NCBI GenBank assembly: GCA_002304445.1
Contig: NEVA01000026.1
Span: 1-43,509 of the forward strand
Reading direction: 5' to 3'
Source: Opitutia bacterium Tous-C4FEB
GTDB lineage: Bacteria; Verrucomicrobiota; Verrucomicrobiia; Opitutales; Opitutaceae
Length of the DNA: 43,509 nt
The notes below the pieces were generated by a model. The model saw only the letters and a program-made list of their open reading frames with translations. It was not told the DNA's origin and searched no databases. The stretch's first letter is position 1. The number at the start of each line of letters is the position of its first letter. Both the position numbers and the translations under genes were made by a program. Shown piece by piece: positions 1-43,509 of this stretch.

Positions 1-457
1 ACGCCAGATCCCGGACCGGCCGGCCGCGCGATCCGGCCATGTCGCCGATCGTCCATTCCGCGACGGTGGTCCAGATGTTAGCCGGCACCCCGGCATCGGC
101 CAGAAGCAGCCGGCGCCAATCGTTGCGTTTCTTTTCCCACGCCGCCTGCTCGGCGGCGGCGTCCGGGTCGGAAAACTGACGGGGCGAATTCACCGCTACG
201 CCGATGATTTCCCATTTGCGCGCATCGGTCGGGAACTGCTCGTAGAACTTCTCCGCCAGCCGGCTCGACTCGTCGTGTTGTTTCATCTGCAACCGCGACG
301 TCTCCTGCACATCTGCAAGCCGCGGCACCTGGGTATAACGCACGGCGCGGAAACGCTGATAAGCCTCGTCGGCGGCGGGCGACGACGCCGGCGTTTCAGC
401 CGCCAAAACGCACGCGGCCGTGGCGACGAGGATCTGAAAGCAGAAAGCCGTTTTCAT
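1..457 (-). CDS. Secreted protein, partial (N-terminal 152 codons)
   Basis: An open frame runs from ATG (455-457) off the left edge of the window with no stop, so the C-terminal part is missing. It opens with a Sec-type signal peptide (MKTAFCFQILVATAACVLAA, then ETPA). The mature part is charged and helical-looking, and includes KFYEQFPTDARKWEIIG, as in the N-terminal regions that precede a thioredoxin fold in TlpA-like proteins. It starts 27 bp after the stop of the upstream TlpA-like gene on the same strand and is probably the last visible gene of the operon led by the TonB receptor. A TlpA-like domain beyond the edge is plausible from the neighbours but not visible. Function is otherwise unknown. 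Confidence 0.7.
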   Translation of the reverse strand, partial: MKTAFCFQILVATAACVLAAETPASSPAADEAYQRFRAVRYTQVPRLADVQETSRLQMKQHDESSRLAEKFYEQFPTDARKWEIIGVAVNSPRQFSDPDAAAEQAAWEKKRNDWRRLLLADAGVPANIWTTVAEWTIGDMAGSRGRPVRDLA

Positions 458-484
458 CGCGGGGGATTGGGGTGGGGACCGGGG

Positions 485-1555
485 TCAGAGTTTGAGCAGG
501 CGTTTGATTTCGGCCTCGAGCTTTTCGGCCGTGGGGTTGACCGCGACGATCTTGCCGTCCGGCCCGGCGAGGAGCACGTGCGGGATGGGCTGCACCCCGT
601 AGCGCACCGCATACTCGGTGGCGTGGGCTTTGCCGTCGAAAAACTGCGGCCAAGGGATTTCGAGTTTGGCGACGAGTTTTTCCAACGCAGGGCGCGCGTT
701 GGCGTTGTCGACCGAGATATTCACGATCTCGAGGCCTTGGTCGTGATAGCGCGCATACAGGGTCTTGAGCTTCGGAATCGCCTCGATGCAGGGCACACAC
801 CACGTGGCCCAGAAATCCACAATGACGACCTTGCCTCGCCACTGCGCGGTATCGACTTCGCGGCCGTCGAGAGCGGTAAACTTCAGCTCGAGCGGGCGCT
901 CGAACGCGAGCAGCACGCGGCGGCGCTTTTCTCCAAGTTCCCGCACGCGGGCATTGGGACTGGCCTCCAACCGGGCGACGAGCGCCGGCAGGGCGGCGGG
1001 CTGCTGGGCCTCGAGCGCCGAGACCAGTCGCGAAAAATACACGAAGGCGCCGCTGCCCCCGGGAAAACGCGCGGCCAGCTCCTCGATGGGCGGCACGAGA
1101 CGCTCGGCCCAATCGGCCGGCAAGGTGCCGTTGGTGAACGGCAACACGAGCGCGCTGACCTTTCGACCGGCAAAGAGCTCACGCAACGACTCGGGCGCAT
1201 CCGATGAGGCCTCGACTGCAGTTTCCAACGCTGCCGTGCGTTCGTCCCAAAGTTTTTTCGCGGCGGCATCGTCGGCAAAACGCGGAACCGAGCGCAGAAG
1301 CGCATCCCAAGCGGTCCAACGCCGGGGGTCCGCCGGATGCGATTCATACAACGCCCAAGCGAGGGCGGCCGTTTCCCGCCACTGGGCTTCCCGGCCGGAC
1401 GCCGATGTTGCAGGAGCCGACGCACGCTGCGCGAGTTCACTCCAACGCGGAACGTCGCCCGCCGCAGCTCCCGGAGCCTGCCCGAACGCGGCGGCGATGG
1501 CCCAACCGAAGACGATACCGAGGCGAAGGGAGAAGATTCGGATGAAGGGCGGCAT
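485..1555 (-). CDS. Secreted TlpA-like thioredoxin-fold protein
   Basis: This 356-residue protein has an N-terminal signal peptide (hydrophobic to about residue 25, ending near AAAFGQAPG). A roughly 200-residue helical region of unknown function follows, then a C-terminal TlpA/AhpC-TSA thioredoxin domain from about residue 225. The redox motif WCVPC (Cys253 and Cys256) follows the strand GKVVIVDFWAT, and the cis-proline lies in PIPH near residue 325. Members of this family are periplasmic disulfide reductases or thiol-redox partners. It lies 25 bp downstream of another TlpA-like gene and 27 bp upstream of a third secreted protein, so co-transcription is likely. The substrate is unknown. The start at 1553-1555 gives a complete signal peptide. 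Confidence 0.88.
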   Translation of the reverse strand: MPPFIRIFSLRLGIVFGWAIAAAFGQAPGAAAGDVPRWSELAQRASAPATSASGREAQWRETAALAWALYESHPADPRRWTAWDALLRSVPRFADDAAAKKLWDERTAALETAVEASSDAPESLRELFAGRKVSALVLPFTNGTLPADWAERLVPPIEELAARFPGGSGAFVYFSRLVSALEAQQPAALPALVARLEASPNARVRELGEKRRRVLLAFERPLELKFTALDGREVDTAQWRGKVVIVDFWATWCVPCIEAIPKLKTLYARYHDQGLEIVNISVDNANARPALEKLVAKLEIPWPQFFDGKAHATEYAVRYGVQPIPHVLLAGPDGKIVAVNPTAEKLEAEIKRLLKL

Positions 1556-1580
1556 GGCGGGCGATTCTCCGCGAACCGGC

Positions 1581-2840
1581 TCAGGGCAGATGTTTCGCGA
1601 GCAGATCGGTGAGGACTTGGCCGCGCGCTTCGCGCGAAAGCACTTTGCCGTCGGCGCCGATCAAAATGCAGGTCGGGTAGGCGTTCACGTGCACCACATC
1701 GATCGCGACGCGCTCGATGCTCTCCTGCGTGGCTTGCACCCATTTGTGCCCGGCTTTGGCGATGAAGGCGCGGGCTTTTTCGGTGACGGTGGAGTATTCG
1801 GCGGCGGTCAACCGGCCCGCGGTGCGCTCCATGTTCATGCCGATGACTTCAAATCCCTTTGGTCCGTATTGGGCATAGAGCGGATCCAGGTGTTTCATTT
1901 CCTCGATGCACGGGCCGCACCAGGTGCCCCAAAAATCCAGCAGGACAACCTTGCCGCGAAAATCGGAGAGTTTGTGTCGGCCGCCGTTGAAGTCGGTGAA
2001 GGCGAAGTCGGGAAACTCCTGACCGGGGGCGGCATCGAAGCGCGTGTAGTCGGACGCCGGGCGTTCCTCGACCACGATTTCGCCGGTCTTCATGTCCACC
2101 GACTTCACTGCGAGGTAGCGCGAGCCGGAGCGAAAGACCGGAATCTTGCCCGCAGCGTTTACCGCCTCGCCGATCGCCGGCTCAAACTCGCCGTTGAAAT
2201 TCGCATCCATCGACCCGCGCTGGTTGGCGGGATCCACCACGCTGTCTGCCGGCTTGGGCGCGAACATCACGCGCAGAGTCCGGCCTTCCACGTCGACGGA
2301 GCCGGCGAAGAGGATGTTAAAGTTGTAAACGAGCGACGTGACCGTCGTCGCGGTCGCCGGTGGCGGGGCCGGCGCGTCGGCCGCAGCGGGCCCGCGGCGC
2401 ATCGGTTCCGCCGACCATTCGAAACGGATCGGAAATTCCCGGTAGATGCCGTTGTCCCAAGGGAGCGTGAGGCTCACCGACTTCGAATCGGCGGCGAACG
2501 GCCAGCGTTCCCCGGTACCGAACTTTCCGTCGCCGTCGCGGTCGAGCCAGAGGGTTTTGTCGCCACCGATGCCGGCATACACGGCCATGAGGAACTTCTT
2601 GCCCTTGATCGTCAGCGGACGGCTCAACGCCCAAACGCGATCATCCGGACCGGGCACCGTCGGCAGCGCGGCGATGACCTCGGCGGGAGCGGGCACAACC
2701 GCCGAGAGCGCCCGCGTGCCCGGTTCGACGGCGGGATTCAACTTCCCCCGAAACTCGGCGGCGGCGAGCGGCGGCAACACCCAGCCGGCAACGGCCGCGA
2801 GCCCGACGAAACCCAAGGCACGGTAAGATGAAGGGATCAT
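1581..2840 (-). CDS. Secreted TlpA-like protein with EF-hand-like loop
   Basis: This 419-residue protein has a signal peptide (to about residue 28, PLAAAEF), a roughly 250-residue N-terminal region and a C-terminal TlpA-type thioredoxin domain. The redox motif WCGPC has Cys308 and Cys311, and the cis-Pro lies in NAYPT. The N-terminal region contains a textbook 12-residue EF-hand-like loop, DRDGDGKFGTGE (residues 100-111), and a weaker one, DANFNGEFE (212-220), which suggest calcium-stabilised folds. It starts 18 bp after the stop of the TonB-dependent receptor, so the two are almost certainly co-transcribed. A role as periplasmic thiol reductase or redox partner of the imported substrate is inference. 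Confidence 0.9.
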   Translation of the reverse strand: MIPSSYRALGFVGLAAVAGWVLPPLAAAEFRGKLNPAVEPGTRALSAVVPAPAEVIAALPTVPGPDDRVWALSRPLTIKGKKFLMAVYAGIGGDKTLWLDRDGDGKFGTGERWPFAADSKSVSLTLPWDNGIYREFPIRFEWSAEPMRRGPAAADAPAPPPATATTVTSLVYNFNILFAGSVDVEGRTLRVMFAPKPADSVVDPANQRGSMDANFNGEFEPAIGEAVNAAGKIPVFRSGSRYLAVKSVDMKTGEIVVEERPASDYTRFDAAPGQEFPDFAFTDFNGGRHKLSDFRGKVVLLDFWGTWCGPCIEEMKHLDPLYAQYGPKGFEVIGMNMERTAGRLTAAEYSTVTEKARAFIAKAGHKWVQATQESIERVAIDVVHVNAYPTCILIGADGKVLSREARGQVLTDLLAKHLP

Positions 2841-2858
2841 CGGGACAGCGGGCGTGGC

Positions 2859-5651
2859 TTAGAACTGCTTGCGCAGGGTGAGCGAATAGCGCGCCTGCCG
2901 CGGATCGGTCACACCGAAGCCAGCGTTGCCCTGACGGTGCGGGGGCTCGCGGTCGAAGACGTTGTTCACGGTGACGGCGAGCTTGGTGTTCTCGAGCAGG
3001 CGTTCCCGCCAAGGACGCGAGGACTTGCCCAAGGCCTCAAGCCGCTGGGCCGCACGCCAGCCGAAATCATACGAAAACTGGGCGTTCCATTCGATCACGC
3101 TGCCAAACAGCGTGAGCGTGCGCGCGGCGCTGGTCCAAGAATTCTCCTGGTAGAACCCGCTGACACCGGCGCCGTAGGCACCCTTGTTCCAGTAAGTCTG
3201 CCAGGTAATCCGCGTCGGCCGAATATGCAGGGAAGGAGCCGGCGGCGCCCCTGGAAGCCGGTAGGCATTCCAAAGCCGGTATTCGGTGGCCGAGAGGCGG
3301 GCGACAAAATTGCCCAGCCGGCGCGTGGCGCGCTGATAGTTAAGTTGATAGTCAAAGGTCTCGACCTCGAGGCGCGAGATGTTGGTGGAGCGGGTATCAA
3401 TCCCGGTCACGCGACCGGGCTGGGTGCCAGCAGTCTCACGGATTAGACGCTCGGGGAAAAGATCCGCCCACTCCTGCAAGGTGGAGAGCGACGCGATCTG
3501 ATCCTTGTAATTTAATTTTCCTGCATCGACCGAGATCGAGAGGCCCTTTAAAGCGGCAAAAGGAAATTCAAAGACGACGCCCAAGCTGTCGGAAATCGCC
3601 CGCTCGGGTTTGAGATCGAGATTACCACCGATGCGGGTGGCGATGGTGCCTGACACCAGTTCGTTGCGCTGCCGATCAAAGAATCCGGCGGTGTTGCCAT
3701 TGGTGCTGGCGGTAACAGGCCGGTAGAGGGCCTGGATGCCAGGAGCACGGAAGGAGTGATTGCGGGTGGCGCGAAACAACAGCCATTTGACGGGGCGGAG
3801 TTGCGCCCCATAGCGCGGGCTGTAATCGCCGCCGGCATCCGAGTAGTGATCGTAACGGATCGCCGCGGTCAGATCCAACCGGTGCAGCAAAGGTAAGCGG
3901 TGGGTCGGCGCCACCACCGGAACCCGGGTTTCGGCATAGCCGGCATCTAGCGTGCGCTCAAACGCACCCAACAAACTGAGATTGATCCTCGGATCGTCCG
4001 GAATCGATTGGGAGGTCTTGATGTTTTCCGTGGTGCGTTCCGCCCCGGCGGCGATGCGAATCGGGCCCGCCGGCAGTTCAAACCACGGCAACGCCCCGTC
4101 CGTGGTCGCGGACCAAACCGCGACGTCGGTGCGGTCGCTCGCATTGCCGGGGCGCAGCATCGAGCGCAACGTGTTGAGGTCGTTGGGTTGACTCGTACGG
4201 CTGTCGTAAAAGAGGACGAGTCGCTGCGCCGCGATCAACGGATCGGAGACGGCCGTATTCAACACCGGATCGAACGCGTTCTCGTTGCGCAGGCCCGAGC
4301 GGTTCCAGTTCAGGCTCAAATCATAGCGCCAATCGGCCCAATACTTGCCCGCCACTCCGGCGTTGAAATTCAAATTGGAGTTGGTCGTGAACTTCTCACC
4401 CTGGAGGTTTTGCGGCAGCTCCCAAAAGGTTTTGTTGAGCCGCACTTGGACGCCGAAGGGATTGCCCGGATAGTTCGCCGGGACGAGAATTGAATTACGA
4501 TAGTTGACCGGCATACCCTCGATATGCGTGCGCGTCTCGTTGTAACCGCCGTTGAGGTAGAGTTGGACATTCGGCCGCAAATCGTAGGTGCCGCGAAACC
4601 CAATGGTGCGGGTAAACTGGGGCGAAATGAGGTTCACGTATTTCGCGCGGTCTCCGGTTTCGGCGGAAACCGTCGTCGGCGTGTAAGCGGAGGCCGGCAA
4701 CGTCGCCGAGCCAGTCGCTCCGGTGGGAATGACGGCGTATTGGCTGGGACTGGAGAGTCCCGGCAAGTTGCCCGTGACCGCCTGCACCACGCCCGCGCCC
4801 GTCGCGAAACCCCCGGCACCGTAACTCGAAAACGTCGAGGTGCCGCCGAGCGTGCGCCAGTCGTCCGTCGCCGCATAGGGGCGGTCGACGGCGGCGAAGG
4901 CGTTTCGCTTCTGATAGGTCGCGGTAATCGTCAGAGAGAGCGGGCCGCGGGTGATGCCGTGGGTCAGCGCGAGATTGCTGACCGCCGTGTCGGAATCGAA
5001 GGTGTTCTCGTAGGACAAAGCCGCCTCGGTGCCGGAGTAGTTTCTCCGCAGGATAATGTTGATCACGCCGGCGAGCGCGTCGGAGCCATAAATGGCCGAA
5101 GCGCCGTCGGTGAGGATTTCGACCCGCTCGATCGATGCCACCGGGATGCCAGTGAGATCGTAGCCGTCGCTACCACGGATGTTGCCGGAGCGGGCGACGC
5201 GGCGGCCATTGACGAGGATGAGCGTGCTCGCGGCCCCGAGGCCGCGGAGATTCACGTTGGTGCGTTGGGTGAGCACGCTGGCGGTCGAACCGTCGGAAAC
5301 CGTGGACTGCCCCTGCGCCTGACCGCCAAAGCCGATACCGTCGTAAGAGCCTTGGGAAAACGCCTGCGGAATGAGACGGGAAATCTCGCCCATGTTGGTG
5401 AGACCGGTCTGCTCGATCTCTTGCCGGCTGAAGCTGATGACGGGGCTGAAATCCGCCTCGCCGAGTAGCCCGCGGATGCGGGAGCCCGTGACTTCGACGG
5501 CGTCGATGGCCACGGCGCCCTCTTTTTTCTCCGCCGGCTTGGCCGCCGCCGGATTCGGTACGGTGACGGGAGTCTGGGCGAGGGCGACTACGCTGCCCAT
5601 CGATAGGACCATCGCGATCGCCCGCGAAGCTGAAATGAGAGAAGTTTTCAT
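2859..5651 (-). CDS. TonB-dependent outer-membrane receptor
   Basis: This 930-residue protein is an outer-membrane transporter energised by TonB. A signal peptide (MKTSLISASR to VVALAQT) is followed by a TonB-box-like segment (VEVTGSRIRG, residues 52-61). The plug domain spans about 60-200 and contains NLRGLG, LILVNGRRV, RVEILTDGASAIYGSDA and GVINIIL. A long beta-barrel follows and ends in aromatic Phe (LTLRKQF). A longer in-frame start exists at 5699, but the internal ATG at 5649-5651 begins a normal signal peptide and is preferred. It lacks the N-terminal carboxypeptidase-regulatory domain found in the second receptor of this window. It heads a run with two or three thioredoxin-fold secreted proteins. 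The ligand cannot be read from the sequence. Confidence 0.92.
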   Translation of the reverse strand: MKTSLISASRAIAMVLSMGSVVALAQTPVTVPNPAAAKPAEKKEGAVAIDAVEVTGSRIRGLLGEADFSPVISFSRQEIEQTGLTNMGEISRLIPQAFSQGSYDGIGFGGQAQGQSTVSDGSTASVLTQRTNVNLRGLGAASTLILVNGRRVARSGNIRGSDGYDLTGIPVASIERVEILTDGASAIYGSDALAGVINIILRRNYSGTEAALSYENTFDSDTAVSNLALTHGITRGPLSLTITATYQKRNAFAAVDRPYAATDDWRTLGGTSTFSSYGAGGFATGAGVVQAVTGNLPGLSSPSQYAVIPTGATGSATLPASAYTPTTVSAETGDRAKYVNLISPQFTRTIGFRGTYDLRPNVQLYLNGGYNETRTHIEGMPVNYRNSILVPANYPGNPFGVQVRLNKTFWELPQNLQGEKFTTNSNLNFNAGVAGKYWADWRYDLSLNWNRSGLRNENAFDPVLNTAVSDPLIAAQRLVLFYDSRTSQPNDLNTLRSMLRPGNASDRTDVAVWSATTDGALPWFELPAGPIRIAAGAERTTENIKTSQSIPDDPRINLSLLGAFERTLDAGYAETRVPVVAPTHRLPLLHRLDLTAAIRYDHYSDAGGDYSPRYGAQLRPVKWLLFRATRNHSFRAPGIQALYRPVTASTNGNTAGFFDRQRNELVSGTIATRIGGNLDLKPERAISDSLGVVFEFPFAALKGLSISVDAGKLNYKDQIASLSTLQEWADLFPERLIRETAGTQPGRVTGIDTRSTNISRLEVETFDYQLNYQRATRRLGNFVARLSATEYRLWNAYRLPGAPPAPSLHIRPTRITWQTYWNKGAYGAGVSGFYQENSWTSAARTLTLFGSVIEWNAQFSYDFGWRAAQRLEALGKSSRPWRERLLENTKLAVTVNNVFDREPPHRQGNAGFGVTDPRQARYSLTLRKQF

Positions 5652-6070
5652 GAGTAAAAAGAGCGAAGAAATGGCGTGACACAGCAGAAACCGGCCCAAG
5701 AGACGATTCGCGTGCTAGGATAAAAATGATAATTTAACCGTCCTCCGACCGCCCGGCGGGCCAGAAACCCCCGCCTCAACGAGCTTGTTGGCGCCTTTCG
5801 GGGCGGAAGAAAGCAAAGGCATTCGACTCGGTAAAGCAAGTTCTTTGCCGATCTTCCGCTCCGTCCGCCGTCCCGGCGCTTCCAGATCCAGCTGTCTGTG
5901 ACTCCGGCCGGTCCGCCTCGGCTCGGAGCTGGGCGACGTGGGGTCGGGGTTGTTCGGGAGGACAGGCGCCCTGGCCAGAAAATAGCGGCCGCGAGGCGCG
6001 CAAGGGGATTGTCGCGCCCCGTTTTTTCAACGTGCGCCCTCCCCTCCTCTCCCGCACAACTGCCGACCCG
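5652..6070. other. Intergenic region between divergent genes
   Basis: This 419-bp stretch separates the minus-strand TonB receptor from the plus-strand DMT transporter and must hold promoters in both directions. An AT-rich patch at about 5717-5738 (TAGGATAAAAATGATAATTT) stands out from the GC-rich surroundings and is the best candidate for the receptor promoter. I could not place a convincing -35/-10 pair. The open frames here have unconvincing composition and no recognisable protein. I see no RNA gene. Confidence 0.4.
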
Positions 6071-6925
6071 ATGAATTTACCCGACCACCGCCGCGCCGTC
6101 GGCCAGCTGATCGCCGCCGCGTTTTGCTGGAGCCTCGGCGGTCTGCTCATCAAGGCCGTCGCTTGGCCGCCCCTCGCCGTCGCCGGCGGCCGCGGCCTGA
6201 TCGCCGCCTTGTTCCTCATCGCCCTTTGCCGTGGGCTGAAGTTTCACTTCTCGCGTCCACAGGTCCTGGGCGCGATCGCCTACGCGGCCTGCACGGTCAC
6301 GTTCTGCGTCGCGACCAAGCTCACGACCGCCGCCAACGCCATCCTCCTCCAATACACCGCACCGGTCTGGATCGCCCTCTTCGGCGCGTGGCTGCTCGGC
6401 GAGCGCACCACCAGCGGCGACTGGTTTACGATCGTCGCCGTGCTGGGCGGGATGGGCCTGTTCTTCGCCGACAACCTCGCGCTCACCGGCCATCTGGGCA
6501 ACGCCCTCGCGATTCTCAGCGGGGTTTGTTTTGCCGGCATGACGATCGCGCTCCGCCGCCAAAAGGACGGTTCGCCGGTCGAGTCGATCATCTTGGGCAA
6601 CCTCCTCGCGTTCGTCATCGGCCTGCCGTGGATCATCGATGCGCCCGCCTTGCCGCCCGCCAGCTGGGGCGCACTGCTGCTGCTCGGCTCCGTGCAACTC
6701 GGTTTCTCTTACTGGCTCTATGCGCGCGCCATCCGCCACGTCACGGCCCTCGAGGCCGTCTTGATTCCGGTCATCGAGCCGTTGCTCAACCCGTTCTGGG
6801 TGCTGCTCGCCCTCGGCGAACGCCCCAGTCTGCAAGCCCTGATCGGCGGGGCCATCGTACTCACCGCGATCACCGTGCGCGGCGTTCTCGCCCTCCGCGC
6901 TCGCCAAATGGGCGCAACTTCCTGA
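6071..6925 (+). CDS. EamA/DMT-family transporter
   Basis: This 284-residue inner-membrane protein has about ten hydrophobic segments arranged as two EamA repeats. Typical family pieces are visible: an N-terminal AAFCWSLGGLLIKA helix, TAANAILLQYTAPVW in the first repeat, and ALEAVLIPVIEPLLNPFWV in the second. The family exports small metabolites or amino acids; the substrate is not predictable. A longer start at 6032 would add 13 residues of non-membrane sequence. The ATG at 6071 (MNLPDHRRAVG) is preferred because it fits the usual short cytoplasmic tail. Only about 20 bp separate it from the following hydrolase gene, so the two may be co-transcribed. Confidence 0.88.
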   Translation: MNLPDHRRAVGQLIAAAFCWSLGGLLIKAVAWPPLAVAGGRGLIAALFLIALCRGLKFHFSRPQVLGAIAYAACTVTFCVATKLTTAANAILLQYTAPVWIALFGAWLLGERTTSGDWFTIVAVLGGMGLFFADNLALTGHLGNALAILSGVCFAGMTIALRRQKDGSPVESIILGNLLAFVIGLPWIIDAPALPPASWGALLLLGSVQLGFSYWLYARAIRHVTALEAVLIPVIEPLLNPFWVLLALGERPSLQALIGGAIVLTAITVRGVLALRARQMGATS

Positions 6926-6947
6926 CGCCCGCGCGGTCTCGGCCTTG

Positions 6948-7670
6948 GTGTTTACCCGTTTCCTCGCCTTCATTTTCGTCCTCATGCCCGCCGCCGCTTT
7001 CGCCGAAAAGGAAACCGTCGTCCTCCTGCACGGAATCGGCGTCAACGGCTGGACGATGGCGCGCCTCGGGTCCGCCCTCGCCCGCGACGGCTACCGCGTC
7101 GTCAATCTCTCCTATCCTTCCCGCACCGTGCCGCTCGAAACCCTCGCCGGCGACTGGTTGCCCACGCAGCTCGCCGCGCACCGCACCGCCGCCGCGCCGC
7201 GCCTGCACTTCGTCACGCACTCGATGGGCGGCATTTTGGTGCGCACGTGGCTCGGCGAACAGCGCCGTGCGGGCACGTCCTTCCCGGCCAATCTCGGCCG
7301 CGTCGTGATGCTGGCCCCGCCCAACGCCGGCAGTGAAGCCGCCGACCGTCTCGGCCGCGTCTGGCTGTTCCGCACCGTGCTCGGCCCGAATCTGGCGCGA
7401 CTCGGCACCGCGCCGGACCATCTCCCGAAATCCCTCGGCCCGTGGCCCGCCGCCGCCGAACTCGGCATCATCACGGGGAACCGCTCGGTGAACCCGTTGG
7501 CTTCCGTCTGGGTGCCCAAGCCCAACGACGGTCCCGTCAGCGTCACGGCGACCCACCTCGCCGGCGAGCGCGCCCACCGGGTCCTCCCCGTTTCGCACAC
7601 CGGCATTCTTTTCCGCGCCGCCACCGCCCGCGCAGTAAGCACCTTTCTTCGCTTCGGCCGTTTTGATTGA
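6948..7670 (+). CDS. Secreted alpha/beta hydrolase (lipase-like)
   Basis: This protein of about 240 residues has a signal peptide (FTRFLAFIFVLMPAAAFA, cleavage before EKE) and an alpha/beta hydrolase fold. The oxyanion-hole strand VVLLHGIG is followed by the nucleophile elbow THSMGG (Ser92). A DG motif in PNDGPVSV probably supplies the acid, and VSHTGIL (about His217) the catalytic His. The layout matches bacterial triacylglycerol lipase/esterase-like proteins of the periplasm. There is no ATG near the start. TTG at 6945 or GTG at 6948 are the options and both give the same signal peptide; GTG is chosen. Its 3' end faces the second DMT transporter. The substrate is unknown. Confidence 0.82.
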   Translation: MFTRFLAFIFVLMPAAAFAEKETVVLLHGIGVNGWTMARLGSALARDGYRVVNLSYPSRTVPLETLAGDWLPTQLAAHRTAAAPRLHFVTHSMGGILVRTWLGEQRRAGTSFPANLGRVVMLAPPNAGSEAADRLGRVWLFRTVLGPNLARLGTAPDHLPKSLGPWPAAAELGIITGNRSVNPLASVWVPKPNDGPVSVTATHLAGERAHRVLPVSHTGILFRAATARAVSTFLRFGRFD

Positions 7671-7740
7671 ACCGCGGGATCGGCACCGCCGGCGGACCGG
7701 CCCAACTCCAGTCACCGTCTTTTGACCGCAACGTTTCCCC

Positions 7741-8715
7741 TCACCCCTTCCCCGCCGGCTTTAGCTGGATCAAAATGTTCGCCGCCGTGATCAACCCGCC
7801 GCCTACGAGCAACGTCCATGTCGCCAGTTCGTTGGGATAGTTGATCAACGCCCAAGCGGAAAAAACCGCTGGCAAAAACAGCGCCGCCAGCGAACCAAAG
7901 ATCGGTTCCACGCAGTAAATCAACCCGGCCTCCGTCGCCGTGATCTTGGGCTGCCACGCGTTCATCAGCCCGAACGCACCGAGCGTGCACACCACGGTGA
8001 GCGTGACGGTAAAGCCCAACCACGCCGGCGAAGTCCACGGCACGATCAACGCCGCCACACTCGGCGCCGTCGCTCCCGCCAACACGGCAAACACCAGCGC
8101 CTCCGTCGCGAACATCACCAGCGTGAGTTCAAACGCGCGGTTCGCCGCAAATTCCTTTTTTTCCAGCCAAAGGATTTGCCCCATGAAAAACACCGAGGCC
8201 AGCAACGTCTCCCATTCGCCCCGCCCGAGATGCAGTTCCCGCCAGTCAAAACGTCCGAGGATCGCCACGCCCGCGAGTACCAGCGCACAGCTCAGCCACA
8301 CGCGACCGCCGGGATTCCGCCGCGCCCGCACCGCCACGTAAACCGGGATCAAGATCGCATAAAACTGCGTGAGAAACGCGGAGGTCGACGCCGACGTGAA
8401 TTGCAGCGCGTCGTTTTGCAGCAGCATCCCCGCCGACGCGAAGAGCCCGATCACAAGCCCTTGCTTAAGCTCGCCGCGCGTCACCCCGCGCCACGCGAGC
8501 GGCTTCAACACCAAGAGCACGAGCAACGCCAAAAAAAAGCGCGGCGCAACCGTGTAGATCGCCGAAAACCACGTGCCCGCCTCCGGGATGATCCGCTCGT
8601 GCAGGAGCAGGACTGATTTGATCAGCGGAAAGCTCAGCCCCCAGCAAAGATTCGCAACGAGCAGCATGAGCAGCGCCTGCGTGCGTTGCGGGTGGGGACG
8701 TGAAATAGACGACAT
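7741..8715 (-). CDS. EamA/DMT-family transporter
   Basis: This 324-residue integral membrane protein has ten predicted helices and two EamA repeats. Characteristic pieces are the first helix LLVANLCWGLSFPLIKS, TSASTSAFLTQFYAILIPV in repeat one, and TEAGLIYCVEPIFGSLAA in repeat two. It is not a close copy of the DMT protein at 6071-6925, which is shorter and differs in sequence. The ATG at 8713-8715 gives a normal short hydrophilic N-terminus. It is convergent with the lipase-like gene, 70 bp away. The substrate is unknown; members export or import small metabolites. Confidence 0.88.
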   Translation of the reverse strand: MSSISRPHPQRTQALLMLLVANLCWGLSFPLIKSVLLLHERIIPEAGTWFSAIYTVAPRFFLALLVLLVLKPLAWRGVTRGELKQGLVIGLFASAGMLLQNDALQFTSASTSAFLTQFYAILIPVYVAVRARRNPGGRVWLSCALVLAGVAILGRFDWRELHLGRGEWETLLASVFFMGQILWLEKKEFAANRAFELTLVMFATEALVFAVLAGATAPSVAALIVPWTSPAWLGFTVTLTVVCTLGAFGLMNAWQPKITATEAGLIYCVEPIFGSLAALFLPAVFSAWALINYPNELATWTLLVGGGLITAANILIQLKPAGKG

Positions 8716-9044
8716 GACGCGGGGGAAAGCAGGCGACCGTGCCCCAAGCCCCGGACCCCGCCAAGCGAATAGGCCGGCACGAATAAATCCGCGCGAGCAC
8801 CTTGGGCAGCCGGACCTAACGAAACTGGCACGGCGGGCAATTGCGCGGCACGGGCGGCCTCGTTACCTTGCCCACTACGGGCAGGCTGCTCGGCATCGGC
8901 TCTGCATTACCCGATTAACCCCAGCCCAAGTCAGAGATTTATTCGGCGAAAGCGTCCTCGGCGCGTCGTAATCGCCACCGCATCACGCTTCACCGCTTTA
9001 CTCCCCATCTCTCTCCGCCAGCGTTCCGCAAACCCCTGTTGTCC
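8716..9044. other. Intergenic region between divergent genes
   Basis: This 329-bp stretch lies upstream of both the DMT transporter (minus) and the unknown anchored protein (plus), so promoters for both should lie here. I found no plausible small gene, no tRNA and no clear sigma-70 hexamer pair. The short repeats it holds (for example GCCCACTACGGGC near 8871) are too weak to call. Confidence 0.35.
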
Positions 9045-10349
9045 ATGAAACTCCCCGTCGTCCTCCTCGTCGCCTCCCTCGCGGTCAACGCCGCCGTCAT
9101 CACGCTCTACTTCAAACAATCCTCGGGTGCGACGTCGGCCGGCTCCGCCGCGGTTGCCGCGCTCCCAGAAAAATCCGCCGGTTCGTCGGGCTCTGCGGCG
9201 CCCGTCCCGTCCGCCGCGTCGGGCGCCGCCGCCCAAACCGCACAGCTCGCCAAATCGTGGAGCGAGCTCCAAGCCGGTGACCTCAAGACCTTGCCCGAGC
9301 GCCTGCGCGCTGCCGGCTTTCCCCCGTCGATGATCCGCGCCATCGTCGCCGCGCAGGTCAACGAGCAGTTCTCCGCCCGCCGGAAAGAACTTCTCGGCAA
9401 CCAAGCCGAGCAGCCGTTTTGGAAGAACCAACGCTCCGGCATGATGGACCCCAAGACCATGACCGCCCTGCGCGATCTCGGCAAAGAGCAGATGGCGCTC
9501 ATGAAGTCCCTCCTCGGCGACAGCGCCCCCGGCCACGAGGAGATCAACGCCTGGCAACGCCGCCAGTTCGGCAACCTCGCCCCCGAGAAACTGACTCAGC
9601 TCCAAAGCATCAATACCGACTACAGCGAACTCCAGCAGGAGATCATGCAAAAGGCCAACGGCGTCATGCTCCCCGAGGACCGCGAGAAACTCACCTACCT
9701 CGAAAAGGAAAAACTCGCGGATATCGCGAAGACCCTCACGCCGCAGGAATTCGAAGAATTCCAACTTCGCTCCAGCAACACCGCCAACCAGCTCCGCGGC
9801 CAGCTCGGCAGCTTCAACACCACCGAAGCCGAATTCCGCGCGCTCTACAGGGCGGCGGCCGCCATCGACGAAAAATACGGCACCGCCGGCCCCTTTGGCC
9901 CCCGCAATCCCGGCGACTATCAAAACCGCCAGGCCGATATGCTCGCCCAAGCCAAGGCCGTCCTCACGCCCGAGCGCTTCGCCGACTACAAGTTGGCGAC
10001 CGATCCGCAGTCCCGGCAGGTCAGCAGTCTCGTCGCCCGGCTCGAACTCCCGCCCGCCACGACCCAGCAGGTCGTGTCGTTGCAGCAGGATTTTCAGAAT
10101 CGGCAACGCGCACTCATGACCAACCGCGCGCTCACGCCTGCCGACCGCACCGCTCAACAAGCTGCGCTCCTGCAGGAAGCCACCGCCAAGCTCAGCGCGA
10201 CGCTCACCCCGCGCGGCCTCGAGGCCTACAAACAAAACGGCGGCCAATGGCTCGACATGCTCAAACCCCGCCCCGCCGCTCCTTCGGGCATAACCACCCC
10301 CGCGATCCCCCCAGGTGCGGTGCCCGCCGTCCGCCTGCCCGGCGGCTGA
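9045..10349 (+). CDS. Anchored or secreted helical protein of unknown function
   Basis: This 434-residue protein is not one I recognise. It begins with a hydrophobic segment (KLPVVLLVASLAVNAAVITLYF) that could be an uncleaved anchor or signal peptide. A low-complexity Ser/Ala/Gly linker follows to about residue 65. The rest is a long, Gln- and Glu-rich, mostly helical region with recurring phrases such as LTPQEFEEFQLR, LTPERFADYKLA and LTPRGLEAYKQ. These recall periplasmic helical-repeat proteins. The ATG at 9045 is preferred over TTG at 9039. It lies 127 bp upstream of the PPK2 gene on the same strand, but a functional link is not shown. Confidence 0.75.
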   Translation: MKLPVVLLVASLAVNAAVITLYFKQSSGATSAGSAAVAALPEKSAGSSGSAAPVPSAASGAAAQTAQLAKSWSELQAGDLKTLPERLRAAGFPPSMIRAIVAAQVNEQFSARRKELLGNQAEQPFWKNQRSGMMDPKTMTALRDLGKEQMALMKSLLGDSAPGHEEINAWQRRQFGNLAPEKLTQLQSINTDYSELQQEIMQKANGVMLPEDREKLTYLEKEKLADIAKTLTPQEFEEFQLRSSNTANQLRGQLGSFNTTEAEFRALYRAAAAIDEKYGTAGPFGPRNPGDYQNRQADMLAQAKAVLTPERFADYKLATDPQSRQVSSLVARLELPPATTQQVVSLQQDFQNRQRALMTNRALTPADRTAQQAALLQEATAKLSATLTPRGLEAYKQNGGQWLDMLKPRPAAPSGITTPAIPPGAVPAVRLPGG

Positions 10350-10476
10350 TTCGAGACCGTCGCCGCCCCCGGGCCGCTGAGCCGCCGCGCGGTTTCGTTA
10401 CAATTCCGCGCAGGATTTGCGTGCGCCGCGCCCCCGGCTCGACAAGCCCCGCGCCCGCCGCCACTTCTTTCCGCGC

Positions 10477-11964
10477 ATGGCCAAAGCCGACCCCGCACCG
10501 CGTCTTTCCAAAAAAGCCTACGACGACCGCGTCGCCGATGTGCGCGCCGACCTCGTCCACATGCAGGTACAGTTGAAGAATGCGCCGTTCCCCGTCCTCG
10601 TCGTCGTTGCCGGCGTCGGCGCCGCCGGCAAGGGCGATGTCGTCAACGTCCTCAACGCCTGGCTCGATCCACGCGGCGTCGAGACCTTCGCCTTTAAGGA
10701 GCCCACCGACGAAGAACGTGAACGCCCCGCCATGTGGCGTTTCTGGCGCTGCCTTCCGCCCCACGGCCGCATCGCCATCTACGCCGGCGGCTGGCACACC
10801 GAGGCCCTCCGCGAAGATCCCCGCAACCCGCGCGACCTCGCCGAATTCGACACCGCCCTGCGCCGCATCGCGCGCTTCGAGGACCAACTCACCGCCGACG
10901 GCGTTCTCATCGTCAAAATCTGGCTTCACCTCACCAAGGACGACCAACGCGCCCGCCTCCACGAACTCGAAGACGACGAGCGCACCGCCTGGCGCATCAC
11001 CGCCGAGGACTGGAAAAGCCACCGCGATTACGACCGCCTCTCCCGCCTCGCCGACACCATGCGCCGCGCCACCCAGCGCCCCGGCGCACCTTGGCACGTC
11101 ATCAACGCCTCCGATCCCCGCGCGCGCAATCTGGAGGTCGCCGACAAGATCCTCACCCGTTTCCGCGCGCACTACCGCACGCACAAGACCGTCGCGCCCA
11201 TCGCCAAGCCCCGCCGCACCGCCCCGCTGCGCGCGGCCGGCCTGCGCCGTTTGTTGGCCCTCCCGCTCGACCAGCACGTCGGCTCCGGCGGCTACGAGGA
11301 GAAGCGCGACAAATGGCTCGGCAAACTCAACCGCACCGTCCGCGCCGCCAACCAGGCCCGCCGCTCGATCGTTTGGGTCTTCGAGGGCTGGGACGCCGCC
11401 GGCAAGGGCGGGGCCATCCGGCGCCTCACCGACGCCATCGACGCCCGCGACTCCCGCGTCATCCCGATTTCCAAACCCACCGACGAGGAGAAAGCCCACC
11501 ACTACCTCTGGCGTTTCTGGCGGCACGTCCCCCGCGCCGGTATGGCCACGATCTACGACCGTTCCTGGTATGGCCGGGTGCTCGTGGAACGCCTCGAAGG
11601 TTTCGCCCGGGATGTCGAATGGCGCCGCGCCTATGCCGAGATGAACGAATTCGAACGCGAACTCGTCGAGCACGGCGTGATCGTGATCAAGTTCTGGCTC
11701 CACATCAGCAAAGAGGAGCAACTGCGCCGCTTCCGGAATCGCGAGGATACCGAATACAAGCGGCACAAAATCAACGACGAGGACTGGCGCAACCGCCGCA
11801 AGTGGGCCGCCTACGAAACCGCCGTGGGCGACATGATCGCCCTCACGCAAACCCGCTTCGCCCCTTGGCACCTGATCCCGGCCAACAACAAACGCCACGC
11901 CCGCCTCGAGATCATCAAGACGTCCTGCCAAATGATCGAAGTCGCCCTCGCCGCGAAAAAGTAG
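10477..11964 (+). CDS. pap: Polyphosphate:AMP phosphotransferase (two-domain PPK2)
   Basis: This 495-residue cytoplasmic enzyme of the PPK2 family consists of two fused P-loop domains. Fused PPK2 proteins typically phosphorylate AMP to ADP with polyphosphate. The C-terminal domain is canonical: Walker A in EGWDAAGKGG (about residues 303-312), then RLTDAID, the lid-region phrase KPTDEEKAHHYLWRFW, and DRSWYGRVLVER (about 361-371). The N-terminal domain keeps GVGAAGKGD (46-54) and the KEPTDEE and MWRFWR pieces, but has YAGGWHTEAL where DRSWYGR should be, so it may not be catalytic. The ATG at 10477 (MAKADPAPRL) is preferred to the longer frame from 10417. It is convergent with the xanthine dehydrogenase gene. 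Confidence 0.9.
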   Translation: MAKADPAPRLSKKAYDDRVADVRADLVHMQVQLKNAPFPVLVVVAGVGAAGKGDVVNVLNAWLDPRGVETFAFKEPTDEERERPAMWRFWRCLPPHGRIAIYAGGWHTEALREDPRNPRDLAEFDTALRRIARFEDQLTADGVLIVKIWLHLTKDDQRARLHELEDDERTAWRITAEDWKSHRDYDRLSRLADTMRRATQRPGAPWHVINASDPRARNLEVADKILTRFRAHYRTHKTVAPIAKPRRTAPLRAAGLRRLLALPLDQHVGSGGYEEKRDKWLGKLNRTVRAANQARRSIVWVFEGWDAAGKGGAIRRLTDAIDARDSRVIPISKPTDEEKAHHYLWRFWRHVPRAGMATIYDRSWYGRVLVERLEGFARDVEWRRAYAEMNEFERELVEHGVIVIKFWLHISKEEQLRRFRNREDTEYKRHKINDEDWRNRRKWAAYETAVGDMIALTQTRFAPWHLIPANNKRHARLEIIKTSCQMIEVALAAKK

Positions 11965-11997
11965 CGCCCCGGCTCCTCACTCCCCCGCCGTCGCCAC

Positions 11998-12022
11998 TCG
12001 CCCGAGCGAAAGCGTCGGGCGA
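11998..12022. terminator. Hairpin between convergent genes
   Basis: A perfect 8-bp inverted repeat, TCGCCCGA and TCGGGCGA, encloses GCGAAAGCG, which can itself pair GC-GAAA-GC to form a GNRA-type tetraloop. It sits between the stops of the PPK2 gene and the xanthine dehydrogenase gene, where a bidirectional terminator is expected. There is no T-tract on either side, so intrinsic termination is not certain. It may instead stabilise 3' ends. Confidence 0.5.
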
Positions 12023-12103
12023 AATCCCGCCGGCTGCAGCGCGCCGCACCTTTGGAGCGCGCATGAAGTCCTCCCGCACCAGCCCCCTGCGGAGATTCAC
12101 CGG

Positions 12104-15100
12104 CTACGCCCGCAACCGCTTCCGCACCGCCGCGAAAATCGCTTCGCCCGTCGCCGGCGACGCAAGCAGCACCTCGTCACCCGCCGTCCCGAAATTCGCC
12201 ACCGCATCGCGGATCGCTTCGCGCACACTGAACGCCAACATCAGCGGCGGCTCGCCCACGGCCTTGCTGCCGTGAATCGTTTTCGGCTGCGCCGCCATCG
12301 GGAGCAACGTTACGTTCAACTCCACCGGCGCGTCGCTGATCGCCGGGATCTGATAGGTGCTCGCGCTGTGCGTGAGCAGCCGGCCTTTCGCGTCCCACTT
12401 GAGCTCCTCCCGCGTCAGCCAGCCCATGCCTTGCACGAAGCCGCCCTCGATCTGCCCACGGTCGATCCCCGGGTTCAGCGAGTCGCCCACGTCGTGCACG
12501 ATGTCCACCCGCCGCACGCGGTGCATGCCCGTAAACCCGTCCACTTCCACCTCCGACACCGACGCGCCAAACGAATAGTAATGAAACGGCCGCCCCGCCG
12601 ACTTCGACCAGTCCCAGTGGATCCCCGGCGTCTTGTAGAACCCGGTCGTCGAGAGCCCCACCCGGCTCAGGTAAGCTTTCTTGCACACATCGGCGAACGG
12701 CACCCGCCGCGTCGGCTGGCCGGCCACACTCACCGCGTCGTCGGCAAATTCCAACTTCGCCGCCTCCGCTTCGCTCGCGCCGAGCAGCTCCGCCGCCACC
12801 GGCCGCAGCCGCTCGCGCAAGATCTCGCACGCGTTCCGCACCGCCGCGCCGTTCAGGTCCGCACCGCTCGACGCCGCCGTCGGCGACGTGTTCGGCACTT
12901 TGTCCGTGCTCGTCGCCATCAGCCGGATCTTCGTCGCCGGCAACCCGAGCTCGCGCATCGCCACCCCGAGCATCTTCACGTTGAGCCCTTGCCCCATCTC
13001 CGTGCCGCCGTGGTTCACCTGCACCGAGCCGTCGGGATAAATGTGCACCAGCGCGCCGGCCTGATTGTAGTGCGTCAGCGTAAACGAAATTCCGAACTTC
13101 ACCGGCGTCACCGCCAGCCCGCGCTTCACCCGCCCGCTCGTCGCATTCCACGCCGCAATTTCGGACCGTCGTTCCTCGAAGCGCGCCTCCGTCATGACCC
13201 GCGACCACACCTCCTGGATTCGGTTGATGCCCAGGTCCTCGCGGTAGTGCGTCGTGTTGGTCTCACCCGCGCCGTGATAGAAATTCCGCGCCCGCACCAC
13301 TTCCGGCCGCAGCCCGAGCCGGCCCGCGATCCGCGCCGCAATTTCTTCCACGACCAACATGCCTTGCGGCCCGCCAAATCCGCGAAACGCCGTGTGCGAC
13401 GTCACGTTTGTATTTGCGATCCGCCCGGTGAATTTCACCGCCGGGATATAGTAGGCGTTGTCCAAGTGAAACAGCGCCCGGTCGCAGATCGCCTGGGAAA
13501 GATCCATCGACCAACCGCCGTCCGACACGAGGTCCACCTGCGACGCGAGCAGCCGCCCCTCGCCGTCGTAGCCCACCGAAAACTTTGCCCAAAACGGATG
13601 CCGCTTTCCCGTCAACGCCATGTCCACATCGCGGTCCAACTGCCAGCGCACGGGCCGCCCCGTCTTCAGCGCCGCGAGCGCCACGATCGCCGCCGGGGCG
13701 TTGCCCTGCGTTTCCTTGCCGCCGAAACCGCCGCCCATCCGCGGCGACTGCACCGTGACCTTGTTGCGGGAAACATGCAGCACCTCGGCGACGATCGTTT
13801 GGATCTCCGACGGATGCTGCGTCGAGGAATGCACCAGCATCGCCCCGTCCTCGCCCGCCTCGGCCCACGCCGCCTGCGTCTCCAGATAAAAATGCTCCTG
13901 CCCGCCGAATTCGAATTCGCCCTCGATCCGGTGCGGCGCCGCCGCCAGCGCCGCCGTCACGTCGCCGCGCGCGAGCACGTGCGGCTCCGAATGAAAACTC
14001 CCCGCCGCGATCGCCGCCGGCACGCCGACCAACGCCGGGAGCGGCACATAATCCACTTCCACCAACGCCGCCGCCGCGCGACACGCCCGCACCGAGTCAC
14101 CGATCACCACCGCGACGACTTGGCCGTGATAACGGATTTCGTCCGTCGCCAACATCGGCTCGTCGTGCCGCACCGGACCCACGTTGTTTTCGCCGGGAAT
14201 GTCCTCCGCCAGCAGCACCGCCGCGACGCCGGGAAAAGCCCGCGCCTGCGTCGCGTCGCGCCGCGTGATCTTCGCCCGCGCGTGCGGAGCCATCACCGGC
14301 CACACCTCGAGCATCGTCCGCCGCTGCGCCGTGTCGTCCACGTAAAGCGCCCGCCCCGTCACATGTCCGATCGCGCTCTCGTGCCGCAGCGACCGCGACG
14401 CATCCGCCGGCGGCACCGGCGCACCCGCCGCAAAATCGAGCACGCCGTCCTGCGCCAAGCTCCGTTCTCCGCTGGCAAATTTCTCCCACAAGCTGACGAT
14501 CAAACCGCGCCGATAGTCCGCACCGCCGCGGACATCATCAATCGGCGAAAACTCCGTGCGCAGCACCGCCGCCACGTCGCCCGCCGCCGCCGCGAGCGTC
14601 CGTCCCACCAGCGCCGACTCCGCCTTGAGCGCCCGCACCGGCGTCGCCGCCACACCGCCAAACGCCAGCCGCGCCTTCGTCACCACTCCGGCCGCATCGC
14701 ACTCCACGCGAAACGCCGCCGCGACGATGCTGATGTCCATCTCGCGCCGTTTGGAGACTTTGAAATAATCCGCCCGCACCGCGCCATCGCCGCGCGGCAC
14801 GATGATTTCCCGGATGATCTCATCCGCCTGCAGCAGCGTCTTTCGGTAGCCGGTGAAAAAATCCTTTAGCGCCACCGTGCGGTCGCCCTTCGCCGAGGAG
14901 AGCAACAACGTCGCATCCAGCGTGAGCAGCAACGGCGCGCTGTCGCCGATGGGCGAGGCCGTCGCGAGATTGCCGCCAAGCGTCGCCCGGCTCCGAATCT
15001 GCCGCGAGGCGTAGACCGCCAGCATTTTTTGCAGCGACGGATACTCGGCGCCCATCGCCTGCTCAACGTTCGTCAACGTCGCACCTGCGCCCACCCGCCA

Positions 15101-15847
15101 CGCGGTCGGACTTGCGACGAGCCGCGTCAATTCCGGCACCGCCTCGGTCGAGATCAGCACCGGAAACGCCTTGGCCTTCTTGTTCAGCTCGACGCCGATC
15201 TCCGTCGCGCCCGCCACGAGCAGCGCGGTCGGATGCGCCGCCTTCAGGGCAAACAAAGCCGCGAGCGAGGTCGGCCGGAAAAACCGTTCGCCCGCCGCCG
15301 CATAGTCCACGCCGCCGAGAGGCGCAAGCGGTTCGGCCAACCTCGCCTTAAACCTGTCCGTCGCGGGCTCCGCGACCGTCGCGAGGGCCGCATCGCGAAT
15401 CGGCCGGTAACCGGTGCAACGGCACAGGTTGCCACAGAGCTGGTCGCTCAGCTTGGCCGGCGTCTGACAGTCGGTGCGGTTGTGCGCTTCAAACAGCGAC
15501 ACGACGATCCCCGGCGTGCAATAGCCGCACTGGGACCCGTAATTCTCCACCATCGTACTTTGCGCGGGATGTAGTTTCGCACCGTCGGCCAATCCGTCCA
15601 CCGTGATGACCTCGCGCCCGGCAAACATCGGGAGCAGCGCGATGCAGCTGTTGATCGCGCGGTAGGTCGGCTGGCCGTGCGCGTCGCGGTCCACCAGCGC
15701 CACCGTGCACGCGCCGCAGTCGCCCTCGGCGCAACCTTGCTTGCTGCCGGTGCAGCCGTGCGTGCGCAGATAATCGAGCAACGTCGTCGTGGGCGCGAGG
15801 CCGTCAACCTTCGTGATCTTCCCGTTGAGTGTGAAATCAAACGCCAT
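12104..15847 (-). CDS. xdh: Xanthine dehydrogenase, single-chain
   Basis: This 1247-residue molybdo-flavoprotein oxidises hypoxanthine/xanthine to urate. Order: plant-type [2Fe-2S] domain (Cys39, 44, 47, 68), second [2Fe-2S] domain (Cys107, 110, 142, 144), FAD domain (about 190-440, with VAGATEIG and TLGGNLATASPIGD), then the molybdopterin domain (about 485-1247). Purine-binding and catalytic residues known from bovine XDH are present: GQEHFYLE (Gln650), GGFGGKE (Glu712), FRGFGG (Arg822) and GEPP (Glu1199). Many bacteria split this enzyme into XdhA and XdhB; here it is one chain, as in eukaryotes. The ATG at 15845-15847 starts the Fe-S domain directly; the upstream in-frame extension to 16063 overlaps the preceding gene and is rejected. 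It is last in the ureide operon, 8 bp after the ureidoglycolate amidohydrolase stop. No XdhC maturation factor is visible nearby. Confidence 0.96.
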   Translation of the reverse strand: MAFDFTLNGKITKVDGLAPTTTLLDYLRTHGCTGSKQGCAEGDCGACTVALVDRDAHGQPTYRAINSCIALLPMFAGREVITVDGLADGAKLHPAQSTMVENYGSQCGYCTPGIVVSLFEAHNRTDCQTPAKLSDQLCGNLCRCTGYRPIRDAALATVAEPATDRFKARLAEPLAPLGGVDYAAAGERFFRPTSLAALFALKAAHPTALLVAGATEIGVELNKKAKAFPVLISTEAVPELTRLVASPTAWRVGAGATLTNVEQAMGAEYPSLQKMLAVYASRQIRSRATLGGNLATASPIGDSAPLLLTLDATLLLSSAKGDRTVALKDFFTGYRKTLLQADEIIREIIVPRGDGAVRADYFKVSKRREMDISIVAAAFRVECDAAGVVTKARLAFGGVAATPVRALKAESALVGRTLAAAAGDVAAVLRTEFSPIDDVRGGADYRRGLIVSLWEKFASGERSLAQDGVLDFAAGAPVPPADASRSLRHESAIGHVTGRALYVDDTAQRRTMLEVWPVMAPHARAKITRRDATQARAFPGVAAVLLAEDIPGENNVGPVRHDEPMLATDEIRYHGQVVAVVIGDSVRACRAAAALVEVDYVPLPALVGVPAAIAAGSFHSEPHVLARGDVTAALAAAPHRIEGEFEFGGQEHFYLETQAAWAEAGEDGAMLVHSSTQHPSEIQTIVAEVLHVSRNKVTVQSPRMGGGFGGKETQGNAPAAIVALAALKTGRPVRWQLDRDVDMALTGKRHPFWAKFSVGYDGEGRLLASQVDLVSDGGWSMDLSQAICDRALFHLDNAYYIPAVKFTGRIANTNVTSHTAFRGFGGPQGMLVVEEIAARIAGRLGLRPEVVRARNFYHGAGETNTTHYREDLGINRIQEVWSRVMTEARFEERRSEIAAWNATSGRVKRGLAVTPVKFGISFTLTHYNQAGALVHIYPDGSVQVNHGGTEMGQGLNVKMLGVAMRELGLPATKIRLMATSTDKVPNTSPTAASSGADLNGAAVRNACEILRERLRPVAAELLGASEAEAAKLEFADDAVSVAGQPTRRVPFADVCKKAYLSRVGLSTTGFYKTPGIHWDWSKSAGRPFHYYSFGASVSEVEVDGFTGMHRVRRVDIVHDVGDSLNPGIDRGQIEGGFVQGMGWLTREELKWDAKGRLLTHSASTYQIPAISDAPVELNVTLLPMAAQPKTIHGSKAVGEPPLMLAFSVREAIRDAVANFGTAGDEVLLASPATGEAIFAAVRKRLRA

Positions 15848-15855
15848 GACCGGGC

Positions 15856-17115
15856 TCACTCCGCCAACCGCGCCAGTGTGCGCGCAAGGACTTCGACGCC
15901 CGCGGCGATGTGCTCCGGCGAGGAATACTCCTCGGGCCGGTGGCTCCAACCGTTGCGGCAGGGGATGAAAATCATGGTCGTGGGGCTCACGCGCGCCATG
16001 AAGAGCGAGTCGTGATAGGCTCGGCTCACCATCCGCCGGCACTGCAGACCGAGCTCCGCGCACACCTGCTCCGCGATCGCGATCGTGCGGGCGTCACCCG
16101 GCGCGGGCGGATCCGCGTTGATCTCGGAAAATTCCAACTGCACCGAACGGCGCGCGCAGATTTCAGCGGCCGCCCGACGGATTTCGCCGAGCGCTTTTTC
16201 CCGCGTGTCGAGCCGCGTGTCGCGCAGGTCGATTTCCAAATAGGCGCGGTAAGGCACGCTGTTGACTGCGCCCGGCTCGATGCGAAATACGCCCGTCGTG
16301 CCCACCGTGTCGGGGCTGCCGCTCGTCGTCGCCGCGCGCTCGACCGCGAGCGCGATCTCGCCCGCCGCCAGTCCCGCGTCGCGGCGCCCCGGCATCAGCA
16401 CCGCGCCCGCATGTCCGCCCTCGCCTAGCAGCGAGACGCGGTAGCTGCTCGGACCGGCGATGTGTTCGACGATTCCGATAGGAATGCCCTCTTTCTCCAG
16501 CAGCGGGCCCTGCTCGATGTGCAGCTCCACAAACGCGTGATAAAAACCCTCCGCGAGCTTCACCGATTCCAGCGCCCCGACGCAGCCGGCCGCCGTGCGC
16601 AATTCCTCGAGCGAGCGACCCTCGCGGTCGCGCAACGCCCGGGCTTTCTCCAGCGGCAGCGCGCCCGCCAGCAACCGCGAGCCGAGGCACCCGAGACCGA
16701 ACCGGGTCGGCTCCTCCGCCGTAAACATCACGACCTCGATCGAGCGCCGCGGCTTGAAGCCCGCGCGCTTCAGCGCGTGCAACGCCTCAAATCCTCCGAG
16801 CACGCCCACGACGCCGTCATATAGTCCCGCGTTGGGAATCGCATCGGTGTGCGAGCCCGTGCCGACGGCCGGCAGCGTCGGCTCGCTGCCGGCCCAACGC
16901 GCGAAAATGTTGCCCACGGCATCCTCCCGCAGCGTCAGGCCCGCCTCGCGCGCCGAGCGGCGCACGTAATCGCGGCCGCGTTGGTCGGCCTCGGAGAACA
17001 GCACGCGCGTCACCACGGGCGCGGGCGCCTCGGAGATGAGCGCGAGTTCCTGCAACCGTCGCGACAAGGCGGCGGAATCGACGGCGATCTTCGGCGCGGG
17101 TGCGGCTGGGCTCAT
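15856..17115 (-). CDS. Ureidoglycolate amidohydrolase (M20 family)
   Basis: This 419-residue metal-dependent amidohydrolase of the hydantoinase/carbamoylase M20 family most likely converts (S)-ureidoglycolate to glyoxylate, CO2 and two NH3. The blocks GSHTDAIPNAGLYDGVVGVL and FTAEEPTRFG followed by CLGSRLLAG are the pattern of plant ureidoglycolate amidohydrolase. Predicted metal ligands are His89, Asp100, Glu134 or Glu135, His199 (ELHIEQGP) and His392 (HRPEEYSS). ATG at 17113-17115 overlaps the stop of the ureidoglycine aminohydrolase gene as ATGA, which argues for this start over the longer frame from 17193 and for translational coupling. An N-carbamoyl amino-acid hydrolase is the alternative, but the operon and motifs favour the ureide role. 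Confidence 0.87.
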   Translation of the reverse strand: MSPAAPAPKIAVDSAALSRRLQELALISEAPAPVVTRVLFSEADQRGRDYVRRSAREAGLTLREDAVGNIFARWAGSEPTLPAVGTGSHTDAIPNAGLYDGVVGVLGGFEALHALKRAGFKPRRSIEVVMFTAEEPTRFGLGCLGSRLLAGALPLEKARALRDREGRSLEELRTAAGCVGALESVKLAEGFYHAFVELHIEQGPLLEKEGIPIGIVEHIAGPSSYRVSLLGEGGHAGAVLMPGRRDAGLAAGEIALAVERAATTSGSPDTVGTTGVFRIEPGAVNSVPYRAYLEIDLRDTRLDTREKALGEIRRAAAEICARRSVQLEFSEINADPPAPGDARTIAIAEQVCAELGLQCRRMVSRAYHDSLFMARVSPTTMIFIPCRNGWSHRPEEYSSPEHIAAGVEVLARTLARLAE

Positions 17116-17861
17116 AGCGCGGGGCGGTTGACGTCTTTGTAATAGAGGTAACGCGCGGGCGTTTTGCCCATCGCGACGAACCACTGCGGGCAATACGAGC
17201 CCATCCAGATCACGTCACCCGCCTGCACCGGATACCACGAATCCTCGAGGCGATAGACGCCGGCTCCTTCGAGCATCAGCAGGCCGTGCTCCATGATGTG
17301 CGCCTCGACAAACGGAAGGTGTCCGCCGGGTTGATACGCGAAAATATTCACCGCCAGATCGTAGCCGGGTTCATCCGGGAGCAGCACCTGGAGGTTCGCC
17401 GCCGGATCACCGAGGAACGGCACGCCTTTGACTTTCGCGCACTCGCTGATGATCACCCGCGGAGCCGCCGCCCCGGGCAGCGGTTGGAATTTTTTCTGAA
17501 ACAACATGAGTTGCGTGCCGGGCTTCGGCGCGGTGAGCGTCCAAGGCTGGCCCGCCGGCGCGAAGAAGAATCCGCCTTCCTCGCAACGCTGGCGGTGCGT
17601 GCCGACCCCGAGCGTGCCGCCGCCGCTCATGAAATAGCCAAAGGTCTCGATGTCGTTGGCCGGCACGTTGGCCGCGCCGCCTTTTTGAAACGTGATCTGG
17701 GTCTGGGCGAACCGCGCGCCCATTACGGGACTGATCAGCACGACGGCCGTCGCATCGGTGAAACCGGGGAGCGAACTGGCGACGTGGTTGTTGGGCGTGA
17801 GCAACGCGTGCCGGGCGGCGACGCGAGCGCGAGTGTGGCCAAAGAGTTCGGACATGGACAT
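17112..17861 (-). CDS. allE: (S)-ureidoglycine aminohydrolase (bicupin)
   Basis: This 249-residue bicupin matches the UGHY/AllE (YlbA) family, a Mn-dependent enzyme that removes ammonia from (S)-ureidoglycine to give (S)-ureidoglycolate. The C-terminal cupin carries the metal set in FVEAHIMEHG (Glu186, His188, His192) and PQWF (Gln226). The family block GVYRLEDSWYPVQAGDVIWM lies around residues 201-220. Start ATG is at 17859-17861 (MSMSELFG); a second ATG two codons on is possible. The in-frame extension to 17906 looks non-coding. It lies 48 bp after allantoinase, the largest gap in the operon, and overlaps the next gene by 4 nt (ATGA). It acts directly after allantoate amidohydrolase. Confidence 0.92.
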   Translation of the reverse strand: MSMSELFGHTRARVAARHALLTPNNHVASSLPGFTDATAVVLISPVMGARFAQTQITFQKGGAANVPANDIETFGYFMSGGGTLGVGTHRQRCEEGGFFFAPAGQPWTLTAPKPGTQLMLFQKKFQPLPGAAAPRVIISECAKVKGVPFLGDPAANLQVLLPDEPGYDLAVNIFAYQPGGHLPFVEAHIMEHGLLMLEGAGVYRLEDSWYPVQAGDVIWMGSYCPQWFVAMGKTPARYLYYKDVNRPAL

Positions 17862-17909
17862 AAAATGGGGCGAGGAACGTCGGTCCAGGCAAGCGGGTTG
17901 GGGCAATTC

Positions 17910-19322
17910 TCAGAGGGGACCGACGGGCCGCAGGAACTCCGCGCGCGGCGAGGGCAAGGCCAGGCGTTGGTCTCGCCACGCCGCCTGTCCGCGTACGAAG
18001 GTGTGCGACACGTGGGCGCGGTTCTTCCGGCCCACATAGGCGCTGAAGCGGTGCCGCGTCCAAAGATCCTCGGCCGCGATCTTGTGGGCCGCGCCCATCG
18101 TGATGATCGAGAAATCGGCGTCGCGCCCGAGCGCGAGCGAACCCTTGCGCTCTTCGATCCGGAAGCGGCGGGCGACATTGCGGGAGAGCACCGCGGCGAG
18201 CACGGGCAGGTCGGCCTCCAGTGTTTCCGCACACTCGTTGAAGAGCAGCTGCGCCCCGTGCTGCACGCCGCCGATTCCGCCCCAGATTTCGAAAAAGTTT
18301 TTCGAAGTCTTCATCTCGGGCGGCGCCGGCGAGTGGTCGGAGCCGACCGTTTGGATACGACCGGCGCGCAACTCGCTCCACAGCGCGAGGCGGCGCTTCT
18401 CGTCGCGGATCGGCGGCGCGCATTTGCCGGCGGCGCCGATTTTCGCGACGTCTTTGTCGTTGAGCAAAAGATAGTGCGGGCAAGTCTCGGCGGTCACATC
18501 GACGCGCTGCGACCGGGCCTCGGTGATGAGCGCGATCCCCTCCGGACTGCTCACGTGCACGACGTGCAACGAGCACCCGGTCTCCCCGGCGAACTCGATC
18601 GCCATCCGGATCGCCGCGAGCTCGACCTCGACCGGACGCGACGCAAGCCAAGCCTTGGCATCGGTGCGGCCTTGGGCTTTTTCGATGGCGGTAAATTTGG
18701 CCGCGAGGTCGTTGTCCTCCGCGTGGACCGCGACGAGCATCCCCAGCTTCGCCGCGCGTTTCATGCCTTCGCGGAGGACCTTGGCGTCGCTCGCGCCAAA
18801 GCTGGCGATGCCGCTGTTGCACATGAACGCCTTCAGCCCGATCGCGCCGGCATCGCGCAGCCCGGCGAGCTTGTCCAAGTTGCCGGGCACCAATCCGCCC
18901 CAGAGCGCGAAATCAACGCACGACTGCTGCTCGGCAAGCGCGCGTTTCGCCCGCAGGCTGGCGGCGTCGAGCACGGGCGGTTCCGAGTTGAGCGGCATGT
19001 CAAAAAAACAGGTGCCCCCACCGGCGGCGAATGCCGCCGAACCCGAGCCCAATCCTTCCCAATCGGCGCGGCCCGGCTCGTTGAAGTGGACGTGTGAATC
19101 GATCATGCCGGGGAAAATATAGGCTCCGTCCGCTTCGATCGTTTCGTGCGTCAGGTCTTTGATCTCGGGCGCAATCTGGACGATTTTGCCCAAACGCACG
19201 CCGAGGTCGGCCCATTTCACGCCTTCCGGCGTGACGAGTTTCCCGCCGCGCACGACGAGATCGAGGCGCTCGGGCTCGGGAGCGATCTTGGAATTCTTGG
19301 CGACGAGCGTGGTGCGTTTCAT
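17910..19322 (-). CDS. allB: Allantoinase
   Basis: This 470-residue cyclic amidohydrolase hydrolyses allantoin to allantoate. The di-metal site is readable: His77 and His79 in DSHVHF, the probable carboxylated Lys164 in GLKAFM, His200 in VAVHAED, His256 in HVVHVSS and Asp329 in GSDHSP. Length and motif order match AllB rather than dihydroorotase or dihydropyrimidinase, and the surrounding allantoin-pathway genes settle the assignment. ATG at 19320-19322 overlaps the stop of allC by ATGA. The longer frame to 19607 is a readthrough of the opposite frame of allC and is rejected. The protein is cytoplasmic. Confidence 0.95.
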   Translation of the reverse strand: MKRTTLVAKNSKIAPEPERLDLVVRGGKLVTPEGVKWADLGVRLGKIVQIAPEIKDLTHETIEADGAYIFPGMIDSHVHFNEPGRADWEGLGSGSAAFAAGGGTCFFDMPLNSEPPVLDAASLRAKRALAEQQSCVDFALWGGLVPGNLDKLAGLRDAGAIGLKAFMCNSGIASFGASDAKVLREGMKRAAKLGMLVAVHAEDNDLAAKFTAIEKAQGRTDAKAWLASRPVEVELAAIRMAIEFAGETGCSLHVVHVSSPEGIALITEARSQRVDVTAETCPHYLLLNDKDVAKIGAAGKCAPPIRDEKRRLALWSELRAGRIQTVGSDHSPAPPEMKTSKNFFEIWGGIGGVQHGAQLLFNECAETLEADLPVLAAVLSRNVARRFRIEERKGSLALGRDADFSIITMGAAHKIAAEDLWTRHRFSAYVGRKNRAHVSHTFVRGQAAWRDQRLALPSPRAEFLRPVGPL

Positions 19323-20557
19323 GAGGAATGAGTCCGGGCGAGGCGGGCGAGAAAGTCGATCAACGCGTCGAGTGCGACCGCGATGTCCGCCGGCGAGCTG
19401 AATTCGTCGGGATGGTGGCTCAGGCCCGCGCGGCTGCGCACGAAGAGCATCGCGACCGGCGTCAGCGCCGACATCACGACGGCGTCGTGGCCCGCGCCGC
19501 TGGGCAACCCGAGGCTGCGGCCCTGCACCGCCCGCACGCTCGCCGTGAGCAACGCGGTGAGTGCGGCCGAACACGTGACCGCCGCATTGTCCTGCGTGGG
19601 CGTCCAAGTGAACGATAGGTTTCGTCGGCGCGTGATCCGGGCGGCGGCGGCGGCGAGCTGGCGCAATGCTGCGCGGCGAACGGCATCACGCGGATGGCGC
19701 AGATCGAGGGAAAACGTCGTCTCGGCGGGGATGACGTTGGCCGCACCGGGAGCCACCGAGATCGTGCCCACCGTGGCAACCAGACCCGGGGTGCGAAGGG
19801 CGAGCGCTTCGGCCGCGAGCGTGAATTCGGCCGCGCCCGCCAGCGCGTCGCGGCGCAGATTCATCGGCGTCGTGCCCGCATGGCCGGCGCGGCCCTTGAA
19901 AACGATCTTCGCGCGCGTCTGCCCGGCGATGGCGGTGACGACGCCGACGGCGAGTTTCTCGGCCTCAAGCACCGGACCTTGCTCGATGTGGACCTCGACG
20001 TAGCCGAGCAGTCCGCCCGGGCGGTGCGCGGCCTTGGGCGGGGTGAAGGGCGCGCCATGGTGTGCCTCGAGCGCGGCGCGGATCGAAATGCCCTCGGCAT
20101 CGACCAGCTTGAGATCAGCCGCACGAAGTTGGCCGCTGTAGGCCTTGCTCCCCAGATACGCGCTGGCAAAGCGCACGCCTTCCTCCTCCGAAAAACCGAG
20201 GACCTCGACCGCGAAGGGAAGCGCGATGTTTCGCCGGCGTAGTTCGGCCAGCGCCACGATCGGTAGCAACACGCCGAGCGCGCCGTCGAATCGGCCCGCG
20301 TCACGGACGGTGTCGAGGTGCGAACCCAGCAGCAGCGTGCGGGTGCGGGGACCGGCGGGCGATTCAAGCCGGCCGATCAGATTGCCCGCCGTGTCTTCGC
20401 GCGGAGCAAGACCGGCGGCGCTCATCCATTCGGCGACGAGCGCATTGGCGAGACGCATCGCCGGCGAGAGAAACGTGCGCGTGAGTTCGCCCGGCTCGTC
20501 AGTGACCCGCGCGAGTTCGTCGAGATAACGGCCGAGGAGTTGAGGGCCGGTTTCCAT
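19319..20557 (-). CDS. allC: Allantoate amidohydrolase
   Basis: This 412-residue M20-family amidohydrolase cleaves allantoate to ureidoglycine, CO2 and NH3. Metal-site motifs are GSHLDTV (His80), GRFDGALG (Asp91), SEEEGVRF (Glu125 or Glu126), the HIEQGP block and LSHHPDEFSS near the C-terminus. The dimerisation-domain phrase GRAGHAGTTPM is also typical of the AllC/hydantoinase family. ATG at 20555-20557 shares one nucleotide with the uraH stop (TGATG), which fixes the start; a TTG codon immediately upstream is not needed. It is a paralogue of the ureidoglycolate amidohydrolase two genes downstream, and the two take successive ureide substrates. Confidence 0.92.
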   Translation of the reverse strand: METGPQLLGRYLDELARVTDEPGELTRTFLSPAMRLANALVAEWMSAAGLAPREDTAGNLIGRLESPAGPRTRTLLLGSHLDTVRDAGRFDGALGVLLPIVALAELRRRNIALPFAVEVLGFSEEEGVRFASAYLGSKAYSGQLRAADLKLVDAEGISIRAALEAHHGAPFTPPKAAHRPGGLLGYVEVHIEQGPVLEAEKLAVGVVTAIAGQTRAKIVFKGRAGHAGTTPMNLRRDALAGAAEFTLAAEALALRTPGLVATVGTISVAPGAANVIPAETTFSLDLRHPRDAVRRAALRQLAAAAARITRRRNLSFTWTPTQDNAAVTCSAALTALLTASVRAVQGRSLGLPSGAGHDAVVMSALTPVAMLFVRSRAGLSHHPDEFSSPADIAVALDALIDFLARLARTHSS

Positions 20558-20907
20558 CAACTGCCACGATAGGTGCTGTAGGCCCAGGGCGTTACGAGCA
20601 ACGGCACGTGGTAACCGGCGCCCGCGTCGGCGATGGCGAAGCGGATCGGAACGCGGTCGAGAAACGGCGAGGCGATGCCGCGCGCCGTGAAATACGCCCC
20701 CACGTCAAAGATCAGCTCGTAAGTGCCGCCGGTGATTTCGTCGGCGTTGAGCAACGGCGCATCGGTGCGCCCGTCGGCGTTCGTGACGACCGTTTTCACG
20801 AGCTGCGGTGCCGCCCCCGCGACGTGGCGGTGCAGCTCGATCCGCAGACCGGGGGCCGGGCGACCGGTGGTGAGATCGAGGACGTGGGTGCTGAGTTTTC
20901 CGGGCAT
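20557..20907 (-). CDS. uraH: 5-hydroxyisourate hydrolase
   Basis: This 116-residue transthyretin-like protein opens the ring of 5-hydroxyisourate, the product of urate oxidation, to give OHCU. Family marks are the N-terminal [13 protein letters not shown], the central [25 protein letters not shown] at the C-terminus and the terminal YRGS tetrapeptide that lines the active site. Length is normal for bacterial HIUase. It has no signal peptide, so it is cytoplasmic. ATG at 20905-20907 shares one base with the uraD stop (TGATG), and its own stop shares one base with the allC start. Its presence implies that urate is oxidised by a uricase encoded outside this window. Confidence 0.96.
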
Positions 20908-21422
20908 CAGGTAGGTTTCTCCAAAAGATCGTTGAGGCGGAGCCGGGCGATTTTTTCAATTTCACCCAGCGCGGTGGCAAATTCGAGATCGGGCGGATTC
21001 GACAGGCGGGCCTGCATCGCGGCGAGGATGGCCGACTTGGCGTTGAGGCGGGCGCAGATGATAAACGGAAAACCGAGGCGGGCGAGATAGGCGGTGTTGA
21101 GCCGCTGAAATTCAGCGAGCTCGGCCTCGGTCAGACGATCGAGGCCGGCGCTGGCCTGTTCACGGGTGGACTCGGCGGTGAGCGCGTTTTGCCGGGCGAG
21201 ACGACCGGCGAGATCGGGGTGCGCGCGGATGAGCTCAAGTTGGCGCGCGCGCCCGGCGGCGCGCATGGTGGCGCACAATTCGGCGTGCAGGTGCGTCGCA
21301 TCGAGAAACGGCCGGCGCGGCCACGTCTCCTCCTCGATCCACGGCGAGTGTTCGAAAAGGTGCCCGAGCGCGGCGGTGAAGGCCGGCCGATCGAGGGCGT
21401 TGAGCGAGGCAAGAGAGAGCAT
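20907..21422 (-). CDS. uraD: OHCU decarboxylase
   Basis: This 171-residue protein matches 2-oxo-4-hydroxy-4-carboxy-5-ureidoimidazoline decarboxylase, which turns OHCU into (S)-allantoin. Visible family motifs are FEHSPWIEE, the catalytic-His motif RAHPDLAG (about residues 65-72), a segment ending in [20 protein letters not shown], then FIICARLN. It is the first gene of the seven-gene minus-strand ureide operon; a 117-bp divergent promoter region separates it from guanine deaminase. ATG is at 21420-21422. No obvious Shine-Dalgarno precedes it. It stands alone, unlike the uraD-uricase fusions of some bacilli. Confidence 0.94.
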
Positions 21423-21539
21423 CAGAGAGAGGAGACGCGAAGATGAGTTCCGAATTGTTTCGTGTCAGGCCCTTACTGAGAGTGATCGCCCGATGAAGCC
21501 CAACCGGACACAAAAAATAATCTCCGACGCTCTTTTAGC
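21423..21539. promoter_or_regulatory. Divergent promoter region, uraD operon and guaD
   Basis: This 117-bp region separates two divergent purine-catabolism units and should hold both promoters and any operator. On the minus strand, CTGACA (21463-21468) and CATCTT (21440-21445) are spaced 17 nt and would give a very short leader for uraD. On the plus strand, AATAAT (21516-21521) is a reasonable -10 for guaD but has only a poor -35. I see no clear long inverted repeat for a repressor. The hexamer assignments are tentative; the presence of promoters is inferred from gene orientation. Confidence 0.45.
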
Positions 21540-22010
21540 ATGAGCAATGCCACCTACATGCGCGAGGCCGTGCAACTCGCCGAACAAGGCATGCGCTCGG
21601 GGCGCGGCGGACCGTTTGGCTGCGTCGTCGTGCGCCGGGGCGAAATCGTCGGGCGCGGCAGCAACCGCGTCACTTCGACCAACGATCCCACCGCCCACGC
21701 CGAGGTGGTCGCGATCCGCGACGCCTGCACGGCCTTGCGGACGTTTCAGCTTACGGACTGCGAGCTCTACACCAGTTGCGAACCCTGCCCGATGTGTCTG
21801 TCGGCGATTTATTGGGCGCGGATTCCCCAAGTTTATTACGGCAATACCCGCGCCGACGCCGCCGCGATCGGCTTCGACGACGAATTTATCTACCAACAAG
21901 TGCCGCTCGCTCCCGAGGCGCGCACCGTGAAGATGGAGCTGTTTCTGCGCGACGAGGCCCAGGTCGCCTTTCAGGAATGGGCCAACAAGACCGACAAAAT
22001 CCGCTACTGA
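21540..22010 (+). CDS. guaD: Guanine deaminase (cytidine-deaminase fold)
   Basis: This 156-residue protein hydrolyses guanine to xanthine and ammonia, feeding the xanthine dehydrogenase encoded by the divergent operon. The zinc site is HAE (His53, Glu55) and PCPMC (Cys83, Cys86), the same spacing and total length as the small Bacillus-type GuaD. The C-terminal tail ends KTDKIRY. It is not the amidohydrolase-type guanine deaminase. A tRNA or cytosine deaminase is less likely given length, tail and context. ATG is at 21540. ClpP follows 68 bp downstream on the same strand. Confidence 0.9.
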   Translation: MSNATYMREAVQLAEQGMRSGRGGPFGCVVVRRGEIVGRGSNRVTSTNDPTAHAEVVAIRDACTALRTFQLTDCELYTSCEPCPMCLSAIYWARIPQVYYGNTRADAAAIGFDDEFIYQQVPLAPEARTVKMELFLRDEAQVAFQEWANKTDKIRY

Positions 22011-22078
22011 AGCCCTCCGCCGCCTAAGACCGCACCGGCTCTTGCCAAAACCGACCTCGTTCTCACTTTCCCACCCAT

Positions 22079-22735
22079 ATGCATTTCTCCAACCTGCAGC
22101 CAAACCTCGCCGAACCCACGCCCCGCCTCGACGACGATGAGGACGAAGACGACGCCAAAGAAGAAGCCGCGGCCAAAAAGAACGCGGCCCCCGTCGCCAT
22201 GTTGATCCAGAAAAAATTCCTGGAGCAGCGGAAGATTTTCCTTTGGGGCGCCGTGACCGACGAATCGGCCAAAGACATCACCGAACGCCTGCTCTACCTC
22301 GAAGCCGTCGCCCCCGGCAAGGACATCACCTTTTATATCAATACGCCCGGCGGCTCCATCACTGCCGGCATGGCCGTTTACGACACCATGAAGCTGATCA
22401 GTTCGCCCATCACGATCGTGGTGACCGGCATGGCCGCGTCGATGGGCTCGATCTTGCTCTCCGGCGTGCCAAAGGGCCGCCGCCTGCTCTACCCGCACGC
22501 CCGCGTGCTCATCCACCAGCCGCTCATCTCCGGCCGCATGGTCGGCCCGGCGACCGACATCAATATTCAGGCAAAAGAGATGGAAAAAATCCGCGTCGAG
22601 CTGAACCAGATCTTGGCCGACGCTTCCGGTCAGCCCATCGCAACGATCAACCGCGACACCGACCGCGATTTCTACCTGAACGCTCAAGAGGCCATCGCCT
22701 ACGGCCTCGCCGACCGCATCGTGGACAAGCTGTAA
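22079..22735 (+). CDS. clpP: ATP-dependent Clp protease proteolytic subunit
   Basis: This 218-residue serine protease subunit has a catalytic triad of Ser121 (GMAASMGS), His146 (LIHQP) and Asp197 (RDTDRD), with the substrate-strand motif NTPGGSITAGMAVYD. The core after residue 45 is a standard ClpP. The N-terminus is unusual: about 40 residues with a run of Asp/Glu (DDDEDEDDAKEE, residues 18-29) before the core. No tig, clpX or clpA lies next to it, so it may be a stand-alone or second copy that works with an unfoldase encoded elsewhere. The ATG at 22079 could be too early, but no better internal start keeps the full core apart from ATG near residue 41. Confidence 0.92.
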   Translation: MHFSNLQPNLAEPTPRLDDDEDEDDAKEEAAAKKNAAPVAMLIQKKFLEQRKIFLWGAVTDESAKDITERLLYLEAVAPGKDITFYINTPGGSITAGMAVYDTMKLISSPITIVVTGMAASMGSILLSGVPKGRRLLYPHARVLIHQPLISGRMVGPATDINIQAKEMEKIRVELNQILADASGQPIATINRDTDRDFYLNAQEAIAYGLADRIVDKL

Positions 22736-22886
22736 CCGGCGGCCGCCGGCCCGCCCGGCCGGCCAAGCGCGACCTAGTCACCTAAAAAACGCCTGCCCGG
22801 TTTGTCACCTACTGGATGACAAGTCCCTCGGCCGGGTCGGCTCACATCTCGCCCGAGTCGGCGTGGCCGGGAGGCGACCGGTCTTA

Positions 22887-22903
22887 ACGTCGTCCTTCGA
22901 CGT
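22887..22903. terminator. Small hairpin at the 3' end of the MATE gene
   Basis: The arms ACGTCG and CGACGT enclose TCCTT and abut the MATE stop codon, between two convergent genes. A nearby 14-bp GC palindrome lies just after the clpP stop (22736-22749). Neither has a T-tract, so these are weak terminator candidates. Confidence 0.25.
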
Positions 22904-24246
22904 CAGCTGTGCCGAACCCGGGTCAGCCGGGCAAATCGCCAGGCCAAAAACACCGCGGCGAGCCCCAAGCCCACCGCCAATGCCGTCCAGATTCCCACGG
23001 CGCCAAACGTCCCGCGCACCCCGAACACATACCCGCCCGGAATCGCGACCAGCCAATACGCCACAAATGTGATCACCGCGGGCAGCTTCACATCCGTAAG
23101 CCCGCGCAGCAGCGCCGCACCGATCACCTGCGCCCCGTCCGCCACTTGGAACAGCGCCGCCACCACGAGCAATTGCGCGGCCAACGCCACCACCGCCACG
23201 TCGTCCACAAACCAGCCCGCGACCAATTGCCCCGCCGCCAGATAGACCATCATGAAAAATACCGAAATCACCACGCCCAGCCCGAGCGCACTGTAACCGA
23301 TCGGCTGCAACCGCGCCGTCTCCCCCGCGCCCACCGCCGCGCTCACGCGCATGCCCGCGGCCATCGAAAGCCCGAGCGACACCATGAACGTCGTGCCCGC
23401 ACACGAGAGCGCGATCTGGTGCGCCGCCAGCGGCACCGCTCCCAGCCAACCCATCATGATCGCCGCCGCCGTAAACGCCCCGCTCTCAAACAACAAGATC
23501 CCCGAGGTGGGCAGGCCGAGCGTGAGCATTTCCTTGATCCGCGCCCCCGACAACGGCGCCCACCAGCGCTTCGGCCACGCCACCCGCATCAAGGGATCGC
23601 GCCGCAGCCACTCAAAAATCACCCACGCTCCGATCGCCCGCGAGATCAGCGTCGAGACGCCCGCTCCCGCCAGACCCATCGCCGGCGCACCCAGTTTTCC
23701 GTAGATAAAAACCCAGTTCAAAAACACGTTCAGTCCCACGCCCGCGAGCATGATGAACATCGGTGCCCACGGCCGCCCCATCGCCTCGGCAAATTGCCGA
23801 AACGCGAAGTAGATCAGCACCGGCGTGATCGACAGCCCGATCAGCAGGAAAAACGGATTCACCGCCGCCAACACTTCCGGAGGCTGTTGAAACCAATGCA
23901 GCTGCGTCGCCAACGCCACCATCAAGACCGTCTCGATCACGCCAAACGCCAACGCCAACGCCAGCCCATGCCGCAGATACTCGCCGCACTCCAGCGGCCG
24001 GCCCGCCCCCCGCGCGCGGGCCACAAACACCGCCACCGGCAACATCAGCCCGATGCCCACGATGTAAAACACCCCAAACACGTTGCCGCCAAACGACGAC
24101 GCCGCCAGCGGCACCGTACCCGTCTGTCCGATCATCACGCTGTCCGTGATTCCCATCAGCATCTGGCTCACATGCCCGACGATGATCGGCACGGCCAACG
24201 TCAACGTGGGCCGGACTTCGTCGAAAATGGATTTGAACCGGGTCAT
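22903..24246 (-). CDS. MATE-family efflux transporter
   Basis: This 447-residue inner-membrane protein has about twelve hydrophobic helices in two repeats, as in NorM-type Na+ or H+ coupled multidrug exporters. Recognisable pieces are VPIIVGHVSQMLMGITDSVMIGQ in helix 1, GLPTSGILLFESGAFTAAAIMM at the start of the second half, and GAAGM-like loops around AAGMRVSAAVGAGE. ATG at 24244-24246 (MTRFKSIFDEV) gives a normal amphipathic N-terminus. The open frame extends far upstream to 25503, but that part is only the antisense of the peptidase gene. It is convergent with clpP and divergent from the S9 peptidase. Substrate unknown. Confidence 0.93.
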   Translation of the reverse strand: MTRFKSIFDEVRPTLTLAVPIIVGHVSQMLMGITDSVMIGQTGTVPLAASSFGGNVFGVFYIVGIGLMLPVAVFVARARGAGRPLECGEYLRHGLALALAFGVIETVLMVALATQLHWFQQPPEVLAAVNPFFLLIGLSITPVLIYFAFRQFAEAMGRPWAPMFIMLAGVGLNVFLNWVFIYGKLGAPAMGLAGAGVSTLISRAIGAWVIFEWLRRDPLMRVAWPKRWWAPLSGARIKEMLTLGLPTSGILLFESGAFTAAAIMMGWLGAVPLAAHQIALSCAGTTFMVSLGLSMAAGMRVSAAVGAGETARLQPIGYSALGLGVVISVFFMMVYLAAGQLVAGWFVDDVAVVALAAQLLVVAALFQVADGAQVIGAALLRGLTDVKLPAVITFVAYWLVAIPGGYVFGVRGTFGAVGIWTALAVGLGLAAVFLAWRFARLTRVRHS

Positions 24247-24339
24247 GGCAAAGGTCGCGGACTGTTTCGCCCCACCCCGCCGCGCGCAACCCGCATCTCG
24301 TCTATTGTCTCCGGCGGGCGCTCCGCTCTTGCTCACTCC

Positions 24340-26778
24340 ATGCGCCGCTCCTTCCTGCCGACCCTCCCCACCCTCCTGCTCGCCGCCACCTTCGCCCCCG
24401 TTTTGCCCGCGCAAACCGAATCCGGCTTCAAACTCCCCTCCAACGCCCTCGCCGCCCTCGTCGATGCTCCGCTCACGCCCACCGTGAGCCTCAGTCCCGA
24501 CAAATCCACGCTCCTCCTCCTCGAGCGCTCCGCCCTCCCGCCTCTCACCGAGCTCGCCCAACCCGAGCTCCGCCTCGCCGGCCTCCGCCTCAACCCCGCC
24601 ACCAACGGCCCCAGCCGCGAGCCCTACACCACCGGCCTCGTTCTCAACTCCCTCGCCGGCGGCGCCGAACGCCGCATCACCGGCCTCCCCGCCGGCGCCC
24701 GCCTCAACCACGTGAGCTGGTCCCGCGACAACCGCCACCTCGCTTTCACCGTTACCCTCGAAACATCCATCGAGCTCTGGGCCGCCGACACCGCGACCGC
24801 CACCGCCCGCCGCCTCACCGCCCGCCCGCTCAACCTCACCACCGAAACGCCCGCCTGGCTCGATGCCGCCACGCTCATCGTGCCCTTCATCCCCGCTGAT
24901 CGCGGCGCGCCCCCGCCCGAACCTCGCGTCCCCGCCGGCCCCGTCATCCAGGAAAATCTCGGCGGGAAACGTCCGTCGCGCACTTACCAAGACCTGCTCG
25001 CCAACGCCCACGACGAAGCCCTCTTCGATCACTACACCACCTCCGAGCTCGCCCTTGTGACCCTCGACGGCACGGTCACGCCGCTCAACCAGCGCGGCAG
25101 CTTCGCCCTCGTCGCCCCGTCGCCCGACGGCCGTTACGTCCTCCTCCACACCCTCCACCGGCCCTATTCTTACCTCGTTCCCGCCGGCCGTTTTCCCACC
25201 GCGATCACCGTCGTCGATCGCTCGGGCAAAACCGTTCACACGCTCGCCGATCTCCCGCTCGCCGAGAGCATCCCGATTCCCACCGGCTCCGTCCGCACCG
25301 GCCCGCGCAGCGTCACCTGGCGCGCCGACGTGCCCGCAACCTTGAGCTGGCTCGAAGCCCTCGACGGCGGCGACGCCGGCAAACCCGCCGAGCTGCGCGA
25401 CGCCTGGTTCACCCTCGCCGCGCCCTTCACCCAAAAGCCCGTCACCCAACACCGCTTCGCTCTCCGCGTCGCCGGCCCGGTCACCTGGGGCGACGACCAA
25501 CACGCCATCATCAACGAATCTTGGTGGAAAACCCGCACGGTCCGCACTTGGCTCGTCGCCCCCGGTACGCCCGGTTCCGCGCCCACCCTCCTCTTCGAGC
25601 GCTCATCCGAAGACCGCTACAAAAACCCCGGCTCCCCCGTCCTCGCGCGCAATCAATTCGGCCGCCTGACGCTTCTCCTCAGCCCCGACCGCACCAAAAT
25701 CTACCTCGACGGCGAGGGCGCGTCGCCCGAGGGCAACCAACCGTTCCTCGACGAATTCACGCTCGCGACCAAGACCACGCGCCGCCTCTGGCGCTCCGCT
25801 GCGCCCGCCTTCGAGAGCTTCATCACCTTCTACGATGCCACCCTCAAACGCGCGCTCACCTCACGCGAATCCGTCACCGACGCGCCCAACTATTTCATCC
25901 GCGATCTCACCACCGGCCACCTCACGCCCGTCACCTCGTTCCCGAATCCCTATCCCGCCTTTGCGTCCGCCCGCAAAGACCTCATCCAATACAAACGCCC
26001 CGACGGCGTCGCCCTCTCCGGCACCCTGTATCTCCCGCCCGGCTACAAATCCACCGACGGCCCGCTGCCCACGCTCCTCTGGGCCTACCCGCAGGAATTC
26101 AAAAGCGCCGATGCCGCCGGCCAGATCAAGGACTCGCCCTACCGCTTCATCCGCGTGAGCCCGCTCGGGCCGCTGCCGTTCCTCCTCGCCGGCTACGCCG
26201 TGCTCGACGATCCGACCATGCCGATCATCGGCGAGGGTAAGACCGAGCCCAACGACACCTACGTCCCGCAACTCGTCGCCAGCGCCAAGGCCGCCATCGA
26301 CGAACTCGTGCGCCGCGGCATCACCGACCGCAATCGCGTCGCCGTCGGCGGCCACAGCTACGGCGCCTTCATGACCGCCAATCTCCTCGCGCACTCCGAT
26401 CTCTTCCGCGCCGGGCTCGCCCGCAGCGGCGCCTACAACCGCACGCTCACGCCCTTCGGCTTCCAATCCGAAGAGCGCACCATCTGGCAGGCACCCGAGG
26501 TCTACGCCGCGATGTCGCCCTTCAACCACACCGACAAAGTCAAAGACCCGCTCCTCCTCCTCCACGGCGAGGCCGACAACAACCCCGGCACTTTCCCCAT
26601 CCAGAGCGAGCGTTTCTACAACGCTCTCAAAGGCCACGGCGCCACCACCCGCCTCACGTTTCTCCCCCACGAGTCGCACGGCTACCGCGCCCGCGAAAAC
26701 GTCCTCCACATGCTCTGGGAAATGGAGCACTGGCTCGACACCTACGTGAAGCCCCCGGCGAAAGACAAAAAACTCTGA
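24340..26778 (+). CDS. Secreted S9 family peptidase (glutamyl endopeptidase-like)
   Basis: This 812-residue protein has a signal peptide (MRRSFLPTLPTLLLAATFAP, cleavage near LPAQTE), a long beta-propeller-like region (to about 540) and a C-terminal prolyl-oligopeptidase hydrolase domain. The triad is Ser673 in GGHSYGAF, Asp746 in HGEADNN and His780 in HESHGY. The HSYGAF elbow and overall length fit subfamily S9D, which includes glutamyl endopeptidases and other periplasmic peptidases. ATG at 24340 begins the signal peptide. The same frame is open upstream to 22909 but is antisense to the MATE gene. The role is probably peptide degradation in the periplasm. Confidence 0.92.
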   Translation: MRRSFLPTLPTLLLAATFAPVLPAQTESGFKLPSNALAALVDAPLTPTVSLSPDKSTLLLLERSALPPLTELAQPELRLAGLRLNPATNGPSREPYTTGLVLNSLAGGAERRITGLPAGARLNHVSWSRDNRHLAFTVTLETSIELWAADTATATARRLTARPLNLTTETPAWLDAATLIVPFIPADRGAPPPEPRVPAGPVIQENLGGKRPSRTYQDLLANAHDEALFDHYTTSELALVTLDGTVTPLNQRGSFALVAPSPDGRYVLLHTLHRPYSYLVPAGRFPTAITVVDRSGKTVHTLADLPLAESIPIPTGSVRTGPRSVTWRADVPATLSWLEALDGGDAGKPAELRDAWFTLAAPFTQKPVTQHRFALRVAGPVTWGDDQHAIINESWWKTRTVRTWLVAPGTPGSAPTLLFERSSEDRYKNPGSPVLARNQFGRLTLLLSPDRTKIYLDGEGASPEGNQPFLDEFTLATKTTRRLWRSAAPAFESFITFYDATLKRALTSRESVTDAPNYFIRDLTTGHLTPVTSFPNPYPAFASARKDLIQYKRPDGVALSGTLYLPPGYKSTDGPLPTLLWAYPQEFKSADAAGQIKDSPYRFIRVSPLGPLPFLLAGYAVLDDPTMPIIGEGKTEPNDTYVPQLVASAKAAIDELVRRGITDRNRVAVGGHSYGAFMTANLLAHSDLFRAGLARSGAYNRTLTPFGFQSEERTIWQAPEVYAAMSPFNHTDKVKDPLLLLHGEADNNPGTFPIQSERFYNALKGHGATTRLTFLPHESHGYRARENVLHMLWEMEHWLDTYVKPPAKDKKL

Positions 26779-26786
26779 CTTCCGAC

Positions 26787-26810
26787 GTAGGGTAGGGTCT
26801 CCGACCCGCC
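26787..26810 (+). repeat. REP-like palindrome (degenerate)
   Basis: GTAGGG precedes a short hairpin, GGGTC-TCC-GACCC (26795-26807), just after the S9 peptidase stop. It shares the GTAGGG head and the TCTCCGA centre with the two REP-like units at 42172-42264. A 3'-end hairpin role for the peptidase mRNA is possible. Confidence 0.5.
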
Positions 26811-26818
26811 CTCCGCGC

Positions 26819-26864
26819 CCACGCCCCACGCCCTCCACGCTCCACGCCCTCCACGCCCCACGCG
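26819..26864. repeat. Tandem repeat, 16-nt unit
   Basis: CCACGCC-type heptamers alternate with CCACGCCCT nonamers, giving about three copies of a 16-nt unit (CCACGCCCTCCACGCT). The repeat is non-coding and lies between the REP-like hairpin and the small membrane protein gene. Confidence 0.8.
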
Positions 26865-26894
26865 CCGGTCAAAATTTTGCCTCACCTTGCTACC

Positions 26895-27065
26895 GTGAAA
26901 AAGCCTGCCGCCTTTTTGTTCATTCTCGGGTTCATCTCCTTCGGCGCCGCCCTCGCTTGGTTCATGCACCCGCTCCGGCGCAGCTCAAACCCGGCGCCCG
27001 GTGCTCCGGCCGCCACTGGCATCACCTTCAGCCCGGCCCCGCAGCCGGCGCCACCCGCGCCGTAG
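26895..27065 (+). CDS. Small single-pass membrane protein
   Basis: This 56-residue open frame has a GTG start. It carries one strong transmembrane segment (AAFLFILGFISFGAALAWFM, residues 4-23) flanked by Lys-Lys on the inner side. The tail is rich in Pro, Ala and Ser and ends PQPAPPAP. A TTG six codons upstream is a less likely start. The drop in GC over the membrane segment and the charge pattern suggest a real gene, but it has no recognised family. It is convergent with the M13 peptidase gene. Confidence 0.5.
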   Translation: MKKPAAFLFILGFISFGAALAWFMHPLRRSSNPAPGAPAATGITFSPAPQPAPPAP

Positions 27066-27112
27066 CCGGCAGGGGTGGGGTTCGGTCGGTCCGGCGGCTC
27101 GTGGGCCGCTGC

Positions 27113-29149
27113 TTACCAGATCTTGCAGCGATCGGCGGGCTTCCGCCACATCGGGTCGCCTTCCTTGATGCCGAATGCGTCGAAGAATTCCTGCTGGTTC
27201 ACCAGCGGGCCGATGGCCCGGAAATTTCCGGGGGCATGGGGGCCGCGCGCGACTTGCAGGCGCATCGCATCGTCGCGGAACTTCGTGCGCCACTGCTGCG
27301 CCCACGAAATGAAGAAACGCTGCTCGGGCGTGAAGCCATCGATGAGCTTCCGCTCCTTCCCGGCGAGCGAGCGTTGCAAGGCCTCAAAAGCGATCGAGGT
27401 GCCGCCGAGGTCGCCGATGTTTTCACCAAGTGAGAGCTGGCCGTTGATGGCGAGCCCGGGGAGCGCTTGGTAGCTGTTGAACTGGTCGACGAGCTTTTGC
27501 GCCCGTTCGCGAAATTTTGCGGCGTCCTCGGTCGTCCACCAATCGATGAGGTTGCCGTCGGCATCGGAGCGCCGGCCCTGGTCGTCGAAGCCGTGGGTGA
27601 TCTCGTGGCCGATCACCCCGCCGATGGCGCCGTAGTTCACGGCGGCGTCCGCGTTGAAATCGAAAAACGGCGGCTGGAGAATGCCGGCAGGAAACACGAT
27701 CTGGTTGGTGACGGGCGAGTAGTAGGCATTGACCGTTGGCGGGGTCATGCCCCAGTCGCCGCGGTCCACCTTTTGGCCGACACGGTCGATGCTGCGGCGC
27801 GAGGCGGCGAGGCGTGCCCGCGTGACGTTGCCGAAGTAGTCGTCACGGCGGACATCCACCGCCGAGTAATCGCGCCATTTCTTCGGGTAACCGATCATGG
27901 GCTCGAAGCGGTCGAACTTCGCGAGGGCCTTTTCGCGGGTGGGCGCCGACATCCACTCGAGTCGTTCGAGACGCTCACGGAAGACGACCCGAATATTATG
28001 AATCATCTCGTCCATCCGGGCCTTGGCCTCGGGCGGGAAGTGCTTGGCCACGTAGAGCTGGCCCAGGGCCTCGCCGACGGAGCCGTCCACGATCTTGGTC
28101 GCGCGCTGCCAGCGAGGCTCTTGGTCGGGCGTGCCGTTCAGCACGGTGCCGGTGAAGCGAAAACTTTCCGCCTCGAACGCCGTTGCCAGGTGCGGGGCGG
28201 CCGCGCGGAGCAGGTGCCATCGCAGATAGGTCTTGAGGTCGGTGAGCGAAGTCTCGGCCAACACCTTCGAGAGACCTTCCATAAACTTCGGTTGGCCGAC
28301 GATGACTTCGGTGGTGGTGACGGGCACGCCGAGCCCGGCGATGAGCGTCGCGAGCGGCACGCCGGGATAAGCGGTGATGGCGGCCGCCACCGTCATCTTG
28401 TTGTAGTTGGCGACGCGGTCGCGCAGTTCGACCGGCAGCTTGGCGTTCGCGGCGATGGCCTTCTCAAAGGCGAAAAGCACCTCCGCATTCTGGTAGGCGA
28501 TGGGCCGTGTGTCGCCGGCGAGTTCAAACATCTTCGCGACATGGCCGACGAATTCCCAGCGCTCGCGGGCAAATTTCTCCGAGAAATAATACTCCTTCGA
28601 GGGCAGACTTAAGCCGCCCTGCTGGAGATAAAAACCGTAGCGGTCGCTCTGCTTCTGGTCGGGGAAAAAGGCGACGGAGAGAAACGGATCCCCGAGCCGC
28701 AGGTGCTGCTGCGCCGCCACTCCAAAAATCTCCACGGTAGATTTCGCCGCCGCGATGGCGGCGAGATCGGCTGCGATGGGCTTGAGGCCGCGGGCGTCAA
28801 TGGTCGCCGTATCGATCGCCGAGGCGTAGAAGTCGCCGACCTTCTGGCTCACGCTGCCCGGCGCTCCGGGTTGGGCGGCGGCGGCTTCGACGATCGCACG
28901 GAGGTTGCTCCAGTTTCGCTCGGTAAGCTCACCGAAGCCGCCCCAGCGGGCCTTGTCCGCGGGGATCGGATTGCGTGCATACCAGCTGCCGGCGGCAAAC
29001 TTGGCGAAATCGACGCGGGGATCGACGGAGCGATCCATCTTGTCGATGCTGAAAGCGGGATCGGCCAGAGCGGCAAGTTCGGACGCCGGGAGCGGACCGG
29101 CGGCCAACGCCAGCGCGCCGGCCGCGAGGAAGAAGCGGGGGATGAGCAT
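27113..29149 (-). CDS. M13 family metallopeptidase (neprilysin-like)
   Basis: This 678-residue secreted zinc endopeptidase has a signal peptide (MLIPRFFLAAGALALAAGPL, then PASE) followed by the M13 N-terminal domain and the C-terminal catalytic domain. The zinc motif is HEITH (His515 and His519) in VIGHEITHGFDD. The third ligand is Glu576 in GENIGDLGG, and NAYYSP plus FPAGILQPPFF are the usual substrate-site blocks. It ends CKIW, close to the conserved Cys-x-x-Trp end of the family. ATG at 29147-29149 is chosen over the longer frame from 29197 because it starts the signal peptide. It probably degrades small peptides in the periplasm. It is divergent from glpK, with about 250 bp between. Confidence 0.95.
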   Translation of the reverse strand: MLIPRFFLAAGALALAAGPLPASELAALADPAFSIDKMDRSVDPRVDFAKFAAGSWYARNPIPADKARWGGFGELTERNWSNLRAIVEAAAAQPGAPGSVSQKVGDFYASAIDTATIDARGLKPIAADLAAIAAAKSTVEIFGVAAQQHLRLGDPFLSVAFFPDQKQSDRYGFYLQQGGLSLPSKEYYFSEKFARERWEFVGHVAKMFELAGDTRPIAYQNAEVLFAFEKAIAANAKLPVELRDRVANYNKMTVAAAITAYPGVPLATLIAGLGVPVTTTEVIVGQPKFMEGLSKVLAETSLTDLKTYLRWHLLRAAAPHLATAFEAESFRFTGTVLNGTPDQEPRWQRATKIVDGSVGEALGQLYVAKHFPPEAKARMDEMIHNIRVVFRERLERLEWMSAPTREKALAKFDRFEPMIGYPKKWRDYSAVDVRRDDYFGNVTRARLAASRRSIDRVGQKVDRGDWGMTPPTVNAYYSPVTNQIVFPAGILQPPFFDFNADAAVNYGAIGGVIGHEITHGFDDQGRRSDADGNLIDWWTTEDAAKFRERAQKLVDQFNSYQALPGLAINGQLSLGENIGDLGGTSIAFEALQRSLAGKERKLIDGFTPEQRFFISWAQQWRTKFRDDAMRLQVARGPHAPGNFRAIGPLVNQQEFFDAFGIKEGDPMWRKPADRCKIW

Positions 29150-29399
29150 GACGTGACCTTGCCGCAAAAACGGACCGCGACAATCGCGGAGATCCAAAAC
29201 AGCGCAGGTTTACGCTGGACCCCAAATCGGGTGGCACCGACGGCCCAAACCCACCGCCGGCTTAGCGTAGAAGCGCACCAAATCGCGCGCGCAAAGGAAC
29301 GCCGAGCTTGGCAAGGCAGGAGGCGACCTAGTTTTTTACCGTCGCCGGTGTGACCTTCGGCCCGGCCTCCACACCCCAGCCCGCCCCCACCCCCGCTCC

Positions 29400-30899
29400 G
29401 TGAACCAAAAATTCATCCTCGCCCTCGACCAAGGCACCACCTCGTCGCGCGCCCTCGTCTTCGATCACCGCGGCCGCGTCGTCGCCAAGGCCCAACAAGA
29501 ATTCCCCCAACACTTTCCTAAACCCGGCTGGGTCGAGCACGACCCCGCCGATCTTTGGGAAACCACCCGCCGCACCGCCCTCGCCGCCTTCGCCGAGGCC
29601 AATCTCACTGGCTCCCGCCTCGCCGCGCTCGGCCTTACCAACCAGCGCGAGACCACGCTGCTCTGGGAACGCACCACCGGTCGCCCGCTTCACCGCGCCA
29701 TCGTCTGGCAGGACCGCCGCACCGCCGCCCTCTGCGCAAAACTAAAGAAACGCGGACTCGAACCGCTCTTCCGCGAGAAAACCGGCCTGCTGCTCGATCC
29801 CTATTTTTCGGGTACGAAACTTGCCTGGCTGCTCGACCACATCCCCGGCGCCCGCCGCCGCGCCGCCCGCGGCGAACTCGCGTTCGGTACCGTCGACACT
29901 TGGCTCCTCTGGCAACTCACCGGCGGCAAAATTCACGCCACCGATGTCTCCAACGCCTCGCGCACTCTCCTGCTCAACCTCCGCACCGGCGAATGGGACG
30001 CCGCTCTCCTCAAACTTCTCCGCATCCCCCGGGAAGTTCTCCCCGCCGTCCACTCCAGCAGCGAAGTCTACGGCCACGTCACCACCATCCCGGCCCTCGA
30101 CGGCGTTCCCATCGCGGGCATCGCCGGCGATCAACAAGCCGCTCTCTTCGGCCAGGCGTGTTTTCGCCCCGGCCTCGCCAAGAACACCTACGGTACCGGT
30201 TGCTTTCTCCTGCTGCACACCGGCCGAAAACCCGTCGTCTCCAAACACCAGCTGCTCTCCACCATTGCGTGGCGGCTCGGCCCTTCCGCCCCGCTCGAAT
30301 ACGCGCTTGAGGGCGGCGTCTTTATCGGCGGCGCCGTTGTGCAATGGCTCCGCGACGGCCTCGGCCTCATCGCCGCCTCCGGCGACATCGAACCCCTCGC
30401 CGCCCGCACGCCCGACAACGGCGGCGTTTACTTCGTCCCCGCCTTCACCGGCCTCGGCGCGCCGCACTGGGACGCCTCCGCCCGCGGCGCCATCGTCGGC
30501 CTCACCCGCGGCACCACCGCCGCCCACGTCGCGCATGCCGCGCTGGAAAGCATCGCCTACCAAAGCGCCGATTTGCTCGCCGCCATGCAGGCCGATTCGA
30601 AACTCAAGCTCCGCGAACTCCGCGTGGACGGCGGCGCCACCGTCAACGGTGCGCTCATGCAATTCCAAGCCGATCTCCTCCGCGTGCCTGTCGTGCGCCC
30701 ACGCGTCACCGAGACGACCGCCCTCGGTGCCGCCTACCTCGCCGGCCTCGCCGTGGGTTTTTGGGGAAACCGCGCCGAGATCGCCGCCCAATGGACCGAG
30801 GATCGCCGCTTCCGCCCCGCCCCCAACCGCGCCGCGATGAAAAAACTCCAAACTACCTGGCACCGCGCCGTCGCCCGCGCGAAAGACTGGGCGCAATGA
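29400..30899 (+). CDS. glpK: Glycerol kinase
   Basis: This 499-residue FGGY-family kinase phosphorylates glycerol to sn-glycerol 3-phosphate in the cytoplasm. The N-terminal phosphate loop [32 protein letters not shown], the [13 protein letters not shown] block and KNTYGTGCF are all diagnostic of GlpK over other FGGY kinases. Length is standard. The start is GTG at 29400; no ATG fits the conserved N-terminus. No glpF, glpD or glpR flanks it. Its stop overlaps the ATG of a membrane-anchored acyl-carrier-like protein (ATGA), so the two are translationally coupled. Confidence 0.96.
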
Positions 30900-31219
30900 A
30901 ACTCTCGCCCGCATTTTTCGATCACGTTGCCTTTTCCGCTAAGCTGCTCGGCGGACTAACCCTCGTCGTCATCGCCGTCCTCTCGTGGCGCTCCGCGCTT
31001 CGCGGCAAGGCCCGGGAACAGAAGCGTGTAGCCGACCACATGGCGAAGAATCCGGCCCTCAATCCAGCCGCCTTTGCTGCGCCCTACTTTCCCGCCGACC
31101 AAGTCGCCACCGCCCGGCGCTTGCGCGAACTTCTCGTTCCTCATCTCGAAATCGACCTCCCACGCGTCCACCCCGACAACCGCTTGGTCACAGACCTCCG
31201 CATGGACGCCCTCGATTAG
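30896..31219 (+). CDS. Membrane-anchored acyl-carrier-like protein, N-terminal part
   Basis: This 107-residue product begins inside the glpK stop (ATGA). A transmembrane helix ([15 protein letters not shown], about residues 17-31) is followed by a basic linker and then the first half of an acyl-carrier fold. The helix-1 region [20 protein letters not shown] leads into [14 protein letters not shown], which aligns with the D-L-G-x-D-S-L-D loop of ACPs. The attachment Ser is Ala here. The frame then hits TAG (31217-31219), exactly where helix 2 should begin, and the rest of the fold continues in the same frame from the next codon. It may therefore be a nonsense-mutated gene, a readthrough gene or a split protein. 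Confidence 0.65.
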
Positions 31220-31387
31220 ATGCCCCCCGTAGAATTCCTTCTCAGCGTCGAAAAGGAATTCTCGATCAAACTGCCCGAGGAGGAGGTTGCCCACATCCTC
31301 ACCCTGCGCGACCTCAGCGCATGCGTCGCCCGTCTCCTCGCCGAAAGGGCTACCAGACCACCCGGGCCACCTTCTCCTTGCCAGTAA
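31220..31387 (+). CDS. Acyl-carrier-like protein, C-terminal half after in-frame TAG
   Basis: This 55-codon frame starts at the ATG immediately after the TAG of the preceding gene and in the same frame. It encodes helices 2-3 of an ACP fold: VEFLLSVEKEFSIKLPEEE, then HILTLRDLSACVARLL. This matches the V-E-L-x-x-x-L-E-E-E-F-x-I-x-I-P-D-E-E pattern. Alone it would not fold as an ACP, so it is best read as the missing half of the upstream gene. Reinitiation at the adjacent ATG or suppression of TAG could still express it. Its 3' end runs into the inverted repeat upstream of the toxin-antitoxin genes. Confidence 0.55.
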   Translation: MPPVEFLLSVEKEFSIKLPEEEVAHILTLRDLSACVARLLAERATRPPGPPSPCQ

Positions 31388-31405
31388 TACCGCTCCCGGT
31401 ATTAC
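31384..31405. promoter_or_regulatory. Perfect inverted repeat, probable antitoxin operator
   Basis: Arms of 9 nt, GTAATACCG and CGGTATTAC, are separated by CTCC and end 7 nt before the antitoxin ATG. VapB/AbrB-type antitoxins commonly repress their own promoter by binding such palindromes. The site is seen directly; its role as operator is inference from position and family. Confidence 0.65.
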
Positions 31406-31412
31406 CACGATC

Positions 31413-31643
31413 ATGGTTATCACGAGCAAAGGTCAGGTCACCATCCCGCAGCGCATCCGTAACCGCTACGGCCTCAAACCCGGCACCGCCGTCGAGTTCG
31501 TCGCCGAGGGCACCAAAGTTCTCCTGCGCCCCGCCAAAGACTCGCGCAATCCCGTCGATACCTGGCTCAAACACGCCACCGGCGCCGCCAAGGGCAAAGC
31601 CACCACCGCGCAGATCATGAAGCTCACCCGTGGCGAGGACTGA
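31413..31643 (+). CDS. vapB: AbrB/SpoVT-fold antitoxin (VapB-type)
   Basis: This 76-residue protein has an N-terminal swapped-hairpin AbrB domain: ITSKGQVTIPQRIRNRYGLKPGTAVEF, the classic antitoxin signature. A C-terminal tail of about 30 residues would wrap the toxin. It binds DNA as a dimer and neutralises the PIN-domain toxin encoded directly downstream. ATG at 31413 lies just after a perfect inverted repeat. Its stop shares a base with the toxin start (TGATG), so the genes are coupled. Confidence 0.92.
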   Translation: MVITSKGQVTIPQRIRNRYGLKPGTAVEFVAEGTKVLLRPAKDSRNPVDTWLKHATGAAKGKATTAQIMKLTRGED

Positions 31644-32050
31644 TGAGCCTGATGCTCGATACCAACGTCCTCCTGGACATCCTCACCGCCGATCCGAAAT
31701 GGTTGGCGTGGTCCACCGCCCGCTTCCGCGAGGCCTCCGCCACCGGCCCCGTTCCGATCAACCCGATTATCTACGCCGAGTTGGCCGCGGGTTTCGATTC
31801 GCGCGCCGATCTCGACCACTGGCTCCAGCCGTCGCGCTTCAAACGCCTGCCCTTGCCCTACGAAGCCGGTTTTCGCGCCGGCCACGCTTTTGTTGACTAT
31901 CGCCGACGCGGCGGAGCGAAAACTTCGCCTCTCCCCGATTTCTACATCGGAGCCCACGCTGAAACGGCCGGCTTCACGCTCGTGACCCGCGATACCGACC
32001 GCTATCGCACCTATTTTCCGAGGCTAAAGCTCATCACGCCCGACGATTGA
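31643..32050 (+). CDS. vapC: PIN-domain ribonuclease toxin (VapC-type)
   Basis: This 135-residue PIN-domain protein is a probable Mg-dependent RNase toxin. Acidic active-site positions are visible: Asp in MLDTNVLLD (near residue 6), Glu in IIYAELAAG, Asp in LPDFYIGAHA, and Asp in TRDTDRY. Length and order are standard for VapC. It overlaps vapB by TGATG. RNA target unknown; VapC toxins often cut tRNA or 23S rRNA. It appears intact. Confidence 0.93.
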   Translation: MSLMLDTNVLLDILTADPKWLAWSTARFREASATGPVPINPIIYAELAAGFDSRADLDHWLQPSRFKRLPLPYEAGFRAGHAFVDYRRRGGAKTSPLPDFYIGAHAETAGFTLVTRDTDRYRTYFPRLKLITPDD

Positions 32051-32145
32051 CGTCACCCTCCGCGACCTCACCACCGGCATCGCCCGCCTCCTCTCGCCCC
32101 CCTTTACCGCGTAACCCGCCTCGCGTCCCGCCCGTCTCCGCTCCC

Positions 32146-32982
32146 GTGACCGAACTCTGGAATCCCGCCCGCCTCGCCCTCGGCTTCGTGATCCTCTTCG
32201 CGCTCTTCGTGCCGCTTGAGACCCTTTTCCCGATTGTGCGCCGCCAATTCTGGCAACGCCCCGGACTACGCGCCGATCTCATCCACTTCTTCGTCACGGG
32301 CGGCATTCGCAAGCTCCTCACGCTTTTCGTCGTCTTCGGCCTTATCCAGGCCCTCGGCTTTCTCGTTTACCCGCCGCTCCAGCAAAGCCTGCTCGCGCTC
32401 CCGCGTTGGTCGCAGTTCCTGATCGCGATCTTCATCTTCGAACTCGGCACCTATTGGGGCCACCGCTGGGCGCACACCGTGCCGTTTCTCTGGCGCTTCC
32501 ACGCCGTCCACCACTCCAGCGAGCACCTCGACTGGGCCGCCGCCAGTCGCCTCCATCCCGTCGACCAGACCTTTATTCGCATCTGCGGCATCATCCCCGT
32601 CTATCTCCTCGGCTTCACCAAAGAGACCTTCGGCTTCCTCATTGCGATCGACGGTCTGCTCGCGATTTTCATCCACGCCAACGTCCGCTTCCGCTTCGGT
32701 CCGCTCGAGCGCCTCATCGCCACCCCCGCCTTCCATCACTGGCACCACGCCAACGAGAGTGCCGCCACCACTAACAAAAACTTCGCCGGCCTCCTCCCCG
32801 GGTTTGATTGGCTCTTTGGCTCGCTCCATCTCCCCGCGCGCTACCCCAACCGCTACGGTATCGACGAGCTCATGCCCGACTCCTACCTCGGCCAACTCGC
32901 CCAACCGTTTCGCTCGCCTTCGGCCGCGCCCGCGCCGACCGGGTCGGCCGCCGCCCCGGCCGGCGAAAAATCATCGGAGTGA
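32146..32982 (+). CDS. Fatty acid hydroxylase / sterol desaturase family protein
   Basis: This 278-residue integral membrane protein has about four to five hydrophobic helices and the eight-histidine di-iron pattern of the fatty-acid hydroxylase superfamily. It reads HRWAH (in YWGHRWAH), HAVHHSS, a lone HAN and HHWHHA. Family enzymes hydroxylate or desaturate lipids with O2; the substrate here is unknown. GTG at 32146 (TELWNPARL) gives the expected N-terminus. The open frame continues upstream to a TTG inside the vapC stop, but that stretch is Pro/Ser-rich and unconvincing. The C-terminal 30 residues are a low-complexity Ala/Pro tail. Confidence 0.88.
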   Translation: MTELWNPARLALGFVILFALFVPLETLFPIVRRQFWQRPGLRADLIHFFVTGGIRKLLTLFVVFGLIQALGFLVYPPLQQSLLALPRWSQFLIAIFIFELGTYWGHRWAHTVPFLWRFHAVHHSSEHLDWAAASRLHPVDQTFIRICGIIPVYLLGFTKETFGFLIAIDGLLAIFIHANVRFRFGPLERLIATPAFHHWHHANESAATTNKNFAGLLPGFDWLFGSLHLPARYPNRYGIDELMPDSYLGQLAQPFRSPSAAPAPTGSAAAPAGEKSSE

Positions 32983-33005
32983 CTGCCCCCCCGCCGGCCC
33001 CCGCT

Positions 33006-33938
33006 TCAAAACACCCCGACGATTATCGCCAGCGTTACCATCGAAGTCAGCGTGCTTACCACGATCGCGCCCGCCGCCAACGGCTCATCGCCCTTTAACT
33101 CCGAGGCCACCGTAAACGACACCACCGCCGTCGGCGCCGCGAGGAAGATCATGACCGTCTTCAACTCCACCGGGCCCAACCCCGCCCACCGGCCCACGAG
33201 CCAACCCAACGCCGGAGCTGCCAACGTTTTCAGCAACGCTGCCGCCAGCGGCGTCGCCCACTTCCCGCCCAAATTCACGGTCACCAACGACCCGCCCACA
33301 CCGAGCAATCCCAGCGGCAAAGCCATTTCGCCCAACGAGCCGAGCGCCTGATCCAGCATCGTTGGCAAGGTCCAGCCCGCCCACGCCCAACTGAGGCCCG
33401 CCAGCGAAGCGACCAACGGCGGCGTCGACGCCAATTGCTTCAGCAACGGCCACGCCATTGCCCAGCCCACCTTGTGCTGGCTCGCGAGGAGCGCCATCAC
33501 GCTCGTGATGTTAAAGAGCACCATCATCGGCGCGACCGTCAGCACCGCCGCCGCCCGCAGCGACAGCCCGCCCGCCAACGTCACATCCGGCAGCTCGTAA
33601 ATGATCGGCAGCCCCACGAACGCCAAATTCCCCCGCAACACCGCTTGCGCAAACGTCCCCTTCGCCCCCGGCCGCACCCCCATCCAAGCCGCGACCGGAT
33701 AACTTATCAGAGCCACCGCCACCGTCGCCACGAGCATCACGCCCAGCATCGGCGTCGCGTCACCCACCCCGCGGCCCAACCGCGCCAACTGCGAAAAGAG
33801 CAAAGCCGGCAACCCAACCCAATAGACCACCCGGTTGGCCTCGCGCAAAAATCCCGGCGACAAAAACCGGCTCGCCTGCAAACCGGCCCCGAGGGCGATC
33901 AGAAGAAAGACGGGCGCGAGGGTGTTCAAAATCAGCAC
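33006..33938 (-). CDS. AEC-family transporter (auxin efflux carrier type)
   Basis: This 310-residue membrane protein has about ten helices in two halves of five, as in the AEC/BART transporters that move organic acids or amino acids. Typical sequences are LNTLAPVFLLIALGAGL at the start, FLREANRVVYWVGLPALLF, RGNLAFVGLPIIYELPD, and KTVMIFLAAPTAVVSFTVASEL in the second half. No ATG fits. GTG at 33938 gives the usual N-terminus, and GTG at 33953 is a near alternative. The longer frame to 34061 runs through a REP-like repeat and is rejected. It is convergent with the hydroxylase gene and 311 bp from the divergent peroxidase. Confidence 0.88.
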   Translation of the reverse strand: MLILNTLAPVFLLIALGAGLQASRFLSPGFLREANRVVYWVGLPALLFSQLARLGRGVGDATPMLGVMLVATVAVALISYPVAAWMGVRPGAKGTFAQAVLRGNLAFVGLPIIYELPDVTLAGGLSLRAAAVLTVAPMMVLFNITSVMALLASQHKVGWAMAWPLLKQLASTPPLVASLAGLSWAWAGWTLPTMLDQALGSLGEMALPLGLLGVGGSLVTVNLGGKWATPLAAALLKTLAAPALGWLVGRWAGLGPVELKTVMIFLAAPTAVVSFTVASELKGDEPLAAGAIVVSTLTSMVTLAIIVGVF

Positions 33939-34249
33939 CCGGCCAAAGTCCACCGCCGCCCGCCGGGGGCGCAAATTTATTCCCAAAGCGACCCCGCCGC
34001 CCGGGCCGGGTCTTTGTTTTTGCCTCGCTGGAGAGGCGACCCACCTCGTCGCGGTCGCCATCCGGACCGAAGCATGACACCCCTCTCCCGGCTTTCGCGG
34101 GTTTCGTCGTCAACCAAACCCGCGCGCGTCGCTTCCCCACGGTTTTTATCTCCACGCCTCCCGCGCCTTCCGTTTCTTTCGCGCCCCACCCGCCGGAATT
34201 CCGTTCGCCAAACCGCACCGTCCCCCGCAACCATCGCCGCCTCGTTCCC
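33939..34249. other. Intergenic region between divergent genes
   Basis: This 311-bp stretch lies between the AEC transporter (minus) and the cytochrome c peroxidase (plus). It contains the REP-like palindrome at 34022-34047. A 7-bp inverted repeat, GGCGACC and GGTCGCC (34035-34059), overlaps that palindrome. I could not place a convincing promoter pair and see no small gene. Confidence 0.4.
34022..34047 (-). repeat. REP-like palindrome (degenerate)
   Basis: Read on the minus strand it is GAGGTGGG, then TCGCCTCTCC, AGC, GAGGC. The hairpin pairs GCCTC with GAGGC. It matches the REP-like unit at 42172 at 16 of 19 positions over the first half and appears to be a diverged member of the same family. 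Confidence 0.5.
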
Positions 34250-35443
34250 GTGAAAATTCCCCTTCTCACCCTCCTCATCCTCGCGACCTCGCCGCTCCTC
34301 CTGCCCGTCCACGGCCAAACCAATCCCGCCGCCACCTCGCCGGCCGCCGCCCCCGCCCGCAAAGCCCGCCCGCAACTCACCGCCGAAGAATATCAAAAAT
34401 TCGCCGCCGAACTCCGCGTCCTCTACGCGCGTCCCGCCGCCGATTGGCCCAAGCCCCACGTCGATCCCGGGGTCGCTTTCGTTGAACTCGGCCCTCTCGG
34501 CCCGACGCCCTCGCCCGCCGACAATCCCACCACCCCCGCCAAAGTCGCGCTCGGCAAAACGCTCTTCTTCGATCCGCGTATCTCCGGCAGCGGCCAGATT
34601 GCCTGCGCCTCCTGCCACGATCCCGATCTCGCCTGGGGCGACGGCCGCACCGTCTCCTTCGGCCACAGCCGCACGGAACTCAAACGCAACGCCCCCACCC
34701 TCACCAACGCCGGCCATCAAACTAGCTACTTCTGGGATGGCCGCGCCGACTCGCTCGAGGCCCAGGTCGAAGCCGTGCTCCTCAACGTCGACGAGATGCG
34801 CTCCGAGCCCGCCGTCATCATCGCGCGCCTCGCCGCCATCCCCGGCTACCGCGAACCGTTTCGCGCCGCCTTTGGCGACGAGGCCATCACCTTCGCGCGC
34901 CTCGCGCAGGCCATCGCCGCCTTCGAGCGCAGCATCGTCACCCGCGCCAACAAGTTCGACGGCTTCGCCAAAGGCGGCGGCAAAGCCCTCTCCGATTCCG
35001 CCCTGCGCGGTCTCCACCTCTTCCGCACCGAGGGCCGCTGCGTGAATTGCCACCACGGCCCGAACTTCACCGACAACCGCTTCCACAACCTCGGCCTCAG
35101 CCGCTACGGCCGCTCCGACTCCGACCTCGGCCGCTACCTCGTGACTAACAAGCCCGAAGACGTCGGCGCTTTCAAAACCCCCACGCTCCGCAACGTGCTC
35201 CGTTCTGCGCCCTACATGCACAACGGCGCCTTCGATCTCGACGAGACGCTCCGCCTCTACAACGCCGGCATGATCACGCTTCGCCCCCGCGCCGCGGAAA
35301 AAGACGATCCGCTCTTCCCCAAAAAGTCACCGCTGCTCAAGCCGCTCGGCCTGAATGCGCACGACCTCGCCGACCTCCGCGAATTCCTGGAATCGCTCAC
35401 CGAAAGCAACGCCCGCGTCCGCGTCCCCGCGCTCCCGCAGTAA
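34250..35443 (+). CDS. Di-haem cytochrome c peroxidase
   Basis: This 397-residue protein is a periplasmic CcpA/MauG-family di-haem protein; classical members reduce H2O2 with electrons from c-type cytochromes. A signal peptide (KIPLLTLLILATSPLLLPVHG) and a roughly 30-residue Ala/Pro linker precede the domain. The two haem c sites are CASCH (residues 119-123) and CVNCHHG (264-270). The family phrases LGKTLFFDPRISGSG, RNAPTLTNAG, FWDGRADSLEAQ and FKTPTLRNV with PYMHNGAF are all present. Start is GTG at 34250. A MauG-like oxidase is the alternative. It is convergent with the large TonB receptor 70 bp away. Confidence 0.93.
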   Translation: MKIPLLTLLILATSPLLLPVHGQTNPAATSPAAAPARKARPQLTAEEYQKFAAELRVLYARPAADWPKPHVDPGVAFVELGPLGPTPSPADNPTTPAKVALGKTLFFDPRISGSGQIACASCHDPDLAWGDGRTVSFGHSRTELKRNAPTLTNAGHQTSYFWDGRADSLEAQVEAVLLNVDEMRSEPAVIIARLAAIPGYREPFRAAFGDEAITFARLAQAIAAFERSIVTRANKFDGFAKGGGKALSDSALRGLHLFRTEGRCVNCHHGPNFTDNRFHNLGLSRYGRSDSDLGRYLVTNKPEDVGAFKTPTLRNVLRSAPYMHNGAFDLDETLRLYNAGMITLRPRAAEKDDPLFPKKSPLLKPLGLNAHDLADLREFLESLTESNARVRVPALPQ

Positions 35444-35513
35444 GCGCGCAAAAGTAACTTGGCCTTCTCCACGCACCTGTTGGGCACAACGGGCTACACC
35501 TTTCGGCCCCGCC

Positions 35514-38500
35514 TCAAAACGATTTCCGCAACCGCACCCACAACGAGCGGCCCAAAACACTGTCGCTCGGCGCCGTGGCTCGGCCCGTCGACGACGGCAG
35601 ATAACGTCCCTCGCGGTCGAAAACATTGTTCGCTCCCACCGACACCGCGCTGTCGGCCAAAAATCGCCGCCAACCCGTCGCCGCGCCTTGATCGAGCCGA
35701 TACTCGATCACGAGATCGTGCAGCGTCGTCCACTCGATCCGGTCGCGCCCAAGCACGGTGCGGTCCGACGTCGCCGAAAGCAGCAGCAACTGGTCGTCGA
35801 GGTAGGTCGCGTTCCACGCGAAGGACCAGCGCCGGCCTTCCCAGCGCACGTTGCCGTTGGCACTCCACTCCGCCGGGCCGGGATTGCTGCCGGTGTTAAG
35901 GTTGCCGATCGTCTCGGTGACAACGCCCGTGGTCGTGGTGCGCCGGAGTAAACTCTTATGCCGCGTGGCGTTTGCGCCCACAAACGCCCGACCGCCCAAC
36001 ACCGCGTCGAAACTCTGCTCGACGCCGTAGTCGATCTCACGCGAGCGGACGAAGTTCAGATTCACCGGGGAGCGGTTGATCAGGGTGATCCGGCCCGGCG
36101 TGCCGCCGACGGCCGCCTCGCGCGTGATGCGCGCCGGGAAATCGGCTTCCTCATTGACGAGGGTCTGCGCGGAAAGACCCGTGATCGCGTTGCGGCGCTT
36201 CGCATCGGTCCACGTCGCCGATAGTCGCAGCCCGCGCACCCAGCGCGGCGTCACCACGATGCCCGCGCGCTCCGAAGTATTCCGCTCGGGATCGAGGTCG
36301 GGGTTGCCGCCGGCGACGACGGGCGTCGAGTAGCGTTCTCCGCCGCGCCGCAAATCGGTGATCGAGGAATTGGTCAAAAACTCGCCCGGACCGGCCGGCG
36401 CCGTTTGCGCCGACGACGGATTTTTCACGCCGTCGCTCCGGGAAAGCGTCAACGCCACGTCGCGCGTCACGTCCCAACGCAGCGCGAGCACATGGAGCCC
36501 GTTGGCGGGATTCGTTTTCACGAGCCGCGCCTCCTCGCGGCGGCGTTGATCCATCCGGCCCGAGAGCTGGAACTCCAACCGGCGCACGAGCGGAATCTGC
36601 TGCTTCAATCCGAAAACCGGCACGTTCGCCTCGGCGTAGGCCGCATACGAATCGTCGATGTAGATGCGGTCGAAAAACTGTGTGCCCTGCACCTCGTCGG
36701 TCTCGTTTAGGCCGTTCGCGATCGTAGCGCCGGTCTTGCTGTTGATCGTGCGCGACAGACGCGACGAACGGAAGCGGTCGTAGCGCGAAAAATCTCCGCC
36801 GCCCGTGACGGTGAGATCGCCCGCCGGCAGCCGCCACGCCGAGCCGGAGACCCGCGCGCGCGCCGAGGTGATGCGCTGCGCGGCATTGGTGCGGGAGACC
36901 GTGGCGACATACTCATCGTAGAACGCCGCGACACCGTGATCGATGGCCCGCGGATCGACGAACGGATTGTAACGCCCCGCCGCCATCGCGGCCGTAAACG
37001 CCGCCGCGGTCGTCGCTCCGTCGATCGGCCGCGTGAAGTTTCGCCCGCGGCTGTTGGAGTCCGACTGGCTGTAGTTCGCATCCAGCAACACGCGCCAACC
37101 CGCGACAGGCTCGCCGCGCAGCGTCACGTTGAACTGGTGCCGCTCCTGCGTGCTGCGCCGGCGCTGGTTGAGCGCGGCGATCTTCGGATCGTAGAGCCGC
37201 ACCGTCACCAGTTGGCCAAAGGGGTTCACCGGCGATGCCGCCGCGACGTTGATCTCGCCGGGGTCAGCGCGCGCGCCGAGGCCTTTTGCGAAATAGTATT
37301 GGTAATCGGCCTCCAGGTCCCAGCGGCGGGGCAGGTCGATCTTCACGCCGGCGCCAATCGTCGTCGTGTCGGAAAAAATGCCGATGTTGTTGCCGTCCAC
37401 ACCGTCGGCCGGTCCGGGCACCGCCGTGTTGATCACGCCCTGCCGCGAGAGAAACGGCGTGATTCCCTGGCCACCGCGGTAGCCTGCCGGCACCGACGTC
37501 GTCACCGCCGTGCCCGCGCCGAAGAGGCCCGACGTCGTCGAGACGACGCCACCGACCACGATGTTGGGCGTCACCGTCTGCGGCGTGATGTTGGTCGAGC
37601 GCGTGATCTGCGCCGGATCGCGCGCCGCAATTTTGGCGAGGTTCCTCTCCTGATATTCCCCGCGCTCGGCTTCGTGCATTGGGACCGACTTGGTCGTCTG
37701 GGCTGTCACCCGCACCGAAAGCCAATCGCGGATCGGCTCGCTCGCAAAAAATGAATACTGCTCCTTATGCCCGGAGCCACGGCCGGGCTGCTCGTAGCGC
37801 GCGGTGATTTGGCCGCCGCGGTAGTCGCGCTTCGTGATGATATTGATCACGCCGGCGGTGGCGCCGGAGCCGTAGATCGCGCCGCCGGAGGCGGGCAACA
37901 CCTCGATGCGCTCGATGGAGCCGATGGGCACATCGTTGACCGTCGCCTGCGCGGTGCCGTTGCCATTCCCGATTGGGGAACCCGAAATCCTGGGCGGCGC
38001 CCGGCGGCCGTTGACGAGGATCACCGTGTCGTCGTCGTTCCAACCGCGGAGAGAAAACGTGTCGGGCCGGCCATCCGGAAACTCCGGGTCGGAAACCAGC
38101 TCCGAGGCCGCCGCCGTGGTATTCTGCGTGAGCCGGTTGCGCAGAAACTCCTCCAGATTCGTCGCCCCCGAGAGTTCAAGATCCCGCGCGGTAAAGGTCT
38201 TGAATTCAAACGCGTCGTCACGCGACCGCAGCAGGTCGGTGCTCGCCGCCGAGAAGGCCTTGGGCTTCGCCCCGTCCACCACATAGCGGTCGAGGGTCAC
38301 GAGGTCCTTTTCTTTTTCCGCCGCGACTTGGCTTTCGCCCGTTCCCCCGCGCGGAGCCGCCACCAGCCCGATCGGTTTCAGCGCCGTGGTCGCGCCCGCC
38401 GTCACCTCCACATCGGTCACACGCACCGGCCGCAGTCCGCCGATCGTCGCCGTGATCGCCTGCGCGCCCGCCGGCACGCCGGACAGCACGAAACTCCCGT

Positions 38501-38690
38501 CCGCCTCCGTCACGACCCAGCCCGTGCGCCCGACCAGCGCGACCCGCGCGCCTGACAGCGGCGCGCGCGATTCCGCGTCCAGCAGCAGGCCCTTGATCGC
38601 GCCGGTGCCCGCCGGCTGGGCCCGGCCTTCCACGAGCAAGCCCATCCAGCACAGGCACAGACAAAGGAAATAACGGGGAGCGATTTTCAT
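35514..38690 (-). CDS. TonB-dependent receptor with N-terminal regulatory-like domain
   Basis: This 1058-residue outer-membrane transporter has a signal peptide (to about residue 24, LLVEGRAQ) and a carboxypeptidase-regulatory-like beta domain (about 30-110, GAIKGLLLDAESRAPLSGAR). A TonB-box-like LDRYVV (133-138) and a plug domain (about 165-290) follow, the latter with TFSLRGWNDDDTVILVNGRR, RIEVLPASGGAIYGSGA and GVINIITKRDY. The barrel ends in Phe (LWVRLRKSF). The regulatory-like domain and an LDxYVV box are common in receptors of Opitutaceae. The ATG at 38688-38690 begins the signal peptide. No ligand-specific gene is adjacent, so the substrate is unknown. It is divergent from the ABC operon. 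Confidence 0.93.
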   Translation of the reverse strand: MKIAPRYFLCLCLCWMGLLVEGRAQPAGTGAIKGLLLDAESRAPLSGARVALVGRTGWVVTEADGSFVLSGVPAGAQAITATIGGLRPVRVTDVEVTAGATTALKPIGLVAAPRGGTGESQVAAEKEKDLVTLDRYVVDGAKPKAFSAASTDLLRSRDDAFEFKTFTARDLELSGATNLEEFLRNRLTQNTTAAASELVSDPEFPDGRPDTFSLRGWNDDDTVILVNGRRAPPRISGSPIGNGNGTAQATVNDVPIGSIERIEVLPASGGAIYGSGATAGVINIITKRDYRGGQITARYEQPGRGSGHKEQYSFFASEPIRDWLSVRVTAQTTKSVPMHEAERGEYQERNLAKIAARDPAQITRSTNITPQTVTPNIVVGGVVSTTSGLFGAGTAVTTSVPAGYRGGQGITPFLSRQGVINTAVPGPADGVDGNNIGIFSDTTTIGAGVKIDLPRRWDLEADYQYYFAKGLGARADPGEINVAAASPVNPFGQLVTVRLYDPKIAALNQRRRSTQERHQFNVTLRGEPVAGWRVLLDANYSQSDSNSRGRNFTRPIDGATTAAAFTAAMAAGRYNPFVDPRAIDHGVAAFYDEYVATVSRTNAAQRITSARARVSGSAWRLPAGDLTVTGGGDFSRYDRFRSSRLSRTINSKTGATIANGLNETDEVQGTQFFDRIYIDDSYAAYAEANVPVFGLKQQIPLVRRLEFQLSGRMDQRRREEARLVKTNPANGLHVLALRWDVTRDVALTLSRSDGVKNPSSAQTAPAGPGEFLTNSSITDLRRGGERYSTPVVAGGNPDLDPERNTSERAGIVVTPRWVRGLRLSATWTDAKRRNAITGLSAQTLVNEEADFPARITREAAVGGTPGRITLINRSPVNLNFVRSREIDYGVEQSFDAVLGGRAFVGANATRHKSLLRRTTTTGVVTETIGNLNTGSNPGPAEWSANGNVRWEGRRWSFAWNATYLDDQLLLLSATSDRTVLGRDRIEWTTLHDLVIEYRLDQGAATGWRRFLADSAVSVGANNVFDREGRYLPSSTGRATAPSDSVLGRSLWVRLRKSF

Positions 38691-38699
38691 AGGGAGGGC

Positions 38700-38730
38700 A
38701 TTAGCAATCACTCTGCCCACGCGCTGACAA
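38700..38730 (-). promoter_or_regulatory. Possible sigma-70-like promoter for the receptor
   Basis: On the minus strand, TTGTCA (38725-38730) and GCTAAT (38700-38705) lie 19 nt apart, 9 nt upstream of the receptor ATG. The spacing is long and the leader would be almost absent, so this is a tentative call within the 99-bp divergent region. Confidence 0.25.
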
Positions 38731-38789
38731 AACCATATTCGCTCCGCGCCCCTCGCCTTTCGCCGCGCCGTGGTTAGCGTCCGCGCTCC

Positions 38790-39476
38790 ATGGCTCCCGA
38801 CCGTTTCGCCCCATCCGTCCTCAACGTCGCTGCGGTCGTAAAAAACTACGGCGCGCGCCGCGTGCTCGACGGCGTTTCATTCACCGTCGGTCCCGGCGAA
38901 CGGGTCGCTCTCACCGGTCCTTCCGGCAGCGGCAAAACCACCCTCCTCAACTGCCTCGGTGGCGTTGACCGGCCGGACGCCGGCTCCATCAGCGTGCGCG
39001 GCACGCCCGTCCACACCCTCGACTCCGTCGCCCTCGCCCGGCTCCGCCGCACGGAGATCGGCACGATTTTCCAGTTCTTCCACCTGCTCCCGACGCTCAC
39101 CGCCGCCGAAAACATCGAGCTCCCGCTCCAACTCATCAACGTCCCCGCCCCCGAGCGCGCCGAGCGCGTGGCCCGGGCGCTCGACCGCGTCGGCCTCATC
39201 CCCCGCGCCGCCGCCCTGCCCGGCCAGCTTTCCGGCGGCGAGCAACAGCGCGTCGCCATCGCCCGCGCGCTCGTTCACCGCCCCGGCCTCATTTTGGCCG
39301 ATGAACCGACGGGCAACCTCGATTCCGCCAACGGGGCCAACATCCTCGCGCTCCTCCGCGAGCTCAGCGACGAGACCGGGACCGCGCTCGTGCTCGTCAC
39401 CCACAGCGAGGACGCCGCCTCCATCTGCCACCGGCGGATCAACCTGCGCGACGGCCGCATCGTCTCCGGCGGATGA
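38790..39476 (+). CDS. ABC transporter ATP-binding protein (LolD/MacB/YbbA type)
   Basis: This 228-residue ATPase has Walker [10 protein letters not shown] (43-51), Q-loop in [10 protein letters not shown], signature [15 protein letters not shown] (147-161), Walker B LILADEP (167-173) and the switch His in VTHSED. Sequence style ([13 protein letters not shown]) places it with LolD, MacB and YbbA, which power mechanotransmission-type permeases acting on lipoproteins or envelope lipids rather than import. Its stop overlaps the permease start (ATGA). It forms the first gene of a three-gene unit with the permease and an AttH-like secreted protein. Confidence 0.95.
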
Positions 39477-42142
39477 ACGTGCCCGTCCTCAGTCTTCTGC
39501 TGCGGCGCTTCTCGCTGCGGCACGCCCGCCTCGCCCCCCGCGCGACGGCGCTCCTCGTCGGTATCCTCGCCCTCGGCGTCGCGGTGTTCGTCTCGATCCG
39601 CCTCGCCAACCGCGCCGCCGTTTCGAGCTTCACCCATTTCACCGACACGCTCACCGGCCAGAGCGACTTCATCGTCCAGGCTCCCACCGGCACGTTGCCC
39701 GAATCCGTCCTCCGCGAACTGCGCACCGCGCTCGGCGTCCGACCCGTGCAGATCATCCCGGTAGTCGAAGCCACTGCCGCCCAAGCCCCACGCCCCGACG
39801 AGGCCGCCGGCTTCGGCCGCACCAGTTACACGTTGCTCGGGGTCGATCTCCTCTCCCTCGCCAATCTCGCGAGCCAGAGCAAAGTCGACCGCGGCTATTT
39901 TAACCAAAACCAAAGCCAAAACCCGGGCCAAGATCTCGGCACCGGGGGCCGCGCCGCGCAAAACGGCGATGCCGGCGCCGATGCGTTTTGGCGCGCCTAC
40001 AACGCCGGCCCGCAAGTCTGGGTCAGCGCCGCCTTCGCGCCCGCCGTGCCCAAGTCCCTCGACCTCGTCCTCGACGAACGCGTGCGCACCCTCACGGTCG
40101 CCGGCGTCATCCCGACTGCGAATGAGGCCCCGCGCGTCCCGCCCACGTTGCTCATTCTCGACTTGCCGCATCTACAAATGCTCACGGGCAAAGTCGGCCG
40201 CGTGGACCGCGTCGAGTTCCTGATCGAGCCCGGCCCCCGCGCCGCCGAGCGCCGCGACGAACTCAAGTCGATCCTCGAAACCCTCGGCGGCGAACGCTGG
40301 CTCGTCACCACGCCCGGCGCGCAACGCGAGTCCGCCGAAACGATGACCCGCGCCTTCCGCCTCAATCTCACGATTCTCTCGCTCATCGCCCTGCTCGTCG
40401 GGCTCTACCTCATCTTTCAGGCGCTCGACGGCGCCGTGGTGCGGCGGCGCACCGAGATCGCCATCCTCCGCTCCCTCGGCGTCGAGGAACGCGCGATCCA
40501 AACCGCTTGGCTCACCGAGGCCGCCGTGCTCGGCCTCGTCGGCGGCGCGCTCGGCGTCGGCCTCGGCTGGGCCGGCGCGCAAGTCGCGGTGCGCGCCGTG
40601 GGCCAGACCGTCAACGCGCTCTACTACAGCAGCACGGTTGACGCCGCCTCGCTCGATCCCGGTGAGATCGCCCTCGGCCTCATCGTCGGCCTCAGCGCCA
40701 GCCTGATCGCCGGCTGGTGGCCCGCCCGGCTCGCGGCCCGCACCCCACCCGCGCAGGTGCTGCCGCGCGGCGTCGCCCCGGCGGCCGGCGGCCGTTGGCA
40801 ACGCAGCTTCGCCCTCGGCGCGATCTGCGTTTTGCTCGGCGTCGCGTTCGCCCAACTGCCGCCGCTCCGGCTCGACGGCGCGGGGCGTTTCCCGCTCGCC
40901 GGCTATGCGGCGGCGTTCTTTTGGATTTTCGGCGGCGGCCTGATGTGCGGTTGGTTGCTGCCGCTGCTCGCGAGCGCCGCCCGCGCCCTCGGCACGGTGT
41001 GGGCGCCGGGTCGCGTCGCGCTCAGTCATCTGCGCCGGCCGTCGGGCCGGCACCGTCTGTCGGTCGCCGCACTGCATTGCGCCGTCGGCATGGCGGCCGG
41101 CATGGCGATCCTCGTCGCGAGTTTTGAGCTCACCGTGCGCGGCTGGATCGAGCGTTCGTTGCAGGCCGATCTCTACATCGCGAGCGCCGGCGCGCAGGGC
41201 GCATCGACCGCCAATTTCATTTCGGCCGCAGCGGCCGACCGTCTGGCCGCGCACCCCGCCGTGGACGCGGCCGCGCGACTCACGGCCGCCCGCATTTCGC
41301 TCGACGGTATTCCGACGCTCCTCACCGGCACCGATCTCGCCCTGATGCGCGTGCGCAGCGACATGCCTTGGATCAAGGCCCCCGACGATCCCGCCCTTTG
41401 GGAAACCGCGCGCAACGCCCGCCTCGCCCTCGTGAGCGAGGCGTTCTCCGAGCGTTTCCGCAAAAAAGCCGGCGATGTCCTGCGCGTGCCCACGCCCGCC
41501 GGCCTGCAGACGCTCACCATCGCCGGCATCTACGCCGACTACGGCAACGAGCGCGGCTCAATCATGGTGGACCGCGCCCATCTCACGCAATGGCTCGGCG
41601 ACGACCGCGTGACCAACGTGAGTCTGTGGCTCAAGCCCGGCAGCAACGCCGACCTGCTGCGCGAGGAACTGCGCAAAGACTATCCCGGACTCGCCATCTT
41701 CACCAACGCCAAGCTCCGCGGCGAGGTGCTCCGAATTTTCCGGCAGACCTTTGCGATTACCTACGCGCTCGAGGTGATCGCCGTGCTCGTCGCCGTCGTC
41801 GGCCTTGCGCTCACCCTCACGAGCGTGCTGCTCGACCGGCGCGAGGAGCTCACGACCTTGCGCGCCTTGGGCTTCACCCGCCCCGAACTCGCCGGCGCCG
41901 CCGCGCTCGAGGGCGCCGTGGTCGCCGGAGCGGCCGTGGCGGGCGGACTCACGCTGAGCGTCGCCCTCGGCTGGCTCCTGATTTACGTGATCAACAAACA
42001 ATCCTTCGGCTGGACCCTCGGCTTCGCCCTGCCTTGGGGCCAACTCGCCGCGCTCGCCATGGCCGTCGTCGGCACCGGCGTCGCGGTGAGTTATCTCGTC
42101 GGCCGCTGGGGCGCCGATCTGCCGGCGGACCGGGAGGAATAA
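39473..42142 (+). CDS. FtsX-type ABC transporter permease (YbbP-like)
   Basis: This 889-residue permease has an N-terminal membrane helix (TALLVGILALGVAVFVSI), a large periplasmic domain (about 45-290) and a first FtsX membrane block. That block covers about 298-420 (LTILSLIALLVGLYLIF, then RTEIAILRSLG). Two further membrane helices lie at about 445-505. A second periplasmic domain leads to a C-terminal FtsX block from about 764 (EVIAVLVAVVGLALTLTSVLL with EELTTLRALGF). Length and duplicated FtsX layout fit COG3127/YbbP proteins paired with YbbA-type ATPases. ATG at 39473 overlaps the ATPase stop. The AttH-like gene starts 5 bp downstream. Likely role: envelope lipid or hydrophobic substrate extraction. 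Confidence 0.93.
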   Translation: MNVPVLSLLLRRFSLRHARLAPRATALLVGILALGVAVFVSIRLANRAAVSSFTHFTDTLTGQSDFIVQAPTGTLPESVLRELRTALGVRPVQIIPVVEATAAQAPRPDEAAGFGRTSYTLLGVDLLSLANLASQSKVDRGYFNQNQSQNPGQDLGTGGRAAQNGDAGADAFWRAYNAGPQVWVSAAFAPAVPKSLDLVLDERVRTLTVAGVIPTANEAPRVPPTLLILDLPHLQMLTGKVGRVDRVEFLIEPGPRAAERRDELKSILETLGGERWLVTTPGAQRESAETMTRAFRLNLTILSLIALLVGLYLIFQALDGAVVRRRTEIAILRSLGVEERAIQTAWLTEAAVLGLVGGALGVGLGWAGAQVAVRAVGQTVNALYYSSTVDAASLDPGEIALGLIVGLSASLIAGWWPARLAARTPPAQVLPRGVAPAAGGRWQRSFALGAICVLLGVAFAQLPPLRLDGAGRFPLAGYAAAFFWIFGGGLMCGWLLPLLASAARALGTVWAPGRVALSHLRRPSGRHRLSVAALHCAVGMAAGMAILVASFELTVRGWIERSLQADLYIASAGAQGASTANFISAAAADRLAAHPAVDAAARLTAARISLDGIPTLLTGTDLALMRVRSDMPWIKAPDDPALWETARNARLALVSEAFSERFRKKAGDVLRVPTPAGLQTLTIAGIYADYGNERGSIMVDRAHLTQWLGDDRVTNVSLWLKPGSNADLLREELRKDYPGLAIFTNAKLRGEVLRIFRQTFAITYALEVIAVLVAVVGLALTLTSVLLDRREELTTLRALGFTRPELAGAAALEGAVVAGAAVAGGLTLSVALGWLLIYVINKQSFGWTLGFALPWGQLAALAMAVVGTGVAVSYLVGRWGADLPADREE

Positions 42143-42147
42143 CGACG

Positions 42148-43359
42148 ATGAAAACCCCGCGCATAGTTTCCGAGGTAGGGACGCCTCTCCGAGGCGTCCG
42201 CCGACGTCGCCCGCTCTTCAATTTTATTCGTCGCCCGGACCGCGCGGAGAGCGGTCCCTACCTCCTGCTCACATTTCTCGCTCTCGTCCTGTTCACTCCG
42301 CTGTACGCCCAAACCCCGCTCACCACCGCCGAGGGCTTCGCCGTGCCGCAGCCCGGAAAAGTGTTTTCGTTTCCCCGCGACCACGGCTCGCATCCCGAAT
42401 TCAAACTCGAGTGGTGGTATCTCACCGGGCACCTCTACACCGAGGCGGCCGAGGGAAAAAGCGCCCGCCGCTTCGGTTTTCAGGCGACGTTTTTCCGCCA
42501 AGCTGCACCCGACAAATCGACGCAGCTGCAACTCGCGCACATGGCGCTGCTCGACGCGGCCACGGGGAAATTCCTCCATCAGGAACGGCTCGACCGCTCC
42601 GGCTGGGACGCCGCCGCATCCACCGAGACGCTCGACGTGCGGCAAGGTCCTTGGTCCCTGCGGCTCACCGATCCCGCCGCGATCGCCGGCGCCGAACACA
42701 TCGAACTACGCGGCGGCATCCGGGCCGAGGCCGGGCTCGCCCTCACGCTCGTGCCCGCCAAACCGCTCGTCGTCTTCGGTGAAAACAGCGTCTCGCGCAA
42801 AGGTGCCGCGCCGACCGCCGCGAGTTACTACCTCACGTTTTCCCGCCTTCGCGCCGAGGGCGAACTCACGCTCGGCACCGAGAAACTCAGCGTGCGCGGC
42901 GAAGCGTGGATGGACCACGAGATCAGCAGCAGCCAGCTCGACACGAACCAAGTCGGCTGGGATTGGGTGAGTATCCAGTTTACCGACGGCCGCGAGCTCA
43001 TGGTGTATCAGCTCCGCACGCGCGGCGGCGGCACCGATCCCGCTTCCAGCCTCACGTGGGTGGACGCCGCCGGAAAGCCCGAGAAGCGGAGTTTCAAATG
43101 GGAGGTGCTCGACGCCTGGAAGAGTCCCGAGACGGGAGCGGTCTATCCCGTGCGCATCGCCCTCGCGACGACCGATCCGGCCACCGGCGCGGCGGTGCGC
43201 TACACGCTGGAACCGCTCGCGCGCGCGCAGGAACTCGCGGGCAGCGTGGGCGGCATCGCGTATTGGGAAGGCGCGTGCCGCGTGTTCGACGCGACGGGCC
43301 GCGAGGTCGGCTCCGCCTACATGGAACTCACCGGCTACGCGGCGGAGTTGAAATTGTAA
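42148..43359 (+). CDS. Secreted AttH/CrtC-like lipocalin-type protein
   Basis: This 403-residue protein has the AttH/hydroxyneurosporene-synthase-like double-lipocalin fold (COG5621, annotated as predicted secreted hydrolase). Diagnostic blocks are EFKLEWWYLTGHL, RFGFQATFFRQ, WMDHEISSSQL, VGWDWVSIQF and YWEGACRVFD, ending VGSAYMELTGYA. The family commonly sits beside LolD/FtsX-type ABC genes, as here. The N-terminus is odd. MKTPRI is followed by about 30 basic residues encoded by an inverted REP pair, and only then comes the hydrophobic signal core LLLTFLALVLFTPLYAQT (39-56). The frame is intact through the repeat. No better downstream start exists before the signal core. Catalytic activity is not established for most homologues. 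Confidence 0.88.
   Translation: MKTPRIVSEVGTPLRGVRRRRPLFNFIRRPDRAESGPYLLLTFLALVLFTPLYAQTPLTTAEGFAVPQPGKVFSFPRDHGSHPEFKLEWWYLTGHLYTEAAEGKSARRFGFQATFFRQAAPDKSTQLQLAHMALLDAATGKFLHQERLDRSGWDAAASTETLDVRQGPWSLRLTDPAAIAGAEHIELRGGIRAEAGLALTLVPAKPLVVFGENSVSRKGAAPTAASYYLTFSRLRAEGELTLGTEKLSVRGEAWMDHEISSSQLDTNQVGWDWVSIQFTDGRELMVYQLRTRGGGTDPASSLTWVDAAGKPEKRSFKWEVLDAWKSPETGAVYPVRIALATTDPATGAAVRYTLEPLARAQELAGSVGGIAYWEGACRVFDATGREVGSAYMELTGYAAELKL
42172..42264. repeat. REPIN-like inverted pair of REP palindromes inside a CDS
   Basis: Two REP-like units face each other. Unit 1 (42172-42200) has the head GAGGTAGGGA and a perfect 9-bp stem, GGACGCCTC and GAGGCGTCC, with loop TCC. Unit 2 (42236-42264, minus orientation) has the same head and the stem GGACCGC with GCGGTCC. 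The outer ends form an 11-bp perfect inverted repeat, GAGGTAGGGAC and GTCCCTACCTC. The 35-nt spacer includes an AT-rich patch. The 93-bp element lies within codons 9-39 of the AttH-like gene and keeps the frame open. Confidence 0.8.
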
Positions 43360-43418
43360 GCCCAATGGCTGTTGATCAACGGTGCGCTCAGCATCGGAAC
43401 CACCACCACGGGTTCGAT

Positions 43419-43433
43419 GCGCCCCCAAGGCGC
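43419..43433. terminator. Small hairpin downstream of the AttH-like gene
   Basis: A 5-bp stem, GCGCC and GGCGC, has loop CCCAA and lies 60 nt after the stop. There is no T-tract, so it is only a weak candidate for the end of the ABC operon. Nothing else is evident from here to the end of the window. Confidence 0.22.
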
Positions 43434-43509
43434 GGACGACTCGTCTTAGGCGTAGTTAAAGCCTTTCTTTCCCGCTAAGAATTCAAAACGAAGTAAGTGG
43501 GTTTATTCT

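Follow-up and report, generated by a model that had tools for sequence, protein, structure and literature searches.

An in-frame GTAG REPIN in the signal-peptide region of an AttH-like lipocalin gene from Opitutaceae

REP elements are usually treated as extragenic, and cases at the N terminus of a protein are suspected of being misannotated starts. The contig studied here raises the question of whether a REPIN can lie within a gene and be translated as part of an export signal. The window, which is the whole stretch of DNA analyzed (43,509 nucleotides), is the complete contig C19 of a source genome of 3.76 Mb in 39 contigs. The closest named relatives of this genome are freshwater Opitutaceae MAGs, and the genomes compared were all MAGs or genome assemblies. 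A preliminary description had placed a REPIN-like element at 42172–42264, within codons 9–39 of an AttH-like gene, and these coordinates proved to be exact when counted from the ATG at 42148.

The host gene (42148–43359, plus strand) is an open reading frame for a CrtC/AttH-like lipocalin of 403 amino acids, with Pfam matches to CrtC (6.3e-40) and Lipocalin_9 (5.9e-34), that carries the REPIN in its signal-peptide part. The start at 42148 was also chosen by a codon-score gene finder. The upstream gene (39473–42142, plus strand) codes for an FtsX-type permease subunit of an ABC transporter (Pfam FtsX, 1.3e-27), and its stop is separated from the lipocalin ATG by a gap of five bases. A Shine-Dalgarno-like sequence, GGGAGGAA, can be read at 42132–42139 on the plus strand, 8 bases 5′ of the ATG. 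The hydrophobic core and the end of the signal peptide (LLTFLALVLFTPLYAQ) are encoded at 42265–42312 (plus strand), according to the translation and a reading of the signal peptide by eye.

The REPIN (42172–42264, plus strand) is 93 nt long, is translated as EVGTPLRGVRRRRPLFNFIRRPDRAESGPYL, and was recognized by its inverted arms, its fold, its repetition in the genome, and its open frame. The first REP unit is situated at 42172–42200 (plus strand) and the second, inverted unit at 42236–42264 (minus strand), and arm pairing leaves a spacer of 35 nt between them (42201–42235). Both units were identified by own-genome BLAST, arm pairing, and folding, and each consists of a GTAG head and a hairpin, of −17.7 kcal/mol for the first unit and −14.4 kcal/mol for the second. 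The GTAG tetranucleotide is present as GAGGTAGGG at both ends of the REPIN. The arms are 29 nt long and 83% complementary, and by inspection their outer 11 bp (GAGGTAGGGAC and GTCCCTACCTC) form a perfect terminal repeat, so that arm pairing and inspection agree with the two inverted palindromes described initially. The RNA fold of 42165–42270 has an energy of −53.7 kcal/mol (z −5.1), and none of 200 shuffled sequences was equally stable. Two inverted REP units that lie close together and fold into one long hairpin are what defines a REPIN, and the units here, 35 nt apart, do so. The frame is open throughout, and the element comes between the first residues of the signal peptide and the hydrophobic core, as had been proposed. 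The peptide was said to add about 30 basic residues; its length is indeed 31 residues, but not all of these are basic, as there are eight arginines and three acidic residues with a net charge of about +5.

Because there is no in-frame ATG, GTG, or TTG between the REPIN and the hydrophobic core, the REPIN is almost surely translated as part of the signal peptide, as far as the sequence allows this to be judged. The first in-frame standard start after the ATG at 42148 is a GTG at 42343, within the mature part. Between these two codons no in-frame ATG, GTG, or TTG occurs, and the only in-frame near-start codons are ATA, ATT, and CTG, with CTG at positions 42265, 42289, and 42301. The CTG codons would serve a reading in which a non-standard codon beyond the element starts translation, leaving the REPIN as a hairpin in the 5′ untranslated region. 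Di Nocera et al. (2013, PMC3733652) advise caution in this direction, as they doubt the start annotation of genes with N-terminal REPs and regard many such REPs as perhaps untranslated, and one locus of a second lineage (L118, described below) has an inner ATG after its REP. We nevertheless consider untranslated DNA improbable here. Besides the missing standard starts, it is opposed by the position of GGGAGGAA ahead of the ATG at 42148, by the frame and length that are kept without stop or indel in two congeners (G003 and G012) and in five species of the second lineage, and by the loss of the inner ATG in four of those five.

The codon score of the REPIN is 0.10 versus 0.31 for the mature part, the 10th lowest of 372 windows of the same size and in the manner of DNA that did not originate as coding sequence. 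The net charge of the n-region (K/R minus D/E) is +7 with the REPIN and +2 without it. When the REPIN is removed, the protein starts with MKTPRIVS-LLTFLALVLFTPLYAQ, which by eye is an ordinary signal peptide.

The unit belongs to a repeat family of the source genome. With 40 of 41 candidates scored, own-genome BLAST gave 10 further matches with E < 0.06, which represent nine sites because two of the matches are the arms of a single REPIN on contig C7. The repetition elsewhere in the genome on which the initial interpretation depended is therefore present, at nine other sites. The paired pattern GGTAGGG-N45..75-CCCTACC occurs at two places in the source genome (reversed control 0) and identifies the copy on contig C7 as the one further full REPIN; in the other 12 genomes of the genus, the reversed control was 0 in eight and nonzero in four. 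Within the window, the 9-mer REP head is not enriched when one mismatch is allowed (6 matches, 5.9 expected), and two of the six matches are exact, both inside this REPIN. The copy number of the family is low in comparison with that of congeners, where 43 to 124 unit matches are found (G004, G001, and G011). None of the other nine sites overlaps a gene predicted by the codon-score gene finder. All nine are extragenic, and the AttH copy, in codons 9–39, is the only intragenic one among the ten family sites examined.

The source genome contains five RAYT (PF01797) genes, so the search for a transposase that had been suggested did find candidates, but none was seen beside this REP family. The family was seen in none of the five neighborhoods, one of which is at a contig start and lacks a flank, and other GTAG REPs occur in two of the five. 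When 20 neighborhoods from six congeners, a subset of the RAYTs there, were included, REP-like heads with a hairpin or array were found in three of 25 (L065, L069, and L100, the last about 1.5 kb away). At L069 (G000:C2:101800-104400), a RAYT-family gene lies amid an array of GTAGGAGC(C/T)CGCTTGCG(G/A)GCGATT units, and the family of this array is the REP family found in the AttH gene of the second lineage.

The contig ends 1.2 kb beyond the REPIN, repeats are frequent break points in MAG contigs, and the gene of congener G010 is split over two contigs at this place, all of which could point to an assembly artefact in which a repeat joined two unrelated contig pieces. Such an error is extremely improbable, however, since the sequences on both sides are the FtsX-AttH pair, which is adjacent in 71 of the 80 sequences examined, the frame is exact, and assemblies of different species have elements at the same stretch. 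The two contigs of G010 (L347, G010:C101, around 1610; L109, G010:C27, 1-180) are broken precisely where the REPIN has its right head, their terminal repeats match, and a DDE_Tnp_1 transposase gene lies beside one of the terminal repeats. It appears that an IS was inserted in the AttH REPIN of G010, if the two contigs are one locus, and a translated REPIN that serves as an IS target in a sister species seems a possible cost of carrying one.

Pairwise alignment of the window with the sister genome G007 gave 93.4% identity in the last part of the permease gene (777 nt) and 95.7% within the mature lipocalin part (714 nt). Between these flanks (93–96% identical) lies a block of about 145 nt (42163–42307, plus strand) that is unalignable, with a longest aligned block of 11 nt. 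The AttH gene is present in eight of 13 genomes of the genus. A REPIN is recognizable in five of the eight (G000, G001, G006, G007, and G010), decayed in two (G003 and G012), and absent in G009, and the stems are ACGCCTCTCCGAGGCGTCC in G000, CGGGTTATCCTTAACCCGCC in G001, CGGACTTCAGTCCGC in G006, and GCGTCCCTTGCGGACGCC in G007 and G010. The REPIN of G001 belongs to a TTATCC family and is likewise located between start and core. G006 has a REPIN with the stem GGACTTCAGTCC, a unit whose recurrence is known from a single locus each in G001 and another genome rather than from G006 itself. In G007 and G010, a third family (GTAGGGGCGTCC..) is present that recurs in both genomes, and here the REPIN follows the hydrophobic core, so insertion into the n-region is not a valid description of all cases. 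An inversion was considered as the cause of the order in G007 and was rejected, as the two cores showed no similarity, with alignment scores of 12 in direct and 10 in reverse-complement orientation.

No ortholog was found that keeps the residues without the palindrome, a result that would have spoken against the preliminary description. The palindromes of G003 and G012 have decayed, with equal lengths and open frames, and the two genes differ in the REPIN part by 18 amino-acid-changing and 4 silent codons. G009 has a short signal peptide with a possible remnant of a REP head (12 of 15 bases alike by eye, which could be chance). The AttH orthologs of other genera that were compared have short N termini and no GTAG REPs.

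These alleles might all descend from one ancestral REPIN at the base of the genus whose stems were altered by ordinary mutation only, without repeated arrival. The AttH tree, in which the genus is one clade (100/100) with an intact or decayed element in seven of its eight members, is consistent with a single entry, as is the left flank that G001, G003, and G012 have in common. Mutation would, however, have had to match both arms toward the resident family each time. Both units in G001 are high-copy variants of that genome, the first stem in G000 is that of its own genome's REP family, and the family in G007 and G010 is a third one in a different place relative to the core. Descent by mutation only is therefore unlikely, and one early entry with later conversion by resident copies is possible. 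Because relatives hold different repeats in the same short stretch, the AttH export signal appears to have been remade repeatedly out of mobile repeats, and the remainder of the protein to have stayed the same.

A second lineage has GGTAGGAGCCCGCTNGCGGGCGATT in frame at the FtsX-AttH junction in five species (L118, L120, L121, L126, and L129), without indels or stops among them in the REP part. With up to two mismatches, this unit is present in 33–65 copies in each of six genomes searched, one of which is that of the REP-less L127 (control 0). An inner ATG (MRLF..) is kept in L118 and L127 and has become ACG in L120, L121, L126, and L129, so the upstream ATG and the REP-coded extension are obligatory in these four if only standard starts serve. 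The tree places L127 between L118 and the other four (forks 89/92, 100/99, and 91/85), and this position implies that the REP was lost in L127 or gained twice. In the REP part, the four species show 4–10 amino-acid-changing versus 1–5 silent codons.

An inverted-repeat score of at least 12 was obtained for nine of 71 FtsX-AttH gaps, for which the shuffle maxima were 7 to 9, and three of the nine (L178, L184, and L186) are known from the score alone. The score misses the REPs of the second lineage and the element of G007 (scores 6–8), so these assignments rest on the repeat family. At the junction of L115 (G082:C41), the AttH start is spanned by a long inverted repeat from a different family (TTTTTGCGTCTTTTGCGCC..), with the basic n-region (MAAKRRKMRKK) encoded by one arm and the hydrophobic core by the other. 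The repeat has 19 pattern matches in its genome, and among 20 loci of five such genomes most matches of this type are outside predicted genes. Long inverted repeats of further kinds (CGCGGATGACG.., CACGAAA..) are found at the junctions of L130, L117, and L125.

That several repeat families have repeatedly occupied one stretch, and in two lineages, could mean that the REPIN was selected for a function. A longer basic n-region might slow or redirect export, or an mRNA hairpin that begins 24 nt past the ATG might tune translation or protect the message. Autotransporters, which have extended signal peptides, offer a comparison for the former. The net charge of the n-region ranges from +4 to +8 among six REP-bearing sequences for which it was computed and is +2 in G009, which has no REP, and the hairpin is very stable, as would be expected if either were of use. 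We give a selected function little credence. The residues change almost without constraint in G003/G012 and in the second lineage, the palindrome has decayed in two species, the element is lost in G009 and probably in L127, and REPs also occur within unrelated cytoplasmic proteins. The predicted cost of opening the Shine-Dalgarno sequence and AUG is 13.4 kcal/mol with the insert, 13.7 without it, and 11.2 ± 1.8 with codon-shuffled inserts, so that access with the insert differs little from access without it and is 1.3 sd below that of codon-shuffled inserts. For the region −20..+16, the cost is 15.8 with the insert, 16.6 without it, and 15.7 ± 2.0 with codon-shuffled inserts. An effect of the REPIN on the translation start was rejected on these figures, and with it the suggestion that mRNA structure at the start is changed. 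We think that the gene tolerates the REPIN as a passenger and is not regulated by it.

REPs in frame are not confined to this gene. In G001 and G011, 92 stretches around REP matches were reduced to 85 distinct clusters, taken from the listed G001 sites and 40 listed sites of G011, which has more (124 unit matches). Of these, 67 do not overlap a gene and 18 overlap a predicted gene; 14 of the 18, one of them that of AttH, lie within the gene and in frame, and the remaining four only touch a gene end. The gene finder was a simple codon-score script whose training set was these stretches themselves, and as it sees open frames only, the figure of 14 in 85 does not indicate that in-frame insertions occur in excess. 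Two of the 14 are a cluster near a contig edge (L259) and one with low coding scores (L290). The statement that REPs are normally intergenic thus holds for the source genome but less so for these two congeners, and the supposed rarity of an in-frame REP does not stand, given this frequency and the intragenic GTAG REPs already published (PMC3733652).

All 10 REP-host proteins scanned have Pfam domains, and the hosts include MurC-MurB, SufD, the 2-oxoacid dehydrogenase E2, glycosyltransferases, and a rhamnosidase. Three of them (MurC-MurB, SufD, and E2) were compared with relatives. MurC-MurB provides a filled and an empty allele, with EVGRVIPHAPVGLSVPDDPDSQRRVRDNPPYL in G011 and five other residues in the G004 ortholog. 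The REPs of SufD and E2 lie in a loop or linker that is variable among all relatives displayed (five of 12 sequences for SufD; 12 of 12 loci, two from one genome, for E2), so for these two, replacement and insertion are equally likely. The common rule for in-frame REPs, as these sequences suggest, seems to be a tolerant place and an open frame. The peptide IENPKSKIE(D/N)P is found in L369 (SufD, G006) and L380 (E2, G001) where congeners have a REP, and it is perhaps a second frame-entering repeat family. A full REPIN also lies within an open stretch of 719 codons on the minus strand at L076 (G004:C159, 1501-1580). A three-hairpin REPIN occupies one orthologous spot in five congeners (G008, G009, G003, G005, and G002; L077, L079, L080, L081, and L082), by eye between secDF-like and recJ-like genes.

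GTAG REPs occur in Verrucomicrobia, and the highest number of intragenic ones was reported for Opitutus terrae, a member of the family Opitutaceae (PMC3733652). According to the same source, intragenic REP dimers code for 20–30 residues, and recB of two Xanthomonas species has REPs at about the same site. The AttH element resembles these in being a pair of GTAG palindromes, often dimers there, in frame within a recognizable protein gene, here one with CrtC and Lipocalin_9 domains and an open frame. It differs in that an inner start is missing and in that several repeat families reuse the AttH stretch. The terms "signal peptide," "signal sequence," and "leader" have no mention in section 15 and further passages of PMC3733652, and a title-level literature search found no titles on REPINs in signal peptides.

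REPINs were defined as extragenic and tied to RAYT (Bertels and Rainey 2011, PMC3116915; see also PMC8266576). The AttH element shares with them the two inverted REPs with a spacer, the long hairpin, and the repetition in the genome, but it is intragenic and no RAYT was seen beside its family. The palindromic elements of Rickettsia (Ogata et al. 2000; PMC10969869, PMC3733652) likewise survive in frame in many unrelated genes. These are about 150 bp long, form ten families, and belong to an unrelated organism, and the likeness drawn here is one of behavior; RPE-4 and RPE-6 were grouped with CGTC REPs, whereas the AttH element is a GTAG REP. Intragenic, in-frame GTAG REPs are thus already known. 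What is new is that the REPIN lies in a signal peptide without an inner start, that repeat families have replaced one another at one stretch, and that in a second lineage a start codon was lost.

Most probably, then, a GTAG REPIN from the family resident in this genome stands between n-region and core of a lipocalin signal peptide, is translated within that signal, and represents an in-frame arrival that was tolerated. This reading draws on the element itself, its repetition, its frame without internal starts, the different palindromes of relatives, and open frames with drifting residues. The element would have arrived by RAYT-type single-strand transposition or been swapped by recombination with another copy, and only arrivals that keep the frame open would survive. 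The n-region may tolerate a REPIN because it needs little but positive charge and because the readable REP frame is arginine-rich. Once the element had arrived, its residues would change almost without constraint as long as the frame stayed open, and the resident element may be replaced by another family or lost. Among the genomes compared there is no closely related empty AttH allele. Since the two nearest relatives carry another REPIN, we infer insertion into an intact AttH from distant relatives.

A more tentative reading, which we hold to be possible but somewhat doubtful, is that the signal-peptide stretch of AttH is a docking site where unrelated mobile palindromes have repeatedly been taken up into a working export signal. 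It draws on at least two lineages with several GTAG REP families, on an extension coded by the REP that became obligatory after the loss of the inner start, on sister genes that are nearly identical apart from a signal peptide replaced as a whole, and on the two-arm inverted repeat of L115.

The AttH site is a natural series of alleles with several repeat families, decayed and lost elements, and a destroyed old start, which allows the doubt about the annotation of N-terminal REPs to be tested. It is also a natural case for REP-family turnover between near-identical neighbors. It illustrates how a mobile repeat can become part of a protein by landing where frame and charge matter and sequence hardly does. 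If the docking-site reading is true, export signals would be one place where bacteria make protein from mobile repeats.
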